DNA of 64,000 nt, taken from Acidobacteriota bacterium (GTDB lineage: Bacteria > Acidobacteriota > Terriglobia > Versatilivoradales > Versatilivoraceae). This document shows, piece by piece, positions 1 to 64,000 of this stretch. Numbering within the stretch: the stretch's first letter is position 1; every line of letters begins with the position of its first letter. A program made the translations under genes and the position numbers. The notes beneath the pieces are model-generated. The model was not told the origin of the DNA. It worked only from the letters and a program-made list of their open reading frames with translations, and did no database searches. The stretch spans positions 1 through 64,000 of the forward strand of contig JAJDUG010000007.1 in the NCBI GenBank assembly GCA_022826755.1, read 5' to 3'.

Positions 1-213
1 TGAAATCCTGCAAATTCTCAGCATTGGCCTCTTCGAGAAAACCCCTTTATTTCAAGCACTTACAAATGAAGGCGTCGCTATTTCAGAAGGCCTCCCCTCT
101 AACCAGTTGATTTTGTTCGACTTTTAACGGGACAGCACTGACCGTCAACCAGGAATTCGGGGTCGATATTTCTCCCGAAGATGCCAGTGGTTTCCGCAGT
201 TTGAGGGACTTGA

Positions 214-804
214 TCAACCATCTCGATAGTTGAAACCAACAGTTCCACCAGGAGGGCCTGCAGGGCCGTCGGGGTCGTGGTCGATCTTGTGGTAGCGGGT
301 GGGGCCCCAGGAGGGGGCGTGGTCGAGCCGGTTGAGGGTGCTCTTGCCTGCCATGGGAGGCGAGTCGCCACGGTTGCCTTGGTCTGATACCAAGGCCATG
401 AGGGGATCGTGGCGGAGTTGGTCGTGGTCGATCAGGGTCAGGTTGCTGCGGTTCTCCTCGTTCTGCTGCAACCCGTCCACCCAGGCGTCACCGGTGAAGC
501 CCATCCCCTGATGCACCGCCGTGTAGAAGACGCCGTACCGCCCCTTGGCCCTGTGGTCCAGGTCCGCCGGCGCCACCACCCGGGCTCCGGTCACGATGCC
601 GCCCTGTCCTGCTCTTCCGTACTCCGAGACATCCGCTTCCTCCTCTCTCATGGACCCCGGATGGATGGCTAAACTACTGTCCAGAGAAATCGGGGGCACT
701 ATAAGACACCCTTTCCGGGCGAAGTTCCTTCCGCGCAGATCGTGCAGTACATCGAATCGAGAGAGGTATCGAACGATGGTGCGCATTCCGCCGATTTCGA
801 TCAC
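214..804 (-). pseudogene. Decayed IS1380-type transposase fragment
   Basis: A minus-strand frame of about 196 codons carries a recognisable piece of an IS1380-family transposase. The stretch IDHDQLRHDPLMALV followed by MAGKSTLNRLD matches the conserved early region of that family (a run like NDHDxLRxDP, then LAxxxTLxRLE). Downstream the frame degenerates, and recognisable protein continues only in another frame towards position 99. The DDE catalytic half is absent. The first 60 or so residues do not look like transposase and probably come from flanking DNA. I read it as a frameshifted, truncated insertion-sequence relic, not a working gene. Family assignment rests on motif memory only. Confidence 0.6.
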
Positions 805-871
805 CTGTTCCGCCGATTTCGATCACCGATTCCGGAGGATTCGGATCAGTGATTCCGGAGGATTCCGATCA
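786..871. repeat. Four tandem 22-23 bp repeats, possible IS21-type end
   Basis: Four head-to-tail units start at about 786, 808, 829 and 852. The first two share TTCCGCCGATTTCGATCACC; the last two share TTCCGGAGGATTC then G or C, then GATCA. All follow the scheme TTCCG-N3-ATT-N-CGATCA. Multiple short repeats of this type are typical of the ends of IS21-family elements, and no istA/istB gene is present, so this may be a solo end. Iterons or a regulator-binding array are alternatives. Confidence 0.5.
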
Positions 872-945
872 CCTTGGTGAAGCGAAGGTCCGCAGCGGTG
901 CTGGAGGCTCGGGTTACGGGGTTGAAGTCTAGCCCGCATTTCTCA

Positions 946-1760
946 GTGCGCCGTGGAAAGGCGCGCTTTCCTGGTGGGTGCGAATCCCACCCAGCAACTT
1001 TCGCTCCGGCTGGTAGCGGCCAAGGCGGTTCATGGAGGTAACGACATGAATTGAAGCTCTTTGGTAGCGGGCCGCCATGGGCGGCTCGGCGACCATGCAG
1101 GCCGGAACGTGAGTGAACGCTGAGCAGGCCTCGAAAAGGGCATCGCGGAAGTCGACCCTCCTGAGAATAGGGGAAGGCCGCCGACCAGCTGGGAAGCGAG
1201 CGACGCGAGCACCGGCCGGTTTCCGCCGGGGTATTGGCGCCGGCATGCTTGGAAGATGGAAAGCGCAGCAACACGGGACGCCCTGCCGGTGCCGTGCACG
1301 CGGCAACCGGGACCCCGCGAGGGGCAGGCTGGGCCGACAGGGTGACGGAGAGGCTCGTAGTACTGAAGACGCGGGGTAATGCCCGTCGAGGAAAGGAGCC
1401 TCAGGTGTGGAGGGGTGCCGGAGGACCGAAGGCCCGCGGGAGTGGCTTCGCCTATGAACCCCGCGTGAACGGGCGGAGAGTTCCAAAGCATCACATGCGT
1501 AAGCGAAGGGACCGGGCCGAATGGGTGGGCTCGGTGCCGCCGGGGCGTAAACAGGCCCGGTGGGCCAGCGGCGAGGGACACCGCGCGGGTGAAGCCGTGC
1601 AGCTTCTGGAAGCCAGGGGCATGCAAAGCCAACGGTACCGTGAGTGTGACCCCCGAACCGCGTTCCGTGTGCGAGAGGCATGATCCCACTGGAGAGCCGG
1701 ATGCGGGAAACCCGCACGTCCGGTTCGGGGGGCAGGGGGTGGAGACGGACCTATGGGAGC
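946..1760 (+). ncRNA. Group II intron RNA without a reverse transcriptase ORF
   Basis: The 5' boundary is placed at GTGCG (946-950), which opens a hairpin GCGCC / GTGGAAA / GGCGC like the first stem of bacterial group II introns. At 1694-1726 lies a near-canonical domain V: GAGCCGGATGCGG, a GAAA-type loop, then CCGCACGTCCGGTTC, giving the characteristic 33-nt hairpin with its AGC/GTTC closing helix. The roughly 750 nt in between suffices for domains I-III plus a stub of domain IV, and no reverse transcriptase frame exists there. Domain VI and the exact 3' splice site could not be fixed, so the right end is approximate. The element is either a trans-mobilised ORF-less intron or a degraded one. 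Confidence 0.65.
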
Positions 1761-2118
1761 CGGACTGAGCACGACCGCGAAAGCGAACGGATACATGCAC
1801 CGGACCCTACGGGCACCGCGCCACCTCCTGACTCTACCACTGGTAGGCTGGAGGCTCGAGAGGGCGGGGTTTGAGGGGTGACAGGAGTGGTCAACCGTGC
1901 TGGAATGGGTGACAGTGGCCACCGGCGGCTGTTTTCGGGGGGGGTGGCGAAGAGATCGGTGGGCTGAAGAGGGCCAGATCGGTTCCGGGACGCAGTGGTC
2001 CCTGGGAACGTGGGGTGGAGGAAGCTGATGGGGAGCGGCCGGCGGTCTTACCCCGGTAGTCGAGCGTGGACCCGTGCGAAGGCTGCGGCGGAGGGGTGTG
2101 AGGAGTCCATGGCGACCT
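1761..2118. other. Gene-free stretch after the intron
   Basis: No convincing coding frame or RNA was recognised. A short open frame starts at 1753 just after the intron domain V, but it resembles no known family. The stretch may include intron domain VI or decayed mobile DNA. Confidence 0.4.
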
Positions 2119-3111
2119 TTACGACGAGTCGTCCACCAATACCCTGATGGGTGATCCCGTGGCCGCCTCCACGATGGCGAAACCCATCCCACAAAGGTCT
2201 TTGCTCAGGCACTGCTCCGCTCGCAGTGATTCCAGCAGTTCGGTCGTTGGGCTCAGGCTGTCGATTGGGACGAGGTGAAACTCGATGCTCTCGGCAGGCG
2301 CTGCTCCCGCTTCCACCAACGCTCGCCGCAGCTCCGTCGGCTGCCCACCGAAGTATCGTTCATGCTTTTTGATCTCATGAATGAGCTTGAGACTCCATAT
2401 GCGGCACCAAGCACTCGACCCGTTCGCCGTCACGCCCCACCCGATCGGCCCGATGGCCTTGCCTCCGAACTCACTAACGTGATTGAGGTTACGCTTTCTC
2501 AGTAGCTGCTTCGTCTGGTCCGATAACCTGTCTCCCGTCACGCCACGAAGCTCGTGACTTTCGACCAGCGCTGGCCAATTGGAGTGGACGATGCGCAGGA
2601 GGTCCTGCCGAACCCACCCGAGCCCCTGGGGATCGCGGTGCTTTCTCACATCCACGAAGTAGGCAGCATCATCTGCGATGATAACGAACAGCAAGTAATC
2701 TGAACGTTCCACGAACCTCCCTGAATGTTCGAGCCGACGGCGAAGATGGAAGTGGTGCATTCCGAAATCCCACAACGTTCCGTCTTGGCTTGTCGCGTCC
2801 GCGACTCCCTTGCCAAGGAACCGCGTGACCTCTTCACCGCTGACAATTAGGTGCCTGAGAGTGAAGACCGTACGCCACGCTTCCAGCGCCCCATCCCTCT
2901 TGTCCGCTTCCGCCTCTCGTGCGAGCCTTCCCAACGAAGAGTGGATCTCATCGGAGAAATGCACCTCCCGTGGCCTCGGAATGATCCTTCGGATTTGAGT
3001 TTCGCAGTAGAGCGCCGCCAACTCTCCGGGATCCCCGCTGCCGCAATACTCGATGCCCTCGTCCGCGAAATACCCTCGCACGATGTCGGCTAGATCAGCT
3101 AGGAAATCCAC
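2119..3111 (-). CDS. Hypothetical protein, 330 aa
   Basis: I do not recognise this family. The frame starts with GTG (MDFLADLADIVRG) after a weak GGAA-type ribosome site and ends at 2119 with TAA. The protein is soluble, with no signal peptide or membrane segment. It has charged helical stretches around residues 55-95 and a conserved-looking central part (residues 125-160, YLLFVIIADDAAYFVDVRKH) that reads like a buried beta-strand core, followed by W- and H-rich segments. Codon use and amino-acid composition look natural, so it is probably a real gene. It stands alone between mobile-element debris and the gene-free stretch 3112-3549, which suggests accessory or horizontally acquired DNA, but nothing in the sequence gives a role. 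Confidence 0.7.
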   Translation of the reverse strand: MDFLADLADIVRGYFADEGIEYCGSGDPGELAALYCETQIRRIIPRPREVHFSDEIHSSLGRLAREAEADKRDGALEAWRTVFTLRHLIVSGEEVTRFLGKGVADATSQDGTLWDFGMHHFHLRRRLEHSGRFVERSDYLLFVIIADDAAYFVDVRKHRDPQGLGWVRQDLLRIVHSNWPALVESHELRGVTGDRLSDQTKQLLRKRNLNHVSEFGGKAIGPIGWGVTANGSSAWCRIWSLKLIHEIKKHERYFGGQPTELRRALVEAGAAPAESIEFHLVPIDSLSPTTELLESLRAEQCLSKDLCGMGFAIVEAATGSPIRVLVDDSS

Positions 3112-3549
3112 GTTTTCCGTTCCATTTGATCGACGAATGTCGGCTCCGGTCCCCGACCTCAGCTTGTTGAAGGTATCAGCAGAGCACTTCGAAGATCCGC
3201 GCTAGGCACTCACGCGGGACTGGCCTGCCGCACCCGCCCGCTTCGCTGGACAAGCCGGCGGTGGCGGGCGGGGCGATACATCTTAGCGGCTGGCCGCTCC
3301 GTGTTCCCGGCGGTTCCGAGGAGGTCCTTGAAGCGTTATTCCGTTCCTCTTGGAATGGCGCCGATGGCGGTCCTGGGGCTTCTGGCCGACGGGATGAGCG
3401 GTGTGGGATTGGATCTGGGGTCACTATGGATTGCCAATCCCCATAACTCGTTGCTGCATAGCAGGTTATGAAGTATCGTCCAAAGTGCAGGGAATTCGCG
3501 GGGCTGGTCGGCTCTGTGACGAACGGCCACAAGAGACGCCCCTACGGGT
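3112..3549. other. Intergenic stretch, nothing recognised
   Basis: About 440 bp between the unknown gene and the M24 peptidase. Several short open frames exist on both strands but none has a family motif or a good ribosome site, and I see no hairpin terminator or RNA gene. Confidence 0.4.
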
Positions 3550-4701
3550 TCACCGGATGACAAAGAGATCGGTGGTGTCCATCAGACGGGTCAGGATGGT
3601 GGGCCCGGCTTCGGTGACGACGAAGAGGTCCTCGAGATGGTAGAGGAAGCCCTGAGCGTCCAGGACAGCCGGCTCTATGTTGAGCACCATGCCGGGTTGG
3701 ATCGGCGCGGTTTCCCGGCCGTGCAGGACCGGGAACTCATGCATGCCGATACCCAGCCCGTGCCCGGCTGCCTGGCTGGTCATGGACAGGCCCCGCTGCT
3801 CCAGTTCCCGACCGCAGGTGAAATAGAGGTCGCAGGCCCTGACGCCGGGGCGGGCGGCCTCGATGGTCTGCCGCTGTGCTTCCCTGAGCCGGTGATAAAC
3901 GGATTCCTGCTCGGGTGTGACGGTCGCGATGGCGGCGGTGCGGGCCACGTCCGATTGATAACCCTGAAACGTCCCGCCTACGTCCACCCGCAGGATCTCC
4001 CCCGGAATCAATGGCTTGGAACTGGGAAAGGGGTGGTTGACGGGGGTGTTGGCGCCCACGGCCAGCGTGATCCATTGCGAGGTGGCTCCGGCGTGAAGGA
4101 CTCGGCCCGACAGGTCATCGGCCACGGCTTTTTCGGACTGGCCCGGGCGGGCGGCCTGGAAGGTGGCCTGGATGGCTCCCTCGGTCACACAAGCCCCGCG
4201 GGTCAGGATCTCCAGCTCGTCGGGCGTCTTGACGGCCCGCACCTGGTCGAAAAGCCGATCGGCGCCGCGCAGCCTGGCTTGGGGCAGATCTCGGCCAAGC
4301 CGGTCGACGTCGGCCGCGGTCAGGAAATGTCTTTCGATGCCGATGTCGGCCTTGGACAGTCCCATCTCCATCAAGGCCTCGGCCAGGGCCGTCATGGGGT
4401 GCTCCCGGAATTCCAGGTAGGTGCGAATGTCGGTTATCCAGGAATCCTGACGCATTTGCCGCTCCTCGCAGTAACAGACCAAAGCCGTTGGGGAGCTTGC
4501 TCTGCACACTATCGTCAGACAGAGGCGGCTCGGAATGATCTGTTGAGAGAGAAGAAGGCAGTTGGACAGGTAGAAGAAGTTCTCGGGAGATGCGGCAACC
4601 ACGGCCTCCAGGCCTTCGGCATCCATTGCCTGCCGCAGGCCGGACCAGTTGATTCGTGAGACGGGTTGAGGTCGTGTGGCCTTGAGGTCCGCGTCAGCCA
4701 T
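3550..4701 (-). CDS. M24 family aminopeptidase (Xaa-Pro type)
   Basis: A pita-bread-fold metallopeptidase of about 383 aa, predicted cytoplasmic, that would remove an N-terminal residue before proline or act as a creatinase-like hydrolase. An N-terminal creatinase-like domain (residues 20-150) precedes the catalytic domain. The five metal ligands are visible: two aspartates in RVDVGGTFQGYQSDVARTA, a histidine in GHGLGIGMHEF, and glutamates in LNIEPAV and YHLEDLFVVTE. I chose the ATG at 4701 (MADADLK) over one eight codons upstream because AGGAGG sits 6 nt before it. It lies 30 nt downstream of the hydantoinase B gene and is probably the last gene of a cyclase-hyuB-M24 operon, pointing to amide or cyclic-imide degradation. 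The exact substrate cannot be read from sequence. Confidence 0.88.
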   Translation of the reverse strand: MADADLKATRPQPVSRINWSGLRQAMDAEGLEAVVAASPENFFYLSNCLLLSQQIIPSRLCLTIVCRASSPTALVCYCEERQMRQDSWITDIRTYLEFREHPMTALAEALMEMGLSKADIGIERHFLTAADVDRLGRDLPQARLRGADRLFDQVRAVKTPDELEILTRGACVTEGAIQATFQAARPGQSEKAVADDLSGRVLHAGATSQWITLAVGANTPVNHPFPSSKPLIPGEILRVDVGGTFQGYQSDVARTAAIATVTPEQESVYHRLREAQRQTIEAARPGVRACDLYFTCGRELEQRGLSMTSQAAGHGLGIGMHEFPVLHGRETAPIQPGMVLNIEPAVLDAQGFLYHLEDLFVVTEAGPTILTRLMDTTDLFVIR

Positions 4702-4731
4702 GGATACCTCCTGCCGGTCGCTCATTGGAAC

Positions 4732-6480
4732 TTACGCCGGTCCGTCCGGACCGTCCATGCGGCGAACCCGCCGGGTCTCGGCTTCGTCCACCCTCCAGGC
4801 GGCAGTGTCAACCGCAACCCCGTAGACGCTCCGGGCCCTTTCGGCACCAACCTTGCCTTCCCGAACGTCCTGCAGCACAGCCTGGGGTGGACGTCGGTGA
4901 GGTGGACCGTATCCGCCGCCGCCGCAGGTGCGGTAGCTGACGACCTGGCCCGGCTTGAGTTGCAGCGTCTGCTTTGACCCCAATTCAACCTCTTTTCCGC
5001 CGGAGTTGAGCAGGTAGCGGGCCCTGCGGCCCGGGAGTCCGCCGAACAGGCCGTGCGGGCCCCAGCGTTCCCGGTCCGCCAGAATGGTGAACGAGACCTC
5101 GTGGTCGGTGAACAGGTAGTCCCGGCGCAGTCCCAGTCCTCCTCGGCAGGTTCCCGCGCCCTCTGAATCGTTGACCAGTTCGTAGCGCAGAATGCGTACC
5201 GGGTAGTTGGACTCGGTCTCTTCTATGGGCGCGTTTTCGGTGTTCTGACCATGAGTCTGAACGGCATCGGGTCCATCCATGGTCGCCCGGGCTCCGTAGC
5301 CGCCGCCCAGGGTTTCCAGGAAACAGTAGTACTCGCCGCTGACGGGATGGATGGCGCCGAACCCGGCATGGCACTGCATGGCCTTGGTGCCCGCCGGCAT
5401 GGTTCCGGGAAGGGCGGGAGCCAGGGCCTTGAACATCACGTCCGCCAGGCGGGTCTGGACTTCCCATCCCCCGACCACCGGGGCCGGCGGCTTGCAATGG
5501 ACCACGGTGCCGGCCGGAGCCACAATCCGCATCAGGCGGTAAAAGCCGTCGTTGACCGGCAGGTCCGGATCGATCAGCGATTTCAGCACATAGGCGCAGG
5601 CCGAATAGGTTTGGGCATAGGTGGAATTGACCGGCGCCCGCCTCTGGGGGTCGGAGCCTGTCAGATCGAATCGAACTCCCCGGGCGCCCTCAAACCGGAT
5701 TCTGGCGACCAGGCGCACCGGGCGGTTGGTGAAGCCGTCGCTGTCCACCACGCCCTCGGCGCTGTATTCGCCCTGGGGAAGCCTGGCCACTTCCGCTCGC
5801 GTCCGCCGCTCGGTGTATTCGAGAAGTTCCTCGGTATAGTCGGTGATCGTCTCCAGTCCGAGCCGCTCGATCAGCGCGGCCAATCGACGGATGCCGGTGT
5901 GATTGGCGGCCACCTGGGCCCGAAAGTCGCCGCCGGTTTCGTGCTTGGAGCGAATCTGAGCCAGGACCAATCGAAAGACATCCTCCACCAGCTCTCCATT
6001 CTCCACCACTTTGACCGGAGGGATGATGACGCCCTCCTGAAACACTTCCCGGAAGGCCCCGACACTGGCCGGGGCCCCGCCCCCGACGTCCACGTGGTGG
6101 GCCAGATTGGCGACATAGCCAAAGAGACGGTCCCTGCAAAAAAGGGGCGAAACGAAGGTAATGTCGTTGAGGTGGACTCCCCCCTGGTAGGGGTGGTTGG
6201 CGATGAGTGTGTCCCCCGGTCCGAGGCGGTCGGAGCCGTAGGAGCGCACCACGCTTGGCACGCTGTGAACCAGTGAGCCCAAATGGTTCGGTTGATTGAA
6301 GGCCTGGGCCACCGCTCGCAGGCGGCGATCGAAAAGGGCGCAGGAAAAGTCGTTTCGGGTCTTGATGTTGGTGGAGTAGGCGCTGCGGCGCAGCGAGATC
6401 GACATCTCCTCGGTCGCTTCCATCAGGGCGTTTCGGATGACTTCGAATCGAATCGGATCCAGCCGGGAAGAGGAGGCCAT
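4732..6480 (-). CDS. Hydantoinase B / oxoprolinase B-type subunit
   Basis: This 582-residue protein belongs to the hydantoinase B/5-oxoprolinase family (HyuB-like), which opens five-membered cyclic amides in an ATP-dependent way together with a HyuA subunit. Family hallmarks are the N-terminal DPIRFEVIRNALMEATEEM, the RNDFSCALFD segment, GDTLIANHPYQGGVHLNDIT, and a C-terminal glycine-rich GGGGYGPP. The ATG at 6480 gives a start typical of the family; one at 6504 is also possible, and neither has a clear ribosome site. It sits between a secreted cyclase (53 nt upstream) and the M24 peptidase (30 nt downstream) on the same strand. No HyuA gene is adjacent, which is unusual because A and B are normally neighbours or fused. 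Confidence 0.9.
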   Translation of the reverse strand: MASSSRLDPIRFEVIRNALMEATEEMSISLRRSAYSTNIKTRNDFSCALFDRRLRAVAQAFNQPNHLGSLVHSVPSVVRSYGSDRLGPGDTLIANHPYQGGVHLNDITFVSPLFCRDRLFGYVANLAHHVDVGGGAPASVGAFREVFQEGVIIPPVKVVENGELVEDVFRLVLAQIRSKHETGGDFRAQVAANHTGIRRLAALIERLGLETITDYTEELLEYTERRTRAEVARLPQGEYSAEGVVDSDGFTNRPVRLVARIRFEGARGVRFDLTGSDPQRRAPVNSTYAQTYSACAYVLKSLIDPDLPVNDGFYRLMRIVAPAGTVVHCKPPAPVVGGWEVQTRLADVMFKALAPALPGTMPAGTKAMQCHAGFGAIHPVSGEYYCFLETLGGGYGARATMDGPDAVQTHGQNTENAPIEETESNYPVRILRYELVNDSEGAGTCRGGLGLRRDYLFTDHEVSFTILADRERWGPHGLFGGLPGRRARYLLNSGGKEVELGSKQTLQLKPGQVVSYRTCGGGGYGPPHRRPPQAVLQDVREGKVGAERARSVYGVAVDTAAWRVDEAETRRVRRMDGPDGPA

Positions 6481-6533
6481 GGTTCGGGGTCGAGGTCGTG
6501 GCATGAAGGACACGGGGGTTGGGTCCGGTCCCC

Positions 6534-7508
6534 TCAGCGAACGGCGATCGGATTGCCGGGGGAGCCGGTGGCGCCCCGCAGCCGCAAGGGAGCAAAGATG
6601 AAGGCGAACTCGTAGGCCCGGTCGCCGGCCAGTGCAGCCAAATCGAGATTCTCCAGATTGAAGATGCCGTGCCTGACCAGCAGCCACTGATGGATTTCAA
6701 AGGGCCGGTCGGGGTCTTCAGTGGGGACCACCTCGATGCCCCAGGTGTCGGCCCCCACCAGGACGATGTCATGCTGGATGAGCCACTTGGCGGCCTTCCG
6801 GCCGATTCCGGGCTCTCCCGAGCCGTAAGTGGCGTTGTCCTTCATCCACAGTTGTCCGTGCCCGGTGTGGATGAAGACCGCGTCGCCCTGCTGAATTTCC
6901 ATTTGCTGGAACCGCAGCGTCCCCTCCAGGTCCTCCACCGTGATGACGTAACCCGGTTCCAGGCGCTGCACCGACTTGTAGCCGGCAACGTCCAGCAGAA
7001 CCCCGCGGGTAAAGAACACGCCGATGTTCTCGACGCCCAGTTTTTTGAGGCCGTAGGCGTTTCCGAACTCCGATCGGCGGAAGCCGTTGTAGAAATAGTC
7101 CTCTTCCTTCCAGCGCACGCCGACATGTCCCAGCCCGTCGAGCTGGGTTCCCACCTGGCCGATCTCCCCGGAGAACATTTCATCGTGAGAGACGATCTGG
7201 TTCTGTCCGCTGGGCCCGTCGGTGGGTGAGCCCGGAATGGTGAGGCTGAAGTGCCGCTTGCCCGGGAGGGGCATGCCGTGCTCGTAGATTCTACCGAGCT
7301 GGTAGACCTGGCCCTTCCGGATGAGACGCGCCGCCTTCAGCGCCCGCTCCGGGGTCATCAGGTTGGCGGCGCCCCGCTGGTCCTCGGCGCCCCAGCGGGA
7401 GGGCCACCACTTGTCTCCGATGGGGGTTTGGGCCTGGGTGAAGATGCAGGCGCCGGCAAGCGCCGCCGCGGACCAAAGGATCGCTCCAAGTTTCCGGTTG
7501 AGCCTCAT
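6534..7508 (-). CDS. Secreted cyclase family protein (kynurenine formamidase fold)
   Basis: A 324-residue member of the cyclase/KynB-like metal hydrolase family (PF04199). The metal site signature GTQLDGLGHVG (around residue 120) fits the HxGTHxD-type motif with the first histidine in the preceding QNQIVSHDEM region. Residues 1-26 (MRLNRKLGAILWSAAALAG onward, ending AQA) form a Sec signal peptide, so it acts outside the cytoplasm. A strong AGGAG lies 7-8 nt before the ATG. As first gene of the minus-strand run with hydantoinase B and the M24 peptidase it suggests processing of formamides or cyclic amides. A second, unexported cyclase occurs at 33272-33952. Substrate unknown. Confidence 0.88.
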   Translation of the reverse strand: MRLNRKLGAILWSAAALAGACIFTQAQTPIGDKWWPSRWGAEDQRGAANLMTPERALKAARLIRKGQVYQLGRIYEHGMPLPGKRHFSLTIPGSPTDGPSGQNQIVSHDEMFSGEIGQVGTQLDGLGHVGVRWKEEDYFYNGFRRSEFGNAYGLKKLGVENIGVFFTRGVLLDVAGYKSVQRLEPGYVITVEDLEGTLRFQQMEIQQGDAVFIHTGHGQLWMKDNATYGSGEPGIGRKAAKWLIQHDIVLVGADTWGIEVVPTEDPDRPFEIHQWLLVRHGIFNLENLDLAALAGDRAYEFAFIFAPLRLRGATGSPGNPIAVR

Positions 7509-7827
7509 AGCTTGCTCCTTTTCTGAGTGATGACAGGCTGCATGATATCACCATTGCCGGCCTCCACTTTCCACCTCCACGCAAAACCGGGACCGCTCGA
7601 CTGATTCCAACAAGTCCGGTGCCTGCCCTGGTGGGTAGAGCGCTAATGAACTTTTGAAATCCCGCGGTTCCAAACCGATGGTGAAAGCGATAGAGTTGGA
7701 GGGTACCGGTCTGTCCCAGCCGCGGCGGCGCCGGTCCTCAAAATCAACGGGCGCCGGTTGGCCGGTCAGGCAATGACCGGCCTTCATAATCGGGCACTGC
7801 CCTGTACTTCCCCTCAGGAGCGCACCC
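7509..7827. other. Divergent intergenic region, 319 bp
   Basis: Separates the cyclase operon (left, minus) from the VOC gene (right, plus) and must hold both promoters. A segment at 7628-7676 resembles part of a tRNA (a GGTAGAGCGC-like D arm and a GGTTCCAAACC-like T arm), but no acceptor stem pairs, so I do not call a tRNA gene. Confidence 0.35.
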
Positions 7828-8274
7828 ATGATCAAAGGTCTCCATCACACCAACATCGTGGTTTCCGACATGGCCAGGACCAAGCGGTTCTACACGGAAA
7901 CTCTCGGACTCGAAATTTCCCTGGAGGTATCGATCGACGACAGTGAATTCAGCCGCGGGGCGGGTTTTGCCGACACCAGGGTGGTCGCCACCTTCTTCTC
8001 CGTTCCGGGGGCCAACACTTTGATTGAAACCTTTCAGTACCTCAATCCCCCCAGCCGCCCCATGCCGTCCGATTCCAAGGCCAACGACATGGGATTCGGC
8101 CATATCTGTTTTGAAGTCGACGACATCCAGCAGGCCTGGCGTTCCCTCCGGGACAAGGGGGTGGAATTCGCCTCCACCCCGGTAACCATGGCCAACGGAG
8201 TTCGCTGGTGCTACTTCTACGGTCCGGATGGGGAACGGCTGGAGCTGTTGCAGTTGGCCCCGGAAACGGATTGA
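7828..8274 (+). CDS. VOC family (glyoxalase/dioxygenase fold) protein
   Basis: This 148-residue protein has the paired beta-alpha-beta-beta-beta modules of the vicinal oxygen chelate superfamily. The likely metal ligands are the histidine in LHHTNIVVSDM near the start, the histidine in MGFGHICFEV (about residue 92) and the glutamate in GERLELLQLAP near the end. AGGAG lies 8 nt before the ATG. The family covers glyoxalase I, extradiol dioxygenases, methylmalonyl-CoA epimerase and resistance proteins; the sequence does not allow a choice. It is a single-gene unit, convergent with the DUF5916 gene 9 bp downstream. Confidence 0.9.
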   Translation: MIKGLHHTNIVVSDMARTKRFYTETLGLEISLEVSIDDSEFSRGAGFADTRVVATFFSVPGANTLIETFQYLNPPSRPMPSDSKANDMGFGHICFEVDDIQQAWRSLRDKGVEFASTPVTMANGVRWCYFYGPDGERLELLQLAPETD

Positions 8275-8283
8275 GACTGCTTC

Positions 8284-10557
8284 TCAGTAGTCGAACAGAT
8301 AGTTGAACTTGACGAACAGGGCCCGGGTCAGCGTCCTTCGGGGGAGATGATGAGAGTCGGGCAGGGGCGTGGTGGAATTGCTGGTGTTGTAGACCACGTA
8401 GAGACCGGTGCTGGCCGACGAGAGCAGTCCCAGGCGGATATTGTGCCCCAGCGTCTGCGACACGCTGTTGTACTGACTGAAGGTCTGCAGGAAGCTCTTG
8501 GGGGTGAAGGACCAGTTGAAGCGCAGCCCCACCAGGTCGACGTTGAAGTCTCCCGCCGGAAGCCTGACCATGTTGCGAAGGTAGGAAACCGTCCAGGAAA
8601 GTCTGTGGCTGTGCCGGTAGCCGCCGTTCAGGTTGACGCTACGGATATTGCCGTCGTAGAAGCCGCCGGCCGCGGCGGTGCCGCTGAGGAAGAGCGGCGC
8701 GCTGGGGTCGGTGCGGTAGTTGGCGATGATCTCGTCGTAGCCATACCGCCCCACCGGAATGATGACCCCGGGCACCACCTCCAGGGGTTCGTCCAGGCGC
8801 TCGAAGTTTCTGTTCCAGGCGACACCCAGGCGGGCGCCGTTGTGCCACTTGGAATCCAGGTGGTAGTGCTGGAAGTCGGATTCGAGGTCGCTGTTTTCCA
8901 GCGAGTACCAGGCCCGTCTGGAGGCGTGAGGTTCCCAGCTTCGGATCGGGCCGCTGTTCGGATAGTTGTGGAATCGGTAGAAGTAGTTGGTCTTGCGGTA
9001 TCCCGTTCTGGGAACAAAGCCGACCTCGGGATTGAAATGGCCGCCCACCTCGAGGTAGCCGAGCCTGAACTCGTGGATGGAATCGTCGTACGCCAGGAGG
9101 GAGGAATAGGCGTGGTTTCCGCCCTCGATCCCCGGGGTTTGTGTGAAGGCGGCGTAGTTGTACCAGTTGGCGAATCTTCCCAGGCCGAGATTGGCGTCGG
9201 TACCGAAGGTTCGATTGTAGGGGCGGTCACCGTCGAAGGCGGAGGTCGAACTCCGGTTGACCCCGATGACCCCGATGGAGGAGCGGTTGGGGAGCTCGCG
9301 GCTGAAGCGCGCCACCGAATAGTTGTTGGCGGGCACCACGCCGTCCACTTTGCGGGTCTGCATGTTGAGAAGGCCCACCTGGTAGGGGCCGGCCTTGCCG
9401 CTCAAACGCGCTCCCCCGTCGATGGGAACCTGGCGCTGGTCGTCGTCGATGCCGATACGCCTGGAAAAGAAAATCTCCACTTCCTGCGGTGTGCCGAATT
9501 CGAAGAAGCCGGAGTTTTCCAGGAAGAAGGGGCGTTTCTCCGGGAAGAAGAGATCGAAGCGGGTGAGGTTGACCTGTTCTTCGTCGACTTCAACCTGGGC
9601 GAAGTCGGTATTGACGGTGCCGTCCAGGGTGAGGCTCGGAGTCAGGCTGTACTTGAGGTCCAGTCCGACGTTTCGCTCGAATTTCGACGGGTCCTGCGGC
9701 CGGCTGTAGTCCTGGCTGAATCCTCCCAACACGTAAGGCAACAGCTTGAGACTGCGGTGGTTCCGGATTTCCAGCCCGTTCAGCGTCCCTGCCAGGTCGA
9801 CGTGGATGAAGCGGAAAGCCCGTGACACCGGAGACCAGTGGGACAGCTCGTTGCGGCGACGCAGGTTTCGCTCGATGTTGAGGCCCCAGGACCGGTCCCG
9901 TCCCGGCCGGTAGCGCAAGGTCCGGAAGGGAATGGCCATCTCGCTTTCCCAACCCCGCTGGGTAATCTGCGACTTTACCTCCCAGACGCCGTCCCAGTTC
10001 AAGCTCAGCGCGCTGGAGCCTCCCCTTTGGGCCCCTCCACCGCCACCGGCGCGCGAGGGGCCGCCCCCGCCTCCACGGGTCTGACCCGCCTTGGAGACCT
10101 GGGCGTCGTGCTCGATGCCGGTGGGGTTGGTGCCGAAAACGAAAGCGTTCTGCCGGTCGTGAAAGGTGTCCAGCAAGACGATGAGGTAGTCCGAGTCGTT
10201 TTTCAGCCCGTCCCGCCGGTTCTGGTTGATCACGATCTCTTCGGGTCGGGAATCGAAACAGATGATGCCCAGGTAGAGATTCTCGTCGTCGAAGGCGATC
10301 CGCACCTCGGTGTTCTCGCTGGAAGGTTCCCCTTCCTCCGGGTTCTTTTGGATGAATCCGGTGGCCGGCGTGATCGGCTGCCACAGGGCTTCGTCGACCC
10401 GGCCGTCCAGTCGAGGCGGCTCTGCAACCCGATGGGCCTGGAGCGTCATTTGCGAACCGTTTCCGTCGGGGTTGGATTGTGCCCCGGCCTCGGGCGGGAC
10501 GGTGACCGGCAGGGCCGCCGCCAGCAGGGTGATCAGGGAATGCGGAAAACGCGGCAT
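8284..10557 (-). CDS. DUF5916 outer-membrane protein with N-terminal CBM9-like domain
   Basis: A large exported protein of about 757 aa. From the ATG at 10557 it begins MPRFPHSLITLLAAALPV, a signal peptide ending near GAQS; a longer frame from 10650 would hide this signal and overlap the next gene. Residues roughly 35-210 form a CBM9-like beta-sandwich (PRLDGRVDEALW, DDENLYLGIICFD). The rest is the DUF5916 beta-barrel, with the diagnostic FDLFFPEKRPFFLEN near the middle and a C-terminal FNYLFDY whose last aromatic residue suits Bam-dependent barrel assembly. A glycine-rich low-complexity loop (residues about 160-185) interrupts the CBM-like part. The family is abundant in Acidobacteriota and Bacteroidota, and its cargo or substrate is unknown. 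The gene is 40 bp from the upstream GlcG-like gene on the same strand. Confidence 0.88.
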   Translation of the reverse strand: MPRFPHSLITLLAAALPVTVPPEAGAQSNPDGNGSQMTLQAHRVAEPPRLDGRVDEALWQPITPATGFIQKNPEEGEPSSENTEVRIAFDDENLYLGIICFDSRPEEIVINQNRRDGLKNDSDYLIVLLDTFHDRQNAFVFGTNPTGIEHDAQVSKAGQTRGGGGGPSRAGGGGGAQRGGSSALSLNWDGVWEVKSQITQRGWESEMAIPFRTLRYRPGRDRSWGLNIERNLRRRNELSHWSPVSRAFRFIHVDLAGTLNGLEIRNHRSLKLLPYVLGGFSQDYSRPQDPSKFERNVGLDLKYSLTPSLTLDGTVNTDFAQVEVDEEQVNLTRFDLFFPEKRPFFLENSGFFEFGTPQEVEIFFSRRIGIDDDQRQVPIDGGARLSGKAGPYQVGLLNMQTRKVDGVVPANNYSVARFSRELPNRSSIGVIGVNRSSTSAFDGDRPYNRTFGTDANLGLGRFANWYNYAAFTQTPGIEGGNHAYSSLLAYDDSIHEFRLGYLEVGGHFNPEVGFVPRTGYRKTNYFYRFHNYPNSGPIRSWEPHASRRAWYSLENSDLESDFQHYHLDSKWHNGARLGVAWNRNFERLDEPLEVVPGVIIPVGRYGYDEIIANYRTDPSAPLFLSGTAAAGGFYDGNIRSVNLNGGYRHSHRLSWTVSYLRNMVRLPAGDFNVDLVGLRFNWSFTPKSFLQTFSQYNSVSQTLGHNIRLGLLSSASTGLYVVYNTSNSTTPLPDSHHLPRRTLTRALFVKFNYLFDY

Positions 10558-10597
10558 CGAAAGAGGCGGAGACTGTGAAGAATAACCGGGTCGGCTG

Positions 10598-11455
10598 CTA
10601 CTTCTTGGGGTTGGCGCCGATCGGATGCGATTGGGGAAGTTCCCGGGCAAGGTCCTGGACCGGGACCCCCGCGCAATCGTGAGGGTGACCGAAGCCTCCC
10701 TGGCTCACCGCCAGGCCGGTGGCGGGATCGGCCTTCATGTCAAAGATGATGTTGTCGTCCCCGGTGGGGCTGATGCCGACCGGCACGTGGTCCAGAGCCA
10801 GGGCGTCCCGTACCTTCCAGGCGACCACGTGATCGGTGCAGGAGGTATCGCCGCTCACACCCAGGCCGCCCAGCAGATCGCCCTGGCTGTCATAGAGGCC
10901 CAGTCCCCCTCCGGTGACGTCGATCCCCCCCACCCTTCGTCCGACCATCGGGTCCTTGGGCTCGCCATGGTTCTTGGGGTTGCCGCGATAGGCCACCCGG
11001 GGATCGACCGGAAGGCTGAACTGCAGACCGAAGAAACTGCCTCCCGGCTGCACGGCAGCATAGAGGTTGGCCGTGGATAGCGCCAAGCCCGGCAGGGCTC
11101 CTCCGGCTCCCTTGGGAAGGCTGAAGGCATTGGCGGTTGTGGCTTTCTGAGCCGAGATCACCCGGCTCCCCGGCCACTGGCTGCCCCGTTCTTCGCCGGA
11201 GAATGTGACCATGCAGACGACGCCGTCCCGGTTGACGATGGTGGCCCACAGGTCGTTTCCCAGTCCTCCATTCCCCAACGGATCCTTGACGACCTCCTTG
11301 AGGATCTCGGTCAACTGCTCGTGATCCGGCAGGTCCTTGCACACCCGGTTGGCGTCAGATTCCTCCTGAGACCAGCCGGGATGGACCGCCCAGAACAGAA
11401 CGATCAATGTTGCGGCGGCAAGAATCCTCGCATAATGCCGTCCGGTTGAAGCCAT
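10598..11455 (-). CDS. Secreted GlcG/HbpS-like heme-binding family protein
   Basis: A protein of about 285 aa whose C-terminal half (GVSGDTSCTDHVVAWKVRDA) matches the GlcG/HbpS family (PF03928), a profilin-like fold that in some members binds heme or degradation products. A Sec signal peptide spans about residues 1-30 (ARILAAATLIVLFWA, then WSQ). I prefer the ATG at 11455 because GGAGG lies 5 nt before it; a GTG two codons upstream is possible. An N-terminal cysteine-containing segment (NRVCKDLPDHEQL) precedes the domain. It is the likely first gene of a two-gene unit with the DUF5916 protein. The role is inferred only at family level. Confidence 0.85.
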   Translation of the reverse strand: MASTGRHYARILAAATLIVLFWAVHPGWSQEESDANRVCKDLPDHEQLTEILKEVVKDPLGNGGLGNDLWATIVNRDGVVCMVTFSGEERGSQWPGSRVISAQKATTANAFSLPKGAGGALPGLALSTANLYAAVQPGGSFFGLQFSLPVDPRVAYRGNPKNHGEPKDPMVGRRVGGIDVTGGGLGLYDSQGDLLGGLGVSGDTSCTDHVVAWKVRDALALDHVPVGISPTGDDNIIFDMKADPATGLAVSQGGFGHPHDCAGVPVQDLARELPQSHPIGANPKK

Positions 11456-11597
11456 GGCCACCTCCGCCCTCGTTGGGCGACGGTGAGCACTCTACCATGT
11501 GACCGGGCATGTCGACTAGTTTGGGGAGTATTGAACCGTGTTTGGCGGGATCCCCGCCTTGCAGTGCCTATCATTTGCCTGAAATCAGCCGATCTCC

Positions 11598-11817
11598 AAA
11601 AAAGACGAACCACGAATGAACACGAATAGACACAAATGCAGATGAACTCTTTCATTGACAAGCAGTGTCCAAATGCTTCTGCAACCTTGTTCCCCTGGCA
11701 TGACTTCGTGTCCTTTGTTTAATGAATCCTCGATTTCGTTTGTCACATCCCCAATCAACACCTCATCAATTCGTTTATTGGTGTTCATTCGTGTCCATTG
11801 GTGGTTCGTCGTTTTCC
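11598..11817. repeat. Long imperfect inverted repeat (arms about 35 bp)
   Basis: The left arm (11598-11632) reads GACGAACCACGAATGAACAC and onward. The right arm (11778-11817) is its near reverse complement, containing GTGTTCATTCGTGTCCATTG followed by GTGGTTCGTCG. The 145 bp between hold a short minus-strand frame that could be a relic of a small gene. The arms belong to the same CACGAA-rich repeat type as the element at 11840-11928. Confidence 0.5.
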
Positions 11818-11839
11818 TTTATGGAAGCCTTTCCGGCCA

Positions 11840-11928
11840 TCGTGACCTTGCGCTTCCGTCGCGGTTCGCCACAACCCCTTAGTGGCTCTTCGTAGTTCTT
11901 CGTGTTCCTTCGTGGATTACTCTTTTCC
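11840..11928 (+). repeat. CTTCGTGG-type dispersed element, copy 1
   Basis: Reads ATCGTGACCTTGCGCTTCCG, later CAACCCCTTAGTGGC, and ends CCTTCGTGGATTACTCTTTT. The end part is a run of 9-10 bp units of the form CCTTCGTGK. Relatives occur at 30614, 34707, 41089 and 56555 in the same orientation. This copy, unlike the others, is not directly behind a stop codon. Confidence 0.65.
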
Positions 11929-12000
11929 CTTGCGCTCTTCCTGGACCTCTTTTGTGGATGACTCCTTCCATGGGTTTCCGGCAAGCCGGCAAGCCGGAAA

Positions 12001-12030
12001 TTGACAATGGCGAGGCCCGAGCGGTATGGT
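12001..12030 (+). promoter_or_regulatory. Probable sigma-70-type promoter of the PPC-PSD1-DUF1501 operon
   Basis: TTGACA at 12001-12006 is a perfect -35 box. An 18 bp spacer leads to TATGGT at 12025-12030 as -10 box. Transcription would start near 12037, giving a leader of about 55 nt before the ATG at 12092. No competing promoter was seen. Confidence 0.5.
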
Positions 12031-12091
12031 TTTGCTGGGATCAGACTTTTCTGGATTCATGTAGGCCCGGGCCCGCGCGGCTGCAAGTGCA

Positions 12092-13978
12092 ATGAACGTG
12101 TTTTGGCCATGGAACAGGATCGCCGTATTGGTGGCGGCGGTGCTGCTGGCAGTTGCGTTTCCGGCAGGCCGGCTGCAGGCCCAGGAATCGGCGCCTCCCA
12201 CCGAGCCTACCGTTCTCTCCGTCCATCCCCTGGGCGCCCGGGCGGGCTCTACGCTCGAAGTCGAAGTCCAGGGATATCTGCTGGAAGGCGCGCGAGCGGT
12301 CTGGTTCGAGCAGGGCCGGCTTCAGGGCCGGGTCCGGGACGTGCGAGCGGTCCCCGCGGAGGGGAACGGCGATTCCGAGGGTGCCGGTGAGGACAAGCCC
12401 GTGCTCCTGGGTGTCCGGGCCGAGCTGGAGATTCCCTCCGACGCCCTTGTCGGCGTCTATCGGTTCCGCCTGGTTTCCACGCACGGAGTTTCCAATGCCC
12501 TGATGTTTCGGGTGAACTCCGGTGCCGTCCTGGATGAGACCAGCCAACCTCACCAGACTCCCTCGACGGCCCAGCCGGTCGCCGTTCCGGCGGTAGTCAA
12601 CGGCCGGGTGACCCATGATGGGGAGGAAGACTTCTATGCCTTTGAGGTGGATGAAGCTCGAGAACTGCGCTTCGAGGTATTCTGCAAGCCGCCCGGCAAA
12701 CCCCCCGATGTCGTCGGCCTGGATCCGGAACTGACCCTCTACGAGCCGACCGGAAGTTGGTTCGACAAGGAGCGAACCACCCGGCTGGCCTACAACGACG
12801 ACCCCAGTTCCTATCACGTTAGCCGGCTTCCCCAATTGACCTACCGATTCCTGAGGAAGGGGCGCTACCTGGTCGGTGTGGGGGCGTTTCTGGGTGGCGG
12901 CAGCCCGCACTTTTCCTATCAACTGAGAATCAGCGACTCCAGCGCCCCCACTTTCGCCCAACTGGATCGAAACGGACGCAACCGGGTTCCAGCTCCCTGG
13001 AACGAGCGCGCTTTTCGGCGCCCCATCGGCTCCGGCCGGCTCGGTCTCCTTCGGTCGAGGTCCGCGGGCTCGAACGGGACCGGCAGAGATGGCCCGTTGA
13101 CCAACGGCGCAGCATCCAGCCATGCGGAAACCGCACAGCCTGTCCCCAATGGTCGAGGCAGCCCGGCGTCGATCATCCTGGTGAAAGAGCAGGAGAACGG
13201 AGATGGGGAAGGGAACACCCTCTCCGTTTCCATTCCAGGCCTGGTGGAAGGAACCATCGACCGTCCCGGCGATGTGGACCGCTACGCCTTCAAGGCCGAA
13301 CGCGGCCAGCAGGTGGCTTTCGAAGTGGAGACCCCGCAGGTCGGTCCTCCGCAGTTCAACCCCCGTTTCGGCATTCTGGATGAAGAGGGGAGAGAACTGT
13401 TCAGCAACGTCTACAAGCGCTTGGGCAGGCAATTGACCTTTTACCTGAAGACGGTTGAGCCCAAGACCCTTTACACCTTTGAGCGTTCGGGGGAATACTC
13501 GCTGGTGGTCGGCGACCTGACCCGCCGCTTCGGAAATGCCGGGTTCCGCTATCGCCTGCTGCTGCGGCCGCAGATCCCTCACGTGGGGAAGGTTGGCACC
13601 GATACCGATCGCTTGAACCTGGTTGCCGGACAGGCCAGCAAGATCACCGTGACCACCGACCAGGAGGAGGGGTTTTCGGGGGACATCGCCCTGGTGCTGG
13701 AGGGGCTGCCCGAGGGAGTGGAGTTCTTCCCTGGCACCGAGGTCAAGGCCTACCAGGGCCCGGTACCGGAAGATCGGATGAGGCTGCGGTTCTCCCCCCA
13801 GAGCGAGAGCGTTACCATACTCCTGCTGGCCGGCGCCGACGCTCCCGCCACCTCTCTGCCCGTGAAGCTGCGGCTGCTGGCCCGTCCGATTTCGGACGAA
13901 GGTCCAGGACCGGGCCTGTTGATCCAGGAGATCCCCGCCATGGTGGTCCGTCCCACCGGGAGGGCTGAGGAGAGTTGA
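12092..13978 (+). CDS. Secreted PPC-domain protein
   Basis: A 628-residue exported protein. Residues 1-31 (RIAVLVAAVLLAVAFPAG, then LQAQ) are a Sec signal peptide. An IPT/TIG-like beta domain follows (about 40-150: LSVHPLGARAGSTLEVEVQG). Next come two bacterial pre-peptidase C-terminal-like domains, one near 165-285 (VNGRVTHDGEEDFYAFEVDE) and one near 385-480 (VEGTIDRPGDVDRYAFKAE), and a further beta-sandwich at the end. Such proteins are typical companions of DUF1549/DUF1553 cytochrome proteins. The stop codon overlaps the next gene's ATG (TGATG), so the two are translationally coupled. A binding or scaffolding role at the cell surface is inferred; no catalytic motif is visible. Confidence 0.85.
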   Translation: MNVFWPWNRIAVLVAAVLLAVAFPAGRLQAQESAPPTEPTVLSVHPLGARAGSTLEVEVQGYLLEGARAVWFEQGRLQGRVRDVRAVPAEGNGDSEGAGEDKPVLLGVRAELEIPSDALVGVYRFRLVSTHGVSNALMFRVNSGAVLDETSQPHQTPSTAQPVAVPAVVNGRVTHDGEEDFYAFEVDEARELRFEVFCKPPGKPPDVVGLDPELTLYEPTGSWFDKERTTRLAYNDDPSSYHVSRLPQLTYRFLRKGRYLVGVGAFLGGGSPHFSYQLRISDSSAPTFAQLDRNGRNRVPAPWNERAFRRPIGSGRLGLLRSRSAGSNGTGRDGPLTNGAASSHAETAQPVPNGRGSPASIILVKEQENGDGEGNTLSVSIPGLVEGTIDRPGDVDRYAFKAERGQQVAFEVETPQVGPPQFNPRFGILDEEGRELFSNVYKRLGRQLTFYLKTVEPKTLYTFERSGEYSLVVGDLTRRFGNAGFRYRLLLRPQIPHVGKVGTDTDRLNLVAGQASKITVTTDQEEGFSGDIALVLEGLPEGVEFFPGTEVKAYQGPVPEDRMRLRFSPQSESVTILLLAGADAPATSLPVKLRLLARPISDEGPGPGLLIQEIPAMVVRPTGRAEES

Positions 13979-16281
13979 TGTTCAGAAGAGTTGCTCCAGA
14001 AAAAGCGCAGCGGGTTCGCCTGGGTCGGCTCGGCGCCTTGACGCTGGGGGTCCTCCTGGCGGGGGCCGAGGTTGGTTCCCTGCTGGCCGGCGGTGACCTG
14101 TCCGACAAGAGTGCGCGGCCCTTCAGCTTCGCACGGGACGTGGGAGGGATCCTCACCAAGCGGGGGTGCAACAACCAGGAGTGCCACGGCAGTGTCAAGG
14201 GTCGCGGAGGGTTCAAGCTTTCGGCCAACGCGCTCTATCCCCGGGACGACCATGAGTGGATCGTCCAGGGAGGCACCTACCAGGTGCTGAGTCCGGAGCC
14301 GCTGGGGCCGCGTCAGTCCAGGATCGACCTGAAGCAGCCGGAAGACAGCCTCCTGCTGACCAAGCCCACCATGCAAGAGCCCCACGGCGGAGGCGAGCGG
14401 CTGAGCCGCGACTCGGCCGACTACCGCACGCTGGTGGAATGGATTCGCGCGGGGGCCCCTTACGGCAGCGAGGAAGACCATCGAGCCAGGGAAATCCAAC
14501 GGCTGGAGGTGTCGCCCCGCCAGCCGGTGATGGGGGTGGGCGGGGAGCAGCAGCTTCTGGTGACGGCCACTCTTGCCGGAGGGATTCGGGAAGACGTGAC
14601 CGGCCAGGTGAACTTCGAGTCCAACGACCCCGAGGTGGCCGAGGTCAGCGAGGGCGGCCTGGTCCGTGCCAGGCACCACGGCGAGACCGCTGTCGTCATC
14701 CGGGCGGCGGGGCGGGCCGCAACCGTGGTCATCGGGGTGATTCGACAGCCCATGACCGACTATCCCCGGGTTTCCCAAAGGAACTTCATCGATCGGCTGG
14801 TGCTCGCCAAGCTGAAGCGGCTGCACATCCTGCCTTCGGAGCCTTCGGACGACCAGCAGTTCCTGAGGCGGGTCTGCCTGGATCTGACGGGAACGCTCCC
14901 CCCGCCGGAGAGAGTGAGGGAGTATTTGGCCGGCGATCATCCCGACAAGCGGGACCGGCTGATCGAAACCTTGCTGAATTCTCCCGAGTTTCTGGACCAT
15001 TGGACCTTCAGGTTCGCCGATCTCTTTCGGGTCGGCAAGTCGGTGCAAGGCTTTACCAAGTACAGCCGCCTCTACTGGGAGTGGATTCGGGACGGGATCG
15101 CCCGCAACAAGCCCTACGACCAGATGGCCCGCGAGCGCATCGCGGCTCAGGGCTACGGCGGTCCGGCCCTGCACTACTACCTCATCGGAGGCGATCTCCC
15201 CTCTCCCCAGGACATGATGGGCGAGCAGGTGCGGGTCTTTCTGGGCCGGCGGCTGGACTGCGCACAATGCCACAACCACCCCTACGAGCCCTGGAGCCAG
15301 AACCAGTTCTGGGGCATGACGGCCTTCTACGGTCAGTTGACCCGGGTGGGAGACATCAATACCGGCACGGCCCCCTACAACATCATCATGGATGATCCCG
15401 AAGGGCACGGCGTCCTGGGAAAGGGCGGGCCGGTGGTCCACCCGCGCAACAAGACGGAGGTTCGCCCGGCCTTCCTTACCGGCGAGCCGGGCGGGCAAAA
15501 CGGGCTTGAGGATCCACGGGCCAGCCTCGCGGATTGGATGACCTCACCCGACCGGCCCGAGTTCGCCGAGGCCATCGTCAACCGCATCTGGGGCCATTTC
15601 TTCGGACGAGGGATCGTGGATCCGGTGGACGATTTCAAGCTGGCCAATCCCGCCACTCATCCCGACCTGCTGGCGGCTCTGGCCGAAGATTTCAGGGACG
15701 GCGGCTACGACCTGAGACAACTGATGCGCAGAATCGTTCGGTCCAGGGTCTATCAGCTTTCCAGTTTCCCCAACGCCAGCAACCGGACCGACCGCACCAA
15801 CTACTCCCGTGCCCATCCCCGGCCGCTGGATGCCGAGGTGCTGCTGGACGCCATTTCCCAGGTTACTGGTGTCCCCGAACGTTTCGGAACCAAGCCTGAA
15901 GGGACGCGGGCCATCAACCTGGTCTCCAGCGACATGTACCCCTCCCGCTTTCTGGATCTCTACGGCCGGCCCAACCGGCAGATGGTGCCCCAGCGGAAGG
16001 TCGAAGCCAGCCTGGGTCAGGCCCTCCATCTCTTGGCCGGCCCCACCTACACCGAAAAGCTGTCGGGCAAAGGAAGCCGCATCGGTCGCTTGCTTGCCGC
16101 CGGGGCTTCCAATGCCGAAATCGTCGAGGAGCTTTATCTGGCGGCGCTTTCGCGGTTTCCGACCGCCCAGGAGCTGGGGGAGCTGGAAGGCTGGATCGAG
16201 GGGCAGGATTCGCGGCTGAAGGCGGTGGAGGACCTGGTCTGGGCTTTGGTCGGTTCCCGCGAATTTGCCTATGTTCATTGA
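13978..16281 (+). CDS. PSD1-type cytochrome protein (DUF1549 + Big_2 + DUF1553)
   Basis: A 767-residue exported protein. After an N-terminal hydrophobic stretch (LGALTLGVLLAGAEVG) comes a cytochrome-like domain with GCNNQECHGSVKGRGGFKLS (about residues 60-79), the C-x4-C-H heme-type signature of this family. Residues about 175-255 form a bacterial Ig-like Big_2 domain (LEVSPRQPVMGVGGEQQLLV). DUF1549 follows (NFIDRLVLAKLKRL to RLDCAQCHNHPYEPWSQ, a second, classic CxxCH), and DUF1553 fills the C-terminus (NRIWGHFFGRGIVDPVDDF). An in-frame TTG at 13975 could also start it. The family is found in Planctomycetes, Verrucomicrobia and Acidobacteria, usually beside a DUF1501 gene as here. A redox role in exported polymer breakdown is suspected but unproven. 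Confidence 0.92.
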   Translation: MFRRVAPEKAQRVRLGRLGALTLGVLLAGAEVGSLLAGGDLSDKSARPFSFARDVGGILTKRGCNNQECHGSVKGRGGFKLSANALYPRDDHEWIVQGGTYQVLSPEPLGPRQSRIDLKQPEDSLLLTKPTMQEPHGGGERLSRDSADYRTLVEWIRAGAPYGSEEDHRAREIQRLEVSPRQPVMGVGGEQQLLVTATLAGGIREDVTGQVNFESNDPEVAEVSEGGLVRARHHGETAVVIRAAGRAATVVIGVIRQPMTDYPRVSQRNFIDRLVLAKLKRLHILPSEPSDDQQFLRRVCLDLTGTLPPPERVREYLAGDHPDKRDRLIETLLNSPEFLDHWTFRFADLFRVGKSVQGFTKYSRLYWEWIRDGIARNKPYDQMARERIAAQGYGGPALHYYLIGGDLPSPQDMMGEQVRVFLGRRLDCAQCHNHPYEPWSQNQFWGMTAFYGQLTRVGDINTGTAPYNIIMDDPEGHGVLGKGGPVVHPRNKTEVRPAFLTGEPGGQNGLEDPRASLADWMTSPDRPEFAEAIVNRIWGHFFGRGIVDPVDDFKLANPATHPDLLAALAEDFRDGGYDLRQLMRRIVRSRVYQLSSFPNASNRTDRTNYSRAHPRPLDAEVLLDAISQVTGVPERFGTKPEGTRAINLVSSDMYPSRFLDLYGRPNRQMVPQRKVEASLGQALHLLAGPTYTEKLSGKGSRIGRLLAAGASNAEIVEELYLAALSRFPTAQELGELEGWIEGQDSRLKAVEDLVWALVGSREFAYVH

Positions 16282-16335
16282 AGTTCGGATATATACTTGA
16301 CAAGGGAATCCGATGATTATTTCGGGAGCGATGTC

Positions 16336-17673
16336 ATGAAGTGGTCAGGCTGCTTGCAGTGCACAGGGGAAAATCTTGGGCGGCGCGATTTCCTGCGGGT
16401 CGGCTCGCTCAGTCTGCTGGGCTTCAAACTGAGCCAGTACCTGGCCCTGAAGGACTTGATGGCCAAGGCGGGGCCGCCGGGGAAAGCAAAGGCCGAGTCC
16501 TGCATTCTCCTCTGGCTGGAGGGCGGACCGAGCCAGGTCGACACCTGGGATCCCAAGCCCAACAGCGGGTTCAAGGCCATTCCCACCAACGTGGCCGGCA
16601 TCCAGGTGTCGGAGCTGCTGCCCCGCGTGTCGCGGCACATGGACAAGCTGTCCATCATCCGCTCCATGCACACCGAGGAGATCGACCACCCCGAGGCCAC
16701 CCACTACGCCATCACCGGACATCGGCCCAATCCGGCCATGCAGTTCCCCAGCCTGGGATCGATCATGGCCAAGGAGCTGGGCCAGCGCAACGGCATGCCC
16801 GCCTATGTCCGCCATGGCGAGCACGACGACTGGAAAGGTTACGAGCGCTATTTCGGCTCGGCCTTCATCGGTCCGAAATATTCTCCCATGGTGGTCCCCG
16901 ATCCCGACCGCAAGGACTTTGCCGTTCCGGATCTCTCTCTGCCCAAGGGGATCTCGGTGGAGCGCATTCAGGATCGCCGCTCGCTACTCCGGATCGTGGA
17001 CCGGCTGTGCCGCCGGAAGGAGGAAGTGGCCGAATACTCCAGGATGGACAGCTTCACCCAGCAGGCCCTCAGCCTGATCCTCTCTCCCGAGGTCAAGAAG
17101 GCCTTCGACCTCTCTCATGAAAGCGAAAAAACCAAAGATGCCTACGGCCGCCACGGTTTCGGCCAGAGTGTGCTGCTGGCCCGGCGGCTGGTCGAGCACG
17201 GATGCCGGTTCGTGACGGCGGCCGGCTACAAGTACAACCAGTGGGATTCGCACTCCGACAACAACCAGGGCCATCGGGACAAGCTCTGTCCTCCGCTGGA
17301 CCAGGCGCTGGCAGCCTTGATGGAGGACCTGGAGCAGAGGGGCTTGCTGGCCTCCACCCTGGTGCTGGTCATGGGCGAATTCGGACGCACGCCCCACATC
17401 AATCCCAACAACGGCCGGGACCATTGGCCCCATTGCTGGTCGCTGGCCCTGGGAGGCGGCGGCATACGCGGCGGCCAGGTGATCGGAGCCAGCGACGAAC
17501 GTGGGGCCCAGGTGGCCGAAGGCATGGTCACGGTGGGCGACCTCTATGCAACGCTCTACAAGGCCTTCGGGATCGATTGGGAGAAGACCTACATGACGCC
17601 GGTGGGGCGCCCCATCAAGATCGCCAATTCCATCGGAGACGCCACCGGAGTGCCGATCGAGGGTCTGGTCTAG
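16336..17673 (+). CDS. Tat-exported DUF1501 protein
   Basis: A DUF1501 (sulfatase/alkaline-phosphatase-like fold) protein of about 445 aa. The N-terminus carries a twin-arginine motif, GRRDFLRVGSLSLLG, so export is probably by the Tat system. Family blocks include ILLWLEGGPSQVDTWDPKP, IRSMHTEEIDHPEATHYAIT and LVLVMGEFGRTPHINPNNGRDHW. I chose the ATG at 16336, preceded by GGGAG, over a TTG at 16297. It follows the PSD1 gene by 54 bp, the usual pairing. DUF1501 proteins have no settled biochemical function; the conserved pairing suggests joint action outside the cytoplasm. Confidence 0.92.
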   Translation: MKWSGCLQCTGENLGRRDFLRVGSLSLLGFKLSQYLALKDLMAKAGPPGKAKAESCILLWLEGGPSQVDTWDPKPNSGFKAIPTNVAGIQVSELLPRVSRHMDKLSIIRSMHTEEIDHPEATHYAITGHRPNPAMQFPSLGSIMAKELGQRNGMPAYVRHGEHDDWKGYERYFGSAFIGPKYSPMVVPDPDRKDFAVPDLSLPKGISVERIQDRRSLLRIVDRLCRRKEEVAEYSRMDSFTQQALSLILSPEVKKAFDLSHESEKTKDAYGRHGFGQSVLLARRLVEHGCRFVTAAGYKYNQWDSHSDNNQGHRDKLCPPLDQALAALMEDLEQRGLLASTLVLVMGEFGRTPHINPNNGRDHWPHCWSLALGGGGIRGGQVIGASDERGAQVAEGMVTVGDLYATLYKAFGIDWEKTYMTPVGRPIKIANSIGDATGVPIEGLV

Positions 17674-17749
17674 AGGTCGCGGGTGTGACGTAGTGGGGGC
17701 GTTCAAACCGGAATCCGATCGAGCATCGAAAGCGGATTAGGAGAGAATC

Positions 17750-18226
17750 ATGAAAACGCATCGAATCGCCTGCAGTATCCTGGTTGTGGCTTCGCTGGCA
17801 CTGGTCGCTTCCGTCCCGGCGTGGAGCAAGGAGAAAAAGGCCAAGCCCCGCGTCTTCATCAAGGAGAGCCAGTCCTGGGAAGTTGAGGGCGGGGGGGGCG
17901 GCGGCAGCGTGGGTGAGGTCGGGGCCTTCGGAGGAAAGTTCGGTGGGGGCGCCCGTCCTCAGACAGCCGAAATCATCAAGACCTTCCACAAACGCTGCGG
18001 TGATTGCATCGTCACCATGAAAGAGGAGCGCGCCAACTACGTGGTGATCCTGGAGCACGAGGGCGGCAAGGATCTCCTGCGAAAAGACAACAAGTTCGTG
18101 GTTTTTCGCGAGGACGGCGATGCCATCAAGAGCGGATCGACCCGGTCGCTGGGAAACGCCGTCAAGGAGGCCTGCCGTGCGCTGATGCGCGACTGGAAGG
18201 AAAGCAGGGAGGAGAAAGAGGAATAA
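17750..18226 (+). CDS. Secreted hypothetical protein with glycine-rich linker
   Basis: A 158-residue protein of unknown family. A clear signal peptide covers residues 1-26 (IACSILVVASLALVASVPAW). The mature part starts lysine-rich, contains a glycine-rich linker (about residues 47-68), then a compact basic domain with one CGDC pair (about residue 83) and beta-strands (NYVVILEHEGG, NKFVVFREDGD), ending in a charged ERKE-rich tail. AGGAGA precedes the ATG by 6 nt. It is 76 bp behind the DUF1501 gene and may belong to that operon. A hairpin terminator follows at 18254. No function can be assigned. Confidence 0.78.
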   Translation: MKTHRIACSILVVASLALVASVPAWSKEKKAKPRVFIKESQSWEVEGGGGGGSVGEVGAFGGKFGGGARPQTAEIIKTFHKRCGDCIVTMKEERANYVVILEHEGGKDLLRKDNKFVVFREDGDAIKSGSTRSLGNAVKEACRALMRDWKESREEKEE

Positions 18227-18253
18227 ATCTCTCCCTGGTCCTCGTGTCTGCGA

Positions 18254-18284
18254 GATGCCCCCGAGGCGTGAGCCCGGGGGCATC
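18254..18284. terminator. Bidirectional hairpin terminator
   Basis: A perfect 10-bp stem GATGCCCCCG / CGGGGGCATC with an 11-nt loop lies between two convergent genes (stops at 18226 and 18297). The T-run after it is weak (CGCATTTC), so termination may be partly Rho-dependent. Confidence 0.7.
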
Positions 18285-18296
18285 CGCATTTCTACC

Positions 18297-19442
18297 TCAA
18301 CACAACTCGCCGGCCCAAAGCCGCTTCAGGAATGACTGCCAAGGCATGATTTCGATGTCGTCCTCGGTCTTTCTTGGTCGGGGCGCGCGGCAGACGAGCA
18401 GGCAGCGGCTGTTCTTGTGCTCGGTCTTCCAGGCCCGCAGTCCCTTCATGTGGTCGCGGGTGGGGTTGTCGGTCGACTTGACCTCAACGGCCAGGGTGGC
18501 GTCCCCCAGGACGAAATCGACTTCGAAGCCGGAGGAGGTGCGCCAGTAGGCAATCGAGGGCCGCCCACCCTTGTAGCTCGTGTAAGCTCGCAATTCCATG
18601 AAGATGAAGTGCTCGAAAGCCACACCGTATTCAAAGGAACCTGGCTTCAGAGTGGCGCGATGGGCGAGTTCGTTCACCAAACCGACGTCGAAGAAATAAA
18701 AGCGCGGCGAATGCGTGACTCGCCGTTTGGCATGCTTGCGCCACGCGGGCACCCAGCAGCCAATGAGAGTGTCGACCAGGATCTTGAAGTAGCCACGAAC
18801 GCCGGGCGCCGAGAGGCCCACTTCTCTGGCGATGCTGGCGAAGTTCACCGTCTGACCATTGGAGAAGGACGCAACTTCGAGAAAATGCTGGAAGGCCGGA
18901 AGATTGCGTGTGAGAGATTCGGCCAGGATTTCTTCCTTGAGGTATTCTCCGACGTAAGCCTCGATGAGAGGCTCGGGGGCGTCGGACAGATAGTGGCTCG
19001 GCAATAGCCCGTGGTTGAGGGCTCGATCGAGCGAAAAATCCGGGATCTCCCCACTGGTCAACGGAAACAGCTCGAGTCTAACGGCGCGACCGCCCAGCAG
19101 GTTGCCCCCTCCACGGACGAGCCGGCGCGCGCTCGAACCACACAGGATGAAGCGGAACCCGTCGCGGCTGATGAGGGAATGCACTTCGTCGAGCAGCTCG
19201 GGCAGCTTCTGAACCTCGTCGATCACGATCGGTCCCGATTTTCGACCTGCGGCAAGGCATTCCTCGCGCAACAATCCGGGATTGGCGGACAGGCGCCGAA
19301 ATTCGGACGCCGTGAGCAAGTCGTATGACGGAGCGTCTGGAAATCGTTGCCTCAAAAGGGTGCTCTTACCGGTCTGCCGAGGCCCCCACAGGAAGCAACT
19401 CCGACTCCCAACTCGTGAGAAACTCAGTAGGCGATCGAACAT
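18297..19442 (-). CDS. AAA_14 / DUF4143 ATPase
   Basis: A 381-residue ATP-binding protein of the archaeal-type AAA_14 plus DUF4143 architecture. The Walker A motif GPRQTGKST lies near residue 19, the Walker B-like IVIDEVQKLPEL near 75, and a sensor-like FILCGSSARRL near 101. The C-terminal DUF4143 domain contains a PD-(D/E)xK-like core (FEVDFVLGDATLAVEVKST). The family is common and accessory; its cellular role is unknown, with suggestions of DNA-related or toxin-like activity. The ATG at 19442 (MFDRLLSF) fits the family start, and a longer frame upstream lacks homology-like features. The region upstream is AT-rich compared with its neighbours, consistent with lateral acquisition. It is convergent with the glycine-rich secreted protein gene. 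Confidence 0.88.
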   Translation of the reverse strand: MFDRLLSFSRVGSRSCFLWGPRQTGKSTLLRQRFPDAPSYDLLTASEFRRLSANPGLLREECLAAGRKSGPIVIDEVQKLPELLDEVHSLISRDGFRFILCGSSARRLVRGGGNLLGGRAVRLELFPLTSGEIPDFSLDRALNHGLLPSHYLSDAPEPLIEAYVGEYLKEEILAESLTRNLPAFQHFLEVASFSNGQTVNFASIAREVGLSAPGVRGYFKILVDTLIGCWVPAWRKHAKRRVTHSPRFYFFDVGLVNELAHRATLKPGSFEYGVAFEHFIFMELRAYTSYKGGRPSIAYWRTSSGFEVDFVLGDATLAVEVKSTDNPTRDHMKGLRAWKTEHKNSRCLLVCRAPRPRKTEDDIEIMPWQSFLKRLWAGELC

Positions 19443-19731
19443 GCAATTATTAAACACTAGTTTTGATATACATGTAAAACAAAAATTATACTTGTGCCGG
19501 AATGGATGCCCTGGTGCCCTTTTCGTTGGTTTCTCCCGCAACCTCTTCCAGATTCGAACCAGATTCGAGCCCGGACGGGATTTTGCTTTCGGAGTAATTG
19601 ACGCAATGGCTGACCAGTGCGTCTCCTGAGCGACTTCAAACCCGGCCTCGTCCCGCACAATCCGTTTGTTGTCCGCTGGCAAGTGTGTTTAAATCGCCGG
19701 ACAAAGTTCAACCGGCAACCGGGAGTGGCTC

Positions 19732-20478
19732 ATGCGAATTGAACCCGTGGAAATGCTTGTTCAGCGCAAGGACAGGACCGAGAGGAAAATCATTCCCATC
19801 GGGTCGGTGGCGGGCGCCCGGTTCTCGTCCCGGGACGTGGCTGGCATGCGCAAGGAGCTCGACGCCGCGCTGGCCAGAGGCGAATCCGGCACCAAGACCA
19901 ATCCGGCCATCTTTCACATCGGACGCTACCTGCTGACTCAGGCATCGGAGTTTGAGGTCCAGGGTCCTCTGACCGGCGGCGAGGCCGAAATCGTGGCCAT
20001 TCGGGATGGGAACGAGATTCTCATCACGACGGGGAGCGACCAGTGCGACCGCGAGCTGGACCCGCTGTTTCAGGACAAGCCCAAGCAGATGTGTCCCCAT
20101 CCGATCGCCCGGACCGCCTGGCCCTACAGCGAGGTGTGCGACCATTGGGATCAGCTTCGAATCTCCAGCGAGGTGACGGTGGGAGGGCAGGTGGTTCCTC
20201 TTCAGGACAGTGCGGCCTCGGCGCTGGTGGACCTGGAATATCTTCTGGCCATGGAGGATGTGCAGTCGCTGATACTGCCCTCCATTCTCTATTGCGGGTC
20301 GGTGTCTCCCATGGATTCGGTGGCCCAGGCCATCCGCGACCATTCGCTTCCCGAAGAGACCAGCCACGGCGTGGGCGACGCCTTTCTGGCCCGGCTGCAC
20401 GACCCGGTGCTGGGACGGACCATTGAGCATCGTTACCGGGCTGTTCCGGTTGGAGACGATCTGGCGGAACGGCGCTGA
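19732..20478 (+). CDS. DUF2848 (fumarylacetoacetase-like) protein
   Basis: A 248-residue cytoplasmic protein of the DUF2848 family, related in fold to fumarylacetoacetate hydrolases. Recognisable blocks are FHIGRYLLTQASEFEVQGPLTGGEAE (split here as FHIGRYLLTQ and EFEVQGPLTGGEAE), GSDQCDRELDP, VCDHWDQLR and LPSILYCGSVSP. GGGAG precedes the ATG by 6 nt. The family is expected to hydrolyse C-C bonds of acyl-pyruvate-like compounds. The next gene in the same direction, 57 bp on, is a sialidase-like lipoprotein; shared transcription is possible. The activity is not experimentally known to me. Confidence 0.82.
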   Translation: MRIEPVEMLVQRKDRTERKIIPIGSVAGARFSSRDVAGMRKELDAALARGESGTKTNPAIFHIGRYLLTQASEFEVQGPLTGGEAEIVAIRDGNEILITTGSDQCDRELDPLFQDKPKQMCPHPIARTAWPYSEVCDHWDQLRISSEVTVGGQVVPLQDSAASALVDLEYLLAMEDVQSLILPSILYCGSVSPMDSVAQAIRDHSLPEETSHGVGDAFLARLHDPVLGRTIEHRYRAVPVGDDLAERR

Positions 20479-20535
20479 CGGGCGCATGCGGATGAAGTGC
20501 CCGTTGGGACCGTTCCACCCGGAAGGAGGGTTGGG

Positions 20536-21855
20536 GTGAAAATCAGTTGCCGGACACTTGCCGGATTGGCAGGGCTGGGTTGGATGGCGGTTTCCTGTTC
20601 CACGCCCGGACCGTCCGGGTCGCAGGCGGATCCGCCCCTCATGGAGGTGATCACCGACCCGACGGTGATGACCCGCGAGCTGGGAGGGGTCCCGCCGCCC
20701 TCCAAGGAAGCCCTGGAGAGCATGCACCGGTCGGACACCATCCTGCATGCCAAGGCGGGAAAGCTCACTCGGGTTCCGGTCAAGAAGGTTCTGCTGCCGC
20801 ATGCCCAGCCCATGACTCCCCAGGGCGGCACCTCGGTCGACCAGGGGCCGGACGGGACCGTCTACGTCCGCCAGGCCAACAAGCTGTCCAGCTCTTCCGA
20901 CGGCGGGCTTACCTGGATGGAGAAGGAGGTGAATGCCCCGGCGGGGTTCGAGATCCACCAGACCGGCCGCTGGAAGGTCTTGAGCGACGGCTCCTTCATC
21001 TGCGTGGCGGTGGTCACCGGGAAGGACGAGCGGGCGCCGGCCGAGGTGTGGACCTCGCAGGACCAGGGCCAGTCCTGGAACAGGACGGCCCGGATCGATC
21101 TGGACCTGAAGATGCCCGGCACGGGCTCCCCTTACGATGAGCGCTACTGCCATCGGGGGCTGGATCGGGTGCAGGACGACACCCTGCTGTGGACCATCGA
21201 CGTTCGAAGCGACGCCGACCCCGAGACCGGGCTGCCCAGGCAGCACGGTCTGTTCCTGTTTCGGTCCCAGGACAAGGGTCGCACCTGGCAGGGGCCGACC
21301 TTGATGTGGGATTGGGGTTCGGAGGGGTCGGCAACCCGGCTCCCCTCGGGAGAGATCCTGGCCACCATGCGATACCAGCGGGACAAGCATCCCCAGGACT
21401 CGGCGACGATCGTCGAGCACATGGGAGCCTACCCCGGCACCCCGGAGAACGTCGGATTCAAGAACGTCTTCCTGGTGAACTCCAGCGACGACGGCGCCAC
21501 CTGGACCCGGCCACGCATGCTGACCACGGTTTACGGGCAAACTTTCGGCTATCCGGCGGTCCAGAGCGACGGCACCGCGATTGTGGTCCACGATACCCGC
21601 TACGGTCCGGGGCCGCCGGGAAGCCGCGCCATGGTCAGCCGGGATGAAGGACAAACCTGGGAGGATGAAGTCTACTACCTGGACTCCACCAACTTCACCG
21701 GCAGCTACAGCGCCAGCCTGGTGCTGGAAGACGACACCATTCTGACCATTGCCGCCTCTTCGGTGGGCGGCTCCTGGGATGCGGTCCGGGACAAGACCGA
21801 TCTCTACGCCATCCGCTGGAAACCGGTCAAGGACGGTGAAGCGTCGGCCAGATAG
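20536..21855 (+). CDS. Sialidase-like lipoprotein with five Asp-boxes
   Basis: A beta-propeller protein of about 439 aa. The GTG at 20536 is preceded by AGGAGG at 9 nt spacing, a much better start than an upstream ATG at 20497. The first residues (ISCRTLAGLAGLGWMAVSC) form a lipoprotein signal with a lipobox-like AVSC, so it is probably membrane-anchored. Five BNR/Asp-box repeats are visible: SSDGGLTW, SQDQGQSW, SQDKGRTW, SSDDGATW and SRDEGQTW. That fold occurs in exo-sialidases and other glycosidases. A catalytic arginine triad could not be assigned by eye, so enzymatic activity is uncertain and it may be a binding propeller. Confidence 0.85.
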   Translation: MKISCRTLAGLAGLGWMAVSCSTPGPSGSQADPPLMEVITDPTVMTRELGGVPPPSKEALESMHRSDTILHAKAGKLTRVPVKKVLLPHAQPMTPQGGTSVDQGPDGTVYVRQANKLSSSSDGGLTWMEKEVNAPAGFEIHQTGRWKVLSDGSFICVAVVTGKDERAPAEVWTSQDQGQSWNRTARIDLDLKMPGTGSPYDERYCHRGLDRVQDDTLLWTIDVRSDADPETGLPRQHGLFLFRSQDKGRTWQGPTLMWDWGSEGSATRLPSGEILATMRYQRDKHPQDSATIVEHMGAYPGTPENVGFKNVFLVNSSDDGATWTRPRMLTTVYGQTFGYPAVQSDGTAIVVHDTRYGPGPPGSRAMVSRDEGQTWEDEVYYLDSTNFTGSYSASLVLEDDTILTIAASSVGGSWDAVRDKTDLYAIRWKPVKDGEASAR

Positions 21856-21926
21856 TCGGAACGCTTCCGGAGGCCGCAGATGGAATGGGAATGAGCGGCG
21901 CCAGGAAAGCCGCCGCCGTTCCGGCC

Positions 21927-23084
21927 TCAGTAGTTGGTGAAAGCGCCGTCGCGGCGCCGGAAGTGAGGCGCCTCCCAGGGCAGCGGGGGATAGCGGCGGG
22001 CGGCCTCTTCGTCGAACTCGATGCCCAGCCCGGCACCCTGCGGCAACGGGAAGCCGTCCCCCTGCAGTTGAAGCTGCTTGGGGAACAGGTCCTCGGGAAG
22101 GTGGGGCATCTGCCAGTTGTATTCCAGAATGGCGAAGTTGTGGACGGCCGCGCACAGGTGCACCGAGGCGGCCAGGCAGATCGACCCCTGAGGAGTGTGG
22201 GGCACGATGTCGAGGTAATGAGCCTCGGCCATGGCGGCCACCTTGCGGCTGGCCGTGAAACCGCCCACGTTGCAGACGTCCAGGCGAACGTAGTTGGCCA
22301 GCCCGCGTTCGATGAAGGGAGCGAAGGGATAGATTCCCGAAAACTCCTCGCCGATGGCGAAGGGCATGGGCGTCATGGCCCTGAGAGCCGCGTAGGCATC
22401 CGGGCTCTCGGAGCGGATGGGTTCCTCCAGGAACATGAGATCCACGTCTCGGATGCGCTGGCAGAAGGCGGCGGCCTCGGCCACGTTGAGGCGGTGGTGG
22501 TAGTCGATGGCCAGGCGGATCTTGGGTCCCACCCGCTTGCGGGCCTCCCGGATCTGGTCGGCCGTCCAATCGATGGACTCCCAGGGCTCGAAGATGCTGT
22601 CCCGGTCCTGGCGGAAGTCGGGGTCTCCGGTCTCGGGGGCGAAGCGGATGGTCCTCCAGCCCTTCCCGACCAGGTCCTCGGCTTGATCGGCGTAGCTGTC
22701 GCCGGCCCCGGCCGGTCCGTCGATGTAGCAGGTGACCTGTTGGCGGGTGGCTCCCCCCAGCAATTGCCAGACGGGCGTGTTCAGGTGCTTTCCCAGGATG
22801 TCCCAAAGGGCGATGTCGATGGCGGAGGTGACGGCGGTAATGATGGTTCCGCCTTCATAATACTGTCCCCGGTACAGCTCCTGGTTGATGTCCTCGATGC
22901 GGCGGGGGTCCTGGCCGACCAGAAAGTGGCGCATCTGCTCGATGGCTCCGGTCATGGCCAGCTCGCGGGTGGTGGTGCCACCCTGGCCGATGCCGTGGAT
23001 GCCCCGGTCGGTCTCGACTTTGACCACCAGCAGGTTTTTGCCCTGGACCCCCACGAAAAAGGTCTTGATGTCGGTTATCTTCAT
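21927..23084 (-). CDS. Mandelate racemase/muconate lactonizing enzyme family (enolase superfamily)
   Basis: A 385-residue enolase-superfamily enzyme that would abstract a proton alpha to a carboxylate, most likely as a sugar-acid dehydratase or racemase. The N-terminal lid begins MKITDIKTFFVGV. Metal ligands are the aspartate in LAIDYHHRLN and glutamates in FLEEPI and IGEEFSG; the general-base histidine is in IVPHTPQGSI. The ATG at 23084 matches the normal family start, and the long frame continuing upstream is not protein-like. The DYHHRL variant resembles D-galactonate and related acid-sugar dehydratases. It is divergent from the dehydrogenase-like gene at 23184 with a 99 bp shared promoter region, suggesting co-regulation. 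Confidence 0.92.
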   Translation of the reverse strand: MKITDIKTFFVGVQGKNLLVVKVETDRGIHGIGQGGTTTRELAMTGAIEQMRHFLVGQDPRRIEDINQELYRGQYYEGGTIITAVTSAIDIALWDILGKHLNTPVWQLLGGATRQQVTCYIDGPAGAGDSYADQAEDLVGKGWRTIRFAPETGDPDFRQDRDSIFEPWESIDWTADQIREARKRVGPKIRLAIDYHHRLNVAEAAAFCQRIRDVDLMFLEEPIRSESPDAYAALRAMTPMPFAIGEEFSGIYPFAPFIERGLANYVRLDVCNVGGFTASRKVAAMAEAHYLDIVPHTPQGSICLAASVHLCAAVHNFAILEYNWQMPHLPEDLFPKQLQLQGDGFPLPQGAGLGIEFDEEAARRYPPLPWEAPHFRRRDGAFTNY

Positions 23085-23183
23085 GTCTGTTCCTTCCCGG
23101 GCCGCGGCCGCGGATCGGCTGGAGCGTCCATCATAGGCCAAGCGCGGTTTCAAGGGAAGAGAGGCTAAAGAGGAGTTGACGGC

Positions 23184-24206
23184 GTGGATCTGGACAGCCG
23201 GCGATGGGACGCGCGGTACGGGTGGAACCTGATCTCCGGGCATGCCCCCGGGTTTCAGGATGCGGTGGTGGTCTCCTCCCCCAGCGCCATGGCCCTGGTG
23301 GAGCCTCTGCTGGTCCACCGCCCCCTCCAGGTGCTGTTTCAGCGGGGCATGCGCGAGCCTGTCCTGGACGAGATGCTGGCAGATCTTCCCGAGGCGCAGC
23401 GGATGCTGGCGATCGGCGGCGGCAATGCGCTGGACGTGGGCAAGTACCTGGCCTGGAAAAAGGACTGGCCCCTGGTCATGATTCCCACCATCGTCTCCAC
23501 CGGGGCCGTCTTTCAGTCTCCGCTGGCGTTGAGACGGGAAGAACGGTTCGAGTGGATCATGGGAACGGTCGCGCCCGAGTATCTGCTGTTCGACTACGGC
23601 GTTATCCGGCAGGCGCCGGCCCACCTGAATTGTTCCGGCATGGCCGAGTGCATCTGCTATCTTGGCCAGGTGGGAGCCTGGAAGTGGTGGCTGGACCAGG
23701 GTCTGGAAGCCCCGGACTGGGACCAGGGCGTGGCCGACGAGGTTCTGGACTGGGTCGACAGCCGCGTGCGGGTGTTCCGCGGGAGTCTGGACGAAGGAGG
23801 CCGGCCCGGCGAAGCCGGCATCAGGGTGGCGGCCGAGGTCAACCGGGAGCGATACGACCTGAAGCTGCACACCCTCGGCGTGGGGCACAGTCTGGACCAC
23901 GCCTTTTGCATCACCTTCGAGTGGGTCCACGGCCGGGAACTGCTGCATGGGGAAGCGGTGGCGCTGGGCTCGTTGATCAACGGCTATCTCTACGGTTGGG
24001 GGTTCGACCGGACCAAGGAGCTGCTGGAGGAGTGCCGCACCCGTTTTCGGCCGTCCGAGATCGGATGCACCCGCCAGGAGGTGCTGGAGGCGCTGAACCA
24101 TCTGGCGGCCTTCGCCGACCTGGTCGGCCATCCTCGGAATTATTTTCACTATCGCGGTCTGGACCGCAAGACCTTCGATGCCATGATGGCTGCAATCGAG
24201 GCGTAG
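23184..24206 (+). CDS. Glycerol-1-phosphate dehydrogenase-like (DHQS-fold) protein
   Basis: A 340-residue protein of the dehydroquinate-synthase-like / iron-containing alcohol dehydrogenase superfamily, closest in feel to sn-glycerol-1-phosphate dehydrogenases. The NAD-binding segment is LAIGGGNALDVGKYLAW (about residue 75), followed by MIPTIVSTGAVFQSP. Two histidine metal ligands appear in GVGHSLDHAF and LLHGEAVALG (about residues 236 and 256). It starts with GTG, with AGGAG 9 nt upstream. Together with the divergent enolase-superfamily gene it suggests polyol or sugar-acid metabolism. The substrate is unknown, and the protein could also be a cyclase. Confidence 0.82.
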   Translation: MDLDSRRWDARYGWNLISGHAPGFQDAVVVSSPSAMALVEPLLVHRPLQVLFQRGMREPVLDEMLADLPEAQRMLAIGGGNALDVGKYLAWKKDWPLVMIPTIVSTGAVFQSPLALRREERFEWIMGTVAPEYLLFDYGVIRQAPAHLNCSGMAECICYLGQVGAWKWWLDQGLEAPDWDQGVADEVLDWVDSRVRVFRGSLDEGGRPGEAGIRVAAEVNRERYDLKLHTLGVGHSLDHAFCITFEWVHGRELLHGEAVALGSLINGYLYGWGFDRTKELLEECRTRFRPSEIGCTRQEVLEALNHLAAFADLVGHPRNYFHYRGLDRKTFDAMMAAIEA

Positions 24207-24303
24207 CCGCATAAGCGCCGGTAGGGGCCGGCAAGCTCAAACCCGCCCTGGTCGCGGCCGGCAGGAAGCAACGGATGGATGCATCCGGGAAAGGAGCAGC
24301 GGA

Positions 24304-26004
24304 ATGAAACGACGTGAATTCGTAGGGACCGCCCTGGCTGCAGGGCTGGCGTCGGGTGGGGCGCCCTCGCGGGCGCTGGGCCTGGCACCGCCCTCGACCG
24401 GGCCCAAAGTGCACGGGGCACGGAAGAAGCCCCGGGTCATGTTCTACCACGACAGCCGCCACCCGGCCGTCTACATGTACGAGCCTCCCATGGAAAAGGA
24501 GGAGTTCGAGGCGGCGGTGGACGAGATCGTGGGGACTCCGGTGGATGCCCTGATGTACGGGCTGGCCGACGGGCGAACCATGTTTCACGACACCAAGGTC
24601 AGCGAGGTCCTGGGGGACCCGGTCAAGAAGTGGCCCCACCTGATCTTCCGCCGGGCCCACCAGAACGCCCGCATGATGCTGGACTCGGGGCGGGACCCTC
24701 TCCGCATCATCTGCGAGCGGGCTCGAGCCAAGGGGGTGGCCATCTATCCCACCCTGCTGGTGAACCAGGGCAGGAGGGGAACGCGGGAAGACGATGTTCG
24801 CAGTTCCAACTTCCGCTGGGAGAATCTGCACCTGGAAATCGGGGCCAAGGGGGATTTGAAGGATCTTCCGGGAAGCACCAACCTCGATTTCAAGCACCAG
24901 GAGGTGCGCGACGAACGATTCGCGGTGATCGACGAGGTGCTGCGGAACTACCCGGTGGACGGCTTCGAGCTGCAACTGAACTACAAGAGCCCCGCGGTGC
25001 TCTTCTTTCACCCCGGGGAGGTGGAACAGGGGCGTTCCCTGATGACGGCCTGGATCAAGCGGGTCTACGACGCCGTCAAGGCCAGCGGGGAGGGAAGGGA
25101 GCTGGCCATCAGGGTTCCGGCCAGCATCGAGACCTCCCATGCCCTGGGGCTGGACGTGCGCGAGTGGATCCGGCAGGGCATTGTGGACGTCCTGATCGGC
25201 GAGACCTACCAGCACACCATGGATCAGCAGGCCGATTTCCGGCCCCTGGTGCAGGCGGCCAAGGGCTCGAAGTGCCGCATTCACGGAGCCATCGGCCTGG
25301 CAGTCAATTCCGACAGGCTGAGAGACGGTCCCATCGAAGTCACCCGGGCCGTCGCCTGCAACTGCTGGGATCAGGGCGTGGACGGACTCTACCTGGCCCA
25401 GTGGTTTGCCGCCTGGCCCTACGAGCCCAGCTTCTATGAACGGCTGCGGGAAGTGGCCGATCCCGACGTGATGGCGCCCCGGGACAAGTACTATTACGTC
25501 TCGACCCAAAGTGTTTTCAAACCCAACCCTTCCGAGCCGAAACCGGTACTGCCCCACACGCTGAAGATGAATCGGCCGGTCCAGGTGCCGTTGCCGATCG
25601 CAGACGACCTGGATCGTTGGGACAAGGTAGGACGGGTGCATGAGGTGCTGCTGCGCTTGAGGTTCATTAGTTCCACCGAGACCGATCAAGTGAGATTTCG
25701 TTTCAACGGAAAGGAGCTGCCCGATTCCGGCTTGAGAAAGATCAATCGGTACTACAGTTTGCGAGCCCCGCGCTTCCGGGTGCACAGCTACTGGTTCGTG
25801 TGGCGTCTTCCCCGGGAACACTGGCCCGAGAGAGGCTCGAACGAGCTGGAGGTGACCCTGTTGCGGCGCGATGCCGACATCGTTCCCGAACTGATCCTGA
25901 GGGACGTGGAAATGGAAATCAAGTATCTCGGAGGAAAGAACTTTGCCCGCGGCCAGGGCGGCCAGGATCCCGACGCCGGTTCCTACGTGGTGCACATGTC
26001 CTAG
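24304..26004 (+). CDS. Tat-exported uncharacterised protein, family copy 1
   Basis: A 566-residue exported protein whose family I do not recognise by name. It begins with a Tat signal (MKRREFVGTALAAGLASG). The middle 400 residues look like a TIM-barrel glycoside-hydrolase-like domain: PRVMFYHDSRHPAVYMYEPP, HLIFRRAHQNARMMLDSG, GFELQLNY and WDQGVDGLYLAQWF. The last 120 residues are a beta-sandwich (RVHEVLLRLRFI, VRFRFNGKELP) like a carbohydrate-binding module. Paralogs lie at 26082 and 41140. The gene follows the dehydrogenase-like gene by 97 bp and precedes its paralog by 77 bp. A role in exported polysaccharide breakdown is inferred from fold impression and context, not from a catalytic motif. 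Confidence 0.8.
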   Translation: MKRREFVGTALAAGLASGGAPSRALGLAPPSTGPKVHGARKKPRVMFYHDSRHPAVYMYEPPMEKEEFEAAVDEIVGTPVDALMYGLADGRTMFHDTKVSEVLGDPVKKWPHLIFRRAHQNARMMLDSGRDPLRIICERARAKGVAIYPTLLVNQGRRGTREDDVRSSNFRWENLHLEIGAKGDLKDLPGSTNLDFKHQEVRDERFAVIDEVLRNYPVDGFELQLNYKSPAVLFFHPGEVEQGRSLMTAWIKRVYDAVKASGEGRELAIRVPASIETSHALGLDVREWIRQGIVDVLIGETYQHTMDQQADFRPLVQAAKGSKCRIHGAIGLAVNSDRLRDGPIEVTRAVACNCWDQGVDGLYLAQWFAAWPYEPSFYERLREVADPDVMAPRDKYYYVSTQSVFKPNPSEPKPVLPHTLKMNRPVQVPLPIADDLDRWDKVGRVHEVLLRLRFISSTETDQVRFRFNGKELPDSGLRKINRYYSLRAPRFRVHSYWFVWRLPREHWPERGSNELEVTLLRRDADIVPELILRDVEMEIKYLGGKNFARGQGGQDPDAGSYVVHMS

Positions 26005-26081
26005 CCTGAAGGAGCCGGGAACGGGTGGTCCCTGACCTGGTTCGGAAAAGTTCGACGATCTTTGGAAAGGAGTCTTGAAAA

Positions 26082-27752
26082 ATGAAGCGACGCGAATTCG
26101 TGAGGACGGCGCTCACCGCAGGCCTGGCTTCCACTGCCGCATCCGCCGGGGCCGCCGTTGCGGCGCCATCGGCTTCCGGCCCCGGAGGTCAGGGTTCGGG
26201 CAGGAAACCGCGGCTCATGTACTATGACGACAGCCGCCATTCGTCCATCTACATTTATGAGCCCCCGATGCTGAAGGAAGAGTTCGAAGCCTCGGTGGAC
26301 GACCTGGTGGGCACGCCGGTGGATGCCTTGATGTTCGGTTTGGGAGATGGCCGGACGGTGTTGCACGATACCAAGGTCGGCGAGCTTTGGGGGGATCCGG
26401 TGAAGGAGTGGACCCACATAATCTTCCGCCGGGCCCACCAGAACGCCCGCATGATGATAGATTCCGGAGGGGATCCCCTGCGCATCGTGTGCGAGCGGGC
26501 CGGGGCCAAGGGACTGGCCATCTATCCGTCCCTGTTCCTCAACCGGGGGAGAGGCAAGGAGCGCCGGAACGACGTCCGGTCGGCCAACTTTACCTGGGAA
26601 AACCAGCACCTGGAAATCGGGGCCGGGGGCGATCTGGACGAGAGCTTTCCGGGGCTGCGGAAACTGGATTTCAAGCACCAGGAAGTGAGGGACGAGCGCT
26701 TCGCGCTCATCGAGGAAGTGCTGAAGAACTACCCGATTGACGGTTTTGAGCTGTTATTCGGCCACTACCACTACTTCCACCCCAAGGAAGTGGATGCCGG
26801 CCGCCCCCTCATGACCGCCTGGGTCAAGCGTATCCATGACGCCCTCAAGGCCGGCGGCGCCGACCGCGAGTTGGTGGTTCGGGTTCCGGTCAGCCTGGAA
26901 GAGGCCAACTCCCGGGGCCTGGACGTGCGGGAGTGGATCGATCGGGGGATGGTGGAGGTTGTGATTGGAGAGAGCTATTCCCACAGGATGGATCAACTGG
27001 CCGATTTTCGTCCCATGGTGGAAGCGGCCCAGAACAGGGATTGCCGGGTGCATGCCGTCATCCAGCCCGAAGTTCATTCCGACCGGCTGGACAACGGCAC
27101 CATCGAGTTCATTCGAGCCGTGGCCTGCAACTATTGGGCCCAGGGCATCGAGGGACTCTATCTATCCCAGTGGTTCACGGCCTATCCCTACCGCGCCGAG
27201 TTCTACGCCCAGTTGCGGGAGATCAGCCACCCCGATATCATGACCGCCAAGGATAAGTTTTACTACGTCCCCACCAGACAGAGGGCGACCGGGCCTCAGA
27301 TGCCTCTGCCCAAGACTCTGAAAGTGAACCAGCCGGTTAAGACCCACCTGCTGGTCTCGGACGACCTCCCCCGCTGGGACAAGATGGGCCGGGTCCACGA
27401 GGTCCTGCTCCGCTTCCGGCTGAGCTCGGCCACCGAAACCGACCGGGTGGAGTTCCGCTTCAACGGCAAGAAGCTGCCCAAGTCGAGCCTGAGAAAAATC
27501 AACCGGGTCTACCGGATGAGGGCCCCGCGTTTCCGCGTCTTCGGCTACTGGTACATTTACCGCCTGCCCCGGGACCACTGGCCCATGCAGGGCAAGAACC
27601 AGGTGGAAGTGACGCTGCACCACCGCGACGACGACATCATCCCCGAGCCGGCCCTGAAGGACGTGGAGATCGAGGTGAAATACCTGGACGGCAAAAACTT
27701 CGCCCGCGGCCAGGACCCGGACACGGGCCCCTACCGGGTGTGGTCGACGTAA
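26082..27752 (+). CDS. Tat-exported uncharacterised protein, family copy 2
   Basis: A 556-residue paralog of the preceding gene with the same architecture: Tat signal (MKRREFVRTALTAGLAS), a barrel-like central domain (RLMYYDDSRHSSIYIYEPP, IIFRRAHQNARMMIDSG, WAQGIEGLYLSQWF) and a C-terminal beta-sandwich (VEFRFNGKKLPKSSLRKIN). The shared blocks are so strong that the pair must come from a tandem duplication, yet codons differ throughout, so it is not recent. AGGAG lies upstream of the ATG. The gene ends in a region of REP-like hairpins (27906-28316). Conserved acidic residues in the barrel could be catalytic, but I cannot identify a pair with confidence. Confidence 0.8.
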   Translation: MKRREFVRTALTAGLASTAASAGAAVAAPSASGPGGQGSGRKPRLMYYDDSRHSSIYIYEPPMLKEEFEASVDDLVGTPVDALMFGLGDGRTVLHDTKVGELWGDPVKEWTHIIFRRAHQNARMMIDSGGDPLRIVCERAGAKGLAIYPSLFLNRGRGKERRNDVRSANFTWENQHLEIGAGGDLDESFPGLRKLDFKHQEVRDERFALIEEVLKNYPIDGFELLFGHYHYFHPKEVDAGRPLMTAWVKRIHDALKAGGADRELVVRVPVSLEEANSRGLDVREWIDRGMVEVVIGESYSHRMDQLADFRPMVEAAQNRDCRVHAVIQPEVHSDRLDNGTIEFIRAVACNYWAQGIEGLYLSQWFTAYPYRAEFYAQLREISHPDIMTAKDKFYYVPTRQRATGPQMPLPKTLKVNQPVKTHLLVSDDLPRWDKMGRVHEVLLRFRLSSATETDRVEFRFNGKKLPKSSLRKINRVYRMRAPRFRVFGYWYIYRLPRDHWPMQGKNQVEVTLHHRDDDIIPEPALKDVEIEVKYLDGKNFARGQDPDTGPYRVWST

Positions 27753-27905
27753 TGAGGAGCCGAGGCGCTGCCCGATTCGCCCTGGCGGATCATGGGGTTG
27801 GAACGGGGGTGTTCCTGGCATGTGGCTTTGGGGAGGCCGTGTGGAATCGGAACTCGGTTCTTTCTCGCTGCCTACGCGGCTGACGTGGGGAGACTGATCC
27901 GACGT

Positions 27906-27950
27906 CCATGGGCTGACGCCCACGGCTAAGTGCTGGCGCGGCTGCGCCGC
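27906..27950 (-). repeat. Two-hairpin REP-like module, copy B1
   Basis: A hairpin CCATGGGCTGACGCCCACGG is joined by the linker CTAAGTGCTGGC to a second hairpin GCGGCTGCGCCGC. Read on the minus strand it has the same order as the copies at 28094 and 28270: hairpin, linker ending CTTAG, hairpin. Confidence 0.75.
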
Positions 27951-28066
27951 TCTATAAGGAGGGCCTGTAGGGAACGTCTCCTCGGACGACCCACGCCAAC
28001 CGCGATTTCACCGCTCTCCCTGAATTCACGACACTGCCGGGAGAAAGGATTTTCCAATGATCAACT

Positions 28067-28140
28067 CCCGGGCGTTAGCCCGGGATTCCAGTCAGCCGCG
28101 AATGCGGCGACAGCACTTAGCCGTGGGCGTCAGCCCATGG
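28067..28140 (+). repeat. REP-like module, copy B2, with an extra leading hairpin
   Basis: A palindrome CCCGGGCGTTAGCCCGGG (28067-28084) precedes the standard module: hairpin AGCCGCGAATGCGGCG, linker ACAGCACTTAG, hairpin CCGTGGGCGTCAGCCCATGG (28094-28140). Confidence 0.75.
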
Positions 28141-28162
28141 GAAACGTCTCATACAGGAGTTG

Positions 28163-28193
28163 AGCCGCGAAAGCGGCGGCAGCAAATGCCTGT
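28163..28193 (+). repeat. REP-like module, partial copy B3
   Basis: Contains the first hairpin AGCCGCGAAAGCGGCG and a diverged linker (GCAGCAAATGC), but the second hairpin is missing. Confidence 0.6.
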
Positions 28194-28269
28194 AAACAAG
28201 AGTCAAGCGCCGGCCAACGCAATGACGTTACTCAGTTGCACATAGGCTGCATGATCCGGACTCCTTGAC

Positions 28270-28316
28270 AGCCGCGAAAGCGGCGACAACGCTTAGCCGT
28301 GGGCGTGAGCCCATGG
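28270..28316 (+). repeat. REP-like module, copy B4
   Basis: Hairpin AGCCGCGAAAGCGGCG, linker ACAACGCTTAG, hairpin CCGTGGGCGTGAGCCCATGG. It ends only 31 bp before the GTG of the cupin gene, so it may lie in that gene's leader. Confidence 0.75.
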
Positions 28317-28347
28317 GAAGCCCCCCGAATAGAAACGAGGTGCTTAA

Positions 28348-28770
28348 GTGGCAAAGATTACCCAGTACAAGGGCTATCAAAGTGGTGAGGAGCCGCCGAT
28401 CCCCAAGCCGGCGGAACCGGTGCAGCCCAACGTGGTGACCGTCCAGGACGGGCTGCCGCTCCAGTTTCCGGGAAGCGAAGGGGTCGGGGTGCGGGTGCTG
28501 CATCCCACCAATCCCAAGGCCCCTTCCAAGAACTTCGGGCTGACCATGTACTATCTGCCGCCTCACGTGACCTCGGAGACGGCCAGCCACTATACCGAGG
28601 AGTGCTACCTGGTCCTGCGGGGCAGCGGCGACATGATCCTGGCGGGCCGCAGGGTTCCGGTGAAACCGGGGGTGTTTGTCCACCTGCCCGCCTGGTGTGA
28701 GCACGCGGTGGACAACACCGGCGAGGAGACCATGGAGATCCTGGTCTGCACCGCACCCACCAATCCTTGA
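28348..28770 (+). CDS. Cupin domain protein
   Basis: A 140-residue single-domain cupin. The conserved barrel motifs are SHYTEECYLVLRGSGDMILA (G-x5-H-x-H-like motif 1 with a reduced set of ligands) and LPAWCEHAVDNTGEETMEIL (motif 2 with its histidine). It starts with GTG, preceded by GAGG at 9 nt. Possible roles include isomerase, dioxygenase or small-molecule sensor of sugar metabolism; the sequence does not decide. It is convergent with the SSS symporter gene 16 bp away. Confidence 0.85.
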   Translation: MAKITQYKGYQSGEEPPIPKPAEPVQPNVVTVQDGLPLQFPGSEGVGVRVLHPTNPKAPSKNFGLTMYYLPPHVTSETASHYTEECYLVLRGSGDMILAGRRVPVKPGVFVHLPAWCEHAVDNTGEETMEILVCTAPTNP

Positions 28771-28786
28771 GCGCCTCGTCGCCTCT

Positions 28787-30298
28787 CTACGGGGCGGAGT
28801 GGGCGGCGTCCCTCCTGCCGGCCGGCAGCAGCATGCTGGCCAGCCAGCCTACGGTGAAGGAGGCGATGTTGCCCAGGCCCATGATCATCCAGGGGTGCCA
28901 GGGAAAGCGCACGCTGTCGGTGAATCCGGACGAGGCGCCCAGCATCTCCAGGATGGTGTCGGCTCCCCCCCAGACCGAGATCGCGATTCCGGTGAATACC
29001 CCTATCCAGACGCCGCGGGTATGGGCTCTCCGGACGAACATCCCCAGCAGGAAGAGTCCCAGAATTCCGCCTCCGATGAACGAACTCACGGTGGCGCCGA
29101 AGTAGTAGGCCCTCTCCACGCCGGCCAGCATCAACAGCCCCGCGCCCATTCCCAGCAGTCCCCAGAAGCCTGAAGCGATCCGGCCCAGCAGAAGCTGGCG
29201 GCGGTCGCTGGCCTGGGGACGGAAGTGAAGATAGAAGTCCCGCACCGTGATCATGGCCAGGCTGTTGATGGTGGTGTCCAGGCTGGACATGGCGGCCGCG
29301 CACATGCCGGCCAGGATGAGACCGGAGATTCCGGGGGGAATCGTCTGCATCACGAAGAAGGGGAAGATCTGGGTCTCCCTGGATGCGATCTCGGGCGGAA
29401 GCTGGCCGGGGTGAACCTGGTAATAGGCATAGAGCAGAGAGCCGATCAGCAGGAAGAGGGTCCAGGTGGTCACGATGCTGAGCCCGCCGCACAGGAGGGC
29501 CTTCTGAGAGGAACGAGTGCTGGAGGCGGCCAGGTAGCGCTGGACCACGTCCTGGCTGGTGGTGTAGTAGGTGCCGTGATGCGCGAAACCGTAGAGAACG
29601 ATCACCAGGATGGTGGGTTGGGACAGGTCCAGAGACCAGTCCACCAGCTTGAACTTGCCGGCCTCCCCGGCGACCTGAAACAGGTGAAGGGCGCCGCCGT
29701 CCGAGCCGAAGGTCAGAAACCAGAGACAGAACAGCCCGCCGCCGAACAGGGTGACCGACTGCAGCACGTCGGTCCAGATCACGGCTTCCAGGCCTCCCAG
29801 AATGGTGTAGAGGATGGCCAGGATGCCGCACACTATCAGAATGGCCACCGGGTCCCACCCCGTCATGGCGTTGAGCGCCTTGGCCATCAGGAACAGGATC
29901 ATTCCGTTGCGGAAGAGGTGGTAAATGACATAGAGCAGCGAGGCGTAGCAGCGGGTTCCGTATCCGAAGCGCTGTTCCAGGAACTCATAGGCGCTCATGC
30001 GGACCCGGCGCCGGTAGTAGGGAATCACCCACCAAGCGGCCAGCAGAGCGACGATGGGGAAGATCAGGTGGGAGAGGTGGGGAATCCAGTCGCCCCCGTA
30101 CCCCTGGCCGGGAAAGGCCAGGAAGGTTCCGGTGCTGATGGAGGAGCCGAAGAAGGAGAAGCCCACCGCCCACCAGGGGACGGAGCGCCCTCCCAGGAAA
30201 AAGGCTTCGGTGCTGGTCTGGCGTCGCGCAAACCAGCCCCCCATGAAGACGATCAGAACCAGGTAAGCCGCCAGGATCAACCAGTCGATCGTTGCCAT
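28787..30298 (-). CDS. Sodium:solute symporter (SSS family), first copy
   Basis: An integral membrane transporter of about 503 aa with about 13 hydrophobic helices, belonging to the SSS family that couples sodium influx to uptake of sugars, amino acids or organic acids. Typical family stretches are FFGSSISTGTFLAFPGQGY, SAYEFLEQRFGYGTRCYASL (split) and MCAAAMSSLDTTINSLAMI. The real start is ATG 30298 (MATIDWLILAAYLVLI). The longer frame to 30337 only translates the adjacent REP-like palindrome into CGRDARAPGG. The substrate is unknown; neighbouring oxidoreductases suggest a sugar or sugar acid. Confidence 0.92.
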   Translation of the reverse strand: MATIDWLILAAYLVLIVFMGGWFARRQTSTEAFFLGGRSVPWWAVGFSFFGSSISTGTFLAFPGQGYGGDWIPHLSHLIFPIVALLAAWWVIPYYRRRVRMSAYEFLEQRFGYGTRCYASLLYVIYHLFRNGMILFLMAKALNAMTGWDPVAILIVCGILAILYTILGGLEAVIWTDVLQSVTLFGGGLFCLWFLTFGSDGGALHLFQVAGEAGKFKLVDWSLDLSQPTILVIVLYGFAHHGTYYTTSQDVVQRYLAASSTRSSQKALLCGGLSIVTTWTLFLLIGSLLYAYYQVHPGQLPPEIASRETQIFPFFVMQTIPPGISGLILAGMCAAAMSSLDTTINSLAMITVRDFYLHFRPQASDRRQLLLGRIASGFWGLLGMGAGLLMLAGVERAYYFGATVSSFIGGGILGLFLLGMFVRRAHTRGVWIGVFTGIAISVWGGADTILEMLGASSGFTDSVRFPWHPWMIMGLGNIASFTVGWLASMLLPAGRRDAAHSAP

Positions 30299-30304
30299 GG
30301 GATG

Positions 30305-30359
30305 CCCCCCGGGAGCGCGGGCGTCCCGCCCGCACAAGTGCTGGCACGGCCTCGGCCGT
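30305..30359 (-). repeat. REP-like module, A-type copy 1, abutting a start codon
   Basis: The palindromic core GCGGGCGTCCCGCCCGC is preceded by CCCCCCGGGAGC and joined through ACAAGTGCTGGC to a second hairpin ACGGCCTCGGCCGT. Architecture and linker match the B-type modules, but the hairpin sequences differ. It begins 6 bp before the symporter ATG at 30298 and so occupies its leader. Confidence 0.75.
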
Positions 30360-30486
30360 CTTCTCCACCCGGGTCGACCGCCAACGGGGCCGGGACTCTG
30401 CTTCGGCCGAATTCATGCCGTTCCCGCCGACAGGGTGGCCGGTTGCCACATTGCAGGGAAACTGAGCGGCACGCGACGGGATAGCA

Positions 30487-30519
30487 TGCGGGCGGGACGC
30501 CCGCGCTCCCGGGGAGGGG
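30487..30519 (+). repeat. REP-like palindrome, A-type copy 2
   Basis: TGCGGGCGGGACGCCCGCGC followed by TCCCGGGG, in inverted orientation to the copy at 30305 and about 150 bp away. It is nearly identical to the copy at 56441. Confidence 0.75.
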
Positions 30520-30613
30520 CCTCCTCCCATCACTCTTGCTTCTCAAGGGGGCGCGCGCCGGCTTGCCGGGCCGCAGTCGGTGCCGATGCGCCAGAGCCGT
30601 CACGCTTGATGGC

Positions 30614-30653
30614 CGTTCGTCGTCCTTCGTGTCCCTTGGTGGATAGCTCTTTT
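30614..30653 (+). repeat. CTTCGTGG-type dispersed element, copy 2
   Basis: Reads GTTCGTCGTCCTTCGTGTCC, then CTTGGTGGATAGCTCTTTT. It lies about 50 bp beyond the stop codon (30702) of the minus-strand symporter gene, in its 3' flank. Confidence 0.7.
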
Positions 30654-30701
30654 CACCCCGTCACATCCAACGCGAAACCGGGTTGATTCAGCCAAGGCAA
30701 G

Positions 30702-32393
30702 TCAGGACTGCATCCACCAGGAAAAGGCCAGGGCCGCCCCGATCAGGCCCAGGCACCAGAGCGTGATCGACACAAACCCCCTGTAGAACCACTGCAGCCC
30801 GGCTTCCCGCCGCAGCTCGATGGCGCTGGAGGGTCCGTAGATCTTGTCCCGGGCGTAGAAGCGGTAGAGCTCATGGATCTTCTCCGGGTCCGGCGGCGGA
30901 GGCTGGGCGGCATCGCTGCCGGCCATGGCGGGGAGTCGAATGCCGGCCGCGAGCAGCGTCTCGTCCTGGCCCACCGGCGTGCTGAGGATGGCATAAAAGC
31001 GGTTGAGCAGGGTCTCGTCTTCGGGCGGTGTGCGAAGGCTGACCAGCCAGGTGACCAGGGCGCAGGAAAGCGTGGGGATGAATACGGTGTATTCGAAAGA
31101 TGCTTGCAGCCACACTTTGAGGATAAGGAAGAGCAGGGCGCCGGTCGTCACTCCGGCCCAGAGCGCCTGGCGATTGGCGCGTCTCCAGACCAGGCCGAAA
31201 TAGAGGGGAACCGAGATGAAGGAAATCAGCGACCAGCCCAGCTCGATGTATTGAATGATGTTCTCCAGAAAGCGGGTGGTGACGTACCCCAGGAAGACGG
31301 CGATGAACCCCCAGATTCGGGCGTGGGTGATGTAGAAGCGCGGCGAGCGGTTGCGGAAGAGACGCTTTCGGTAGAGGTAGTCGACCATCAGCCCCGAGGT
31401 GGTAGTGGCGAAGGTGTCCACCGAAGACATCAGGGCAGCCGCGAAGCTGGCAACCAGCAGTCCCAGCACTCCGGCCGGCAGCAGCGACTTCATCAGCGTC
31501 CCCCAGGCCAGTTCCGGGTCTTCCAGGCCGGGGGTGTAGATGGCGAAGAGAATGCCGTAAAGGGCGAAGAGGATGGTGATGAGCCGCTTCCAGACGTGAG
31601 CCCAGCCGCACTGGGTGCCGGTCCGCTCGTCGCGGGCGATGGCGATCCAGGTCAGGATGTTGGGCGCCACCACCGAGCCCACCGCGCCGGAAAAGAGCAG
31701 GGCGATCACGTAGGTCCAAGGGATCTCCACCGACTGCAGCGACCAGGTCGACTCGGGCAGGGCCGCCAAGGCCTCGTAGCCGCCGGCGGCCTTCCAGAGG
31801 AAGGGCAGCAGGCCGAAGCTCAGCACCACCAGGCAGAGGATTCCCTGAAACAGATCGGTGAGCAGGGAAGACATGGCGCCGCCGGTGGCCACGTAGAGGG
31901 CCACCAGGGTGCAGCAGATCAGCACGGCCGAGTCCACCGAGAGGGTGGTGATGGCGGCCAGGACTTTCCCGCCTCCGGTGATGAAGATTCCGATGAAGTT
32001 GACCGAGATGAGCAGCCCCAGAACCGAATAGAGGGTGGCCACGCCGGGACCGAAGCGCAGCTCGAAGAATTCGGCCATGTTGAAGACGCGGGCCCGCTTG
32101 TAGACCACCGAGAAGAGGTAATACATGGGGGTGGCCAGCAACTGGGACCACCACAGCCAGATGCCGGACAGCCCGCTGCGGTAGGCGGCGGCGCTCACCA
32201 CCACCGCTTCGGCCCCGGCCAGAGCCGAACTGAAGTTGAAGAGGAAGGCCGGCAGCTTTCCCCAACTGCCCCCGGCAATGAAGAAATCACCCAGGGAGTG
32301 GGTCTTACGGGCCCCCAGGAAGAGGCCCAGGTAGGCCACGATGCAGATGTAGATGATCAGAATGGCCCAGTCCAGGGCCTGGAGTCCCAGCAT
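30702..32393 (-). CDS. Sodium:solute symporter (SSS family), second copy
   Basis: A 563-residue SSS-family transporter with 13 or more hydrophobic helices (LDWAILIIYICIVAYLGLFL at the start). Family-specific runs are FNFSSALAGAEAVVVSAAAY, FNMAEFFELRFGPG and AALMSSVDTFATTTSGLMVDYL (split). The C-terminal 100 residues include a cytoplasmic loop (PPPDPEKIHELYRFYARDK) and a final helix. It is clearly diverged from the first copy, so the two probably take different substrates. The 364 bp between the two symporter genes hold REP-like and CTTCGTGG elements, so they are probably separate transcription units. Confidence 0.92.
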   Translation of the reverse strand: MLGLQALDWAILIIYICIVAYLGLFLGARKTHSLGDFFIAGGSWGKLPAFLFNFSSALAGAEAVVVSAAAYRSGLSGIWLWWSQLLATPMYYLFSVVYKRARVFNMAEFFELRFGPGVATLYSVLGLLISVNFIGIFITGGGKVLAAITTLSVDSAVLICCTLVALYVATGGAMSSLLTDLFQGILCLVVLSFGLLPFLWKAAGGYEALAALPESTWSLQSVEIPWTYVIALLFSGAVGSVVAPNILTWIAIARDERTGTQCGWAHVWKRLITILFALYGILFAIYTPGLEDPELAWGTLMKSLLPAGVLGLLVASFAAALMSSVDTFATTTSGLMVDYLYRKRLFRNRSPRFYITHARIWGFIAVFLGYVTTRFLENIIQYIELGWSLISFISVPLYFGLVWRRANRQALWAGVTTGALLFLILKVWLQASFEYTVFIPTLSCALVTWLVSLRTPPEDETLLNRFYAILSTPVGQDETLLAAGIRLPAMAGSDAAQPPPPDPEKIHELYRFYARDKIYGPSSAIELRREAGLQWFYRGFVSITLWCLGLIGAALAFSWWMQS

Positions 32394-32757
32394 GGGTGCT
32401 CACTTTCGTTGGATGGAATTCCCGGAGGTTCTTTAAGCTGGCTGGCGGCGGTCAGGATGTCGAAAGCGGTGGTTGGCATGGGTCATTGCCCCTTCGCGTC
32501 TCAAGTCATCATACCGGAAGTTTTGGTTGCCGAAGAGGAAAAGACCATCCCGCGAGTGTCACCACCCCATGAACAAACGGCTGATTGCCGAGGTTGGCTG
32601 CTTGTCGATTCGGCGCCGATCTCACCCTTGCTCAGCAATCTCTGCATGCGGCGCTTCGTGCTGGAATGGAAGGTGCCGGGTATGCCCGGAGCTTCTGTAA
32701 TGAGGGTAAAATACCTCAAAATCGGAAGACGTTTCCGATGAAAGGAAGGAGAACCCC
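32394..32757. other. Intergenic stretch before the lipoprotein gene
   Basis: No gene recognised. Near the right end (32702-32717) is an imperfect palindrome GAGGGTAAAATACCTC whose centre could act as a -10 box for the lipoprotein gene; I see no matching -35 box. Confidence 0.35.
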
Positions 32758-33180
32758 ATGAAAGCATTCCTGATGTTGACGATTACACTGATGGCTGCCG
32801 TTGTCCTGGCAGGCTGCACCGATGCGGATGTGGCGTCGCGCAATCTTTCAAGGGCCGCCGAAAACTTCGAGATCGACCGGCGTATCGTGTTTTACAACGG
32901 CGTCACCGGCGGCTATATGCTGACGATTGAGGGCCGCTGTGCCATCGAGGATCAGAAGACTCAGTTGGAGGTTACGTGCCAGACGGGGCCAGGAGACTAC
33001 CGCAAGCACTTCCTGGGCCTGTCGGACAACGTGACCTATTTCGCGGAGCAACTCAGCCCGGGTGACGTGAGCGCCTACCATTACCGGATCACGTTCAAGC
33101 CACAGGTTATCGTGCCAGACTTCGACTTCAGAGAAAGCTCGGATGCGCTGAGGGACAACACCTCAGAGGCGATGCAATAG
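32758..33180 (+). CDS. Phage-type beta-sandwich lipoprotein
   Basis: A 140-residue lipoprotein. The signal MKAFLMLTITLMAAVVLAGC ends in a perfect lipobox (LAGC). The mature protein contains RRIVFYNGVTGGYMLTIEG and KHFLGLSDNVTYFAEQLSP, followed by HYRITFKPQVIVPDFDFR. These blocks match small lipoproteins that I recall from bacteriophage genomes and prophages, whose function is not established. A strong AAGGAGAA precedes the ATG. There are no other phage genes nearby, so this is either a remnant of a lost prophage or a captured gene now serving the host. The lineage claim rests on recalled similarity only. Confidence 0.72.
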   Translation: MKAFLMLTITLMAAVVLAGCTDADVASRNLSRAAENFEIDRRIVFYNGVTGGYMLTIEGRCAIEDQKTQLEVTCQTGPGDYRKHFLGLSDNVTYFAEQLSPGDVSAYHYRITFKPQVIVPDFDFRESSDALRDNTSEAMQ

Positions 33181-33271
33181 CACCCATGCCGCTTGTAGTG
33201 CCACTTGCGGGTTTGTGCCTTTGTAACATGTTGATAATAAAGGTTCAGTCGGAAGCCATGTCAAAGATGGG

Positions 33272-33952
33272 CTAGACTCCCGGGATGCCTTCCACCGCCA
33301 CCACCCGGACCGGACAGGAGTCCAGACCGTGAATGGGCAACGGGGTGAAGGTGATCATGAAGGTTTCCGCCCTGAGCTGATCGATGTTGCAAACCACCTC
33401 CAGCAGGAGAATGTCATTCCCCAGCATCAGCTCATGGCAGGCGATGCAGCCCTGGACGTGGTTCTCGATGGCGATGCCGTCACCCCAGCCCACGCACTTG
33501 ACCTTCTTTTCCAGAAACCAGCGTCCGACTTCTTCGGACATGTCGGGCCGCCGGTCGTCCGGAGAATGGACGAAAGGGGTGCTGTGAAAGGGAGAGTCCA
33601 GCAGAACCGTATCACCGGGGCGTACCCGGCCGCGGTCGGCCATTTCCAGGTCCTCGGTCCGGATCAGCTCGCGCGGACGGGCGGTTTCCAGGTTCAGCAG
33701 GATGCCACGTCCCAGAAAGCGCTCGATCGGAAGCTTCATGCCGTCCTTCCACTCGTCTCTGAAGTGGTAGGGGAACTCCAGGTGAGTGCCCAGGTGGGAG
33801 GTGATGTCGATGTGAGCGTGGTATCCGTCCACCCCGCCGATGAAGGTGTGATGGCGATGCAGCTTGCAGCGCCGCTTTTCGGTGGCGGGGTCCAGCGGCT
33901 TGGAAAGGTCGACGACTCTCAGCTTGTCAAAATCCAGGTTGGACGAGGTCAT
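33272..33952 (-). CDS. Cyclase family protein (kynurenine formamidase type), cytoplasmic
   Basis: A 226-residue member of the cyclase/KynB-like family. The metal-binding motif HIDITSHLGTHLEFPYHF (about residues 45-62) is complete, and a later GDTVLLDSPFHSTPF and HVQGCIACHELMLGNDI add family features. It has no signal peptide, unlike the homologue at 6534-7508, so the two act in different compartments. No clear ribosome site was found before the ATG at 33952. It is probably a single-gene unit that hydrolyses an N-formyl or cyclic amide compound; the substrate is unknown. Confidence 0.88.
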   Translation of the reverse strand: MTSSNLDFDKLRVVDLSKPLDPATEKRRCKLHRHHTFIGGVDGYHAHIDITSHLGTHLEFPYHFRDEWKDGMKLPIERFLGRGILLNLETARPRELIRTEDLEMADRGRVRPGDTVLLDSPFHSTPFVHSPDDRRPDMSEEVGRWFLEKKVKCVGWGDGIAIENHVQGCIACHELMLGNDILLLEVVCNIDQLRAETFMITFTPLPIHGLDSCPVRVVAVEGIPGV

Positions 33953-34017
33953 GGAAGGGGCTGTCCTTTTTTCAGGGAACGGGTTTTGAAAATGAGATCG
34001 GGCAACAACGGTTGTCC

Positions 34018-34046
34018 TTGATCATTTGTAGTCAAATGACTACAAT
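34018..34046 (+). promoter_or_regulatory. higBA promoter with overlapping palindromic operator
   Basis: TTGATC (34018-34023) and TACAAT (34041-34046) are spaced by exactly 17 bp. A perfect inverted repeat TTGTAGTCA-AA-TGACTACAA (34026-34045) fills the spacer and covers most of the -10 box, an ideal place for HigA-type autorepression. The toxin ATG at 34054 is only 7 nt past the -10 box, so the transcript is probably leaderless. Confidence 0.65.
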
Positions 34047-34053
34047 CACAAAA

Positions 34054-34383
34054 ATGACGAAGGTTGTCCACTACGTTTCGGAAGACGGTACTGACCCCTT
34101 CGATATCTGGTTTGTCAACCTGTCCTCCGAGGCACGCGCCCGTGTCCAAACACGTATTGACCGAGTGGAGCTAGGGAACTTTGGTGACTACCGGAGTGTC
34201 GGCCACGGAGTCTGCGAGATTCGGATCGACTTCGGACCTGGATACCGAGTGTACTACGGCCGTGACGGTGAGAAGCTTGTAGTCTTGTTGGGCGGCGGAA
34301 CCAAGAAACGTCAATCCAATGACATCGTGAGGGCTCAGGCATACTGGAAAGCCTACAAACAGGAGAAACGGGATGCCCACTAA
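34054..34383 (+). CDS. higB: HigB-like toxin (RelE/ParE superfamily, Gp49 type)
   Basis: A 109-residue toxin of the addiction-module killer protein group within the RelE/ParE superfamily, which usually cleaves mRNA on the ribosome. Hallmarks are PFDIWFVNLSSEARARVQTR, GNFGDYRSVGHGVCEIRIDF, GPGYRVYYGRDG and the C-terminal KRQSNDIVRAQAYWKAYK. I place the start at ATG 34054 because an earlier in-frame ATG (34036) lies inside the operator palindrome, upstream of the predicted transcription start. It has no ribosome site, in line with a leaderless mRNA. The 3' end overlaps the antitoxin gene by 11 bp, with toxin first, the typical higBA order. Confidence 0.88.
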   Translation: MTKVVHYVSEDGTDPFDIWFVNLSSEARARVQTRIDRVELGNFGDYRSVGHGVCEIRIDFGPGYRVYYGRDGEKLVVLLGGGTKKRQSNDIVRAQAYWKAYKQEKRDAH

Positions 34384-34657
34384 AGAACATAAGGCCAGCC
34401 AATACCTCAAAACACCCCAGGATATCGCCGCCTATCTGAATGCGGCGATCGAAGAAATGGACGACGATCCCCGCTTGCTCATGAAGGCGTTTCGCAACGT
34501 TGCCGAGGCACAAGGCGGTGTGTCCGCGATTGCGCGGCAGGCAAGATTGGACCGAGTTGCGCTCTCCAGGGCGCTCTCCGGGCGAAGAAACCCTCGCCTT
34601 GACACGCTGGCGAAGTTGTCCGCCGCCTGCGGCATCAAACTTCGGTTTTCCGTGTAG
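34373..34657 (+). CDS. higA: HigA-like antitoxin (XRE helix-turn-helix)
   Basis: A 94-residue antitoxin of the addiction-module antidote group. The N-terminal part (YLKTPQDIAAYLNAAIEEMD) is the family signature, and the helix-turn-helix lies at residues 50-80 (GVSAIARQARLDRVALSRAL, then SGRRNPRLDTLAKLSAACGI). It should neutralise HigB and bind the palindrome at 34026-34045. AGGAG lies 9 nt before the ATG, inside the toxin gene, so toxin and antitoxin are coupled. No frameshift or missing residue is visible; the module looks intact. Confidence 0.9.
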   Translation: MPTKEHKASQYLKTPQDIAAYLNAAIEEMDDDPRLLMKAFRNVAEAQGGVSAIARQARLDRVALSRALSGRRNPRLDTLAKLSAACGIKLRFSV

Positions 34658-34706
34658 GGCCGATTGCCCTGCAGTATCAAGTCGTGCCCGTGGCGAATTA
34701 CCTCAG

Positions 34707-34759
34707 TCCCTTCGTGGCCCTTCGTCGTCCTTGGTGTTCCTTCGTGGATAACTCTTTAT
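34707..34759 (+). repeat. CTTCGTGG-type dispersed element, copy 3
   Basis: Four 9-10 bp units in a row (CCTTCGTGG, CCTTCGTCGT, CCTTGGTGTT, CCTTCGTGG), then ATAACTCTTT. It lies about 32 bp beyond the stop codon (34790) of the minus-strand oxidoreductase gene. Confidence 0.72.
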
Positions 34760-34789
34760 TTTCACACGATAAACGACGGCCTCACCCAT

Positions 34790-36022
34790 CTACCGGAACC
34801 AATCGTAGAGCAAACCCAGGGACCGATCCTCGAGCGGCAGGGAGACCCGGGCGCCGCCCTGGGCCGAGGACTGCTTGAGGGCGACTTCGACCTCGATGGC
34901 GGTGGCCACCCGACGGCCGGAATTCTTGGGTTCGTCCATTTCCCCGGCCAGGCACCTCATCAGGTCGTCCAGGCTGTAGACCGCCCCATATGGGGGGATG
35001 AACCGGGGCGCCGGCCAGGGCATCTCCACCATCTGCTTTCTGCCCGAAGGCGGGGTCACTTCCTGAAACAACTGCCAGCCGGGGCGGAAGCTGAACTGGA
35101 TTTCGCCCTTGGTCCCGCTGATCCGCACCCCCGGGGCTCCCTTCCGGAAGTGGACCACTTGCCCCTTCTCGGTCACCAGCATCCCCTGGCCGCCAAACTC
35201 GGTGCTGCCTCCGGGACGGCGCTCCGTGTCTCCCGTGCCGCTCACCCAGGCCGGCGGGCTGTCCAGGAAGTAGGACCAGTTCTGATGCTGGGCGCCGGGA
35301 CCTCTGGCTTCGATGGAGGTCACCTCGCCGATGGCGCCGCCGGTTACCAGCTCCTTGGCCTTGGCGAAAGAGGGGTGGGTGGTGGTGATGGCCCCGCAGG
35401 AAAGGGGGATCCCCCGGTCGGCGCAGACCTTCACCATGCGGTCCGCCTCCTCCAGGGTGAAGGCCATGGGCTTCTCGGTGAAGATGGCCTTGGCGCCGGC
35501 CTCGGCAGCCTTGACCGTCAGGAAGGCCCGACCCTTGGTGTTGGTGCAGACGGCCACGATATCCAGCGCCTCCTTCTCGTACATTTCCAGGGCGTCGGTA
35601 TAGAGGGCCTCGATGCCGTAGCGATCCCCGAAGATCTTCAGGCGGCTCAAATCCCGCTCGGCCCCGGCCACCAGCTCGACCTCGGGGCGGTCCCACAGAG
35701 CCTCGGCGTAGGAAGAGGGCAATCCCTCGTTGCCCGGGTGGTCATGGTGGTGGAACTTGCGATGGGCGTCCACCTCCGGGGTAATGCGCCTGGTGTCCTC
35801 CACCTTGTAGGCCGGATCCCACCAGGGGCCCTGGCGGTGCGAGCCGTCCCGTTTGGCGACGTCGTAGAGGACCCCCGTCCATCCCAGGCCGACCACCCCG
35901 GCTCGATACTTGGGCTTGGAGGTCTTCTTGGCCGCCGCAGGCGTCGCCGTTCCCAGAGTGAGGCCGGTCCCGGAGGCAGCCCCCAGGGCCAGGGCAGACC
36001 TCATGAAGTCGCGTCTAATCAT
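34790..36022 (-). CDS. Gfo/Idh/MocA oxidoreductase, copy 1 (Tat-exported)
   Basis: A 410-residue NAD(P)-dependent sugar oxidoreductase of the Gfo/Idh/MocA family. The start ATG 36022 (MIRRDFMRSALALGAASG) follows GGAGG and opens a twin-arginine-like signal, so the enzyme is probably exported with its cofactor bound, like Zymomonas Gfo. The Rossmann motif is RAGVVGLGWTGVLYD, and the family EKP motif appears as FTEKPMAFTLEEA. The first of three tandem minus-strand homologues, it is the most diverged of the three and uses different codons. It ends ..SLGLLYDWFR like the others. The substrate is probably a sugar or cyclitol, not determinable from sequence. Confidence 0.9.
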   Translation of the reverse strand: MIRRDFMRSALALGAASGTGLTLGTATPAAAKKTSKPKYRAGVVGLGWTGVLYDVAKRDGSHRQGPWWDPAYKVEDTRRITPEVDAHRKFHHHDHPGNEGLPSSYAEALWDRPEVELVAGAERDLSRLKIFGDRYGIEALYTDALEMYEKEALDIVAVCTNTKGRAFLTVKAAEAGAKAIFTEKPMAFTLEEADRMVKVCADRGIPLSCGAITTTHPSFAKAKELVTGGAIGEVTSIEARGPGAQHQNWSYFLDSPPAWVSGTGDTERRPGGSTEFGGQGMLVTEKGQVVHFRKGAPGVRISGTKGEIQFSFRPGWQLFQEVTPPSGRKQMVEMPWPAPRFIPPYGAVYSLDDLMRCLAGEMDEPKNSGRRVATAIEVEVALKQSSAQGGARVSLPLEDRSLGLLYDWFR

Positions 36023-36118
36023 GGTTGTCCTCCTTTGTTCCCGGTCCATGGTCCTTCCGGGCGAATGTCGGGAATGGGTACGATTGGTGTCCTGTATCCG
36101 AAACCCGCCTGGTAAGGA

Positions 36119-37351
36119 TTAACGGAACCAGTCGTAGGTCAGCCCCAGGCTGCGGTCCTCGAGCGGCAGTTGGATGCGCTCGCCGCCCCGGGCCGAGGAC
36201 TGCTTCATGGCCAATTCCGCCTCGAGAGCCGCCCTCACGATGCGTCCCGAGTTCTTGGGCTCCTTCATGCGGCCTTCCATGGTGGCGATCAGGTCGTCAA
36301 GGCACCAGGGGGTGCGCATGCTGCCCCACTGGGGATCGGGCCAGGGCATCTCCACCCGCCCCTTGCGTCCCGAGGGAGTGTCCACGTCCTGCCACAGGAT
36401 CCAGCGCTTGCCGTCGAAGACGATCTCCCCCGTGCTTCCCGAGATTTTGACGGTGGGGGCTCCGTCCCGAATGTGGACCACCGTGCCGTCCTTGGCCACG
36501 ATGATCCCCTGTCCCATGAACTCGCTGCTGCCGCGCTCCCGCCGGGGCTTGTCGCCGATGCCGCTCACCCAGTCCAGTTCGCTGTCCACGAAGTAGCACC
36601 AGTCCTGGTGCTGGGACAACAGGGGGACACGGGCTTCGATCGACCTGACCTCCCCGATGGCGCCGCCGGTGATCAGTTCCTTGGCCTTGCCGAAGGACGG
36701 ATGGGAGGTGGTGGTGGCGCCGCCCACCAGGGGCACGCCGGCCTTGGCGCAGGCGTTGACCATGTCGTCGGCCTCCTTCAGGGTGAAGGTCATGGGCTTG
36801 TCCACGAAGATCCCCTTCACACCCGCCTCCACCGCCTTGACCGTCAGAAAGGAGCGGCCCCTGGTGTTGGTGGCGATGGCCAGGATGTCCAGGTTCTCCT
36901 TTTCGTACATCTCCAGGGCGTCGGTGTAGAGGGCCTCGATGCCGTAGCGCTCGCCGAACATGGCCAGCCGCTTCTCGTCGCGGTCGGCGCCGGCCACCAG
37001 CTCCACCTCGGGCCGATCCCAGAGGGCCTCGGCGTAGGTGGCCACCAGTCCCTCCTTGCCGGGATGGTCGTGGTGGTGGAACTTGCGGTGGACGTCCAGC
37101 CAGTCGGGGGTGGGACGGTTGGCGCTTTCCAGGTCGTACTTGGGGTTCTTGTAGGACCCCCCGATGTTGTCGTAGTCCCGCGTGCCCATGTCGTAAAGCA
37201 CACCCATCCAGCCTAGACCTACCACGCCGCCTCGGTATTTCGCCTTTCCCTTCTTCTTGGGCAGGGCAGCCGGGGCCGCGCCCAGGGAAAGGCCGCTTGC
37301 CGAGACCGCTCCCAGGGTCACGGCCGACTTCATGAACTCACGTCGAATCAT
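36119..37351 (-). CDS. Gfo/Idh/MocA oxidoreductase, copy 2 (Tat-exported)
   Basis: A 410-residue paralog. Tat-like signal MIRREFMKSAVTLGAVSASG; Rossmann motif GGVVGLGWMGVLYDMGTRDY; catalytic-lysine motif as IFVDKPMTFTLKEADDM, where aspartate replaces the glutamate of the usual EKP, as in copy 3. The stretch encoding residues about 80-210 is nearly identical at DNA level to the same part of copy 3 (about 97 percent by eye over 400 bp), while both flanks differ far more. That pattern suggests gene conversion between tandem copies. It lies 112 bp downstream of copy 3 and may be co-transcribed with it. Confidence 0.9.
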   Translation of the reverse strand: MIRREFMKSAVTLGAVSASGLSLGAAPAALPKKKGKAKYRGGVVGLGWMGVLYDMGTRDYDNIGGSYKNPKYDLESANRPTPDWLDVHRKFHHHDHPGKEGLVATYAEALWDRPEVELVAGADRDEKRLAMFGERYGIEALYTDALEMYEKENLDILAIATNTRGRSFLTVKAVEAGVKGIFVDKPMTFTLKEADDMVNACAKAGVPLVGGATTTSHPSFGKAKELITGGAIGEVRSIEARVPLLSQHQDWCYFVDSELDWVSGIGDKPRRERGSSEFMGQGIIVAKDGTVVHIRDGAPTVKISGSTGEIVFDGKRWILWQDVDTPSGRKGRVEMPWPDPQWGSMRTPWCLDDLIATMEGRMKEPKNSGRIVRAALEAELAMKQSSARGGERIQLPLEDRSLGLTYDWFR

Positions 37352-37463
37352 CTTGGTTCTCCTTATCTGTTATTCATTGCAGATCGCGCCGACCGCGGGA
37401 ATGCGGACGGACTCGGCGCACGGCTTCCGATCAACCGATTCGGTGCGAGGGATGACCTTCTCC

Positions 37464-38696
37464 TCAACGGAACCAGTCGTAAGTCAAACCCAGGCTGCGG
37501 TCCTTCAGGGGCAGCTCGACCCGCTCGCCCCCTCGCGCCGAGGACTGCTTCAGACCGACCTCGGCTTCCAGGGCCACCGCCACCAGGCGGCCAGAGTTCT
37601 TGGGTTCCTTCATGCGGCCTTCCATGCAGGCGATCAGGTCGTCCAGGCAGTAGACGGTGCGCATGCTCAGGCCGAACTGAGGGTCGGGCCAGGGCATCCG
37701 GACCCGCCGCTTGCCCGCGGGTGTCTCGCTGTCCTGCCACAGCCGCCAGTAATGCCGAGACCTGTCGAAACTCATCTCACCCTTGCTGCCGGAGATTGTC
37801 ACCATGGGCGCACCGGCCCGGATGTGGACGACCGTGCCGTCCTTGGCCACGATGATCCCCTGTCCCGTGAACTCGCTGCTGCCGCGCTCCCGGCGGGGCT
37901 TGTCTCCGGTGCCGCTGACCCAGGCCAGCTCGCTCTCCACGAAGTAGCTCCAGTCCTGGTGCTGGGACGAAATGGGTGCTTGCGCTTCAATGGAGATGAC
38001 GTCTCCAATGGCGCCGCTCGCGATCAGCTCCTTGGCCTTGCCGAAAGATGGATGGGACACGGTGGTGGCGCCGCCCACCAGGGGCACGCCGGCCTTGGCG
38101 CAGGCATTGACCATGTCGTCGGCCTCCTTCAGGGTGAAGGTCATGGGCTTGTCCACGAAGATCCCCTTCACACCCGCCTCCACCGCCTTGACCGTCAGGA
38201 AGGAGCGGCCCCTGGTGTTGGTGGCGATAGCCAGGATGTCCAGGTTCTCCTTCTCGTACATCTCCAGCGCGTCGGTGTAGAGGGCCTCGATGCCGTAGCG
38301 CTCGCCGAACATGGCCAGGCGCTTCTTGTCCCGGTCGGCGCCGGCCACCAGCTCCACCTCGGGCCGGTCCCAGAGGGCTTCGGCGTAGGTGGCCACCAGT
38401 CCCTCCTTGCCGGGGTGGTCGTGATGGTGGAACTTGCGGTGGACGTCCAGCCAGTCGGGGGTGGGGCGGTTGCCGCTCTCCAGGTCGTACTTGGGGGTCT
38501 TGTAGGATCCCAGGATGTTCTCGTAATCGCGCGTGCCCATGTCGTAGAGCACGCCCATCCAGCCCAGGCCCACCACGCCACCTCGATACTTGGCCTTCCT
38601 GGTTGTCTTGACAGTGGCCGCGGCGGTCGACACCCCACCCAGACTAGCAGCCGTCCCGGCCGCCAGGGCCGACTTCATGAACTCGCGTCTGATCAC
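37464..38696 (-). CDS. Gfo/Idh/MocA oxidoreductase, copy 3 (Tat-exported)
   Basis: A 410-residue paralog, first of the three in transcription order. Tat-like signal MIRREFMKSALAAGTAASLG; Rossmann motif GGVVGLGWMGVLYDMGTRDY; FVDKPMTFTLKEADDM carries the catalytic lysine. The substrate-side domain ends with SARGGERVELPLKDRSLGLT and the common YDWFR. It is very similar to copy 2 in its first half and distinct in the C-terminal domain, so the two may share cofactor use but differ in substrate. It follows the CehA-like gene by 113 bp on the same strand. Confidence 0.9.
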   Translation of the reverse strand: MIRREFMKSALAAGTAASLGGVSTAAATVKTTRKAKYRGGVVGLGWMGVLYDMGTRDYENILGSYKTPKYDLESGNRPTPDWLDVHRKFHHHDHPGKEGLVATYAEALWDRPEVELVAGADRDKKRLAMFGERYGIEALYTDALEMYEKENLDILAIATNTRGRSFLTVKAVEAGVKGIFVDKPMTFTLKEADDMVNACAKAGVPLVGGATTVSHPSFGKAKELIASGAIGDVISIEAQAPISSQHQDWSYFVESELAWVSGTGDKPRRERGSSEFTGQGIIVAKDGTVVHIRAGAPMVTISGSKGEMSFDRSRHYWRLWQDSETPAGKRRVRMPWPDPQFGLSMRTVYCLDDLIACMEGRMKEPKNSGRLVAVALEAEVGLKQSSARGGERVELPLKDRSLGLTYDWFR

Positions 38697-38809
38697 GAAA
38701 AACCTCTCTGCTTAGGGGCCATTCCGCGTCCGGGCCGAAATCCTTCGTCCTTCCTGCCCGGGCGAGGCTTCCCCAGCCTGCTTGCCCGGCAGTCACGGAC
38801 TGCCGGCAG

Positions 38810-40960
38810 TCACCGCTCCGCCTCGGCTTCGATCTTTCGGTACACCTGCTGTCCCTTTCGGAACAGTTGAAACATGGCCTCCTTGTCGGCCGAATCCCTG
38901 AAAACCCCCCGGGTCTCGAGTCTGTGGATCATCTGGTCGATTTGGCGGACGAAGAAGGCGGCCGACTCCCGGATAGCGATCTTCCTGTCTCCCCGGTAAC
39001 AATACACGGGACCGCTGTGAGCGTAAAGAGACGTATCGTTGGGAATCAGCTTGTGGGGTCCGCCATAGACCCGCACCGCCACCCAGGCGCTGTCGGAGAT
39101 CTCCATTTCCCGATTCAGGCGAATGAGCTTCCCGCCCTCTTCGGCCTCTTGACTGGCCGTGACCCGGCCGTTGACGATCAGGTCCATGCGGGTCATGGGC
39201 ACGTGGGAGACGGCCTCGGCCTCTATCTCCAACGACAGGCTCCCTGCCTCCCAGCGGATTTCCTCTCCGGCTTCCTTTCCATTGACCCGGAACTTCAGCA
39301 GCGGACCGTTGGTGGCGAAGCTGCGCCCCTCGCGGTAGGCCTTGAGCCAGCCCTCGTAGGTGAGGGGGGAACCGGACCGGACGTAGATCCGCCCGGCGCC
39401 TGCGATCAGGTGGTAGGGCGTGTTCAGGAAGGCATCGGTTCCCGCCGAGATGGGGCACTGAAAGCCGCAGTTGAGCAACTGGTACCAGTGTTCGGTGTTG
39501 GTGTCCTCGTTGCGCTGGCACATCACGTCGATGGTGTCGGCGGCCCCCAGCGCGATATCCACGGGGTATTGGGAAGGCAGGCCGGGATGCACGTAGGTGA
39601 CGAACGCCCCCTGGGCCTTGGCCGCCAGACCCATCCGGTAGTTGGGAGGATAGTCGAAGGGGAGGGGAGTCCCGGGCCAGCCCACGTAGGCCGGCTGAAC
39701 CAGCGTTTTCAAGCCCAGGTAGCCCACGTGGTTGTTGACGTCCCCGGCCCTCATCTCCTGGTTCCAGTAGAGGATGGTATTTTCCTCGGAGAGGCGATGG
39801 GGCCGCCCCTGGAAATACTGCCGGTCGTTGATGTGGGAGGAGACGTCGTTGCAGACCAGCAGGTGGGGAAGGTTGAGGTCTTCGGCCTTGGCGATGAGGA
39901 GGACGTCGGCGGGCCGCATGAGACGATCGTCGTAGACGTTGGGGTGGATGTGGGTGTCTCCGGAGAACCAGCCCTGCCGGCGCAGGTCGAACGGCTTTTG
40001 CAGCCGGATTTCCGCTTTGCTGGAACCACCGGGCGCGATGGCAACCGCCTGGGAGACCGGCTGGTATTCGAAGCCCTTCACCACCTCCAGGGTGGCTTCC
40101 CCGGGAGGCAGGTCGACCTGGAAATCCCCGCCGCTGTAGAAGTAGTAGTCCCCGCCGAAGGCCTGCCCGTAGTCGGCGTTGGATACCCGCGCCAGCGCCT
40201 CCGCCGGCCGGTAGGCCCGCCCGTCGGAACCGGTGAGGTAGATCCGGGCCGGCGTCACCGAGCCCTCCTCATCCAGCACCCGCACCTTCAGCCGGCCCGC
40301 CCGGACCGCCGAAACCTCCAGCGGGATGGGCCTGGCCTTGCCTTTGACTTGCACTTCCAGGCTGGGCACTGCCTCCGATCCGACGTCCGTGCGCAATGTC
40401 AAGTAGGTGCCCGCCGCTCGTCCGGGCTTTAGACGGAAAGTGCTAGTCTCCGTTCCCTTCCAACTGGTCGTTATAAGGGTGATTGCCAGAGTGGAAGAGT
40501 CACCGTTTCGCAGCACCACCGGAAGCGGAGAGGGCTTGCCTTGCAGCAGGCGCAATTCCCGCGGCCCCTGGATCACCTCGATGTCGTCCCCAACCTGGAT
40601 CCTGACCAGTTGGGGGCTGCGCAACGACCAGTAGCCGTCGCCGGCCATGCGGCCGGCCTCGGCCAGGGTCGGAGTCCTGGCTTCGCCACCCAACGCGGTC
40701 TGCTTGTAGATTTCCGACTTGAGCCATCGTTGCGCCTTGATCACGGAGGGACGGTCGGTGCCCTTCCACTGCAGGAGCCGAATGGAAAACTCCGCCAGGT
40801 TGGCGAAGCGGTCGGCCACCTGCCGGTCCCGGGCGAACCGGGCGATCTGGGGTATCTGGGTCATGGGGACTTCCGGGGGCGGTTGCCCCCAAAGCGCGGG
40901 GCCGCCGCACCAGCAGAGCAGCAGGAAAAGGATCGTCCCCCGTTTTGCAAACGCACACAT
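38810..40960 (-). CDS. CehA/McbA-type metallohydrolase (PHP-like), secreted
   Basis: A large exported protein of about 716 aa. The ATG at 40960 (MCAFAKRGTILFLLLCWC) follows GAGGAG and opens a signal peptide, and a longer upstream frame lacks a ribosome site. Residues about 30-330 are beta-rich, including a Cna/carboxypeptidase-regulatory-like segment (RVLDEEGSVTPARIYLTGSD). The PHP-like catalytic domain begins WFSGDTHIHPNVYDD (HxH motif, about residue 340) and continues with FVTYVHPGLPS and CPISAGTDAFL, which carry further metal-ligand candidates. The CehA/McbA family includes carbaryl hydrolase, but many members sit in sugar-degradation loci. Here it heads the run of Gfo/Idh/MocA genes. The substrate is unknown. 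Confidence 0.85.
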   Translation of the reverse strand: MCAFAKRGTILFLLLCWCGGPALWGQPPPEVPMTQIPQIARFARDRQVADRFANLAEFSIRLLQWKGTDRPSVIKAQRWLKSEIYKQTALGGEARTPTLAEAGRMAGDGYWSLRSPQLVRIQVGDDIEVIQGPRELRLLQGKPSPLPVVLRNGDSSTLAITLITTSWKGTETSTFRLKPGRAAGTYLTLRTDVGSEAVPSLEVQVKGKARPIPLEVSAVRAGRLKVRVLDEEGSVTPARIYLTGSDGRAYRPAEALARVSNADYGQAFGGDYYFYSGGDFQVDLPPGEATLEVVKGFEYQPVSQAVAIAPGGSSKAEIRLQKPFDLRRQGWFSGDTHIHPNVYDDRLMRPADVLLIAKAEDLNLPHLLVCNDVSSHINDRQYFQGRPHRLSEENTILYWNQEMRAGDVNNHVGYLGLKTLVQPAYVGWPGTPLPFDYPPNYRMGLAAKAQGAFVTYVHPGLPSQYPVDIALGAADTIDVMCQRNEDTNTEHWYQLLNCGFQCPISAGTDAFLNTPYHLIAGAGRIYVRSGSPLTYEGWLKAYREGRSFATNGPLLKFRVNGKEAGEEIRWEAGSLSLEIEAEAVSHVPMTRMDLIVNGRVTASQEAEEGGKLIRLNREMEISDSAWVAVRVYGGPHKLIPNDTSLYAHSGPVYCYRGDRKIAIRESAAFFVRQIDQMIHRLETRGVFRDSADKEAMFQLFRKGQQVYRKIEAEAER

Positions 40961-41088
40961 GCTGTCTGCTCCTCTCGCTAAATTCCCCTCACCTGGATTT
41001 CTCGCCAAAGGCAGCTCACGTCGGGTCCATGAATCTCTTGACATGTTCCTGTGCGACCATTGGCGGAACCTCCTGAGCCGTCTCCAAC

Positions 41089-41130
41089 CCCTTGGTGGCC
41101 CTTCGTCGTCCTTCGTGGACTCCTCTTGGG
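41089..41130 (+). repeat. CTTCGTGG-type dispersed element, copy 4
   Basis: CCCTTGGTGGCCCTTCGTCG followed by TCCTTCGTGGACTCCTCTTG. It ends about 10 bp from the stop codon (41140) of the minus-strand gene, in its 3' flank. Confidence 0.7.
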
Positions 41131-41139
41131 AAATGCTGG

Positions 41140-42837
41140 CTAGGCGCGCGGCCTGGAAATCGCCGCTGGGCCGAGATCGGTATCCTCGCTGCTGCGGTAG
41201 TAGTTTCGGCCCATCAGATAGCGGGTTTCAATCTCGATGTCGCGGAGTTGCAGCGGGGGAGTGATGTCGGGGTCCCGCTTGTTGAGGGTGACCTCGATGG
41301 TGTTTTTACCCTGCTTGGGCCAGTTGTCCCGTTCCAGCCGGTAGATGTACCAGTAGCTGTTGTTGACCCTGAAGCGGGGCGCATGCATTCGATAGAGGTG
41401 ATTGATCTTGCGCGCCTGGGATTGGGGCAGCTCGGTCCCGTTGAGCTTGAAGGTCACTTGATCGAGCTCGGTGCTGTCGGCCAGGCGAATTCGCAACAGA
41501 ACCTCGTGAACCCGCTTCTGCTTGTCCCAGTAAGGCAGGTCGTCGGCGATGGGCAGTTCGAACTTGACGGGCCGGTGTTCCTTCAGCTCGACAGGGAGGG
41601 GAGCCGTTTGCGTCGGAGGCCTGCTTCGAGTCTGATCGGCCGTGGGGACCATGTAGAACTTGTCCTTGGGGGCCATGAGCTTGGGATAGGCGACCTCCCT
41701 CAACTGCTCGTAGAAGGGAGCCTGGTAGGGCCAGTTGGTGCCGGCGAACCACTGGCCGAGGTAGAGGCCGTCGACTCCCTGGGCCCAGTAGTTGCAGGCC
41801 ACGCCGCGGATCATCTCGATGGTGCCGCCGCTCACGCGGTCCGATTTCAGGATGGCGTTGGTGCCGGCGTGAATGCGGCAGGAGGTGCCCTTGGCAATCT
41901 CGAGCAGGGGCCGGAAGTCCGCCAGGTTGTCGATCTTCTGGTAGTAGTTCTGGCCGTTGATCACGTCCACGATGCCCTGGCGGATCCACTCCGGCACATC
42001 CAGCCCCAACGAGCGGGCCCACTCGATGTTGGCGGGGACCAGAACCGCCAGTTCGCGATTCTTCCCGCTGGCCTTGACGGCCTTATGCACTCGCTTGACC
42101 CAGGCGGTCATGGTTTCCAGTCCGGCTTCCACTTCCTTGGGGTGGAAGAAATAGTGGTGGCCGAACCACAACTCGAACCCATCGATGGGGTAGTTCTTCA
42201 GCACTTCCTCGATGAGCGCGAAACGCTCGTCCTGCACTTCCCGGTGTTTGAAGTCCAGTTGCCTCGACCCGGTGAAGCTCTCGTCCAGGTCGCCCCCGGC
42301 TCCAATTTCCAGGTGCCGGTTTTCCCAGGTGAAATTGGCCGCGCGAACGTCCCGGTGGCGGTCCGCTCCCCGCCCCCGGTTGAGCAGCAAAGACGGGTAA
42401 AGCATCAGTCCGTTGGCCCGGGCGTGGTCGCACACGATGCGCAAGGGGTCCCGTCCCGATTCCAGCATCATCTTGGCGTTCTGGTGGGCCCGGCGAAAGA
42501 TCAGGTGGGGCCACTTCTTGACCGGATCTCCCCACAGCTCTCCCACCTCGGTCTTGTGAAGAACCGTGCGCCCGTCGCCCAGACCGAACACCAGGGTGTC
42601 GACCGGAGTTCCCAGCACTTCATCCACCGCGGCTTCGAACTGCTCCTTCTCCATGGGAGGTTCGTACATGTAGATGGCCGGATGGCGAGCGTCGTTATAG
42701 AACATGATCCGGGGCTTCTTCTTGCCCCCGTGGCCGCCGGCTCCGGGGGCCGGCCGTCCCGCGCCCGATGCCGCCGGGATGGTTGCCGAGGTCAGACCGG
42801 CAGCCAGGGCTGTTTTCATGAATTGGCGTCTGATCAT
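41140..42837 (-). CDS. Tat-exported uncharacterised protein, family copy 3
   Basis: A 565-residue homologue of the proteins at 24304 and 26082. The start ATG 42837 (MIRRQFMKTALAAGLTSA) follows AGGAG and opens a Tat-like signal. Shared blocks are PRIMFYNDARHPAIYMYEPP, HLIFRRAHQNAKMMLESG, GFELWFGHHYFFHPKEVE and WAQGVDGLYLGQWFAG. The C-terminal beta-sandwich is also kept (VTFKLNGTELPQSQARKINH). Its position next to the Gfo/Idh/MocA genes and the CehA-like hydrolase, 15 kb from the other two, supports a joint role in breaking down one class of glycan. No active site is assigned. Confidence 0.8.
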   Translation of the reverse strand: MIRRQFMKTALAAGLTSATIPAASGAGRPAPGAGGHGGKKKPRIMFYNDARHPAIYMYEPPMEKEQFEAAVDEVLGTPVDTLVFGLGDGRTVLHKTEVGELWGDPVKKWPHLIFRRAHQNAKMMLESGRDPLRIVCDHARANGLMLYPSLLLNRGRGADRHRDVRAANFTWENRHLEIGAGGDLDESFTGSRQLDFKHREVQDERFALIEEVLKNYPIDGFELWFGHHYFFHPKEVEAGLETMTAWVKRVHKAVKASGKNRELAVLVPANIEWARSLGLDVPEWIRQGIVDVINGQNYYQKIDNLADFRPLLEIAKGTSCRIHAGTNAILKSDRVSGGTIEMIRGVACNYWAQGVDGLYLGQWFAGTNWPYQAPFYEQLREVAYPKLMAPKDKFYMVPTADQTRSRPPTQTAPLPVELKEHRPVKFELPIADDLPYWDKQKRVHEVLLRIRLADSTELDQVTFKLNGTELPQSQARKINHLYRMHAPRFRVNNSYWYIYRLERDNWPKQGKNTIEVTLNKRDPDITPPLQLRDIEIETRYLMGRNYYRSSEDTDLGPAAISRPRA

Positions 42838-43117
42838 CGCGAGTCTCCTTGCACGGAGCGGACCCGAAGCCACGAGGTTGGGGCAAGGGGCTTCCAGTTA
42901 AGGCTGTCAGCGCGGCTTCCCGGTCCACAGAGGTTTTGAGGGATGTGCAGGATATCATGAACCCCTCTTGCCGGGAGACTTTTGGCTCCGGGTTTCGTCC
43001 CGCTTTTTGCCGACAATCTACAACCGGAATTCGCAAACCTTGACCCATCCGTCAATGTCGTTTCGGTGCAGGAAATCTAGTCGTATACTTATGTCCATTC
43101 TGGTAAGGAGAAGTGAG

Positions 43118-43415
43118 ATGAAGACCATTGAAGCTGCAGAGTTCAAGCAACAGTGCTTGTCGTCGTTGGACCGGCTTGACGCAGATGGCTTGATCGTCAC
43201 CAGGCACGGCAAGCCGGTCGCGCGCGTAGTACCTTTCTGGCCGGCAGCATGATGACCGGCAGTGCGCCGACCTGATCGGTAGTCTGCGACACAAGATCAG
43301 GATTCGGGGAGATATCATGGCGACTGGCCTCGGCCCAAAGACAACTGACGGGCCGGAGACGAACCCATCCAAGCCCGGGCAACCGGCGGAAACTCCGGAG
43401 GAGCAGAAAGCATGA
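43118..43415 (+). pseudogene. Frameshifted phd/yefM-type antitoxin
   Basis: The frame opens MKTIEAAEFKQQCLSSLDRL with AAGGAG before the ATG, then IVTRHGKPVARVVPF, an ordinary Phd/YefM N-terminus, but stops at 43252 after 44 codons. The missing half continues in another frame: ADLIGSLRHKIRIRGDIMAT is the typical Phd C-terminal motif. A one- or two-base indel near 43240-43250 explains this. The shifted frame ends at 43415, overlapping the ATG of the oxidoreductase gene. No partner toxin follows, so the module is dead. Confidence 0.72.
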
Positions 43416-44644
43416 ACACGTTGAACAGAAGGGAATTTCTCATTCAATCGGTATCGGCAGCGGTAGCCGCTGGAGGACTCTATCCTCGAAAAGCTTCGGG
43501 CGCCGCGTCGAAGGACAGGCTGAGCGTGGCCGTCATCGGCTGCGGCCGCCTGGGCCAGCAATACGCCGAGATTTACCGGGCTCTGCCCCAAACCGATCTG
43601 GTGGCCATCGCGGAATGGAACCCGGAGCGGCGCAAGGTGGTGGGGGAGCGCTTCGGAGTGAAGGCTCTCTACCGGGACGCCGACGCCCTGCTGAAGGAGG
43701 TGGTCCCCGACCTGGCGGCCATCATTACCCCCACCAAGTACATGGCGGATGGCGTGGTGGCCTGCGCCGAGGCCGGAGTCAAGGGAGTCCAGACCGACCG
43801 GCCCTTCGCCGCCAGGCTGTCGGACGCCGACCGGATGATCGAGACCTGCAAGCAGCGCGGGACCGTGCTGGCCGGCGGCGCCCTGGAACGGGCCAACTGG
43901 GAAGTGGAGGAGGCCGGCAGACGATTGGCGTCGGGAGAGCTGGGGAAACGCCAGGGGGTGGCGGTTCACAGCTACCGCGGCGAGATCCTGGCCGGCGGAT
44001 CGGCCCGTATCCTGGTTCTGGAGCACTTCACCCAGGCCCGGGTGGAGGAAGTCATCGCCTGGGGAACCCCGCCCGAGGCCCTGGACGATGCCGCCACCGA
44101 CTATGGACTGAACATCAACGGCCGATTCCGCCTGACCTCCGGGCTGGAGTGCCAGGTCTTCGGCGCCGAAGCGGTGGCGCCCCACCGGGGGGTGGAGGTC
44201 TGGACCGAGGATGCGCTGGTGCGATGGGACCGCCACGGAGAGCCTCTGACCCAGATCTTCCAGGGATTCGACGCCAAGGGCGCGCGCAAGGAAGTGGACC
44301 ACGGCTATCGCCCCTGGTCCTGGGACCCGGTTTCCAAGGAGCTTTCGCCCTTATTGGAGCGAATCGGCCACCACGGCTCGGAGCGGCATTACGTGCTGGC
44401 TCCCATCAGTTGCCTGATCGACGCCGTGGCCAAGGGGATTCCGCCCCGTATCACCGGAGAGACCCAGCGCCACGCCCTGGAAGTGGCCATCGCCTCCAAA
44501 ATGTCGGCCCGGTTGGGCAGCGTGCCCGTCAAGCTGCCGCTAGAGGACCGCTCCCTGGCCCTCTACCCGCGCCCCTACCGCTGGCTCGGTGGCGACGTCT
44601 CGGGCCGTCCCCAGTCGTCCGCCGAGGCCGCGGGGAAGAAGTAA
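43412..44644 (+). CDS. Gfo/Idh/MocA oxidoreductase, copy 4 (Tat-exported)
   Basis: Again 410 residues, with the signal MNTLNRREFLIQSVSAAVAAGG (a twin-arginine motif in NRREFL). The Rossmann motif is VAVIGCGRLGQQYAEIYRAL. The EKP-type motif is altered to VQTDRPFAARLSDADRM, with arginine in place of the catalytic lysine, so activity may be changed or lost. The C-terminal part (KLPLEDRSLALYPRPYRWLG) keeps the LPLEDRSLxL ending of the other three. It lies on the opposite strand and is separate from the triplet. The frameshifted antitoxin lies directly upstream and overlaps its start by 4 bp. Confidence 0.9.
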   Translation: MNTLNRREFLIQSVSAAVAAGGLYPRKASGAASKDRLSVAVIGCGRLGQQYAEIYRALPQTDLVAIAEWNPERRKVVGERFGVKALYRDADALLKEVVPDLAAIITPTKYMADGVVACAEAGVKGVQTDRPFAARLSDADRMIETCKQRGTVLAGGALERANWEVEEAGRRLASGELGKRQGVAVHSYRGEILAGGSARILVLEHFTQARVEEVIAWGTPPEALDDAATDYGLNINGRFRLTSGLECQVFGAEAVAPHRGVEVWTEDALVRWDRHGEPLTQIFQGFDAKGARKEVDHGYRPWSWDPVSKELSPLLERIGHHGSERHYVLAPISCLIDAVAKGIPPRITGETQRHALEVAIASKMSARLGSVPVKLPLEDRSLALYPRPYRWLGGDVSGRPQSSAEAAGKK

Positions 44645-44720
44645 GCCTTGGTCGTCCGGGAAGCACTTAAGCGCAGCGGTTGTCTGAGGATGTATTGGCC
44701 TCAAGTGGAGGAGAGAGTCC

Positions 44721-44906
44721 ATGGCGATAGTGAAAGAGAAAATGAAGGAAGTCATTGATTCGCAGCCGGATGATGCGACCTATGAGGAAATCCTGCGTGA
44801 ACTTGCGTTCGAACGCATGGTGGAGCGTGGTCTTACGGATTCCCGAAAAGGCTGCGTGATTTCCGATAGAGAGATGGGGCACCGTATCCGCTCATGGCAG
44901 AAATAA
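44721..44906 (+). CDS. Orphan small antitoxin-like protein
   Basis: A 61-residue protein, MAIVKEKMKEVIDSQPDDAT followed by YEEILRELAFERMVERGLTD. This acidic helical type is common as the first gene of type II toxin-antitoxin pairs with a RelE/ParE toxin. GGAGGAG lies 8 nt upstream of the ATG. No toxin gene follows: the next 150 bp hold only an A-rich repeat, and the restriction gene comes after. I therefore call it an orphan antitoxin. It may protect the cell from a related toxin elsewhere, or be a remnant. Confidence 0.72.
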   Translation: MAIVKEKMKEVIDSQPDDATYEEILRELAFERMVERGLTDSRKGCVISDREMGHRIRSWQK

Positions 44907-44954
44907 TATCCACAATTCGTGCCGGGGGAGCAGGGGGCAGTCGAAATCGGCTGA

Positions 44955-45011
44955 AACAAAAGAGCACAAGAGACAACAGAAACCACAAAAAGCACAAAAG
45001 GCACAAAACGA
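44955..45011 (+). repeat. A-rich CACAAAA repeat
   Basis: Degenerate 9-11 bp units of the form CACAAAARG (for example AGCACAAAAGGCACAAAACG), similar in layout to the CTTCGTGG elements read on the other strand but with A for G. It lies between the orphan antitoxin and the restriction gene. Confidence 0.5.
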
Positions 45012-45060
45012 GTTTCTTGATTTCGAGTCTTGCTGATCGGAGGGTTCTTTTTGTGTTTTT

Positions 45061-48000
45061 ATGCCTTGCGTTGTCATTAAGCTTCAGCCGGCGAACAGGT
45101 TCCGTGTCACAGGATCCTTGACGGACTCGGGAAGGAAACCCCTCGATCTGAATCAGGATCGCCCGACTCCGATTTTTGCAAAAGGCTCAGTGGATAGTAT
45201 TTTGAGTTCGGAAGCCATCTTTTCAACCTACTTCAAAGATCTGGCCGCCGTGGCCCGTCAAGGCGACGCCCGGGAGGAGAGCTTCTATCCGGCACTTGGG
45301 AAAATGCTGGGAGGCATCGCCCAAGAAACCGGCAGGAGCCACGTACACGTCACCACGCTTCCCAGGCCGACCGAGGGGGGAAACCCGGATTTCCGCCTCT
45401 GGAACGGCAAGGACCGCATCGTCGGCTACGTTGAGGCCAAGAAACCGACGGAAGAGCGTCTGGACCTGGTCGAGGATTCCGAGCAGCTCAAACGCTACCG
45501 CTCCACGTTCCCGAATCTCATTCTCACCAACTTTCTCGAGTTCCGTTTGTACCGGAACGGCCAACGCGAGCAGACGGTCCTGGCTGCCCGGCCCCTGGTC
45601 CTCAACGTGTTGCGCCTGACGCCGACGATCGAAAAGCCGGATGAGCTTTTCGGCCTACTCGACCGCTACCTCGATTTTGCTCTTCCCCAGACGTTCACGG
45701 CCGCATCGCTCGCCGTCGATCTGGCCAAACGAACGCGACTCCTTCGCGAAGTGATTGGGGAGCAGTTTCAGCAGGAAAAGGACACACCTGGTGTGCTCTC
45801 CGGTTTCTACGAAGCCTTCCAGACCTACCTCATCGGCTCGCTGACGCGCGAAGATTTTGCCGATCTGTTCGCCCAGACCATTACCTACGGATTGTTCGCC
45901 GCCCGCACCCGGGCCGGGGACGGCTTCAACCGGCGCGCCGCCTTTGACAACATCCCCCACACCATCGGCGTCCTGCGAGACCTGTTCCGCTTCATCTCGC
46001 TGGGAGATTTGCCCGTGCCGCTGGCCTGGTGTGTGGACGACATCGCCGAAGTTCTGGCCGTGGCCGACGCTCCCGGCATTCTCGATCGCTACTATCAGGA
46101 GGGCAAGGGCAGCGACCCGGTCGTCCATTTCTACGAGACCTTCCTGGCGCAATACGATCCCGAGGAGCGCGAGCGCCGGGGAGTCTATTACACGCCCGAG
46201 CCGGTGGTGGGCTACATCGTGCGTTCCCTGCACGGCCTTCTCAAGACGGAATTCAATGAGCGCGACGGTCTGGCCTCCGACGGCGTGACCTTGCTCGACC
46301 CGGCGGCCGGCACCATGACCTTTGTGGCTCGCGCCGCCCAACAGGCCGTCGGCGAGTTCGAGGCCAAGTACGGCAGCGGCGGCAGGGAGGACTTCATCCG
46401 CCGGCATATTCTCAGGAACTTCTACGCCCTCGAACTGATGATGGCGCCTTACGCAGTCGGCCATCTCAAGATGGGTTTCTTTCTGGAAGAACTCGGGCAC
46501 CGTCTCGCCGACGACGAGCGCGTGCCCTTTTACCTTACCAATACCCTCGAAATGACGGAACTGGGACAGACCCGCATGCCCTTCTATTCCGCCTTGGCCG
46601 AGGAATCCCGCTTGGCCAGCGTGGTCAAGAAGCAGACCCCCATTCTGCTCATCTTGGGCAACCCTCCCTATTCCGGCCATTCCAGCAACTGGGGCGATTG
46701 GATACGGGAGTTGATCGAGGACTACAAGAAGGTGGACGGCAAGCCTCTGGGCGAGAAAAACCCGAAATGGCTTCAGGACGACTACGTCAAGTTTCTCCGA
46801 TTCGCCCAGTGGAAAATCGAGCAGGCCGGACGGGGTGTCGTCGGCATGATCACCAACCACAGCTACCTCGACAATCCCACCTTTCGCGGCATGCGCCGGA
46901 GCCTGATGCGCACCTTCGACGACATTTATATTCTGGACCTCCACGGCAACGCGCTCAAACGCGAGACTTGCCCGGACGGCAGCCCAGACATCAACGTCTT
47001 CGACATCCGGCAGGGCGTGGCCATCGCCTTCCTGGTGAAACGCGGCAATTCAAACAGGGATGGGCAGGATGAACAGGAATGCCGAACGGCCAGGGTCCAC
47101 CACGCCGAACGCTACGGAACCCGCGGGAGCAAGTATTCCTGGCTGGACGATCACGACCGAGGCAGCACCAAATGGCGCCAGTTGAACCCGGTCTCTCCGT
47201 TCTACCTGTTCGTGCCCCGCGACGCCGCGCTCGAAGCGCAGTTTCGAAAGTTCACTCCCATCCCTGACGTTTTCCCGGTCAACAGTGTCGGGATCGTCAC
47301 CGCCCGCGACCGATTGACGATCCACTGGTCGCAGGAGGGCGTGTGGAACACCGTCGTTCCCTTTTCGGGAATGGACCCGGAATTGGCCCGGGACGGCTGG
47401 CAACTGGGCAAGGATGCGCAAGACTGGAAAGTGACGATGGCGCAGAAGGACTTGCGGGATTCCGGCCCCACCCGCGAGAGGACGGTCCCGATTCTCTACC
47501 GGCCCTTTGACGTGCGCTACACCTACTACACCGGGAGGTCACAAGGATTTATCTGCAGGCCTCGCCCGGAGGTCATGCGCCACATGCTGGCCGGAAAGAA
47601 TCTGGCGCTGTGTGTTGGGCGCCAAGGGCATGTTGTCGGTTCTGGGCAATGGAATCTGATCTTTTGTTCACAGAGGATAGAGGACTTCAATTTGTTCTAT
47701 CGCGGTGGAAATGTAAACTTCCCTCTCTACGTCTATCCCATCTATCCCACTGCCGATCACGGAGACCTTTTTACCGACCATCGGTCTTCCGAACGAGAAC
47801 CGAATCTGAACTCCAGGCTGGTCGCCGCTCTGACAACGGCCCATGGCCGAGCTCCCTCACCCGAGGCGATCTTCCACTACATCTACGCTGTGTTGTACTC
47901 CCCGATCTATCGGAGGAAATACGCCGACTTTCTGCGGATCGAATTCCCCCGCATTCCGTTTACCACGAACGGGGAGTTGTTCGCCGAATTCGCGAGACTC

Positions 48001-48369
48001 GGCGAGCGATTGAGTGAGTTGCACTTACTCAAGTCACCGGAACTCGATCCGCCCACCTGTCGGTTCGAGGGCCAAGGCGACGCAAGAGTCGCAAAAACGA
48101 AGGCGCAGGGATTTCGCTTTGAACCCGATGAGGAACGACTACACGTCAACAGAACCCAGTATTTCGGTCCTGTTCCGCGGGAAATCTACGAGTACCGTAT
48201 CGGAGGCTACCAGGTCTGCCAGAAGTGGTTGAAGGATCGCAGGGAACGCCGCCTCGGACTGGATGACATCCGCACCTATTGCCGGATGGTGACGGCCCTC
48301 GGATGTACGCTCACCATCCAGCACCAGATCGACGCCCTATATCCCGAAGCCGAGAGCGCACCATTGTAA
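45061..48369 (+). CDS. One-chain restriction-modification enzyme (PD-(D/E)xK nuclease + N6-adenine methylase)
   Basis: A protein of up to 1102 aa; an in-frame GTG at 45190 may be the true start. The N-terminal domain has a nuclease-like core, GNPDFRLWNGKDRIVGYVEA followed by KKP, fitting PD-x(n)-ExK. A helical linker leads to the methylase: GVYYTPEPVVGYIVRSL, motif I LLDPAAGTMTFVARA, and motif IV LILGNPPYSGHSS. The last 400 residues are the probable target-recognition part (YRPFDVRYTYYTGRSQGF). This resembles type IIG or the methylase half of type ISP enzymes, but there is no helicase domain. It should methylate adenine and cut unmodified DNA; the recognition site is unknown. Small ORFs at 48378-49117 and a second-copy relic at 49131 follow. 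Confidence 0.85.
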   Translation: MPCVVIKLQPANRFRVTGSLTDSGRKPLDLNQDRPTPIFAKGSVDSILSSEAIFSTYFKDLAAVARQGDAREESFYPALGKMLGGIAQETGRSHVHVTTLPRPTEGGNPDFRLWNGKDRIVGYVEAKKPTEERLDLVEDSEQLKRYRSTFPNLILTNFLEFRLYRNGQREQTVLAARPLVLNVLRLTPTIEKPDELFGLLDRYLDFALPQTFTAASLAVDLAKRTRLLREVIGEQFQQEKDTPGVLSGFYEAFQTYLIGSLTREDFADLFAQTITYGLFAARTRAGDGFNRRAAFDNIPHTIGVLRDLFRFISLGDLPVPLAWCVDDIAEVLAVADAPGILDRYYQEGKGSDPVVHFYETFLAQYDPEERERRGVYYTPEPVVGYIVRSLHGLLKTEFNERDGLASDGVTLLDPAAGTMTFVARAAQQAVGEFEAKYGSGGREDFIRRHILRNFYALELMMAPYAVGHLKMGFFLEELGHRLADDERVPFYLTNTLEMTELGQTRMPFYSALAEESRLASVVKKQTPILLILGNPPYSGHSSNWGDWIRELIEDYKKVDGKPLGEKNPKWLQDDYVKFLRFAQWKIEQAGRGVVGMITNHSYLDNPTFRGMRRSLMRTFDDIYILDLHGNALKRETCPDGSPDINVFDIRQGVAIAFLVKRGNSNRDGQDEQECRTARVHHAERYGTRGSKYSWLDDHDRGSTKWRQLNPVSPFYLFVPRDAALEAQFRKFTPIPDVFPVNSVGIVTARDRLTIHWSQEGVWNTVVPFSGMDPELARDGWQLGKDAQDWKVTMAQKDLRDSGPTRERTVPILYRPFDVRYTYYTGRSQGFICRPRPEVMRHMLAGKNLALCVGRQGHVVGSGQWNLIFCSQRIEDFNLFYRGGNVNFPLYVYPIYPTADHGDLFTDHRSSEREPNLNSRLVAALTTAHGRAPSPEAIFHYIYAVLYSPIYRRKYADFLRIEFPRIPFTTNGELFAEFARLGERLSELHLLKSPELDPPTCRFEGQGDARVAKTKAQGFRFEPDEERLHVNRTQYFGPVPREIYEYRIGGYQVCQKWLKDRRERRLGLDDIRTYCRMVTALGCTLTIQHQIDALYPEAESAPL

Positions 48370-48377
48370 GAAGAGTC

Positions 48378-48572
48378 ATGTACCGCGATCCTATCGTTGA
48401 AGAAATACACCGGACGAGGCAGAAAATCCTGGACGAGTGCAATGGCGATCTCGACCAACTGCTGGACCGATTGAAGGCCGCAGAAGTGCAAGAACGCAGG
48501 CTTGTGGTAACTACTACATCCTTCGATCCCAAAAAAGGAAAGCCGGGTTCAAGCGGAGGCGTCAATGAGTAA
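48378..48572 (+). CDS. Small conserved protein, cassette gene 1
   Basis: A 64-residue protein (MYRDPIVEEIHRTRQKILDE and onward). It belongs to a widespread family of unnamed small proteins starting with W/Y-x-D-x-IVEE(I/V), often found beside a second small ORF like the one that follows. It starts 9 bp after the restriction gene stop with a weak AAGAG site, so it may be translated from the same mRNA. Its 3' end overlaps cassette gene 2 by 8 bp. No function is known to me; an antitoxin-like or RM-accessory role is possible. Confidence 0.75.
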   Translation: MYRDPIVEEIHRTRQKILDECNGDLDQLLDRLKAAEVQERRLVVTTTSFDPKKGKPGSSGGVNE

Positions 48573-48780
48573 GAGAAAACGGACGAAACTCGTTCACGAA
48601 GGAAGCTACGTTGCGGAAGTTGAGGTAGAGCTGTTGGACGAGCCGGAAGGATGGTCACCCTGCCTTTCTCTTGAAGAGGCGTATCGGCTTGACGAGGTAC
48701 GGCAGGCTCTCCGTCGAGGTGACCTTAAGACCGCTACGAAACATTCCCGCGTGTTCAGTCTCACGCCTGTCTCTGGGTAA
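48565..48780 (+). CDS. Small conserved protein, cassette gene 2
   Basis: A 71-residue protein beginning MSKRKRTKLVHEGSYVAEVE, with VELLDEPEGWSPCLSLEEAY and LDEVRQALRRGDLKTATKHS. It is a typical partner of the preceding family: basic N-terminus, a beta-strand pair, then a C-terminal helix pair. The ATG overlaps the end of gene 1 and the two are surely co-translated. The arrangement mimics a toxin-antitoxin pair, but neither protein shows a known toxin fold. Confidence 0.75.
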   Translation: MSKRKRTKLVHEGSYVAEVEVELLDEPEGWSPCLSLEEAYRLDEVRQALRRGDLKTATKHSRVFSLTPVSG

Positions 48781-48892
48781 GGCCACAAAGCAAATGCCGC
48801 ACTGCGTCCCCAGATCGAGACAGCCTGTCGCTCCTACGGTTATGAACCGCCAACAATCTGCACGCCCCCAGAACTCATGGAGGTATAGCATC

Positions 48893-49117
48893 ATGTGGCA
48901 TGATTCCATCGTTGAAGAAGTCCGCTGTAATCGGCAAGTGTATGCAGCAAGGTTTCATCACGACATCAAGGTGATTTGCCGTGCTGCCCGCCAGCAGCAA
49001 GAAAAGAGCGGTCACAAAGTCGTTTCGTTGTCACCACGAGCTGCCCCAACAGCCATGAAAACCCATAGTACCAACGCGGTGTCGACGAAGGAGTTACATG
49101 GCAACAGGATTCCGTGA
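48893..49117 (+). CDS. Small conserved protein, second copy of cassette gene 1 family
   Basis: A 74-residue protein, MWHDSIVEEVRCNRQVYAAR and onward, homologous to the 64-residue protein at 48378 in its first 45 residues (the KVVSL block aligns with RLVVTT). GGAGG lies 9 nt before the ATG. Its partner of the 48565 type is missing. The tail after residue 50 looks like low-quality sequence, so the gene may be decaying. It is followed immediately by the relic of a second restriction gene, suggesting that a whole RM-plus-cassette unit was once duplicated here. Confidence 0.65.
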   Translation: MWHDSIVEEVRCNRQVYAARFHHDIKVICRAARQQQEKSGHKVVSLSPRAAPTAMKTHSTNAVSTKELHGNRIP

Positions 49118-49130
49118 GCCCGAACCCTAT

Positions 49131-49257
49131 CTTTTCAACCTGCTTCAAAGATCTGGTTGCCACGGCACATTGACGAAGCGCCCAGGAGGACTACGCCAAG
49201 TCCCTGCGTTTCGCCCAATGGTTCGGCATCGGCGGGAATGAGTGGACATCGAGCAGG
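49131..49257 (+). pseudogene. Relic of a second copy of the restriction-methylase gene
   Basis: Two pieces match the gene at 45061. 49131-49192 (ATCTTTTCAACCTGCTTCAA, AGATCTGGTTGCC) corresponds to 45217-45282. 49190-49257 (GACTACGCCAAGTCCCTGCG, TTTCGCCCAATGG, later ATCGAGCAGG) corresponds to 46778-46825. About 1.5 kb between the two source segments is missing, and the frame is broken. It is a scar of a duplicated and then deleted homologue. Confidence 0.72.
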
Positions 49258-49271
49258 AAGTCAGATAATAT
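49243..49271 (+). promoter_or_regulatory. Probable phd-vapC promoter inside the relic
   Basis: TGGACA (49243-49248) and TAATAT (49266-49271) are 17 bp apart, giving a leader of about 23 nt with a GGAGG ribosome site before the ATG at 49301. The -35 box lies in sequence derived from the restriction-gene relic. Confidence 0.45.
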
Positions 49272-49300
49272 GATTCTCAGTTTTTCATGGAGGATCTCCG

Positions 49301-49579
49301 ATGGCACAGACACTCTCTGTTACTGAAGTCTCTCGTCACTTCGCCGAGTACATTAACCGCGTTTCCTATCGTGGCGAGAGTTTCGTGCTCGTGCGTGGAA
49401 ATAAGCCCGTGGCGGAGCTCCGCCCGCTTCCTGCGGGCAAGCGACTTGGGGAACTCCCGGCGCTATTGGCGTCGCTTCCCCATCTCTCCCCAGCCGAGGC
49501 CGACGAGTTTGCCGATGACCTCGAAGCGGCTCGGCAGGCACTCGCTCACGCGGAGGTCCGAGACCCGTGGCGGTCTTGA
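49301..49579 (+). CDS. Phd/YefM-family antitoxin
   Basis: A 92-residue antitoxin. The N-terminal DNA-binding part, MAQTLSVTEVSRHFAEYINR, and SFVLVRGNKPVAELRPLPAG are standard Phd/YefM features. The C-terminal toxin-binding part (LSPAEADEFADDLEAARQAL) is acidic and helical. GGAGG precedes the ATG. The gene overlaps vapC by 13 bp, so the module is coupled with antitoxin first. It should repress its own promoter and neutralise the PIN toxin. Confidence 0.9.
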   Translation: MAQTLSVTEVSRHFAEYINRVSYRGESFVLVRGNKPVAELRPLPAGKRLGELPALLASLPHLSPAEADEFADDLEAARQALAHAEVRDPWRS

Positions 49580-49986
49580 TTGATGCCAGTATCCTGATCG
49601 AATATGAGCGGGGGCGTCTCGATCTGGAGCGTCATCTCGCGCAACGACAGCAGGACGATTTCTATCTCTCGGTAGTCACGGCCAGCGAGCTCCTCCACGG
49701 AGTACATCGTGCAGTGCAATCAGGGGTTCGGGCGAAGCGTTCGGCCCTGGTCGAGGCGCTGCTGGGGCGCTTTCGACTGTTGCCGGTAGATCTGGCTACC
49801 GCGCGGGCGCATGCGCAAATATGGGCGGATTTGAGCGCAGCAGGCAAGTTGATCGGGCCGAATGATCTCTGGCTGGCAGCCACCTGCCTTGCCCACGGCT
49901 TGACCATAGTGACGGCCAATGTCCGCGAGTTTTCCCGAGTTCCAGGTTTGATCGTTGAGGTATGGGAAGAGCCTGCCCAGCCATAA
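49567..49986 (+). CDS. vapC: VapC-family PIN-domain toxin
   Basis: A 139-residue PIN-domain ribonuclease toxin. Acidic active-site candidates are D6 in VLIDASILIEYERG, the glutamate in VTASELLHGVHRA and the aspartate in GPNDLWLAATCLAHG; TANVREFSRVPGL is the usual last block. Start is GTG at 49567 inside the antitoxin gene. The stop codon TAA (49984-49986) lies inside the 6-bp target duplication of the IS1634-type element, so the insertion left the toxin intact to its last codon. Members of this family cleave tRNA or rRNA; the target here is unknown. Confidence 0.9.
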   Translation: MAVLIDASILIEYERGRLDLERHLAQRQQDDFYLSVVTASELLHGVHRAVQSGVRAKRSALVEALLGRFRLLPVDLATARAHAQIWADLSAAGKLIGPNDLWLAATCLAHGLTIVTANVREFSRVPGLIVEVWEEPAQP

Positions 49987-50111
49987 TCGGAACTTCCAGC
50001 TAATTTCACGTCATTTTGGCTTCTAACGGTAGCACTGGCAAGGAGTTAGGTGTTTTTTGTCGCCTGCAAAACATGTCCATGTAATTATGCAAAATATTAT
50101 GTGTTTCTCTC

Positions 50112-50140
50112 TTGAGATAAATGTATTAATGACTTATAAT
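50112..50140 (+). promoter_or_regulatory. Transposase promoter
   Basis: TTGAGA (50112-50117), a 17-bp spacer and a perfect TATAAT (50135-50140). The ATG at 50148 starts 7 nt after the -10 box and has no ribosome site, so the mRNA is probably leaderless, which would keep transposase expression low. Confidence 0.65.
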
Positions 50141-50147
50141 CCTGGTC

Positions 50148-51893
50148 ATGTATATAGACGTTGTCCCCAACCGCAGCTCCCCGCCCGCCATCCTCCTGCG
50201 CGAGTCCTTCTGGAAAGACGGCAAGGTCCGGAAACGCACCCTCGCCAACCTCTCCAAACTCCCGCCCCACCTCATTGACGCCCTGCGCCGCCGCCTCAAA
50301 GGCGCCCCCCCTTCCGACACCCCCCTGCAGGACGCCTTCGACATCGTCCGCTCCCTGCCCCACGGCCATGTCGCCGCCGCCCTCTCCTCTCTGCGCCACT
50401 GCGGCCTGGAATCCCTCATCGCCAGCCGCCGCTCCCGCCAGCGCGATCTGGTCGTCGCCATGATCGTCGCCCGCATCCTCGATCCCCGCTCCAAACTCGC
50501 CACCGCCCGCGGCCTCTCCTCCCAAACCGCCACCGACACCCTGCCCGAGATGCTCGGCCTCGCCGATGCCGACGCCAACGAACTCTACCAGGCCATGGAC
50601 TGGCTGCTCCAGCGCCAGGCCGCCATCGAGACCCGCCTGGCCGACAAGCACCTCAAGGAGGGCGCCCTGGTCTTGTATGACCTGACTTCGACTTGGTTCG
50701 AGGGCCGCCACTGCCCCCTGGCCCGCCACGGCTACTCGCGGGACCGCAAGCGAGGCTATCTGCAACTGGTCTTCGGGCTGCTGTGCACCCGCGAAGGGTG
50801 GCCCCTGGCGATTGAAGCCTTCCAGGGCGACACCGCCGATCCCTCCACTCTGGCCTCGCAAGTCAACAAGCTGCGAAAACGCTTTGGTCTGTCGCGGGTG
50901 GCGCTGGTCGGAGATCGCGGTCTGCTGACCGAGGCCCGCATCCGCGAGGACCTCCAACCGGCGGGACTCGACTGGATCAGCGCCTTGCGCGGTCCGGCGA
51001 TCCGGGCCCTGGTCCGGCAGGATGCCCTGCAGCCCTCCCTGTTCGACCAGCGTGACCTGGCCGAGATTACCTGCCCCGCGCTCTATCCTGGAGAGCGCTT
51101 GATCGTCTGCCGCAATCCGCTGCTGGCCGAGGAGCGAGCCCGCAAGCGGCAGGAGCTTCTCGCAGCCACCGAGGCCAAACTCGTCCAGGTCCTCGAAGCC
51201 ACCCAACGGGAGCGGCGGCCCCTCAAGGGTGAGATCAAGATCCGCGAGCGGGTCCACAAGGTCGTCGACAAGTACAAGATGAAGAAGCACTTCCTTCTCG
51301 AGATCACCCCGGACCGCTTCTCCTACCGCCGCAACCCCGTCAGCGTCGCCGCCGAGGCCGCCCTCGACGGCTTCTACGTCGTTCGTACCAGTCTCGCCAA
51401 AACCCAACTCGACAGCCAGGAGACGGTGGAGGCCTACAAGGGGCTCAGCGTGGTCGAGCGCGCCTTCCGCTGCTTCAAGACCCTCGATCTGCGGGTGCGC
51501 CCCATCTATCATCGCCTCGCCCCCCGGGTCCGCGCTCATCTGTGGCTGTGTCTGCTCGCCTATTACGTCGAGCATCACATGCGTACCTGCCTGGCGCCGA
51601 TGCTGTTCGATGACCAAGAGGGGCCTGAGCGCTCCTCGGTGGTGGCGGCCGCCCAGCCGTCGGCCTCGGCCCGGAAAAAGGCCGCCTCCAAACGCTGCCC
51701 CGACGGCTTACCCGTCCACAGCTTCCAGACGTTGCTGGCTGACTTGGCCACCATTGCCCGACAGCGCATCCAGCCCAAGGACGCCGGATCGCCACCCTTT
51801 GACCTGGTGACCCGACCGACGCCCCAACAGGAGAAGGCTCTCAGCCTCTTGAACGTGCGGCTCGGGCCTGGCCGCCAACCCTCTACCCAGTAG
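50148..51893 (+). CDS. IS1634-family transposase
   Basis: A 581-residue DDE transposase of the IS1634 (IS4-like) group. Catalytic-core features include LVLYDLTSTWFEGRHC (first aspartate, about residue 180), VALVGDRGLLTEARIREDL (second aspartate, about 260) and a late EAYKGLSVVERAFRCFKTLD with the glutamate (about 440), the YREK-like region of the IS4 superfamily. The C-terminal part is helical and basic (ASARKKAASKRCPDG). The reading frame is uninterrupted and has the family's full length, so the element may still be mobile. Confidence 0.9.
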   Translation: MYIDVVPNRSSPPAILLRESFWKDGKVRKRTLANLSKLPPHLIDALRRRLKGAPPSDTPLQDAFDIVRSLPHGHVAAALSSLRHCGLESLIASRRSRQRDLVVAMIVARILDPRSKLATARGLSSQTATDTLPEMLGLADADANELYQAMDWLLQRQAAIETRLADKHLKEGALVLYDLTSTWFEGRHCPLARHGYSRDRKRGYLQLVFGLLCTREGWPLAIEAFQGDTADPSTLASQVNKLRKRFGLSRVALVGDRGLLTEARIREDLQPAGLDWISALRGPAIRALVRQDALQPSLFDQRDLAEITCPALYPGERLIVCRNPLLAEERARKRQELLAATEAKLVQVLEATQRERRPLKGEIKIRERVHKVVDKYKMKKHFLLEITPDRFSYRRNPVSVAAEAALDGFYVVRTSLAKTQLDSQETVEAYKGLSVVERAFRCFKTLDLRVRPIYHRLAPRVRAHLWLCLLAYYVEHHMRTCLAPMLFDDQEGPERSSVVAAAQPSASARKKAASKRCPDGLPVHSFQTLLADLATIARQRIQPKDAGSPPFDLVTRPTPQQEKALSLLNVRLGPGRQPSTQ

Positions 51894-52000
51894 CGTGCAC
51901 CCGGATTCTTGACGATGTCCTGGTGATACAGTAACTTACGTCGATAACTCGCTGGAAGTTCCGCATAATGAGACAAGATGCCGGCCATGAAAGATTTTTG

Positions 52001-52216
52001 ATGAAAAACGAGTTCACGGCGATAATTGAGCAGGATGGGGAATGGTATATTGCCTACTACCCTGAAATTCCCGGGGCCAATGGTCAAGGCAAGACCAGTG
52101 AGGAAGCACGCGAGAATTTGGCTGAGGCCATAGCACTTATTCTCACGGACCGCCGGGAGGAGGGGTTGCGCGGTGTGCCGCCAGAGGCCATCCGGGAAAC
52201 GGTCACCATCCCGTGA
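52001..52216 (+). CDS. hicB: HicB-family antitoxin
   Basis: A 71-residue HicB antitoxin: MKNEFTAIIEQDGEWYIAYY, then PEIPGANGQGKTSEEARENL and AEAIALILTDRREE, the standard partial RNase-H-like fold. An in-frame ATG at 51968 inside the target-duplication region is less likely to be the start. The IS insertion just upstream probably removed its native promoter or supplied a new one. The stop codon overlaps the GTG of a hicA remnant (GTGA), so the original order was hicB-hicA. Without functional HicA it is an orphan. Confidence 0.85.
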   Translation: MKNEFTAIIEQDGEWYIAYYPEIPGANGQGKTSEEARENLAEAIALILTDRREEGLRGVPPEAIRETVTIP

Positions 52217-52262
52217 AACGGGTCAGTTTGCTCCGACACCTTCGGCGGCACGGTTGTTGCCG
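52213..52262 (+). pseudogene. Truncated hicA toxin (first 15 codons)
   Basis: The frame starting at GTG 52213 reads VKRVSLLRHLRRHGC, the normal N-terminus of HicA mRNA interferases, and then runs into unrelated sequence that is the 3' flank and 3' end of the convergent amidohydrolase gene. The HicA catalytic histidine region is absent. A deletion or rearrangement near 52258-52300 removed the rest of the toxin. Confidence 0.72.
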
Positions 52263-52299
52263 CAAAATGGTGTTGACGCCCAGCTATCCCTTCCCCCCG

Positions 52300-53292
52300 T
52301 CACTTTACCCCCAACAGCCCAGCCGCGTTGTTCCAGAAGATGTCTTCCACCTGGGTGTCGCTGAGGCGTTCGGACCAGCAGGCCCATTTTAGCGAGCGCA
52401 GGTGCTCCAGGCCGGTGAGCACCGGCTTGAGCTGTTGATGTTTTTCCCGCCAGTGGGGGGAGTCTCCGTCCAGCCAGAGAAAGGAATCCTCGACTGAAAG
52501 CGAGCGGCCGCGGGCGTGGGTCACCGGCAGGTCGCCTCCATAGAGCAGCTTGTCGTGTCCGATGATGCGGATGATGGCTTGGTGGGCCATGGCTTCGCAG
52601 TTGGCGCTGGTGTCGAACCAGAGGTTGTCCAGTCCCTTGAGGTGAGGCAGTCCCTCCAGGTTGTGGGCCGGCTGGAAGCCCCGGGCCGAGTGGGCCAGGA
52701 TCAACTGCATGTCGGGATAGTTCTCGCAGTAATGCCGGATCCAGTGGATGTTGCCCGGATCGGCGGCCGCGCGGGCCTTGACCATGTGCAGGGTGATGGT
52801 CCAGCCCTCTTCGTGGGCCACCCGGATGTGCGACTCGGGCAGGTAGTCGGGGATCTCGGCTTCCCAGGTGGGGTCCGCGTTGCGGGCCAGGGTGTGGTAG
52901 CACTTCAGTCCGTGCAGCTTGAGGCGCTTGACCTCCTGGCGCACCCACTCGGGATCGTCATCGGGGGTGATGAAGAAGTGCCCTCGGCAATTCGCGTCCT
53001 TGGCGGTCTGGTCTCCCGTCCACTGGTTGGCCGCGGGGATATTCACGGGATCCCGAAAGGTGGGGATGAACAAGCCCTTGGCGACTCTGCCGGGATAGAT
53101 GTCTTCCATCAACCGCAGGTAGTTCTCGTAGTCCACCAGGGGAGGGAAACTCCCCGAAAAGACGTTGTGGTCCGGGTGCCAGACGTGGGTGTGGGCGTCG
53201 AACACCTTGTCGGGCACAAACGATGCCAGTTCGCGCTGGAAGAACTCCCGGTCTTCCTCGCGAGGGATATATTCGGGATGAACGGATGCCAT
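52300..53292 (-). CDS. Amidohydrolase (amidohydrolase_2 type), paralog 1
   Basis: A 330-residue TIM-barrel metal hydrolase of the amidohydrolase_2 (ACMSD/LigW-like) group. Metal-site blocks are KVFDAHTHVWHPD (HxH), LHGLKCYHTLA, ILAHSARGF and LLYGGDLPVTHARG (aspartate). AGGAGG lies 6 nt upstream of the ATG. Residues 150-330 are strikingly similar to the neighbouring paralog. A role as decarboxylase or lactonase is plausible; LigW/ACMSD-like enzymes act on aromatic acids, sugar lactonases on lactones. The gene is 23 bp downstream of the paralog and surely co-transcribed with it. Confidence 0.88.
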   Translation of the reverse strand: MASVHPEYIPREEDREFFQRELASFVPDKVFDAHTHVWHPDHNVFSGSFPPLVDYENYLRLMEDIYPGRVAKGLFIPTFRDPVNIPAANQWTGDQTAKDANCRGHFFITPDDDPEWVRQEVKRLKLHGLKCYHTLARNADPTWEAEIPDYLPESHIRVAHEEGWTITLHMVKARAAADPGNIHWIRHYCENYPDMQLILAHSARGFQPAHNLEGLPHLKGLDNLWFDTSANCEAMAHQAIIRIIGHDKLLYGGDLPVTHARGRSLSVEDSFLWLDGDSPHWREKHQQLKPVLTGLEHLRSLKWACWSERLSDTQVEDIFWNNAAGLLGVK

Positions 53293-53315
53293 GGGCGCCT
53301 CCTGTGGCCTTGTTC

Positions 53316-54380
53316 TTAGTCGACTCCGAAGAGTTCGGCCGCGTTGTTCCAGAAGATGTCTTCCACCTGGGCGTCGCTGAGTCGCTCCGACCAGCAGGCC
53401 CACTTGAGCGAACGCAGGTGCTCCAGTCCGATCAGCACCGGCTTGATTTGGGAGTGTTTCTCCCCCCACACCGGTGAATCCTGGTAGGCCCAGAAAAAGG
53501 TATCGGCCGCGGCGGCCGACCTTCCGCGCAAGTGGCTGACGGGGATATCGGTGCCGTACATGAGCCGCCGGTGTCCGATGATGCGCATGATGGCCTGGTG
53601 GGCCATGGCCTCGCAATTGGCGCTGGTATCGAACCAGAGATTGTCCAGCCCCTTCAGATGGGGCAGGCCCTCCAGGTTGTGGGCCGGCTGGAACCCCCGG
53701 GCCGAATGGGCCAGAATCAACTTCATGTCGGGGTAGGTGGTGCAGTAGTGGCGGATCCAGCCAATATTGCCGCGATCGGCGCAGGCCCTGGATCTCACCA
53801 TGTGCAGCATGATGGCCCAGCCTTCCTGGTGAGCCATGCGGACGTGGGATTCGGGGAGGAAGTCGGGAATCTGGGCCTCCCAGGTCGGTTTGACCCTGGA
53901 GTAGACGTGGTAGCACTTGAGTCCGGCCAGTCCCAGCCGCCGCACCTCCTGGCGCAGCCACTCGGGGTCGGCCTCCGGGCCGGTCAGGAAGAGGCCCCGG
54001 TATTGGGGATTGCAGGCCACCTGGCGGCTGGTCCAGCGGTTGGCCTCCTCGAAGTGTTCCGGCGGGCAGATGCGGTGAAAGACGTTGGCCGCGCAGGTCC
54101 GTCCGGGGTGCAGCGCCTGCTGCATGCGGGAGAACTCCCGGTAGTCTCCGTCCCTGGGCAGGGAGGCGATCCTGCGCCCGGGGTGCATGGCGCCGTGAGC
54201 CCACACGTGGGCGTGGGCGTCGAACACCCGATCGGGCAGGAAGGAAGCCAGCTCCCGGTTGAAGAATTCGCGGTCTTGGGGTTGGATGAGCGCCAAGGAT
54301 TTTCCGGAATCGGTTGGGGGCTGCCGCCCCGGACTGGTTTGGATCTGGGAGCCGAGCGAGGCAAGGGATGATATCCTCAT
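53316..54380 (-). CDS. Amidohydrolase (amidohydrolase_2 type), paralog 2
   Basis: A 354-residue paralog of the following gene: VFDAHAHVWAHG (HxH), LAGLKCYHVYS, LILAHSARGFQPAHNLEGLP, then MYGTDIPVSHLRG with the metal aspartate. Both end SLKWACWSERLSD(A/T)QVED. The first 30 residues are unlike the paralog and the true start may be internal; no strong ribosome site exists at the ATG 54380. Its 5' end is divergent from the exported LFVD-type protein gene at 54470 with only 89 bp between, which suggests joint control. The insertion in residues 70-130 (YREFSRMQQALHPGRTCAAN) differs most, so the two enzymes may act on related but distinct substrates. Confidence 0.88.
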   Translation of the reverse strand: MRISSLASLGSQIQTSPGRQPPTDSGKSLALIQPQDREFFNRELASFLPDRVFDAHAHVWAHGAMHPGRRIASLPRDGDYREFSRMQQALHPGRTCAANVFHRICPPEHFEEANRWTSRQVACNPQYRGLFLTGPEADPEWLRQEVRRLGLAGLKCYHVYSRVKPTWEAQIPDFLPESHVRMAHQEGWAIMLHMVRSRACADRGNIGWIRHYCTTYPDMKLILAHSARGFQPAHNLEGLPHLKGLDNLWFDTSANCEAMAHQAIMRIIGHRRLMYGTDIPVSHLRGRSAAAADTFFWAYQDSPVWGEKHSQIKPVLIGLEHLRSLKWACWSERLSDAQVEDIFWNNAAELFGVD

Positions 54381-54469
54381 GCCTGTTCCATTTCAACCCG
54401 TGCAGGCGCCGGCCTCGAAGCCAGGAAGGCAGGTCGGGCGCCGGATGCCGGAACAAGGGAGAATGTCGA

Positions 54470-56020
54470 ATGAGATCTAAAGGATTTGGCAGTTTGGCGG
54501 GGGGAATGGCGGCCTTGGTGCTGGCCTTCCCGGTAGCCGGTGATTCCCAGGCGCTGTCGCTGGGCTCGCAGCGGCAGCTCTTTGTGGACCGGTACCTGGT
54601 GGACCGGTTGGAGGGACTGGAACTCAGGCTCCAGCAACCCAGACCGGAGGACATCGCAATCAAGTATGACCAGCCCTGGGAGGATAAGCTGGCCTTCTAC
54701 ACCACCGTCCTCAAGGATGGCGATGTCTACCGGATGTACTACCGTTGCCGACTCGACAGGCCCCGCCTGACCTGCTATGCCGAGAGCCGGGACGGGATCC
54801 ACTGGACCAAGCCCCAGTTGGGGTTGGTGGAAGTCGACGGCTCGACGGCCAACAACGTCATCCTGCCCGTTTCGGGCCAGTTCTGCGCCTTCCTGGATAC
54901 CCGTCCCGGCGTGCCCCGGTCGGAACGCTACAAGGCCAATGCAAGAGACGTCGAGGCACCCTACAGCCTGGTGGGCTACGTTTCGGAAGACGGCGTTCGC
55001 TGGCGAAAGATCCGGGAAGCCCCCATCGTCCCCTATGCCATGGAGAACAACTTCGATTCGCAGAACGTCATGTTCTGGTCGGAAGTGGAGCAGCAGTACG
55101 TGCTCTACGCCCGCCACATGGTGGGCGGACGCCGGGCCACGGCTCGGGCCACCTCCGGTGACTTTCTCGACTGGAGTCCGCAGACACACATGAGCTACAG
55201 CGACACGGGCACCACCACGCCCTCCCAGCACCTCTACACCAACCAGACCCAACCCTATTTCCGTGCCCCCCAGATCTATATCTCGCTTCCGGGCCGCATC
55301 CATTTCGGCCGGCGCCTGCTGACGCCGGACGAGCTGAAATTCCTCGATTTGCGCCACAATCGCATCAGCGGGGGCATGCGGGACGTTTCCGACGCCGTGC
55401 TGCTGTCTACGCGGGCGGGCTCAACCCGCTACGACTTCACCTTCAAGAAGAGCTTCGTACGGCCCGGACCCGGTCAGAGCAACTGGTCCACCCGAACCAA
55501 CTACCCGGCCCTGGGGGTGGTGCAGACCGGTCCGGCGGAGATGTCTCTCTACCTGCAGCGGGACTACGGCCAGTCCACCGCCCACTTGCAACGCCTGTCG
55601 CTGCGCCTGGACGGATTCGCTTCGCTGCATGCTCCCTATCACGGGGGAGAGATGGTGACGAAGCCCATTACCTTCGAGGGGAGCCGGCTGGAGATCAACT
55701 ATTCAACCAGTGCCGCCGGCAGCATTCGGGTGGAGATCCAAACAGCGGATGGGAAACCGATTCCAGGTTTTTCACTGGCGGAGTGTCCGGAGATCATCGG
55801 AGACGAGATCTCGCGTATGGTGGCTTGGGGAGAGGTGCCGCCCCCGCTGAGCACCGGCCGGGACCCCAAAAGCACGGCCGCCGAGAGCAACGTCAGCTAC
55901 CAGACCCCGATAGTGGCCTGGGAGGGCAGCCAGGACGTAAGCCGGTTGGCGGGCAAGCCGGTGCGCATCCGTTTCGTAATGAAGGACGCGGACCTGCATT
56001 CCTTCCGCTTTCGGGATTGA
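54470..56020 (+). CDS. Exported LFVD-type protein (glycoside-hydrolase-like), copy 1
   Basis: A 516-residue protein with signal peptide MRSKGFGSLAGGMAALVLAF. After it comes SQRQLFVDRYLVDRLEGLEL, then repeats reminiscent of a five-bladed propeller (GDVYRMYYRCRLDRPRLTCY, AESRDGIHWTKPQLG). This resembles proteins annotated as GH32/GH43-type or as hypothetical in Planctomycetes and Acidobacteria. The C-terminal beta-sandwich (SLRLDGFASLHAPYHGGEMV) is shared with the protein at 56637. The ATG at 54470 follows GGGAG at 10 nt. The carbohydrate substrate and catalytic residues are unknown. Confidence 0.82.
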   Translation: MRSKGFGSLAGGMAALVLAFPVAGDSQALSLGSQRQLFVDRYLVDRLEGLELRLQQPRPEDIAIKYDQPWEDKLAFYTTVLKDGDVYRMYYRCRLDRPRLTCYAESRDGIHWTKPQLGLVEVDGSTANNVILPVSGQFCAFLDTRPGVPRSERYKANARDVEAPYSLVGYVSEDGVRWRKIREAPIVPYAMENNFDSQNVMFWSEVEQQYVLYARHMVGGRRATARATSGDFLDWSPQTHMSYSDTGTTTPSQHLYTNQTQPYFRAPQIYISLPGRIHFGRRLLTPDELKFLDLRHNRISGGMRDVSDAVLLSTRAGSTRYDFTFKKSFVRPGPGQSNWSTRTNYPALGVVQTGPAEMSLYLQRDYGQSTAHLQRLSLRLDGFASLHAPYHGGEMVTKPITFEGSRLEINYSTSAAGSIRVEIQTADGKPIPGFSLAECPEIIGDEISRMVAWGEVPPPLSTGRDPKSTAAESNVSYQTPIVAWEGSQDVSRLAGKPVRIRFVMKDADLHSFRFRD

Positions 56021-56058
56021 CTTGCAGGGACGAGGTTGGTGTCGAAGGCGCGCACGGA

Positions 56059-56295
56059 TCAGCTTTTCCCCAGGATGTCCAACAGCTTATCCCGGTCGAG
56101 CACGTCGGCCCCCGGAAGTTCCGCCGCGTCCCAGCCTTCCAGCTTTAACCGGTAGTCCAACCGCTGCGGTCGCATGTCCAGACTCTGCCTCAACAGATCG
56201 TTGGCAGTCTCCTGAAGAGTGCGTCCCTCGCGAGCCGCCTTCTCCTTGAGACGGCGGAGAAGACGGTCTTCAATGGCAAGTGTCGTCCGTCGCAT
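56059..56295 (-). CDS. Orphan ribbon-helix-helix antitoxin (VapB-like)
   Basis: A 78-residue protein. The N-terminus MRRTTLAIEDRLLRRLKEKA and GRTLQETANDLLRQSLDM form a ribbon-helix-helix DNA-binding domain typical of VapB-type antitoxins; the C-terminal tail (LDYRLKLEGWDAAELPGADV) is the expected toxin-binding part. No PIN or other toxin gene follows: the next minus-strand sequence is the convergent 3' end of an unrelated gene. Two operator-like palindromes lie immediately upstream. It has no ribosome site, consistent with leaderless translation. Confidence 0.82.
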   Translation of the reverse strand: MRRTTLAIEDRLLRRLKEKAAREGRTLQETANDLLRQSLDMRPQRLDYRLKLEGWDAAELPGADVLDRDKLLDILGKS

Positions 56296-56331
56296 ACATC
56301 AAGATGTATCGGTTGAGCATCAAGATGTCAA
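56294..56331 (-). promoter_or_regulatory. Antitoxin promoter with two palindromic operators 21 bp apart
   Basis: On the minus strand TTGACA (56326-56331), a 17-bp spacer and TACATC (56303-56308) precede the ATG by 7 nt. The palindrome CATCAAGATG occurs twice, at 56297-56306 and 56318-56327, a centre-to-centre distance of 21 bp or two helical turns. The promoter-proximal copy extends to ATACATC-AA-GATGTAT. Confidence 0.65.
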
Positions 56332-56362
56332 AATGATCGGTATAGGTTTGGGACAAGAGTCG

Positions 56363-56411
56363 AGCCGTGTAGGCGGAGATAGCTGTTAGCCCTCGGGTGC
56401 AAGCCCGAAGG
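56363..56411 (+). repeat. REP-like module, C-type copy
   Basis: Hairpin-like AGCCGTGTAGGCGGAG, linker ATAGCTGTTAG, hairpin CCCTCGGGTGCAAGCCCGAAGG (given here as CCTCGGGTGC / GCCCGAAGG). The linker position and its TTAG end match the copies at 28094 and 28270, while the hairpin sequences are different. Confidence 0.6.
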
Positions 56412-56440
56412 CGGCGGCGATAACATCGGAAGGAAGAGGA

Positions 56441-56472
56441 TGCGGGCGGGACGCCCGCGCTCCCGGGGGGCA
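56441..56472 (+). repeat. REP-like palindrome, A-type copy 3
   Basis: TGCGGGCGGGACGCCCGCGC followed by TCCCGGGGGG, almost identical to the copy at 30487. Confidence 0.75.
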
Positions 56473-56554
56473 CGACCCTTCCCGGCAGCAAGTCCCGCAC
56501 CCTCCCGAATTTTGTAAGAGGCTCTGTTGTTTCAGGCAATTCAGAGCCGACAAT

Positions 56555-56628
56555 GCCTTCGTGACCTTGCTTTCCCGTCTCGGTCAACCTCAACCCCTTG
56601 GTGCCCCTTCGTGGAAAACTCTTTTTTG
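56555..56628 (+). repeat. CTTCGTGG-type dispersed element, copy 5
   Basis: CCTTCGTGACCTTGCTTTCC at the left and CCCTTCGTGGAAAACTCTTT at the right, sharing the whole layout of the 11840 copy. It ends about 9 bp from the stop codon (56637) of the minus-strand gene. Confidence 0.72.
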
Positions 56629-56636
56629 TCGTTGGT

Positions 56637-58358
56637 TTATCCCGTCGCTTGCCCCACCGTGTCGCTGGGGCCGCTGAAGCCGGGGCCGCCGGCGGCCACG
56701 AAGCCGTGGCTGGCTCCGGTCTCCTCGGAGCTGACCCAGAACGAGTAGAGCTTGCCGTCGGTCAGGTGAAAGCGGAAGCGGACGGGCCGGCCGGCCAGCC
56801 GGGAGAGATCGGCGGCCTCCTTCCAAGCGACCCGGCTGAGGGTGCTGTCTCCGGTCACCGGCAGGCAGTCTTGCCTGGAAAAGGGGGCAATCGGTACGCC
56901 TTGCGCGTCAAGAACCTCGGCTTTCAGTTGTCCCTTCGGCGCCTGCAGGTTGACGAATAGATGACGTCCCCGGAAACGCAGCGGCCGGGTGGTAACCGCT
57001 CCTCCGGATTCCGGGGCGTCCAGCGAGGCGAAGCCGTCCCGCCGCAGGACGGCCAGTCCGGTGCTGCCGCCCGCATACATGTGGCCTCCCAGCTTGGGGG
57101 ATTCCCCGGACCAGGCCCCGAAATAGAAGTAGAGTTGGTCTCCCACCACCAGGCAGCAGCCCCCGGCCGAATGGAGGTAGGCCCGGTTCCAGGCGCCCTT
57201 GCGACGGGAAGGGGCGATGAAGGAGCGCCGGTCGGGGCGGTGCCAGTGAAAGCCGTCTCGACTGAAGCCCAGGCACAACTCGGTGAGCTTGGGAAACCCT
57301 CCCTCCAGGCAAATCTGGTTGGGCGGTCCCCGGTGGATGGCCAGCAGGCCGATCATCAGGCTCTCGTAGCCGGCAGCGTCCACGTTGTAGAGCTGGGTGG
57401 GGTGGCCTAGGTCGGGCGCCGGCGGGTCCAGCTCATCGGCGCCGGCCCAGTAGTGGACGTCGCTCTCTTGCCAAGCGGCTCCACCCACAAAGTCGGGATG
57501 TTCCCGGTAGCCACGCAGCCGGCTCAGCCTGGGCTGGAATTGGAAGGTGCGAATGCTGTAGACCCAGACCTTGCGAAAGGGATTGTAGAAGAAAGTGGTG
57601 TTGTCGCCGCAGGGGCCGGTGGGTGTGGGCTCGCCCCAATGAATGCCGTCCGCCGAGGTATAGACCTCCCCCCTCCGAAACTTGTCCGGCCCCCTGAAGA
57701 AGGCAAACATCTTGAATCGCTGTTGCCGGTCGGCAGTCTCCTGGTCCAGCCAGATTCCCACCCCGTCCCTTTCAAATCCCTTTCCTCGAGCCAGGACCCT
57801 GTTGGTGCCCGGGTCGACGTCCAGGCGGGGTCGGGTCCAGTGAATGCCGTCCCGGCTGGTGGCGTAGGCGATGCCGTCGAACCAGCCGGCGTGGTACCAC
57901 ATCTTGAACAAGCGGTCCTCGGGGTCGTGGAAGACGCCGTCGTTGAAGGGGCAGGCCACCGGCTGCAGGCCTCCGTTCATCTCCAGGGCGGTCTCCGGCT
58001 TCAGGACCGGGTTCTCCGGGTGCAGGCGAGCGGTGTGAAAAGAGCGCCTGAGGGTGCTTTCGGAGATGAGGAAGTCGTCCACGAACAGTTGCCGCCCCCG
58101 GTCAATGGGGATGACCTCGGGAATTTCCGTCAGGTAAGGGGGGGCGACAGGAATGCGGAAGTCCTCCGGAGGATAGCGGGGAGGCCAGGCGGCGGGGAGT
58201 CGGATGCCGTTGTAGAGGGTCTGTCCTTTGGCGGCCTCTTCGGGATCAGGCCGGGCTGAAGCGACGGGCCCGGGGGACGAGGCCGGCGCCGCCAACCGAG
58301 GCAGCGCCAGGCCGCCGGTGAGTCCGGTGAGCTGTTTCAGAAACCGTCGGCGGTTCAA
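56637..58358 (-). CDS. Exported LFVD-type protein (glycoside-hydrolase-like), copy 2
   Basis: A protein of about 573 aa. I place the start at a TTG (58358) because AGGAG lies 8 nt before it and the sequence then reads LNRRRFLKQLTGLTGGLALP, a Tat signal; the longer frame upstream is not protein-like. Next comes RGRQLFVDDFLISESTLRRS, the signature shared with the 54470 protein, propeller-type repeats (LFKMWYHAGWFDGIAYATSR, DGIHWTRPRLD) and a C-terminal beta-sandwich (GFASLDAPESGGAVTTRPLR). The two proteins are clearly distant paralogs. The PhyH dioxygenase gene lies 58 bp upstream on the same strand, so both are probably co-transcribed. Confidence 0.82.
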   Translation of the reverse strand: MNRRRFLKQLTGLTGGLALPRLAAPASSPGPVASARPDPEEAAKGQTLYNGIRLPAAWPPRYPPEDFRIPVAPPYLTEIPEVIPIDRGRQLFVDDFLISESTLRRSFHTARLHPENPVLKPETALEMNGGLQPVACPFNDGVFHDPEDRLFKMWYHAGWFDGIAYATSRDGIHWTRPRLDVDPGTNRVLARGKGFERDGVGIWLDQETADRQQRFKMFAFFRGPDKFRRGEVYTSADGIHWGEPTPTGPCGDNTTFFYNPFRKVWVYSIRTFQFQPRLSRLRGYREHPDFVGGAAWQESDVHYWAGADELDPPAPDLGHPTQLYNVDAAGYESLMIGLLAIHRGPPNQICLEGGFPKLTELCLGFSRDGFHWHRPDRRSFIAPSRRKGAWNRAYLHSAGGCCLVVGDQLYFYFGAWSGESPKLGGHMYAGGSTGLAVLRRDGFASLDAPESGGAVTTRPLRFRGRHLFVNLQAPKGQLKAEVLDAQGVPIAPFSRQDCLPVTGDSTLSRVAWKEAADLSRLAGRPVRFRFHLTDGKLYSFWVSSEETGASHGFVAAGGPGFSGPSDTVGQATG

Positions 58359-58416
58359 GAATGTGCTCCTGACAGGCAAGACAAGCTCGAAATACTGGGT
58401 CGCGGGCGAGCGGTCC

Positions 58417-59190
58417 CTAAACGTCCAGCAGGTACAGGGTCGCCTGGCTGAGTCGTTCAGAGGTGGCCGGTTGCAGAGCCTCCCGCTGGTCGGTCTGCTG
58501 GGGTTGATCCCTCCGGCAGAAATAGGCCGTGAGGGACCTCCGCGGCGCATCGGTCCGGTTTTTGACGCCGCTGTGCCAGGTGTGTCCGGTGAAGACCACC
58601 ACCGTGCCCGCGGTTCCGGTGGCGCATATTTCCCCGGGATGCGGCTGCTGCATGTCTTCCATCTCATCCTCGGGGAAGGTCAATCCCAGGTGGGATCCGG
58701 GCACAATCCGGGTGGCGCCGTTGTCGGGCGTGAAGTCGTCCAGCATCCAGAGAGTATTGCAGGAAAAGTGGTCGCTGGGCTGCTTGCGGTCCCTCCACCA
58801 GGCGGGATGCCAGTCGGGGTGAAGGTCCTGGTGTCCTCCCCCGGGGAGCACGGCCCGGGAACAGAGAGAAGAGAGGCGAAACCCCTTCGGCAGGACGCGG
58901 TCCACGGCCGCCAGAATCCTCGGATGGCTGATACAGATGTCGAAGACGGGGTCCTTGTTGACCAGGTCCAGCACCACGACGGTGCCGTGCTGAAAGCCCT
59001 CCTGTACCCGGCCGCCGTTTTCCTCCTTCTCGGCCAGCGCCGCCAGGTGATCGTTGAAGGTGCGGACCTGATCCCGGGTGAGGATCTCGGGAAAGACCAG
59101 GTATCCATTCTCGTCCAGAAAGGATTTTTCCTCGGCCGAGAGCAGGTCTTCCCCGACTCCCATCCGATCCAGAGCCGCGCGCATGTTCAT
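58417..59190 (-). CDS. Phytanoyl-CoA dioxygenase (PhyH) family protein
   Basis: A 257-residue Fe(II)/2-oxoglutarate-dependent oxygenase. The facial triad is visible as HQD in LPGGGHQDLHPDWHPAWW (about residue 120) and the distal histidine in VVFTGHTWHSGVKNRTD (about 201); the RRSLTAYF block after it binds 2-oxoglutarate. The N-terminus (LSAEEKSFLDENGYLVFPEI) is typical of the family. It would hydroxylate a small substrate in the cytoplasm, which cannot be named. The ATG at 59190 lacks a strong ribosome site. Confidence 0.9.
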   Translation of the reverse strand: MNMRAALDRMGVGEDLLSAEEKSFLDENGYLVFPEILTRDQVRTFNDHLAALAEKEENGGRVQEGFQHGTVVVLDLVNKDPVFDICISHPRILAAVDRVLPKGFRLSSLCSRAVLPGGGHQDLHPDWHPAWWRDRKQPSDHFSCNTLWMLDDFTPDNGATRIVPGSHLGLTFPEDEMEDMQQPHPGEICATGTAGTVVVFTGHTWHSGVKNRTDAPRRSLTAYFCRRDQPQQTDQREALQPATSERLSQATLYLLDV

Positions 59191-59479
59191 TTCCGCTCAG
59201 CCTCCAAGTTCTTTGCGAGCAGGAAGTCCTGTCGTCGGCCATTACCGCAGAAGCAAGACGAATTGTTGTCTACCGCATACTTCATGTCAATCAGGCAGCC
59301 GTCGTATCTGCCACACAGTGGCCCTGGCGAACCGGCCCGCGGGGAGGACGGGCTGCGAGGGATGCCATGGCCCGGGCGGCCTCCACGTCATTGACCCTGA
59401 CGGTCGGCTTTTGACCGGTATCCGATGCCGACGAAAACAGGTTGCCATCACGAACTCCACGGCTTCAACTCGTCCCCGG

Positions 59480-61051
59480 TCAGCCTCCGAGTGCGTCGGG
59501 CAGCAGGTGAGCGAAAGCGCCCCGGTTGCGGTGGGGCCGGAACCGGGGGGCCGGCGCCCGCCCGCTGCGACGCTTCACCCTGACGATGTTGCCAGATGCC
59601 GAAACGACTCTCCATACCCTCCCTCCCAGAGAGAACACGTCATCGAATACGCCCGCGATGGTCCCGATCGCCCTCCCCGAGTCGATGTCAACCACTTCGT
59701 AAGACTGCGTATCCGGGATGTTCGAATGAACTTTGCCCCGCGTCCCCAGGTTCATCAACCTGAAGGCCGCGTACCAGCGGCCCCTGACCTGGACGATGAA
59801 CTCCTTGCGGCGCAGGTGGTCAAGGAGCGATTTCACACTCTCTTCCGGGCATAGAGTCGACAGGAGGCCGATCAGGGTCGACTCCCGAACTCCTTCAGGA
59901 GACTGGAACAGGCGGGAGAAGATCTGCTGGACGGCTACGGACAGATCCGCCTGGTAGCTCTCCTGGGGAGGCTGTCCGCAAGCGGCCCTGGTGAACATCA
60001 ATTCCAGGTGTTCCCTCTCTTCGTCCGACCTGGCGATGGCGGCGGCCCGGATGATCTCTTTCCGACGGCTGCCTCGTCCAATGCGCTGAAGCAGCGACGA
60101 GAGGCTCCAGGGCGTTTCCGCAATCACGACCAGGTCGATGTCGCCGACGTCGATGCCAACTTCCAGAGTCGAGGTTGCGACACAGGCGGCGACCTCCGCG
60201 CTCTTCATGGTCGCCTCGGCTTCCTCTCTGATGCGGCGGTCCAGGCTGCCGTGATGGACAACCACGGGGTAGGGACGCCACAACCCCGTGAGTTCATCCC
60301 CCATGCGCTCCACCGACTGGCGCAGGTTGCAGAAGACAAGCAGCTTTTTCCATCCTTTTTCACGCGCCAGTCCAATCGCTTCATCCAGAGAATCCAGGAT
60401 ATGGTGGTCGATCGGCCGCTGTCCCGGCGAGGTCACCACCTCGAAGTCGTCGACGTATCGTGAAGCGACTTCCCGGGGGGACGACAGCGTGGCGGACATC
60501 AAGTGAACGCTGAAATCCGCCGGAGAAGCCAGGCTCCGCAGCCGTTGTATCAGCAGGCGAACCTGGTCGCCGCGACCAGTGTTGTCCAGAAGATGGATCT
60601 CATCGACGATCAGCGCCTGCAAATGACGGAAGGCTTCCGGTCTGCGGCAGATCAGGGAGTCGAGAGACTCCGGGGTGGTGATCAGGAAGTCCGGCAGGCT
60701 GCGAGACAGATAGGGCCGGTCTCCGTGTTTCAAGACAACGCTCAGTCCCATGTCCTGAAGAGGCCCCTGGATGCGCGTCAGGGCGTCGTTCGCCAGCGCC
60801 CGGGTGGGAACCAGGTAGAGGACCGACAGCTTCCGCCAGCCCTCGCCGGCGCAACGCTCGGCCAGCGGCGCCGCCACCGCTTCGGTCTTGCCCGAGGCGG
60901 TGGGCGCTGTGATCACCACGCTTCTGCCCTGCAGGATCGAGGGAATGGCCTTGCCCTGTATGGGCGTGAGCCGGCCGAAACGGGCAAAGAAGGGGGTCCA
61001 GGCGCGCCGCAGCCCGCGCCTGGCCTCGGATTCCTGGCGGTAGGGTGTCAT
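59480..61051 (-). CDS. DEAD/DEAH-box helicase of a P-loop ATPase operon
   Basis: A 523-residue superfamily II helicase. The Q-motif region is FGRLTPIQGKAIPSIL, Walker A is ITAPTASGKTEAVAAPL, the DEAD motif is VDEIHLLDNTGRGDQ, and motif III is HLMSATLSS. The second RecA domain has VATSTLEVGIDVGDIDLVVI and LLQRIGRGSRRKE (motif VI). It lacks the long C-terminal extension of Lhr-type helicases. It is the last gene of a minus-strand operon, 88 bp behind the second ATPase. In BREX type 2 and in TerB-linked loci related helicases pair with DUF2791-type ATPases, so a role in DNA handling during defence or stress is inferred. Confidence 0.88.
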   Translation of the reverse strand: MTPYRQESEARRGLRRAWTPFFARFGRLTPIQGKAIPSILQGRSVVITAPTASGKTEAVAAPLAERCAGEGWRKLSVLYLVPTRALANDALTRIQGPLQDMGLSVVLKHGDRPYLSRSLPDFLITTPESLDSLICRRPEAFRHLQALIVDEIHLLDNTGRGDQVRLLIQRLRSLASPADFSVHLMSATLSSPREVASRYVDDFEVVTSPGQRPIDHHILDSLDEAIGLAREKGWKKLLVFCNLRQSVERMGDELTGLWRPYPVVVHHGSLDRRIREEAEATMKSAEVAACVATSTLEVGIDVGDIDLVVIAETPWSLSSLLQRIGRGSRRKEIIRAAAIARSDEEREHLELMFTRAACGQPPQESYQADLSVAVQQIFSRLFQSPEGVRESTLIGLLSTLCPEESVKSLLDHLRRKEFIVQVRGRWYAAFRLMNLGTRGKVHSNIPDTQSYEVVDIDSGRAIGTIAGVFDDVFSLGGRVWRVVSASGNIVRVKRRSGRAPAPRFRPHRNRGAFAHLLPDALGG

Positions 61052-61139
61052 CTCAAGTCGGCGGGCCGGAACCCTGGCTCATCAGAGGTTCTGAAAACCC
61101 TGAGATTGAAGGAGTCGACTCCCCACGAGGCGGCATGGC

Positions 61140-62462
61140 TCATGTCCTTGGGTTGAGCCCGTCCTTCAGGGGCTTCCCGGGATTGAAACGCGCCCAGTCC
61201 AGCACCTCCACCGATCCCTTGATGAAGGTCCTGGTGTGGTTTCTTCTCGAATTCAGGCTGGCAAACAGCCTGCCGGCATCGAAGTCCCCAGCCGGGTGAT
61301 AGGCCTCCCGGTACCGTTCGCAGACCTGCTCGAACACCTCCCGCAACGCCCGGACGGACAGGGAATTCAACTCCAGGCGCGGCGTTCCCTTCAACTCTGA
61401 AATCCGGTGCCAGTCATAGTCGGAGGCGAACGCCAACAGCAGCTTCACGCCGCAGGGGATGCGGTAGAGGAAAGGGATGTCGTTGGCATGGCGAGCGTAG
61501 GGAAGGCCGGAGATTCCGGGGTGGCGCAACAGGCGCCGGTTGTTTCCGGCCATCCGTGCCAGCGCGGTGAGAAAATGGCGTCCCCGCTGGGACTGGTAAG
61601 GGGTGTGCCGGGCGGCGAGGGATTCGGCTTCGTCAAAGAGCAGCAGCAGTCCTTTGAGCCCCAGAGCCTCGCGCGCGGCCGAGCCCAGCCCGCTGATCAG
61701 GTAGCAGTAGACGTTTGCGGCCGTGGAAAAGTCGAACAGGGATTGGTAGCGCCGGTAATTGGGGTCGTAGGCCGGCACGGGGCGCGGGGCCGCTTCCCGC
61801 GCCTCTATCCAGTTCCACAGATCTTCATCCGGTTGGGCGAGCCGGCTGAAATAGTGGTGGTCATCCAGGAAACCGGCGTCCAGCGCCTCTTTCAGGAAGT
61901 CGCGAAAGCCTTTCTCCCTTTGATCAGCCCTGGAAACATAGCGAAAGCTCCGAACCAGCCGGGAATAGACCCGCTTGGGCTTGTGGAAGGGATTTTCGTT
62001 GGGGTCCATCTCCACCGAGGCCACCGCAAAGCCATCCTGAAGAGCCCGCCCGCGAGCGTAACCCAGAAGATGGCTCTTGCCCGTCCCGTATTCGCCGACC
62101 ACCCGCAGCGTCCCTTTCGAGGGCGCTCGCAGCCAGTTCCGCAACTTCTCCATTTCTTTGCCGCGCCCGAAGGTGAAGTCCTCCACCTGGCTGCAGGGCA
62201 CGATGCCCAGGCGGAAGGCCTCGACAAGCTGGCGGGCTCTCATCTTTTCGTCAGGGATGGGCTGAAATTTCGGGCCGGTGAAGGACTTCGGCCGCCGGCG
62301 GGTCACGTCCTCGAGGTCGTCCAGCCTGACCCAGCGTTCCAGGCCGTCGCGGAACGCCACCCGCTTCTCGAAGCCCCCATGCCGCTCGGCGACAACTCTT
62401 CCGGCGCCATACCTGGAATGCGAGGTCTCTTCTTCAGGACGTGATTGCCCGGAGTCTTTCAT
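61140..62462 (-). CDS. P-loop ATPase 2 with N-terminal Tudor-like domain (DUF2791/BrxD-like)
   Basis: A 440-residue ATP-binding protein. Residues 15-50 (SRYGAGRVVAERHGGFEKRV, AFRDGLERWVRLDDL) look like a small Tudor/SH3-like domain as in CarD or UvrD C-termini, which bind RNA polymerase. The ATPase core follows: Walker A VVGEYGTGKSHLLGYARG (about 121), Walker B LLLLFDEAESLAARH (about 272). The overall pattern (FTFGRGKEMEKLRNWL, then the P-loop) matches DUF2791/BrxD-type ATPases. Its ATG overlaps the stop of the preceding ATPase gene by 4 bp. It likely forms a mixed complex with ATPase 1 and the helicase. Confidence 0.82.
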   Translation of the reverse strand: MKDSGQSRPEEETSHSRYGAGRVVAERHGGFEKRVAFRDGLERWVRLDDLEDVTRRRPKSFTGPKFQPIPDEKMRARQLVEAFRLGIVPCSQVEDFTFGRGKEMEKLRNWLRAPSKGTLRVVGEYGTGKSHLLGYARGRALQDGFAVASVEMDPNENPFHKPKRVYSRLVRSFRYVSRADQREKGFRDFLKEALDAGFLDDHHYFSRLAQPDEDLWNWIEAREAAPRPVPAYDPNYRRYQSLFDFSTAANVYCYLISGLGSAAREALGLKGLLLLFDEAESLAARHTPYQSQRGRHFLTALARMAGNNRRLLRHPGISGLPYARHANDIPFLYRIPCGVKLLLAFASDYDWHRISELKGTPRLELNSLSVRALREVFEQVCERYREAYHPAGDFDAGRLFASLNSRRNHTRTFIKGSVEVLDWARFNPGKPLKDGLNPRT

Positions 62463-63700
62463 GAGGTCAGTTGGAGCTGCTCCGGTGACGGGGGTGACCC
62501 CGTGCCTCGCAGGATGTCCAGCCCCCTGACGAGTTTCTGCATGAACAGGCGCTTGTAACCGGTGTCGCCAAATCGCAGCTCGTGGGCCCCGGATGCAATC
62601 AGGCTGATGGTCTCCCGGAGTTTCGCCTCCTCGAAAGAGTGGCTGTAGGCGCAGGAATAGACCTTGGCCAGCTTGCCGCCGACCTCCCGCAGGAACTCGA
62701 CCGGATTGGGGATCATCTTTTCCAGATCCATCTTCACGCCAGAGGGGTTGGGGACTTCAAACACGGTGGAGACGCGCTGGCGCAAGGCCTCGTAGGTCTG
62801 GGTGCGACCTTCCAGGAAGGCCTCATCGGGAACAGCGTAGAGAATCATTACCCGCTGAAAATTCGCGTGCCCGCATTCGTCGATAATCTCACGCAGATTG
62901 CTCAGGTGCTGCTCGCGCTGTCTTGCCGCCAGGCTGGGGATGCGCTCGGCTTCGTCCAATGCAATCACCAGGCCGGAATAGCCGATCTGGCGAATCCACT
63001 GGACCAGGGAGCGCAGCAGGGTGAAGGCGGTGGTCCGGTCGAGACGCTGGAGAATGCCGTGCCGTCCATGGGCGCGGCGGTCGTATCCCTCGCCGCTCAG
63101 CCATTGGCAGATGTCGGTGAAGTCATCCTCCCGGCGGTCCAGCGAGGCTTTGAAGGCCGCCTTGACGGCTCTGGAAAAGCTGATGCTTTCAATTCCCGCG
63201 ATATCGTCGACATAGTTGACCATCTCCTGGCGTACCTCATCCCCCAGTCCCATGTTCTGGAACTCCTGGAACTTCCGGACGTACCAGGTTCTGAGAAAGC
63301 TGACGATTCCCGGCTCCTGTTCACCGCTTCCCGGCAGGGAACCCCCCTGCGGAATGGGCGGCATGATGCGCCGCACGATGGCCCTGTACACCAGTTCCAG
63401 CCTGTGGAACGGGCTTTCACCCCCTCTGAGGTCGACGTATGACACCACGAAGTTGTTCTTCCAGGCGAGGTCCCGGACGCCGTAGAGGAAGTGCGTCTTG
63501 CCGCCACCGTACACCCCAACCACCATCTTGAAGGCGGAACCGCCCTGCCGGACGAAGCCGGAAAGATATTCCCTTTCGATGACTGTCAGGTAGGGCTCCA
63601 GTCCGACCGTGAACAGGTGAGAACCATACTCGGGCGGCTGGCCGCTTCCTCCGACTCGTTCAATGATCCCGCGGGCGACCTCGGGGGCGATTTCGGTCAA
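62459..63700 (-). CDS. P-loop ATPase 1 (DUF2791/BrxD-like)
   Basis: A 413-residue protein with N-terminal APEVARGIIERVGGSGQPPE, GLEPYLTVIEREYLSGFVRQ, then Walker A KMVVGVYGGGKTHFLYGVRD (about residue 58) and Walker B GLVIALDEAERIPSLAARQ (about 217). These blocks fit the DUF2791 P-loop family, known from BREX type 2 (BrxD) and TerB-associated loci. It is diverged from ATPase 2 and lacks the Tudor-like domain. It overlaps the genes on both sides by 4 bp (ATGA), so the operon is tightly coupled. Confidence 0.85.
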   Translation of the reverse strand: MTEIAPEVARGIIERVGGSGQPPEYGSHLFTVGLEPYLTVIEREYLSGFVRQGGSAFKMVVGVYGGGKTHFLYGVRDLAWKNNFVVSYVDLRGGESPFHRLELVYRAIVRRIMPPIPQGGSLPGSGEQEPGIVSFLRTWYVRKFQEFQNMGLGDEVRQEMVNYVDDIAGIESISFSRAVKAAFKASLDRREDDFTDICQWLSGEGYDRRAHGRHGILQRLDRTTAFTLLRSLVQWIRQIGYSGLVIALDEAERIPSLAARQREQHLSNLREIIDECGHANFQRVMILYAVPDEAFLEGRTQTYEALRQRVSTVFEVPNPSGVKMDLEKMIPNPVEFLREVGGKLAKVYSCAYSHSFEEAKLRETISLIASGAHELRFGDTGYKRLFMQKLVRGLDILRGTGSPPSPEQLQLTS

Positions 63701-64000
63701 CTCACCGCCTCCTCTCCGAAGGTGATGTGGGAGTAGGCCGAGCCTCTGCCGTCTTCACTTTCCGGAATCCAGAGGTGTCTGGCGCGCTGCTCCGTCTGGG
63801 ACCGGGTAGCTATGGCAAGGTGCAGCCGCTTTGTCTGCGGGAACTGTCCCGCCTCTCGTTGAAGGCGATACAGGTCGTAACTGAAGTCGGCTCGGCCATA
63901 TCCCTTGTAATATTCCTTCTTGGGGTCACTCCTGAAGTTCGGCGTCTGGAGCAAAAAGGAAAGTTGGCAGAGAACCTGGATGATGGGCGCCTTCCTGCTT
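63697..64000 (-). CDS. Partial gene running off the right edge, first visible operon member
   Basis: Only the C-terminal 100 or so residues are visible: from the edge SRKAPIIQVLCQLSFLLQTP, then KKEYYKGYGRADFSYDLYRL and IATRSQTEQRARHLWIPESE, ending GEEAVS. The open frame continues beyond 64000 without a stop, so an internal ATG at 63954 is not the start. The last codon overlaps the ATPase 1 ATG. In related loci such a gene can be a TerB-domain or large effector protein, but nothing in this fragment identifies it. Confidence 0.7.
   Translation of the reverse strand, partial: SRKAPIIQVLCQLSFLLQTPNFRSDPKKEYYKGYGRADFSYDLYRLQREAGQFPQTKRLHLAIATRSQTEQRARHLWIPESEDGRGSAYSHITFGEEAVS

Follow-up and report, generated by a model that had tools for sequence, protein, structure and literature searches.

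Small open reading frames behind a restriction gene are very probably orphan antitoxins at a site of toxin-antitoxin turnover

What are short reading frames doing directly behind a restriction gene, and do they belong with it? In the DNA analysed here, a stretch of 64,000 nucleotides from an Acidobacteriota bacterium (the window), a restriction-modification (RM) gene (45061-48369, + strand) is followed after 8 bp by ORF1 (48378-48572, +; 64 aa), which in turn overlaps ORF2 (48565-48780, +; 71 aa) by 8 bp; farther on, ORF1b (48893-49117, +; 74 aa) stands before the relic of a second restriction gene (49115-49258, +). An earlier note had described the two overlapping ORFs at coordinates with which ours agree, had called ORF1b a second copy of the ORF1 type, and had read a repeated order of restriction gene and small ORF as the sign of a linked unit, perhaps an anti-restriction control, an antitoxin-like gene or an inhibitor pair. 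ORF1 and ORF1b are indeed related, if distantly (27% identity over 52 residues), and have the start motif MxxD(P/S)IVEE...R in common. The relic is real as well and joins a start region to a mid-gene piece: 49115-49190 aligns with RM DNA at 45203-45278 (score 72; best of 100 shuffles 38) and 49183-49258 with RM DNA near 46774-46849 (score 56; best of 100 shuffles 34). It lies after ORF1b, and the actual order is RM-ORF1-ORF2 followed by ORF1b-RM relic rather than the same order twice. No family in Pfam, NCBIfam or PADLOC names ORF1, ORF2 or ORF1b, and PADLOC assigns no known defence family to ORF1 and ORF2. The start of ORF1b (48893-49000) aligned with 35 of the 542 positions of a PADLOC oligonucleotide-cyclase profile (E 0.0011), which we took as a chance match. 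Judging from gene order and from the identity of their partners in other genomes, we suggest that the three small ORFs are very probably orphan antitoxins in a chromosomal hotspot of toxin-antitoxin turnover, beside which an unrelated restriction gene was inserted, and that ORF1 and ORF2 are most likely partners neither of the restriction enzyme nor of each other.

ORF2 was followed into other genomes by its sequence. A first search found matches in 12 of 101 related genomes, and at several of these loci a gene of ~106 aa ended at the ORF2 start; its product is a DUF4258 protein (RelE/ParE-like), with PF14076 over cut-off in 4/4 toxins tested. In a scan of named genomes with an ORF2 alignment, 316 encoding places were obtained and the best 80 kept, which come from Nitrospira, Binatia, Gammaproteobacteria, Latescibacteria, Desulfobacterales, Omnitrophota and others across many phyla. 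Using a DUF4258 profile built from five loci, we found a DUF4258 gene directly upstream on the same strand in 57 of these best 80 of 316 loci and none in 19, the other four, with <300 nt of upstream DNA, being counted separately. The DUF4258 stop overlaps the start of the ORF2-type gene (ATGA), so that the pair is probably translated in sequence. The ORF2 family (~71 aa) has no entry in Pfam or NCBIfam: none of 45 members scanned matched Pfam, and ORF2 itself had no meaningful match in NCBIfam or PADLOC. Its fold, predicted from 41 sequences as beta-beta-alpha-alpha-beta (pLDDT 88.8), had no Foldseek match among solved structures at E <= 0.001 and a best VIA-align Z of 3.5, with no solved structure standing out; by sequence, the best match to a solved structure had E 0.057. 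A search of plasmids with ORF2 gave no match at E 0.001.

DUF4258 is presented, in the portion of PMC11980606 available to us, as a toxin family of the RelE/ParE superfamily whose target is unknown. The likeness of our locus to modules built around such toxins (PF14076; BECR fold) is that ORF2 homologues lie right behind DUF4258 genes. Having the toxin gene first is not in itself a novelty, because DUF4258 partners in E. coli are strictly downstream according to the accessible part of PMC10790755. The DUF4258 fusion partner described in the same portion of PMC11980606 is MqsA, in the order antitoxin/toxin, whereas ORF2 modules have the order toxin/antitoxin and an unrelated partner of ~71 aa. 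The window differs from known DUF4258 modules in that the toxin has been deleted: a PF14076 search of the window's own genome gave no match, and ~40 nt of the 3' end are left at the locus.

The same approach connects ORF1 and ORF1b to a different kind of toxin. With the first 44 residues of ORF1 as the query, 7 of 297 genomes matched, its own included, and in six of the seven matching places outside its own genome the DNA directly upstream held a PIN-like gene, whole or only its end. A profile of the ORF1 family matched 27 of 396 genomes; 42 of the 46 places outside the genome of the window were examined, the other four not having been retrieved at length, and a PIN-like gene of ~157 aa lay directly upstream in 31 of the 42. 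At the remaining 11 the upstream DNA held ordinary genes or none, and no RM gene by eye. PF01850 was over cut-off in one of five PIN-like partners tested (L198) and weak, below cut-off, in the other four; the partner in G001, a genome of the same genus, gave a Pfam PIN match at E 0.007, weak and below cut-off. Scanning 33 members of the ORF1 family against Pfam returned no family apart from a weak DUF2390 match in two of them, and the best match by sequence to a solved structure had E 0.31. ORF1 found no match in plasmids at E 0.1, nor at E 0.001 in 28 genomes that carry ORF2. The arrangement resembles VapBC and other PIN-domain modules in that ORF1-family genes lie directly behind PIN-like genes, but differs in that the partner family is absent from Pfam. 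Toxin-first PIN pairs with unnamed partners, slr1383/ssr2317 and sll1543/ssl2999, have been reported from Synechocystis (PMC4963859, in the part available to us). Because members of both families elsewhere follow toxin genes as their partners, the term antitoxin-like in the earlier note was well chosen.

ORF1b is 85% identical over 61 residues to a G001 gene right behind an intact PIN-like toxin. The homology stops at 49075, and the last ~13 residues of ORF1b, those after residue ~61, come from foreign DNA. Relative to G001, ORF1b has 3 silent and 9 amino-acid changes (dS 0.08, dN 0.07) with no excess of silent changes, a hint that its sequence may be under relaxed constraint, the changes being too few to say more. 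In the same comparison, the intact VapC and Phd genes have dN/dS of 0.11 and 0.19 and do have a silent excess.

Remnants of both kinds of toxin are visible between the small ORFs. What is left of a deleted DUF4258 gene, its 3' end, occupies 48525-48568 (+); the stop TGA (48566-48568) shares bases with the ORF2 ATG, an arrangement also present in intact pairs. The stub's DNA up to the ORF2 start (48525-48564) aligns with the 3' end of the DUF4258 gene in G003, also of the genus, with a score of 52 (best of 300 shuffles 33), and by blastn window 48525-48787 matches G003. The old DUF4258 frame ends GFKRRRQ-TGA, a tail also present in locus L095, and within the stub the window and L095 differ in length by 1 nt. 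This difference puts ORF1 in another frame, so that ORF1 misses the old stop and runs on for 8 nt into ORF2; because the stub underlies the tail of ORF1, its last residues are toxin-gene DNA and lie outside the family. The 8-bp overlap would then be an accident of a deletion joint and a 1-nt frame difference, and the idea of an inhibitor pair is not supported, ORF1 and ORF2 belonging to two different toxin-antitoxin types. Among the 19 orphan ORF2s elsewhere, some retain a like DUF4258 stub, most clearly in L091, L095, L115, L121, L133 and L152. Directly before ORF1b, 48784-48888 (+) retains the final 34 codons of a PIN-like toxin gene that has otherwise been deleted (residues 124-157 of the G001 toxin; tblastn, 82% identity, E 1.8e-15). 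No remnant of a PIN toxin was seen before ORF1.

The site can be compared within the genus, because its flanks recur in four other genomes (G001-G004). G002 has a small antitoxin gene with ParE, a gamma-glutamylcyclotransferase-like gene, and HicB-HicA with a stop in HicA; G004 is as G002, but with ParE frameshifted. G003 has DUF4258 with one stop and ORF2, then the cyclotransferase and HicBA. In G001 the 5' part consists of antitoxin and truncated ParE, PIN-like toxin and ORF1b, and the cyclotransferase, and the 3' part of Phd-VapC, the first ~26 codons of ORF2, and HicBA. In the window, the 5' part begins with a small antitoxin gene (44721-44906, +; 61 aa) that is 95% identical to the G002 gene preceding an intact ParE (PF05016); here ParE is missing, the homology stopping at 44916, a few codons into ParE. 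An interspersed repeat, the RM gene, ORF1, the DUF4258 stub and ORF2 follow. The 3' part consists of the PIN stub, ORF1b, the RM relic, and then an intact module of a Phd/YefM antitoxin (49301-49579, +; PF02604, E 1.7e-8) and a VapC PIN toxin (49567-49986, +; PF01850, E 7.8e-18), the same pair as in G001. Between VapC and HicB lies an IS1634-family transposase (50148-51893, +; NF033559, E 5.6e-91). The HicB-like antitoxin (52001-52216, +) matches PF21748/PF15919 weakly, below cut-off, and was found in 5/5 genus sites compared; it is followed by a truncated HicA toxin gene of which 18 codons from the start remain (52213-52266, +) and whose G001 homologue matches PF07927 (HicA) over cut-off. Directly after the truncated HicA, window 52300-54663 holds two adjacent similar genes (~78% DNA identity, from the G001 comparison), which we take to be amidohydrolase genes by their look.

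Across the comparable modules of these five sites, lesions hit the toxin only in eight cases (ParE, DUF4258, PIN and HicA in the window; ParE in G001; ParE in G004; HicA in G002; DUF4258 in G003), both genes in one case (DUF4258/ORF2 in G001) and the antitoxin only in none; these counts are small and point lesions in draft MAGs may be sequence errors, whereas the four lesions in the window are structural. The pattern fits decay that removes the toxin first, because loss of the antitoxin first would leave a live toxin.

Based on these comparisons, we propose the following history of the locus. ORF2 would be the antitoxin of a DUF4258 toxin, and ORF1 and ORF1b the antitoxins of PIN-like toxins of ~157 aa, with the toxin gene first in the intact modules of both types. 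There, the antitoxin presumably neutralises the toxin encoded beside it by binding, in the manner of other type II systems. None of the three toxins survives in the window: two have left 3' stubs and that of ORF1 has left none, so that the antitoxins would have nothing to act on. The restriction gene would be a separate insertion next to the interspersed repeat. Orphan antitoxins are a known kind of gene: Klebsiella and E. coli commonly carry antitoxin genes that have no toxin gene coupled to them, according to the parts of PMC7192599 and PMC10790755 available to us. The likeness to these orphans is that antitoxin genes without a toxin stand at the window too; the window differs in keeping visible toxin stubs, in having several modules at one site and in belonging to an environmental lineage. 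What is new is the identity of both antitoxin families and the reading of the locus. Within the accessible portions of the literature on DUF4258 toxins, orphan antitoxins, antiaddiction and PIN toxins with a downstream antitoxin, we found neither antitoxin family named.

We also considered that selection keeps the toxin-less antitoxins, with read-through from the restriction gene, because they protect against plasmids or phages with matching toxins, a reading that we hold to be rather unlikely here, although it is the one that fares best among the alternatives. At this one site four to five antitoxin genes are still open although the toxins that go with them are broken; ORF2 occurs as an orphan in other genomes too (19 of the best 80 of 316 loci); and anti-addiction roles of orphan antitoxins have been proposed (PMC10790755, in the part available to us). 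ORF2 also looks conserved, its differences from relatives being mainly silent (dN/dS 0.06-0.27). Toxin-first decay alone, however, yields the same pattern, an unprotected toxin being lethal; much of the silent-biased divergence of ORF2 may predate the loss of the toxin; and ORF1b shows no sign of constraint relative to G001. In this reading, ORF1 and ORF2 would be translated off the transcript of the restriction gene and several antitoxin classes would be retained together. From the sequences, an anti-addiction role of the orphans in the window is possible. If it were true, the genes would shield the cell from incoming mobile elements whose addiction systems are built on those toxins, and ORF2 would represent a widespread, uncatalogued family of antitoxins for DUF4258 toxins.

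In our view it is improbable that the small ORFs still have toxin partners of a new, unrecognised kind or function as regulators by themselves. A minority of homologues do stand alone beside unrelated genes, and ORF1b is open over 74 codons despite its foreign tail, but the interval from ORF1 to ORF1b holds toxin stubs and no other toxin-sized gene. ORF2-type and ORF1-family proteins in general may also work alone, because no recognised toxin was found upstream at 19/80 and 11/42 of their loci, respectively.

The RM gene itself encodes a Type ISP C-terminal domain (PF18135, E 3.9e-85), and its best PADLOC match is REase_MTase_IIG (E 4e-241). Because no helicase family was found by Pfam, the gene looks IIG-like; it resembles Type ISP and IIG enzymes in its Type ISP C-terminal specificity domain and differs in having no Pfam helicase. 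At the 5' end the reading frame extends too far: alignments with homologues begin at about residue 48, there is an in-frame GTG at 45190, which is probably the true start, and the first ~43 codons are spurious, being read from the ~230-bp interspersed repeat (44963-45190) that lies exactly 5' of the gene. Copies of this repeat gave 9 matches in the same genome, 40 in G001 and 23 in G006, and its ends are partly inverted. In plasmids the RM gene matched 56 records at <60% identity, annotated mainly as type ISP enzymes among the 20 matches listed.

A profile built from 18 restriction genes detected an RM gene of the window's kind in 0/120 loci of the two small families. Conversely, searches at E up to 0.1 found no ORF1, ORF2, PIN or DUF4258 gene in 29 loci of RM relatives besides our own (mostly with 1.5 kb flanks, several ending at contig ends) or in 10 longer stretches around the best of them. 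The four nearest full-length relatives (75, 64, 55 and 54% identity) are likewise followed by genes other than ORF1 or ORF2, including a pair that we presume from its look to be AbrB and MazF. The association with restriction genes on which the earlier note had staked its linked unit was thus not seen across genomes for this kind of RM gene, and an anti-restriction control is equally unsupported. It is therefore very improbable that RM, ORF1 and perhaps ORF2 form a functional unit in which the small proteins regulate the restriction enzyme, inhibit it or give protection from it, even though the genes lie 8 bp apart on the same strand, RM and ORF1 are both missing from the other genus members and no promoter or terminator pattern was found between RM and ORF2, given the 0/29 and 0/120 counts and the toxin-gene stub that accounts for the overlap of ORF1 and ORF2. 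The shared absence leaves a joint arrival of RM and ORF1 possible. We conclude that the RM gene is most likely a neighbour of the small ORFs and not a partner.

Elsewhere in the window's own genome (G000:C51:32791-35634) there is another restriction gene of broadly the same kind, though distant (32%), and neither small family has a member nearby. In a Thermoanaerobaculia MAG (L104:4497-6213), an orphan ORF2 stands directly behind an hsdM/MAD2-like DNA methylase gene, which is of another RM kind and beyond the reach of the 18-gene profile. After the window, this is the second example of an orphan ORF2 that follows a DNA methylase gene, and as an exception it speaks somewhat against the reading proposed here.

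Reading the three small ORFs as orphan antitoxins turns two "unknown" ORFs into testable candidate antitoxins and gives two families missing from Pfam a clear partner, DUF4258 in one case and a PIN-like toxin group in the other. The comparison of one site across the genus provides a small natural record of the toxin-first decay of toxin-antitoxin modules. It also carries a caution: overlapping small ORFs beside a restriction gene are not necessarily a functional operon.

For DUF4258, both the target and the antitoxins are little studied. We sampled 30 DUF4258 loci (L237-L266), four of which (L254, L255, L263 and L264) have an ORF2-type partner. Many others have a cysteine-rich downstream protein, presumably MqsA-like, and the downstream partner in L261 and L266 is one that we take to be DUF2283-like. 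Judging from these 30 loci, DUF4258 toxins seem to divide into classes by the kind of partner.
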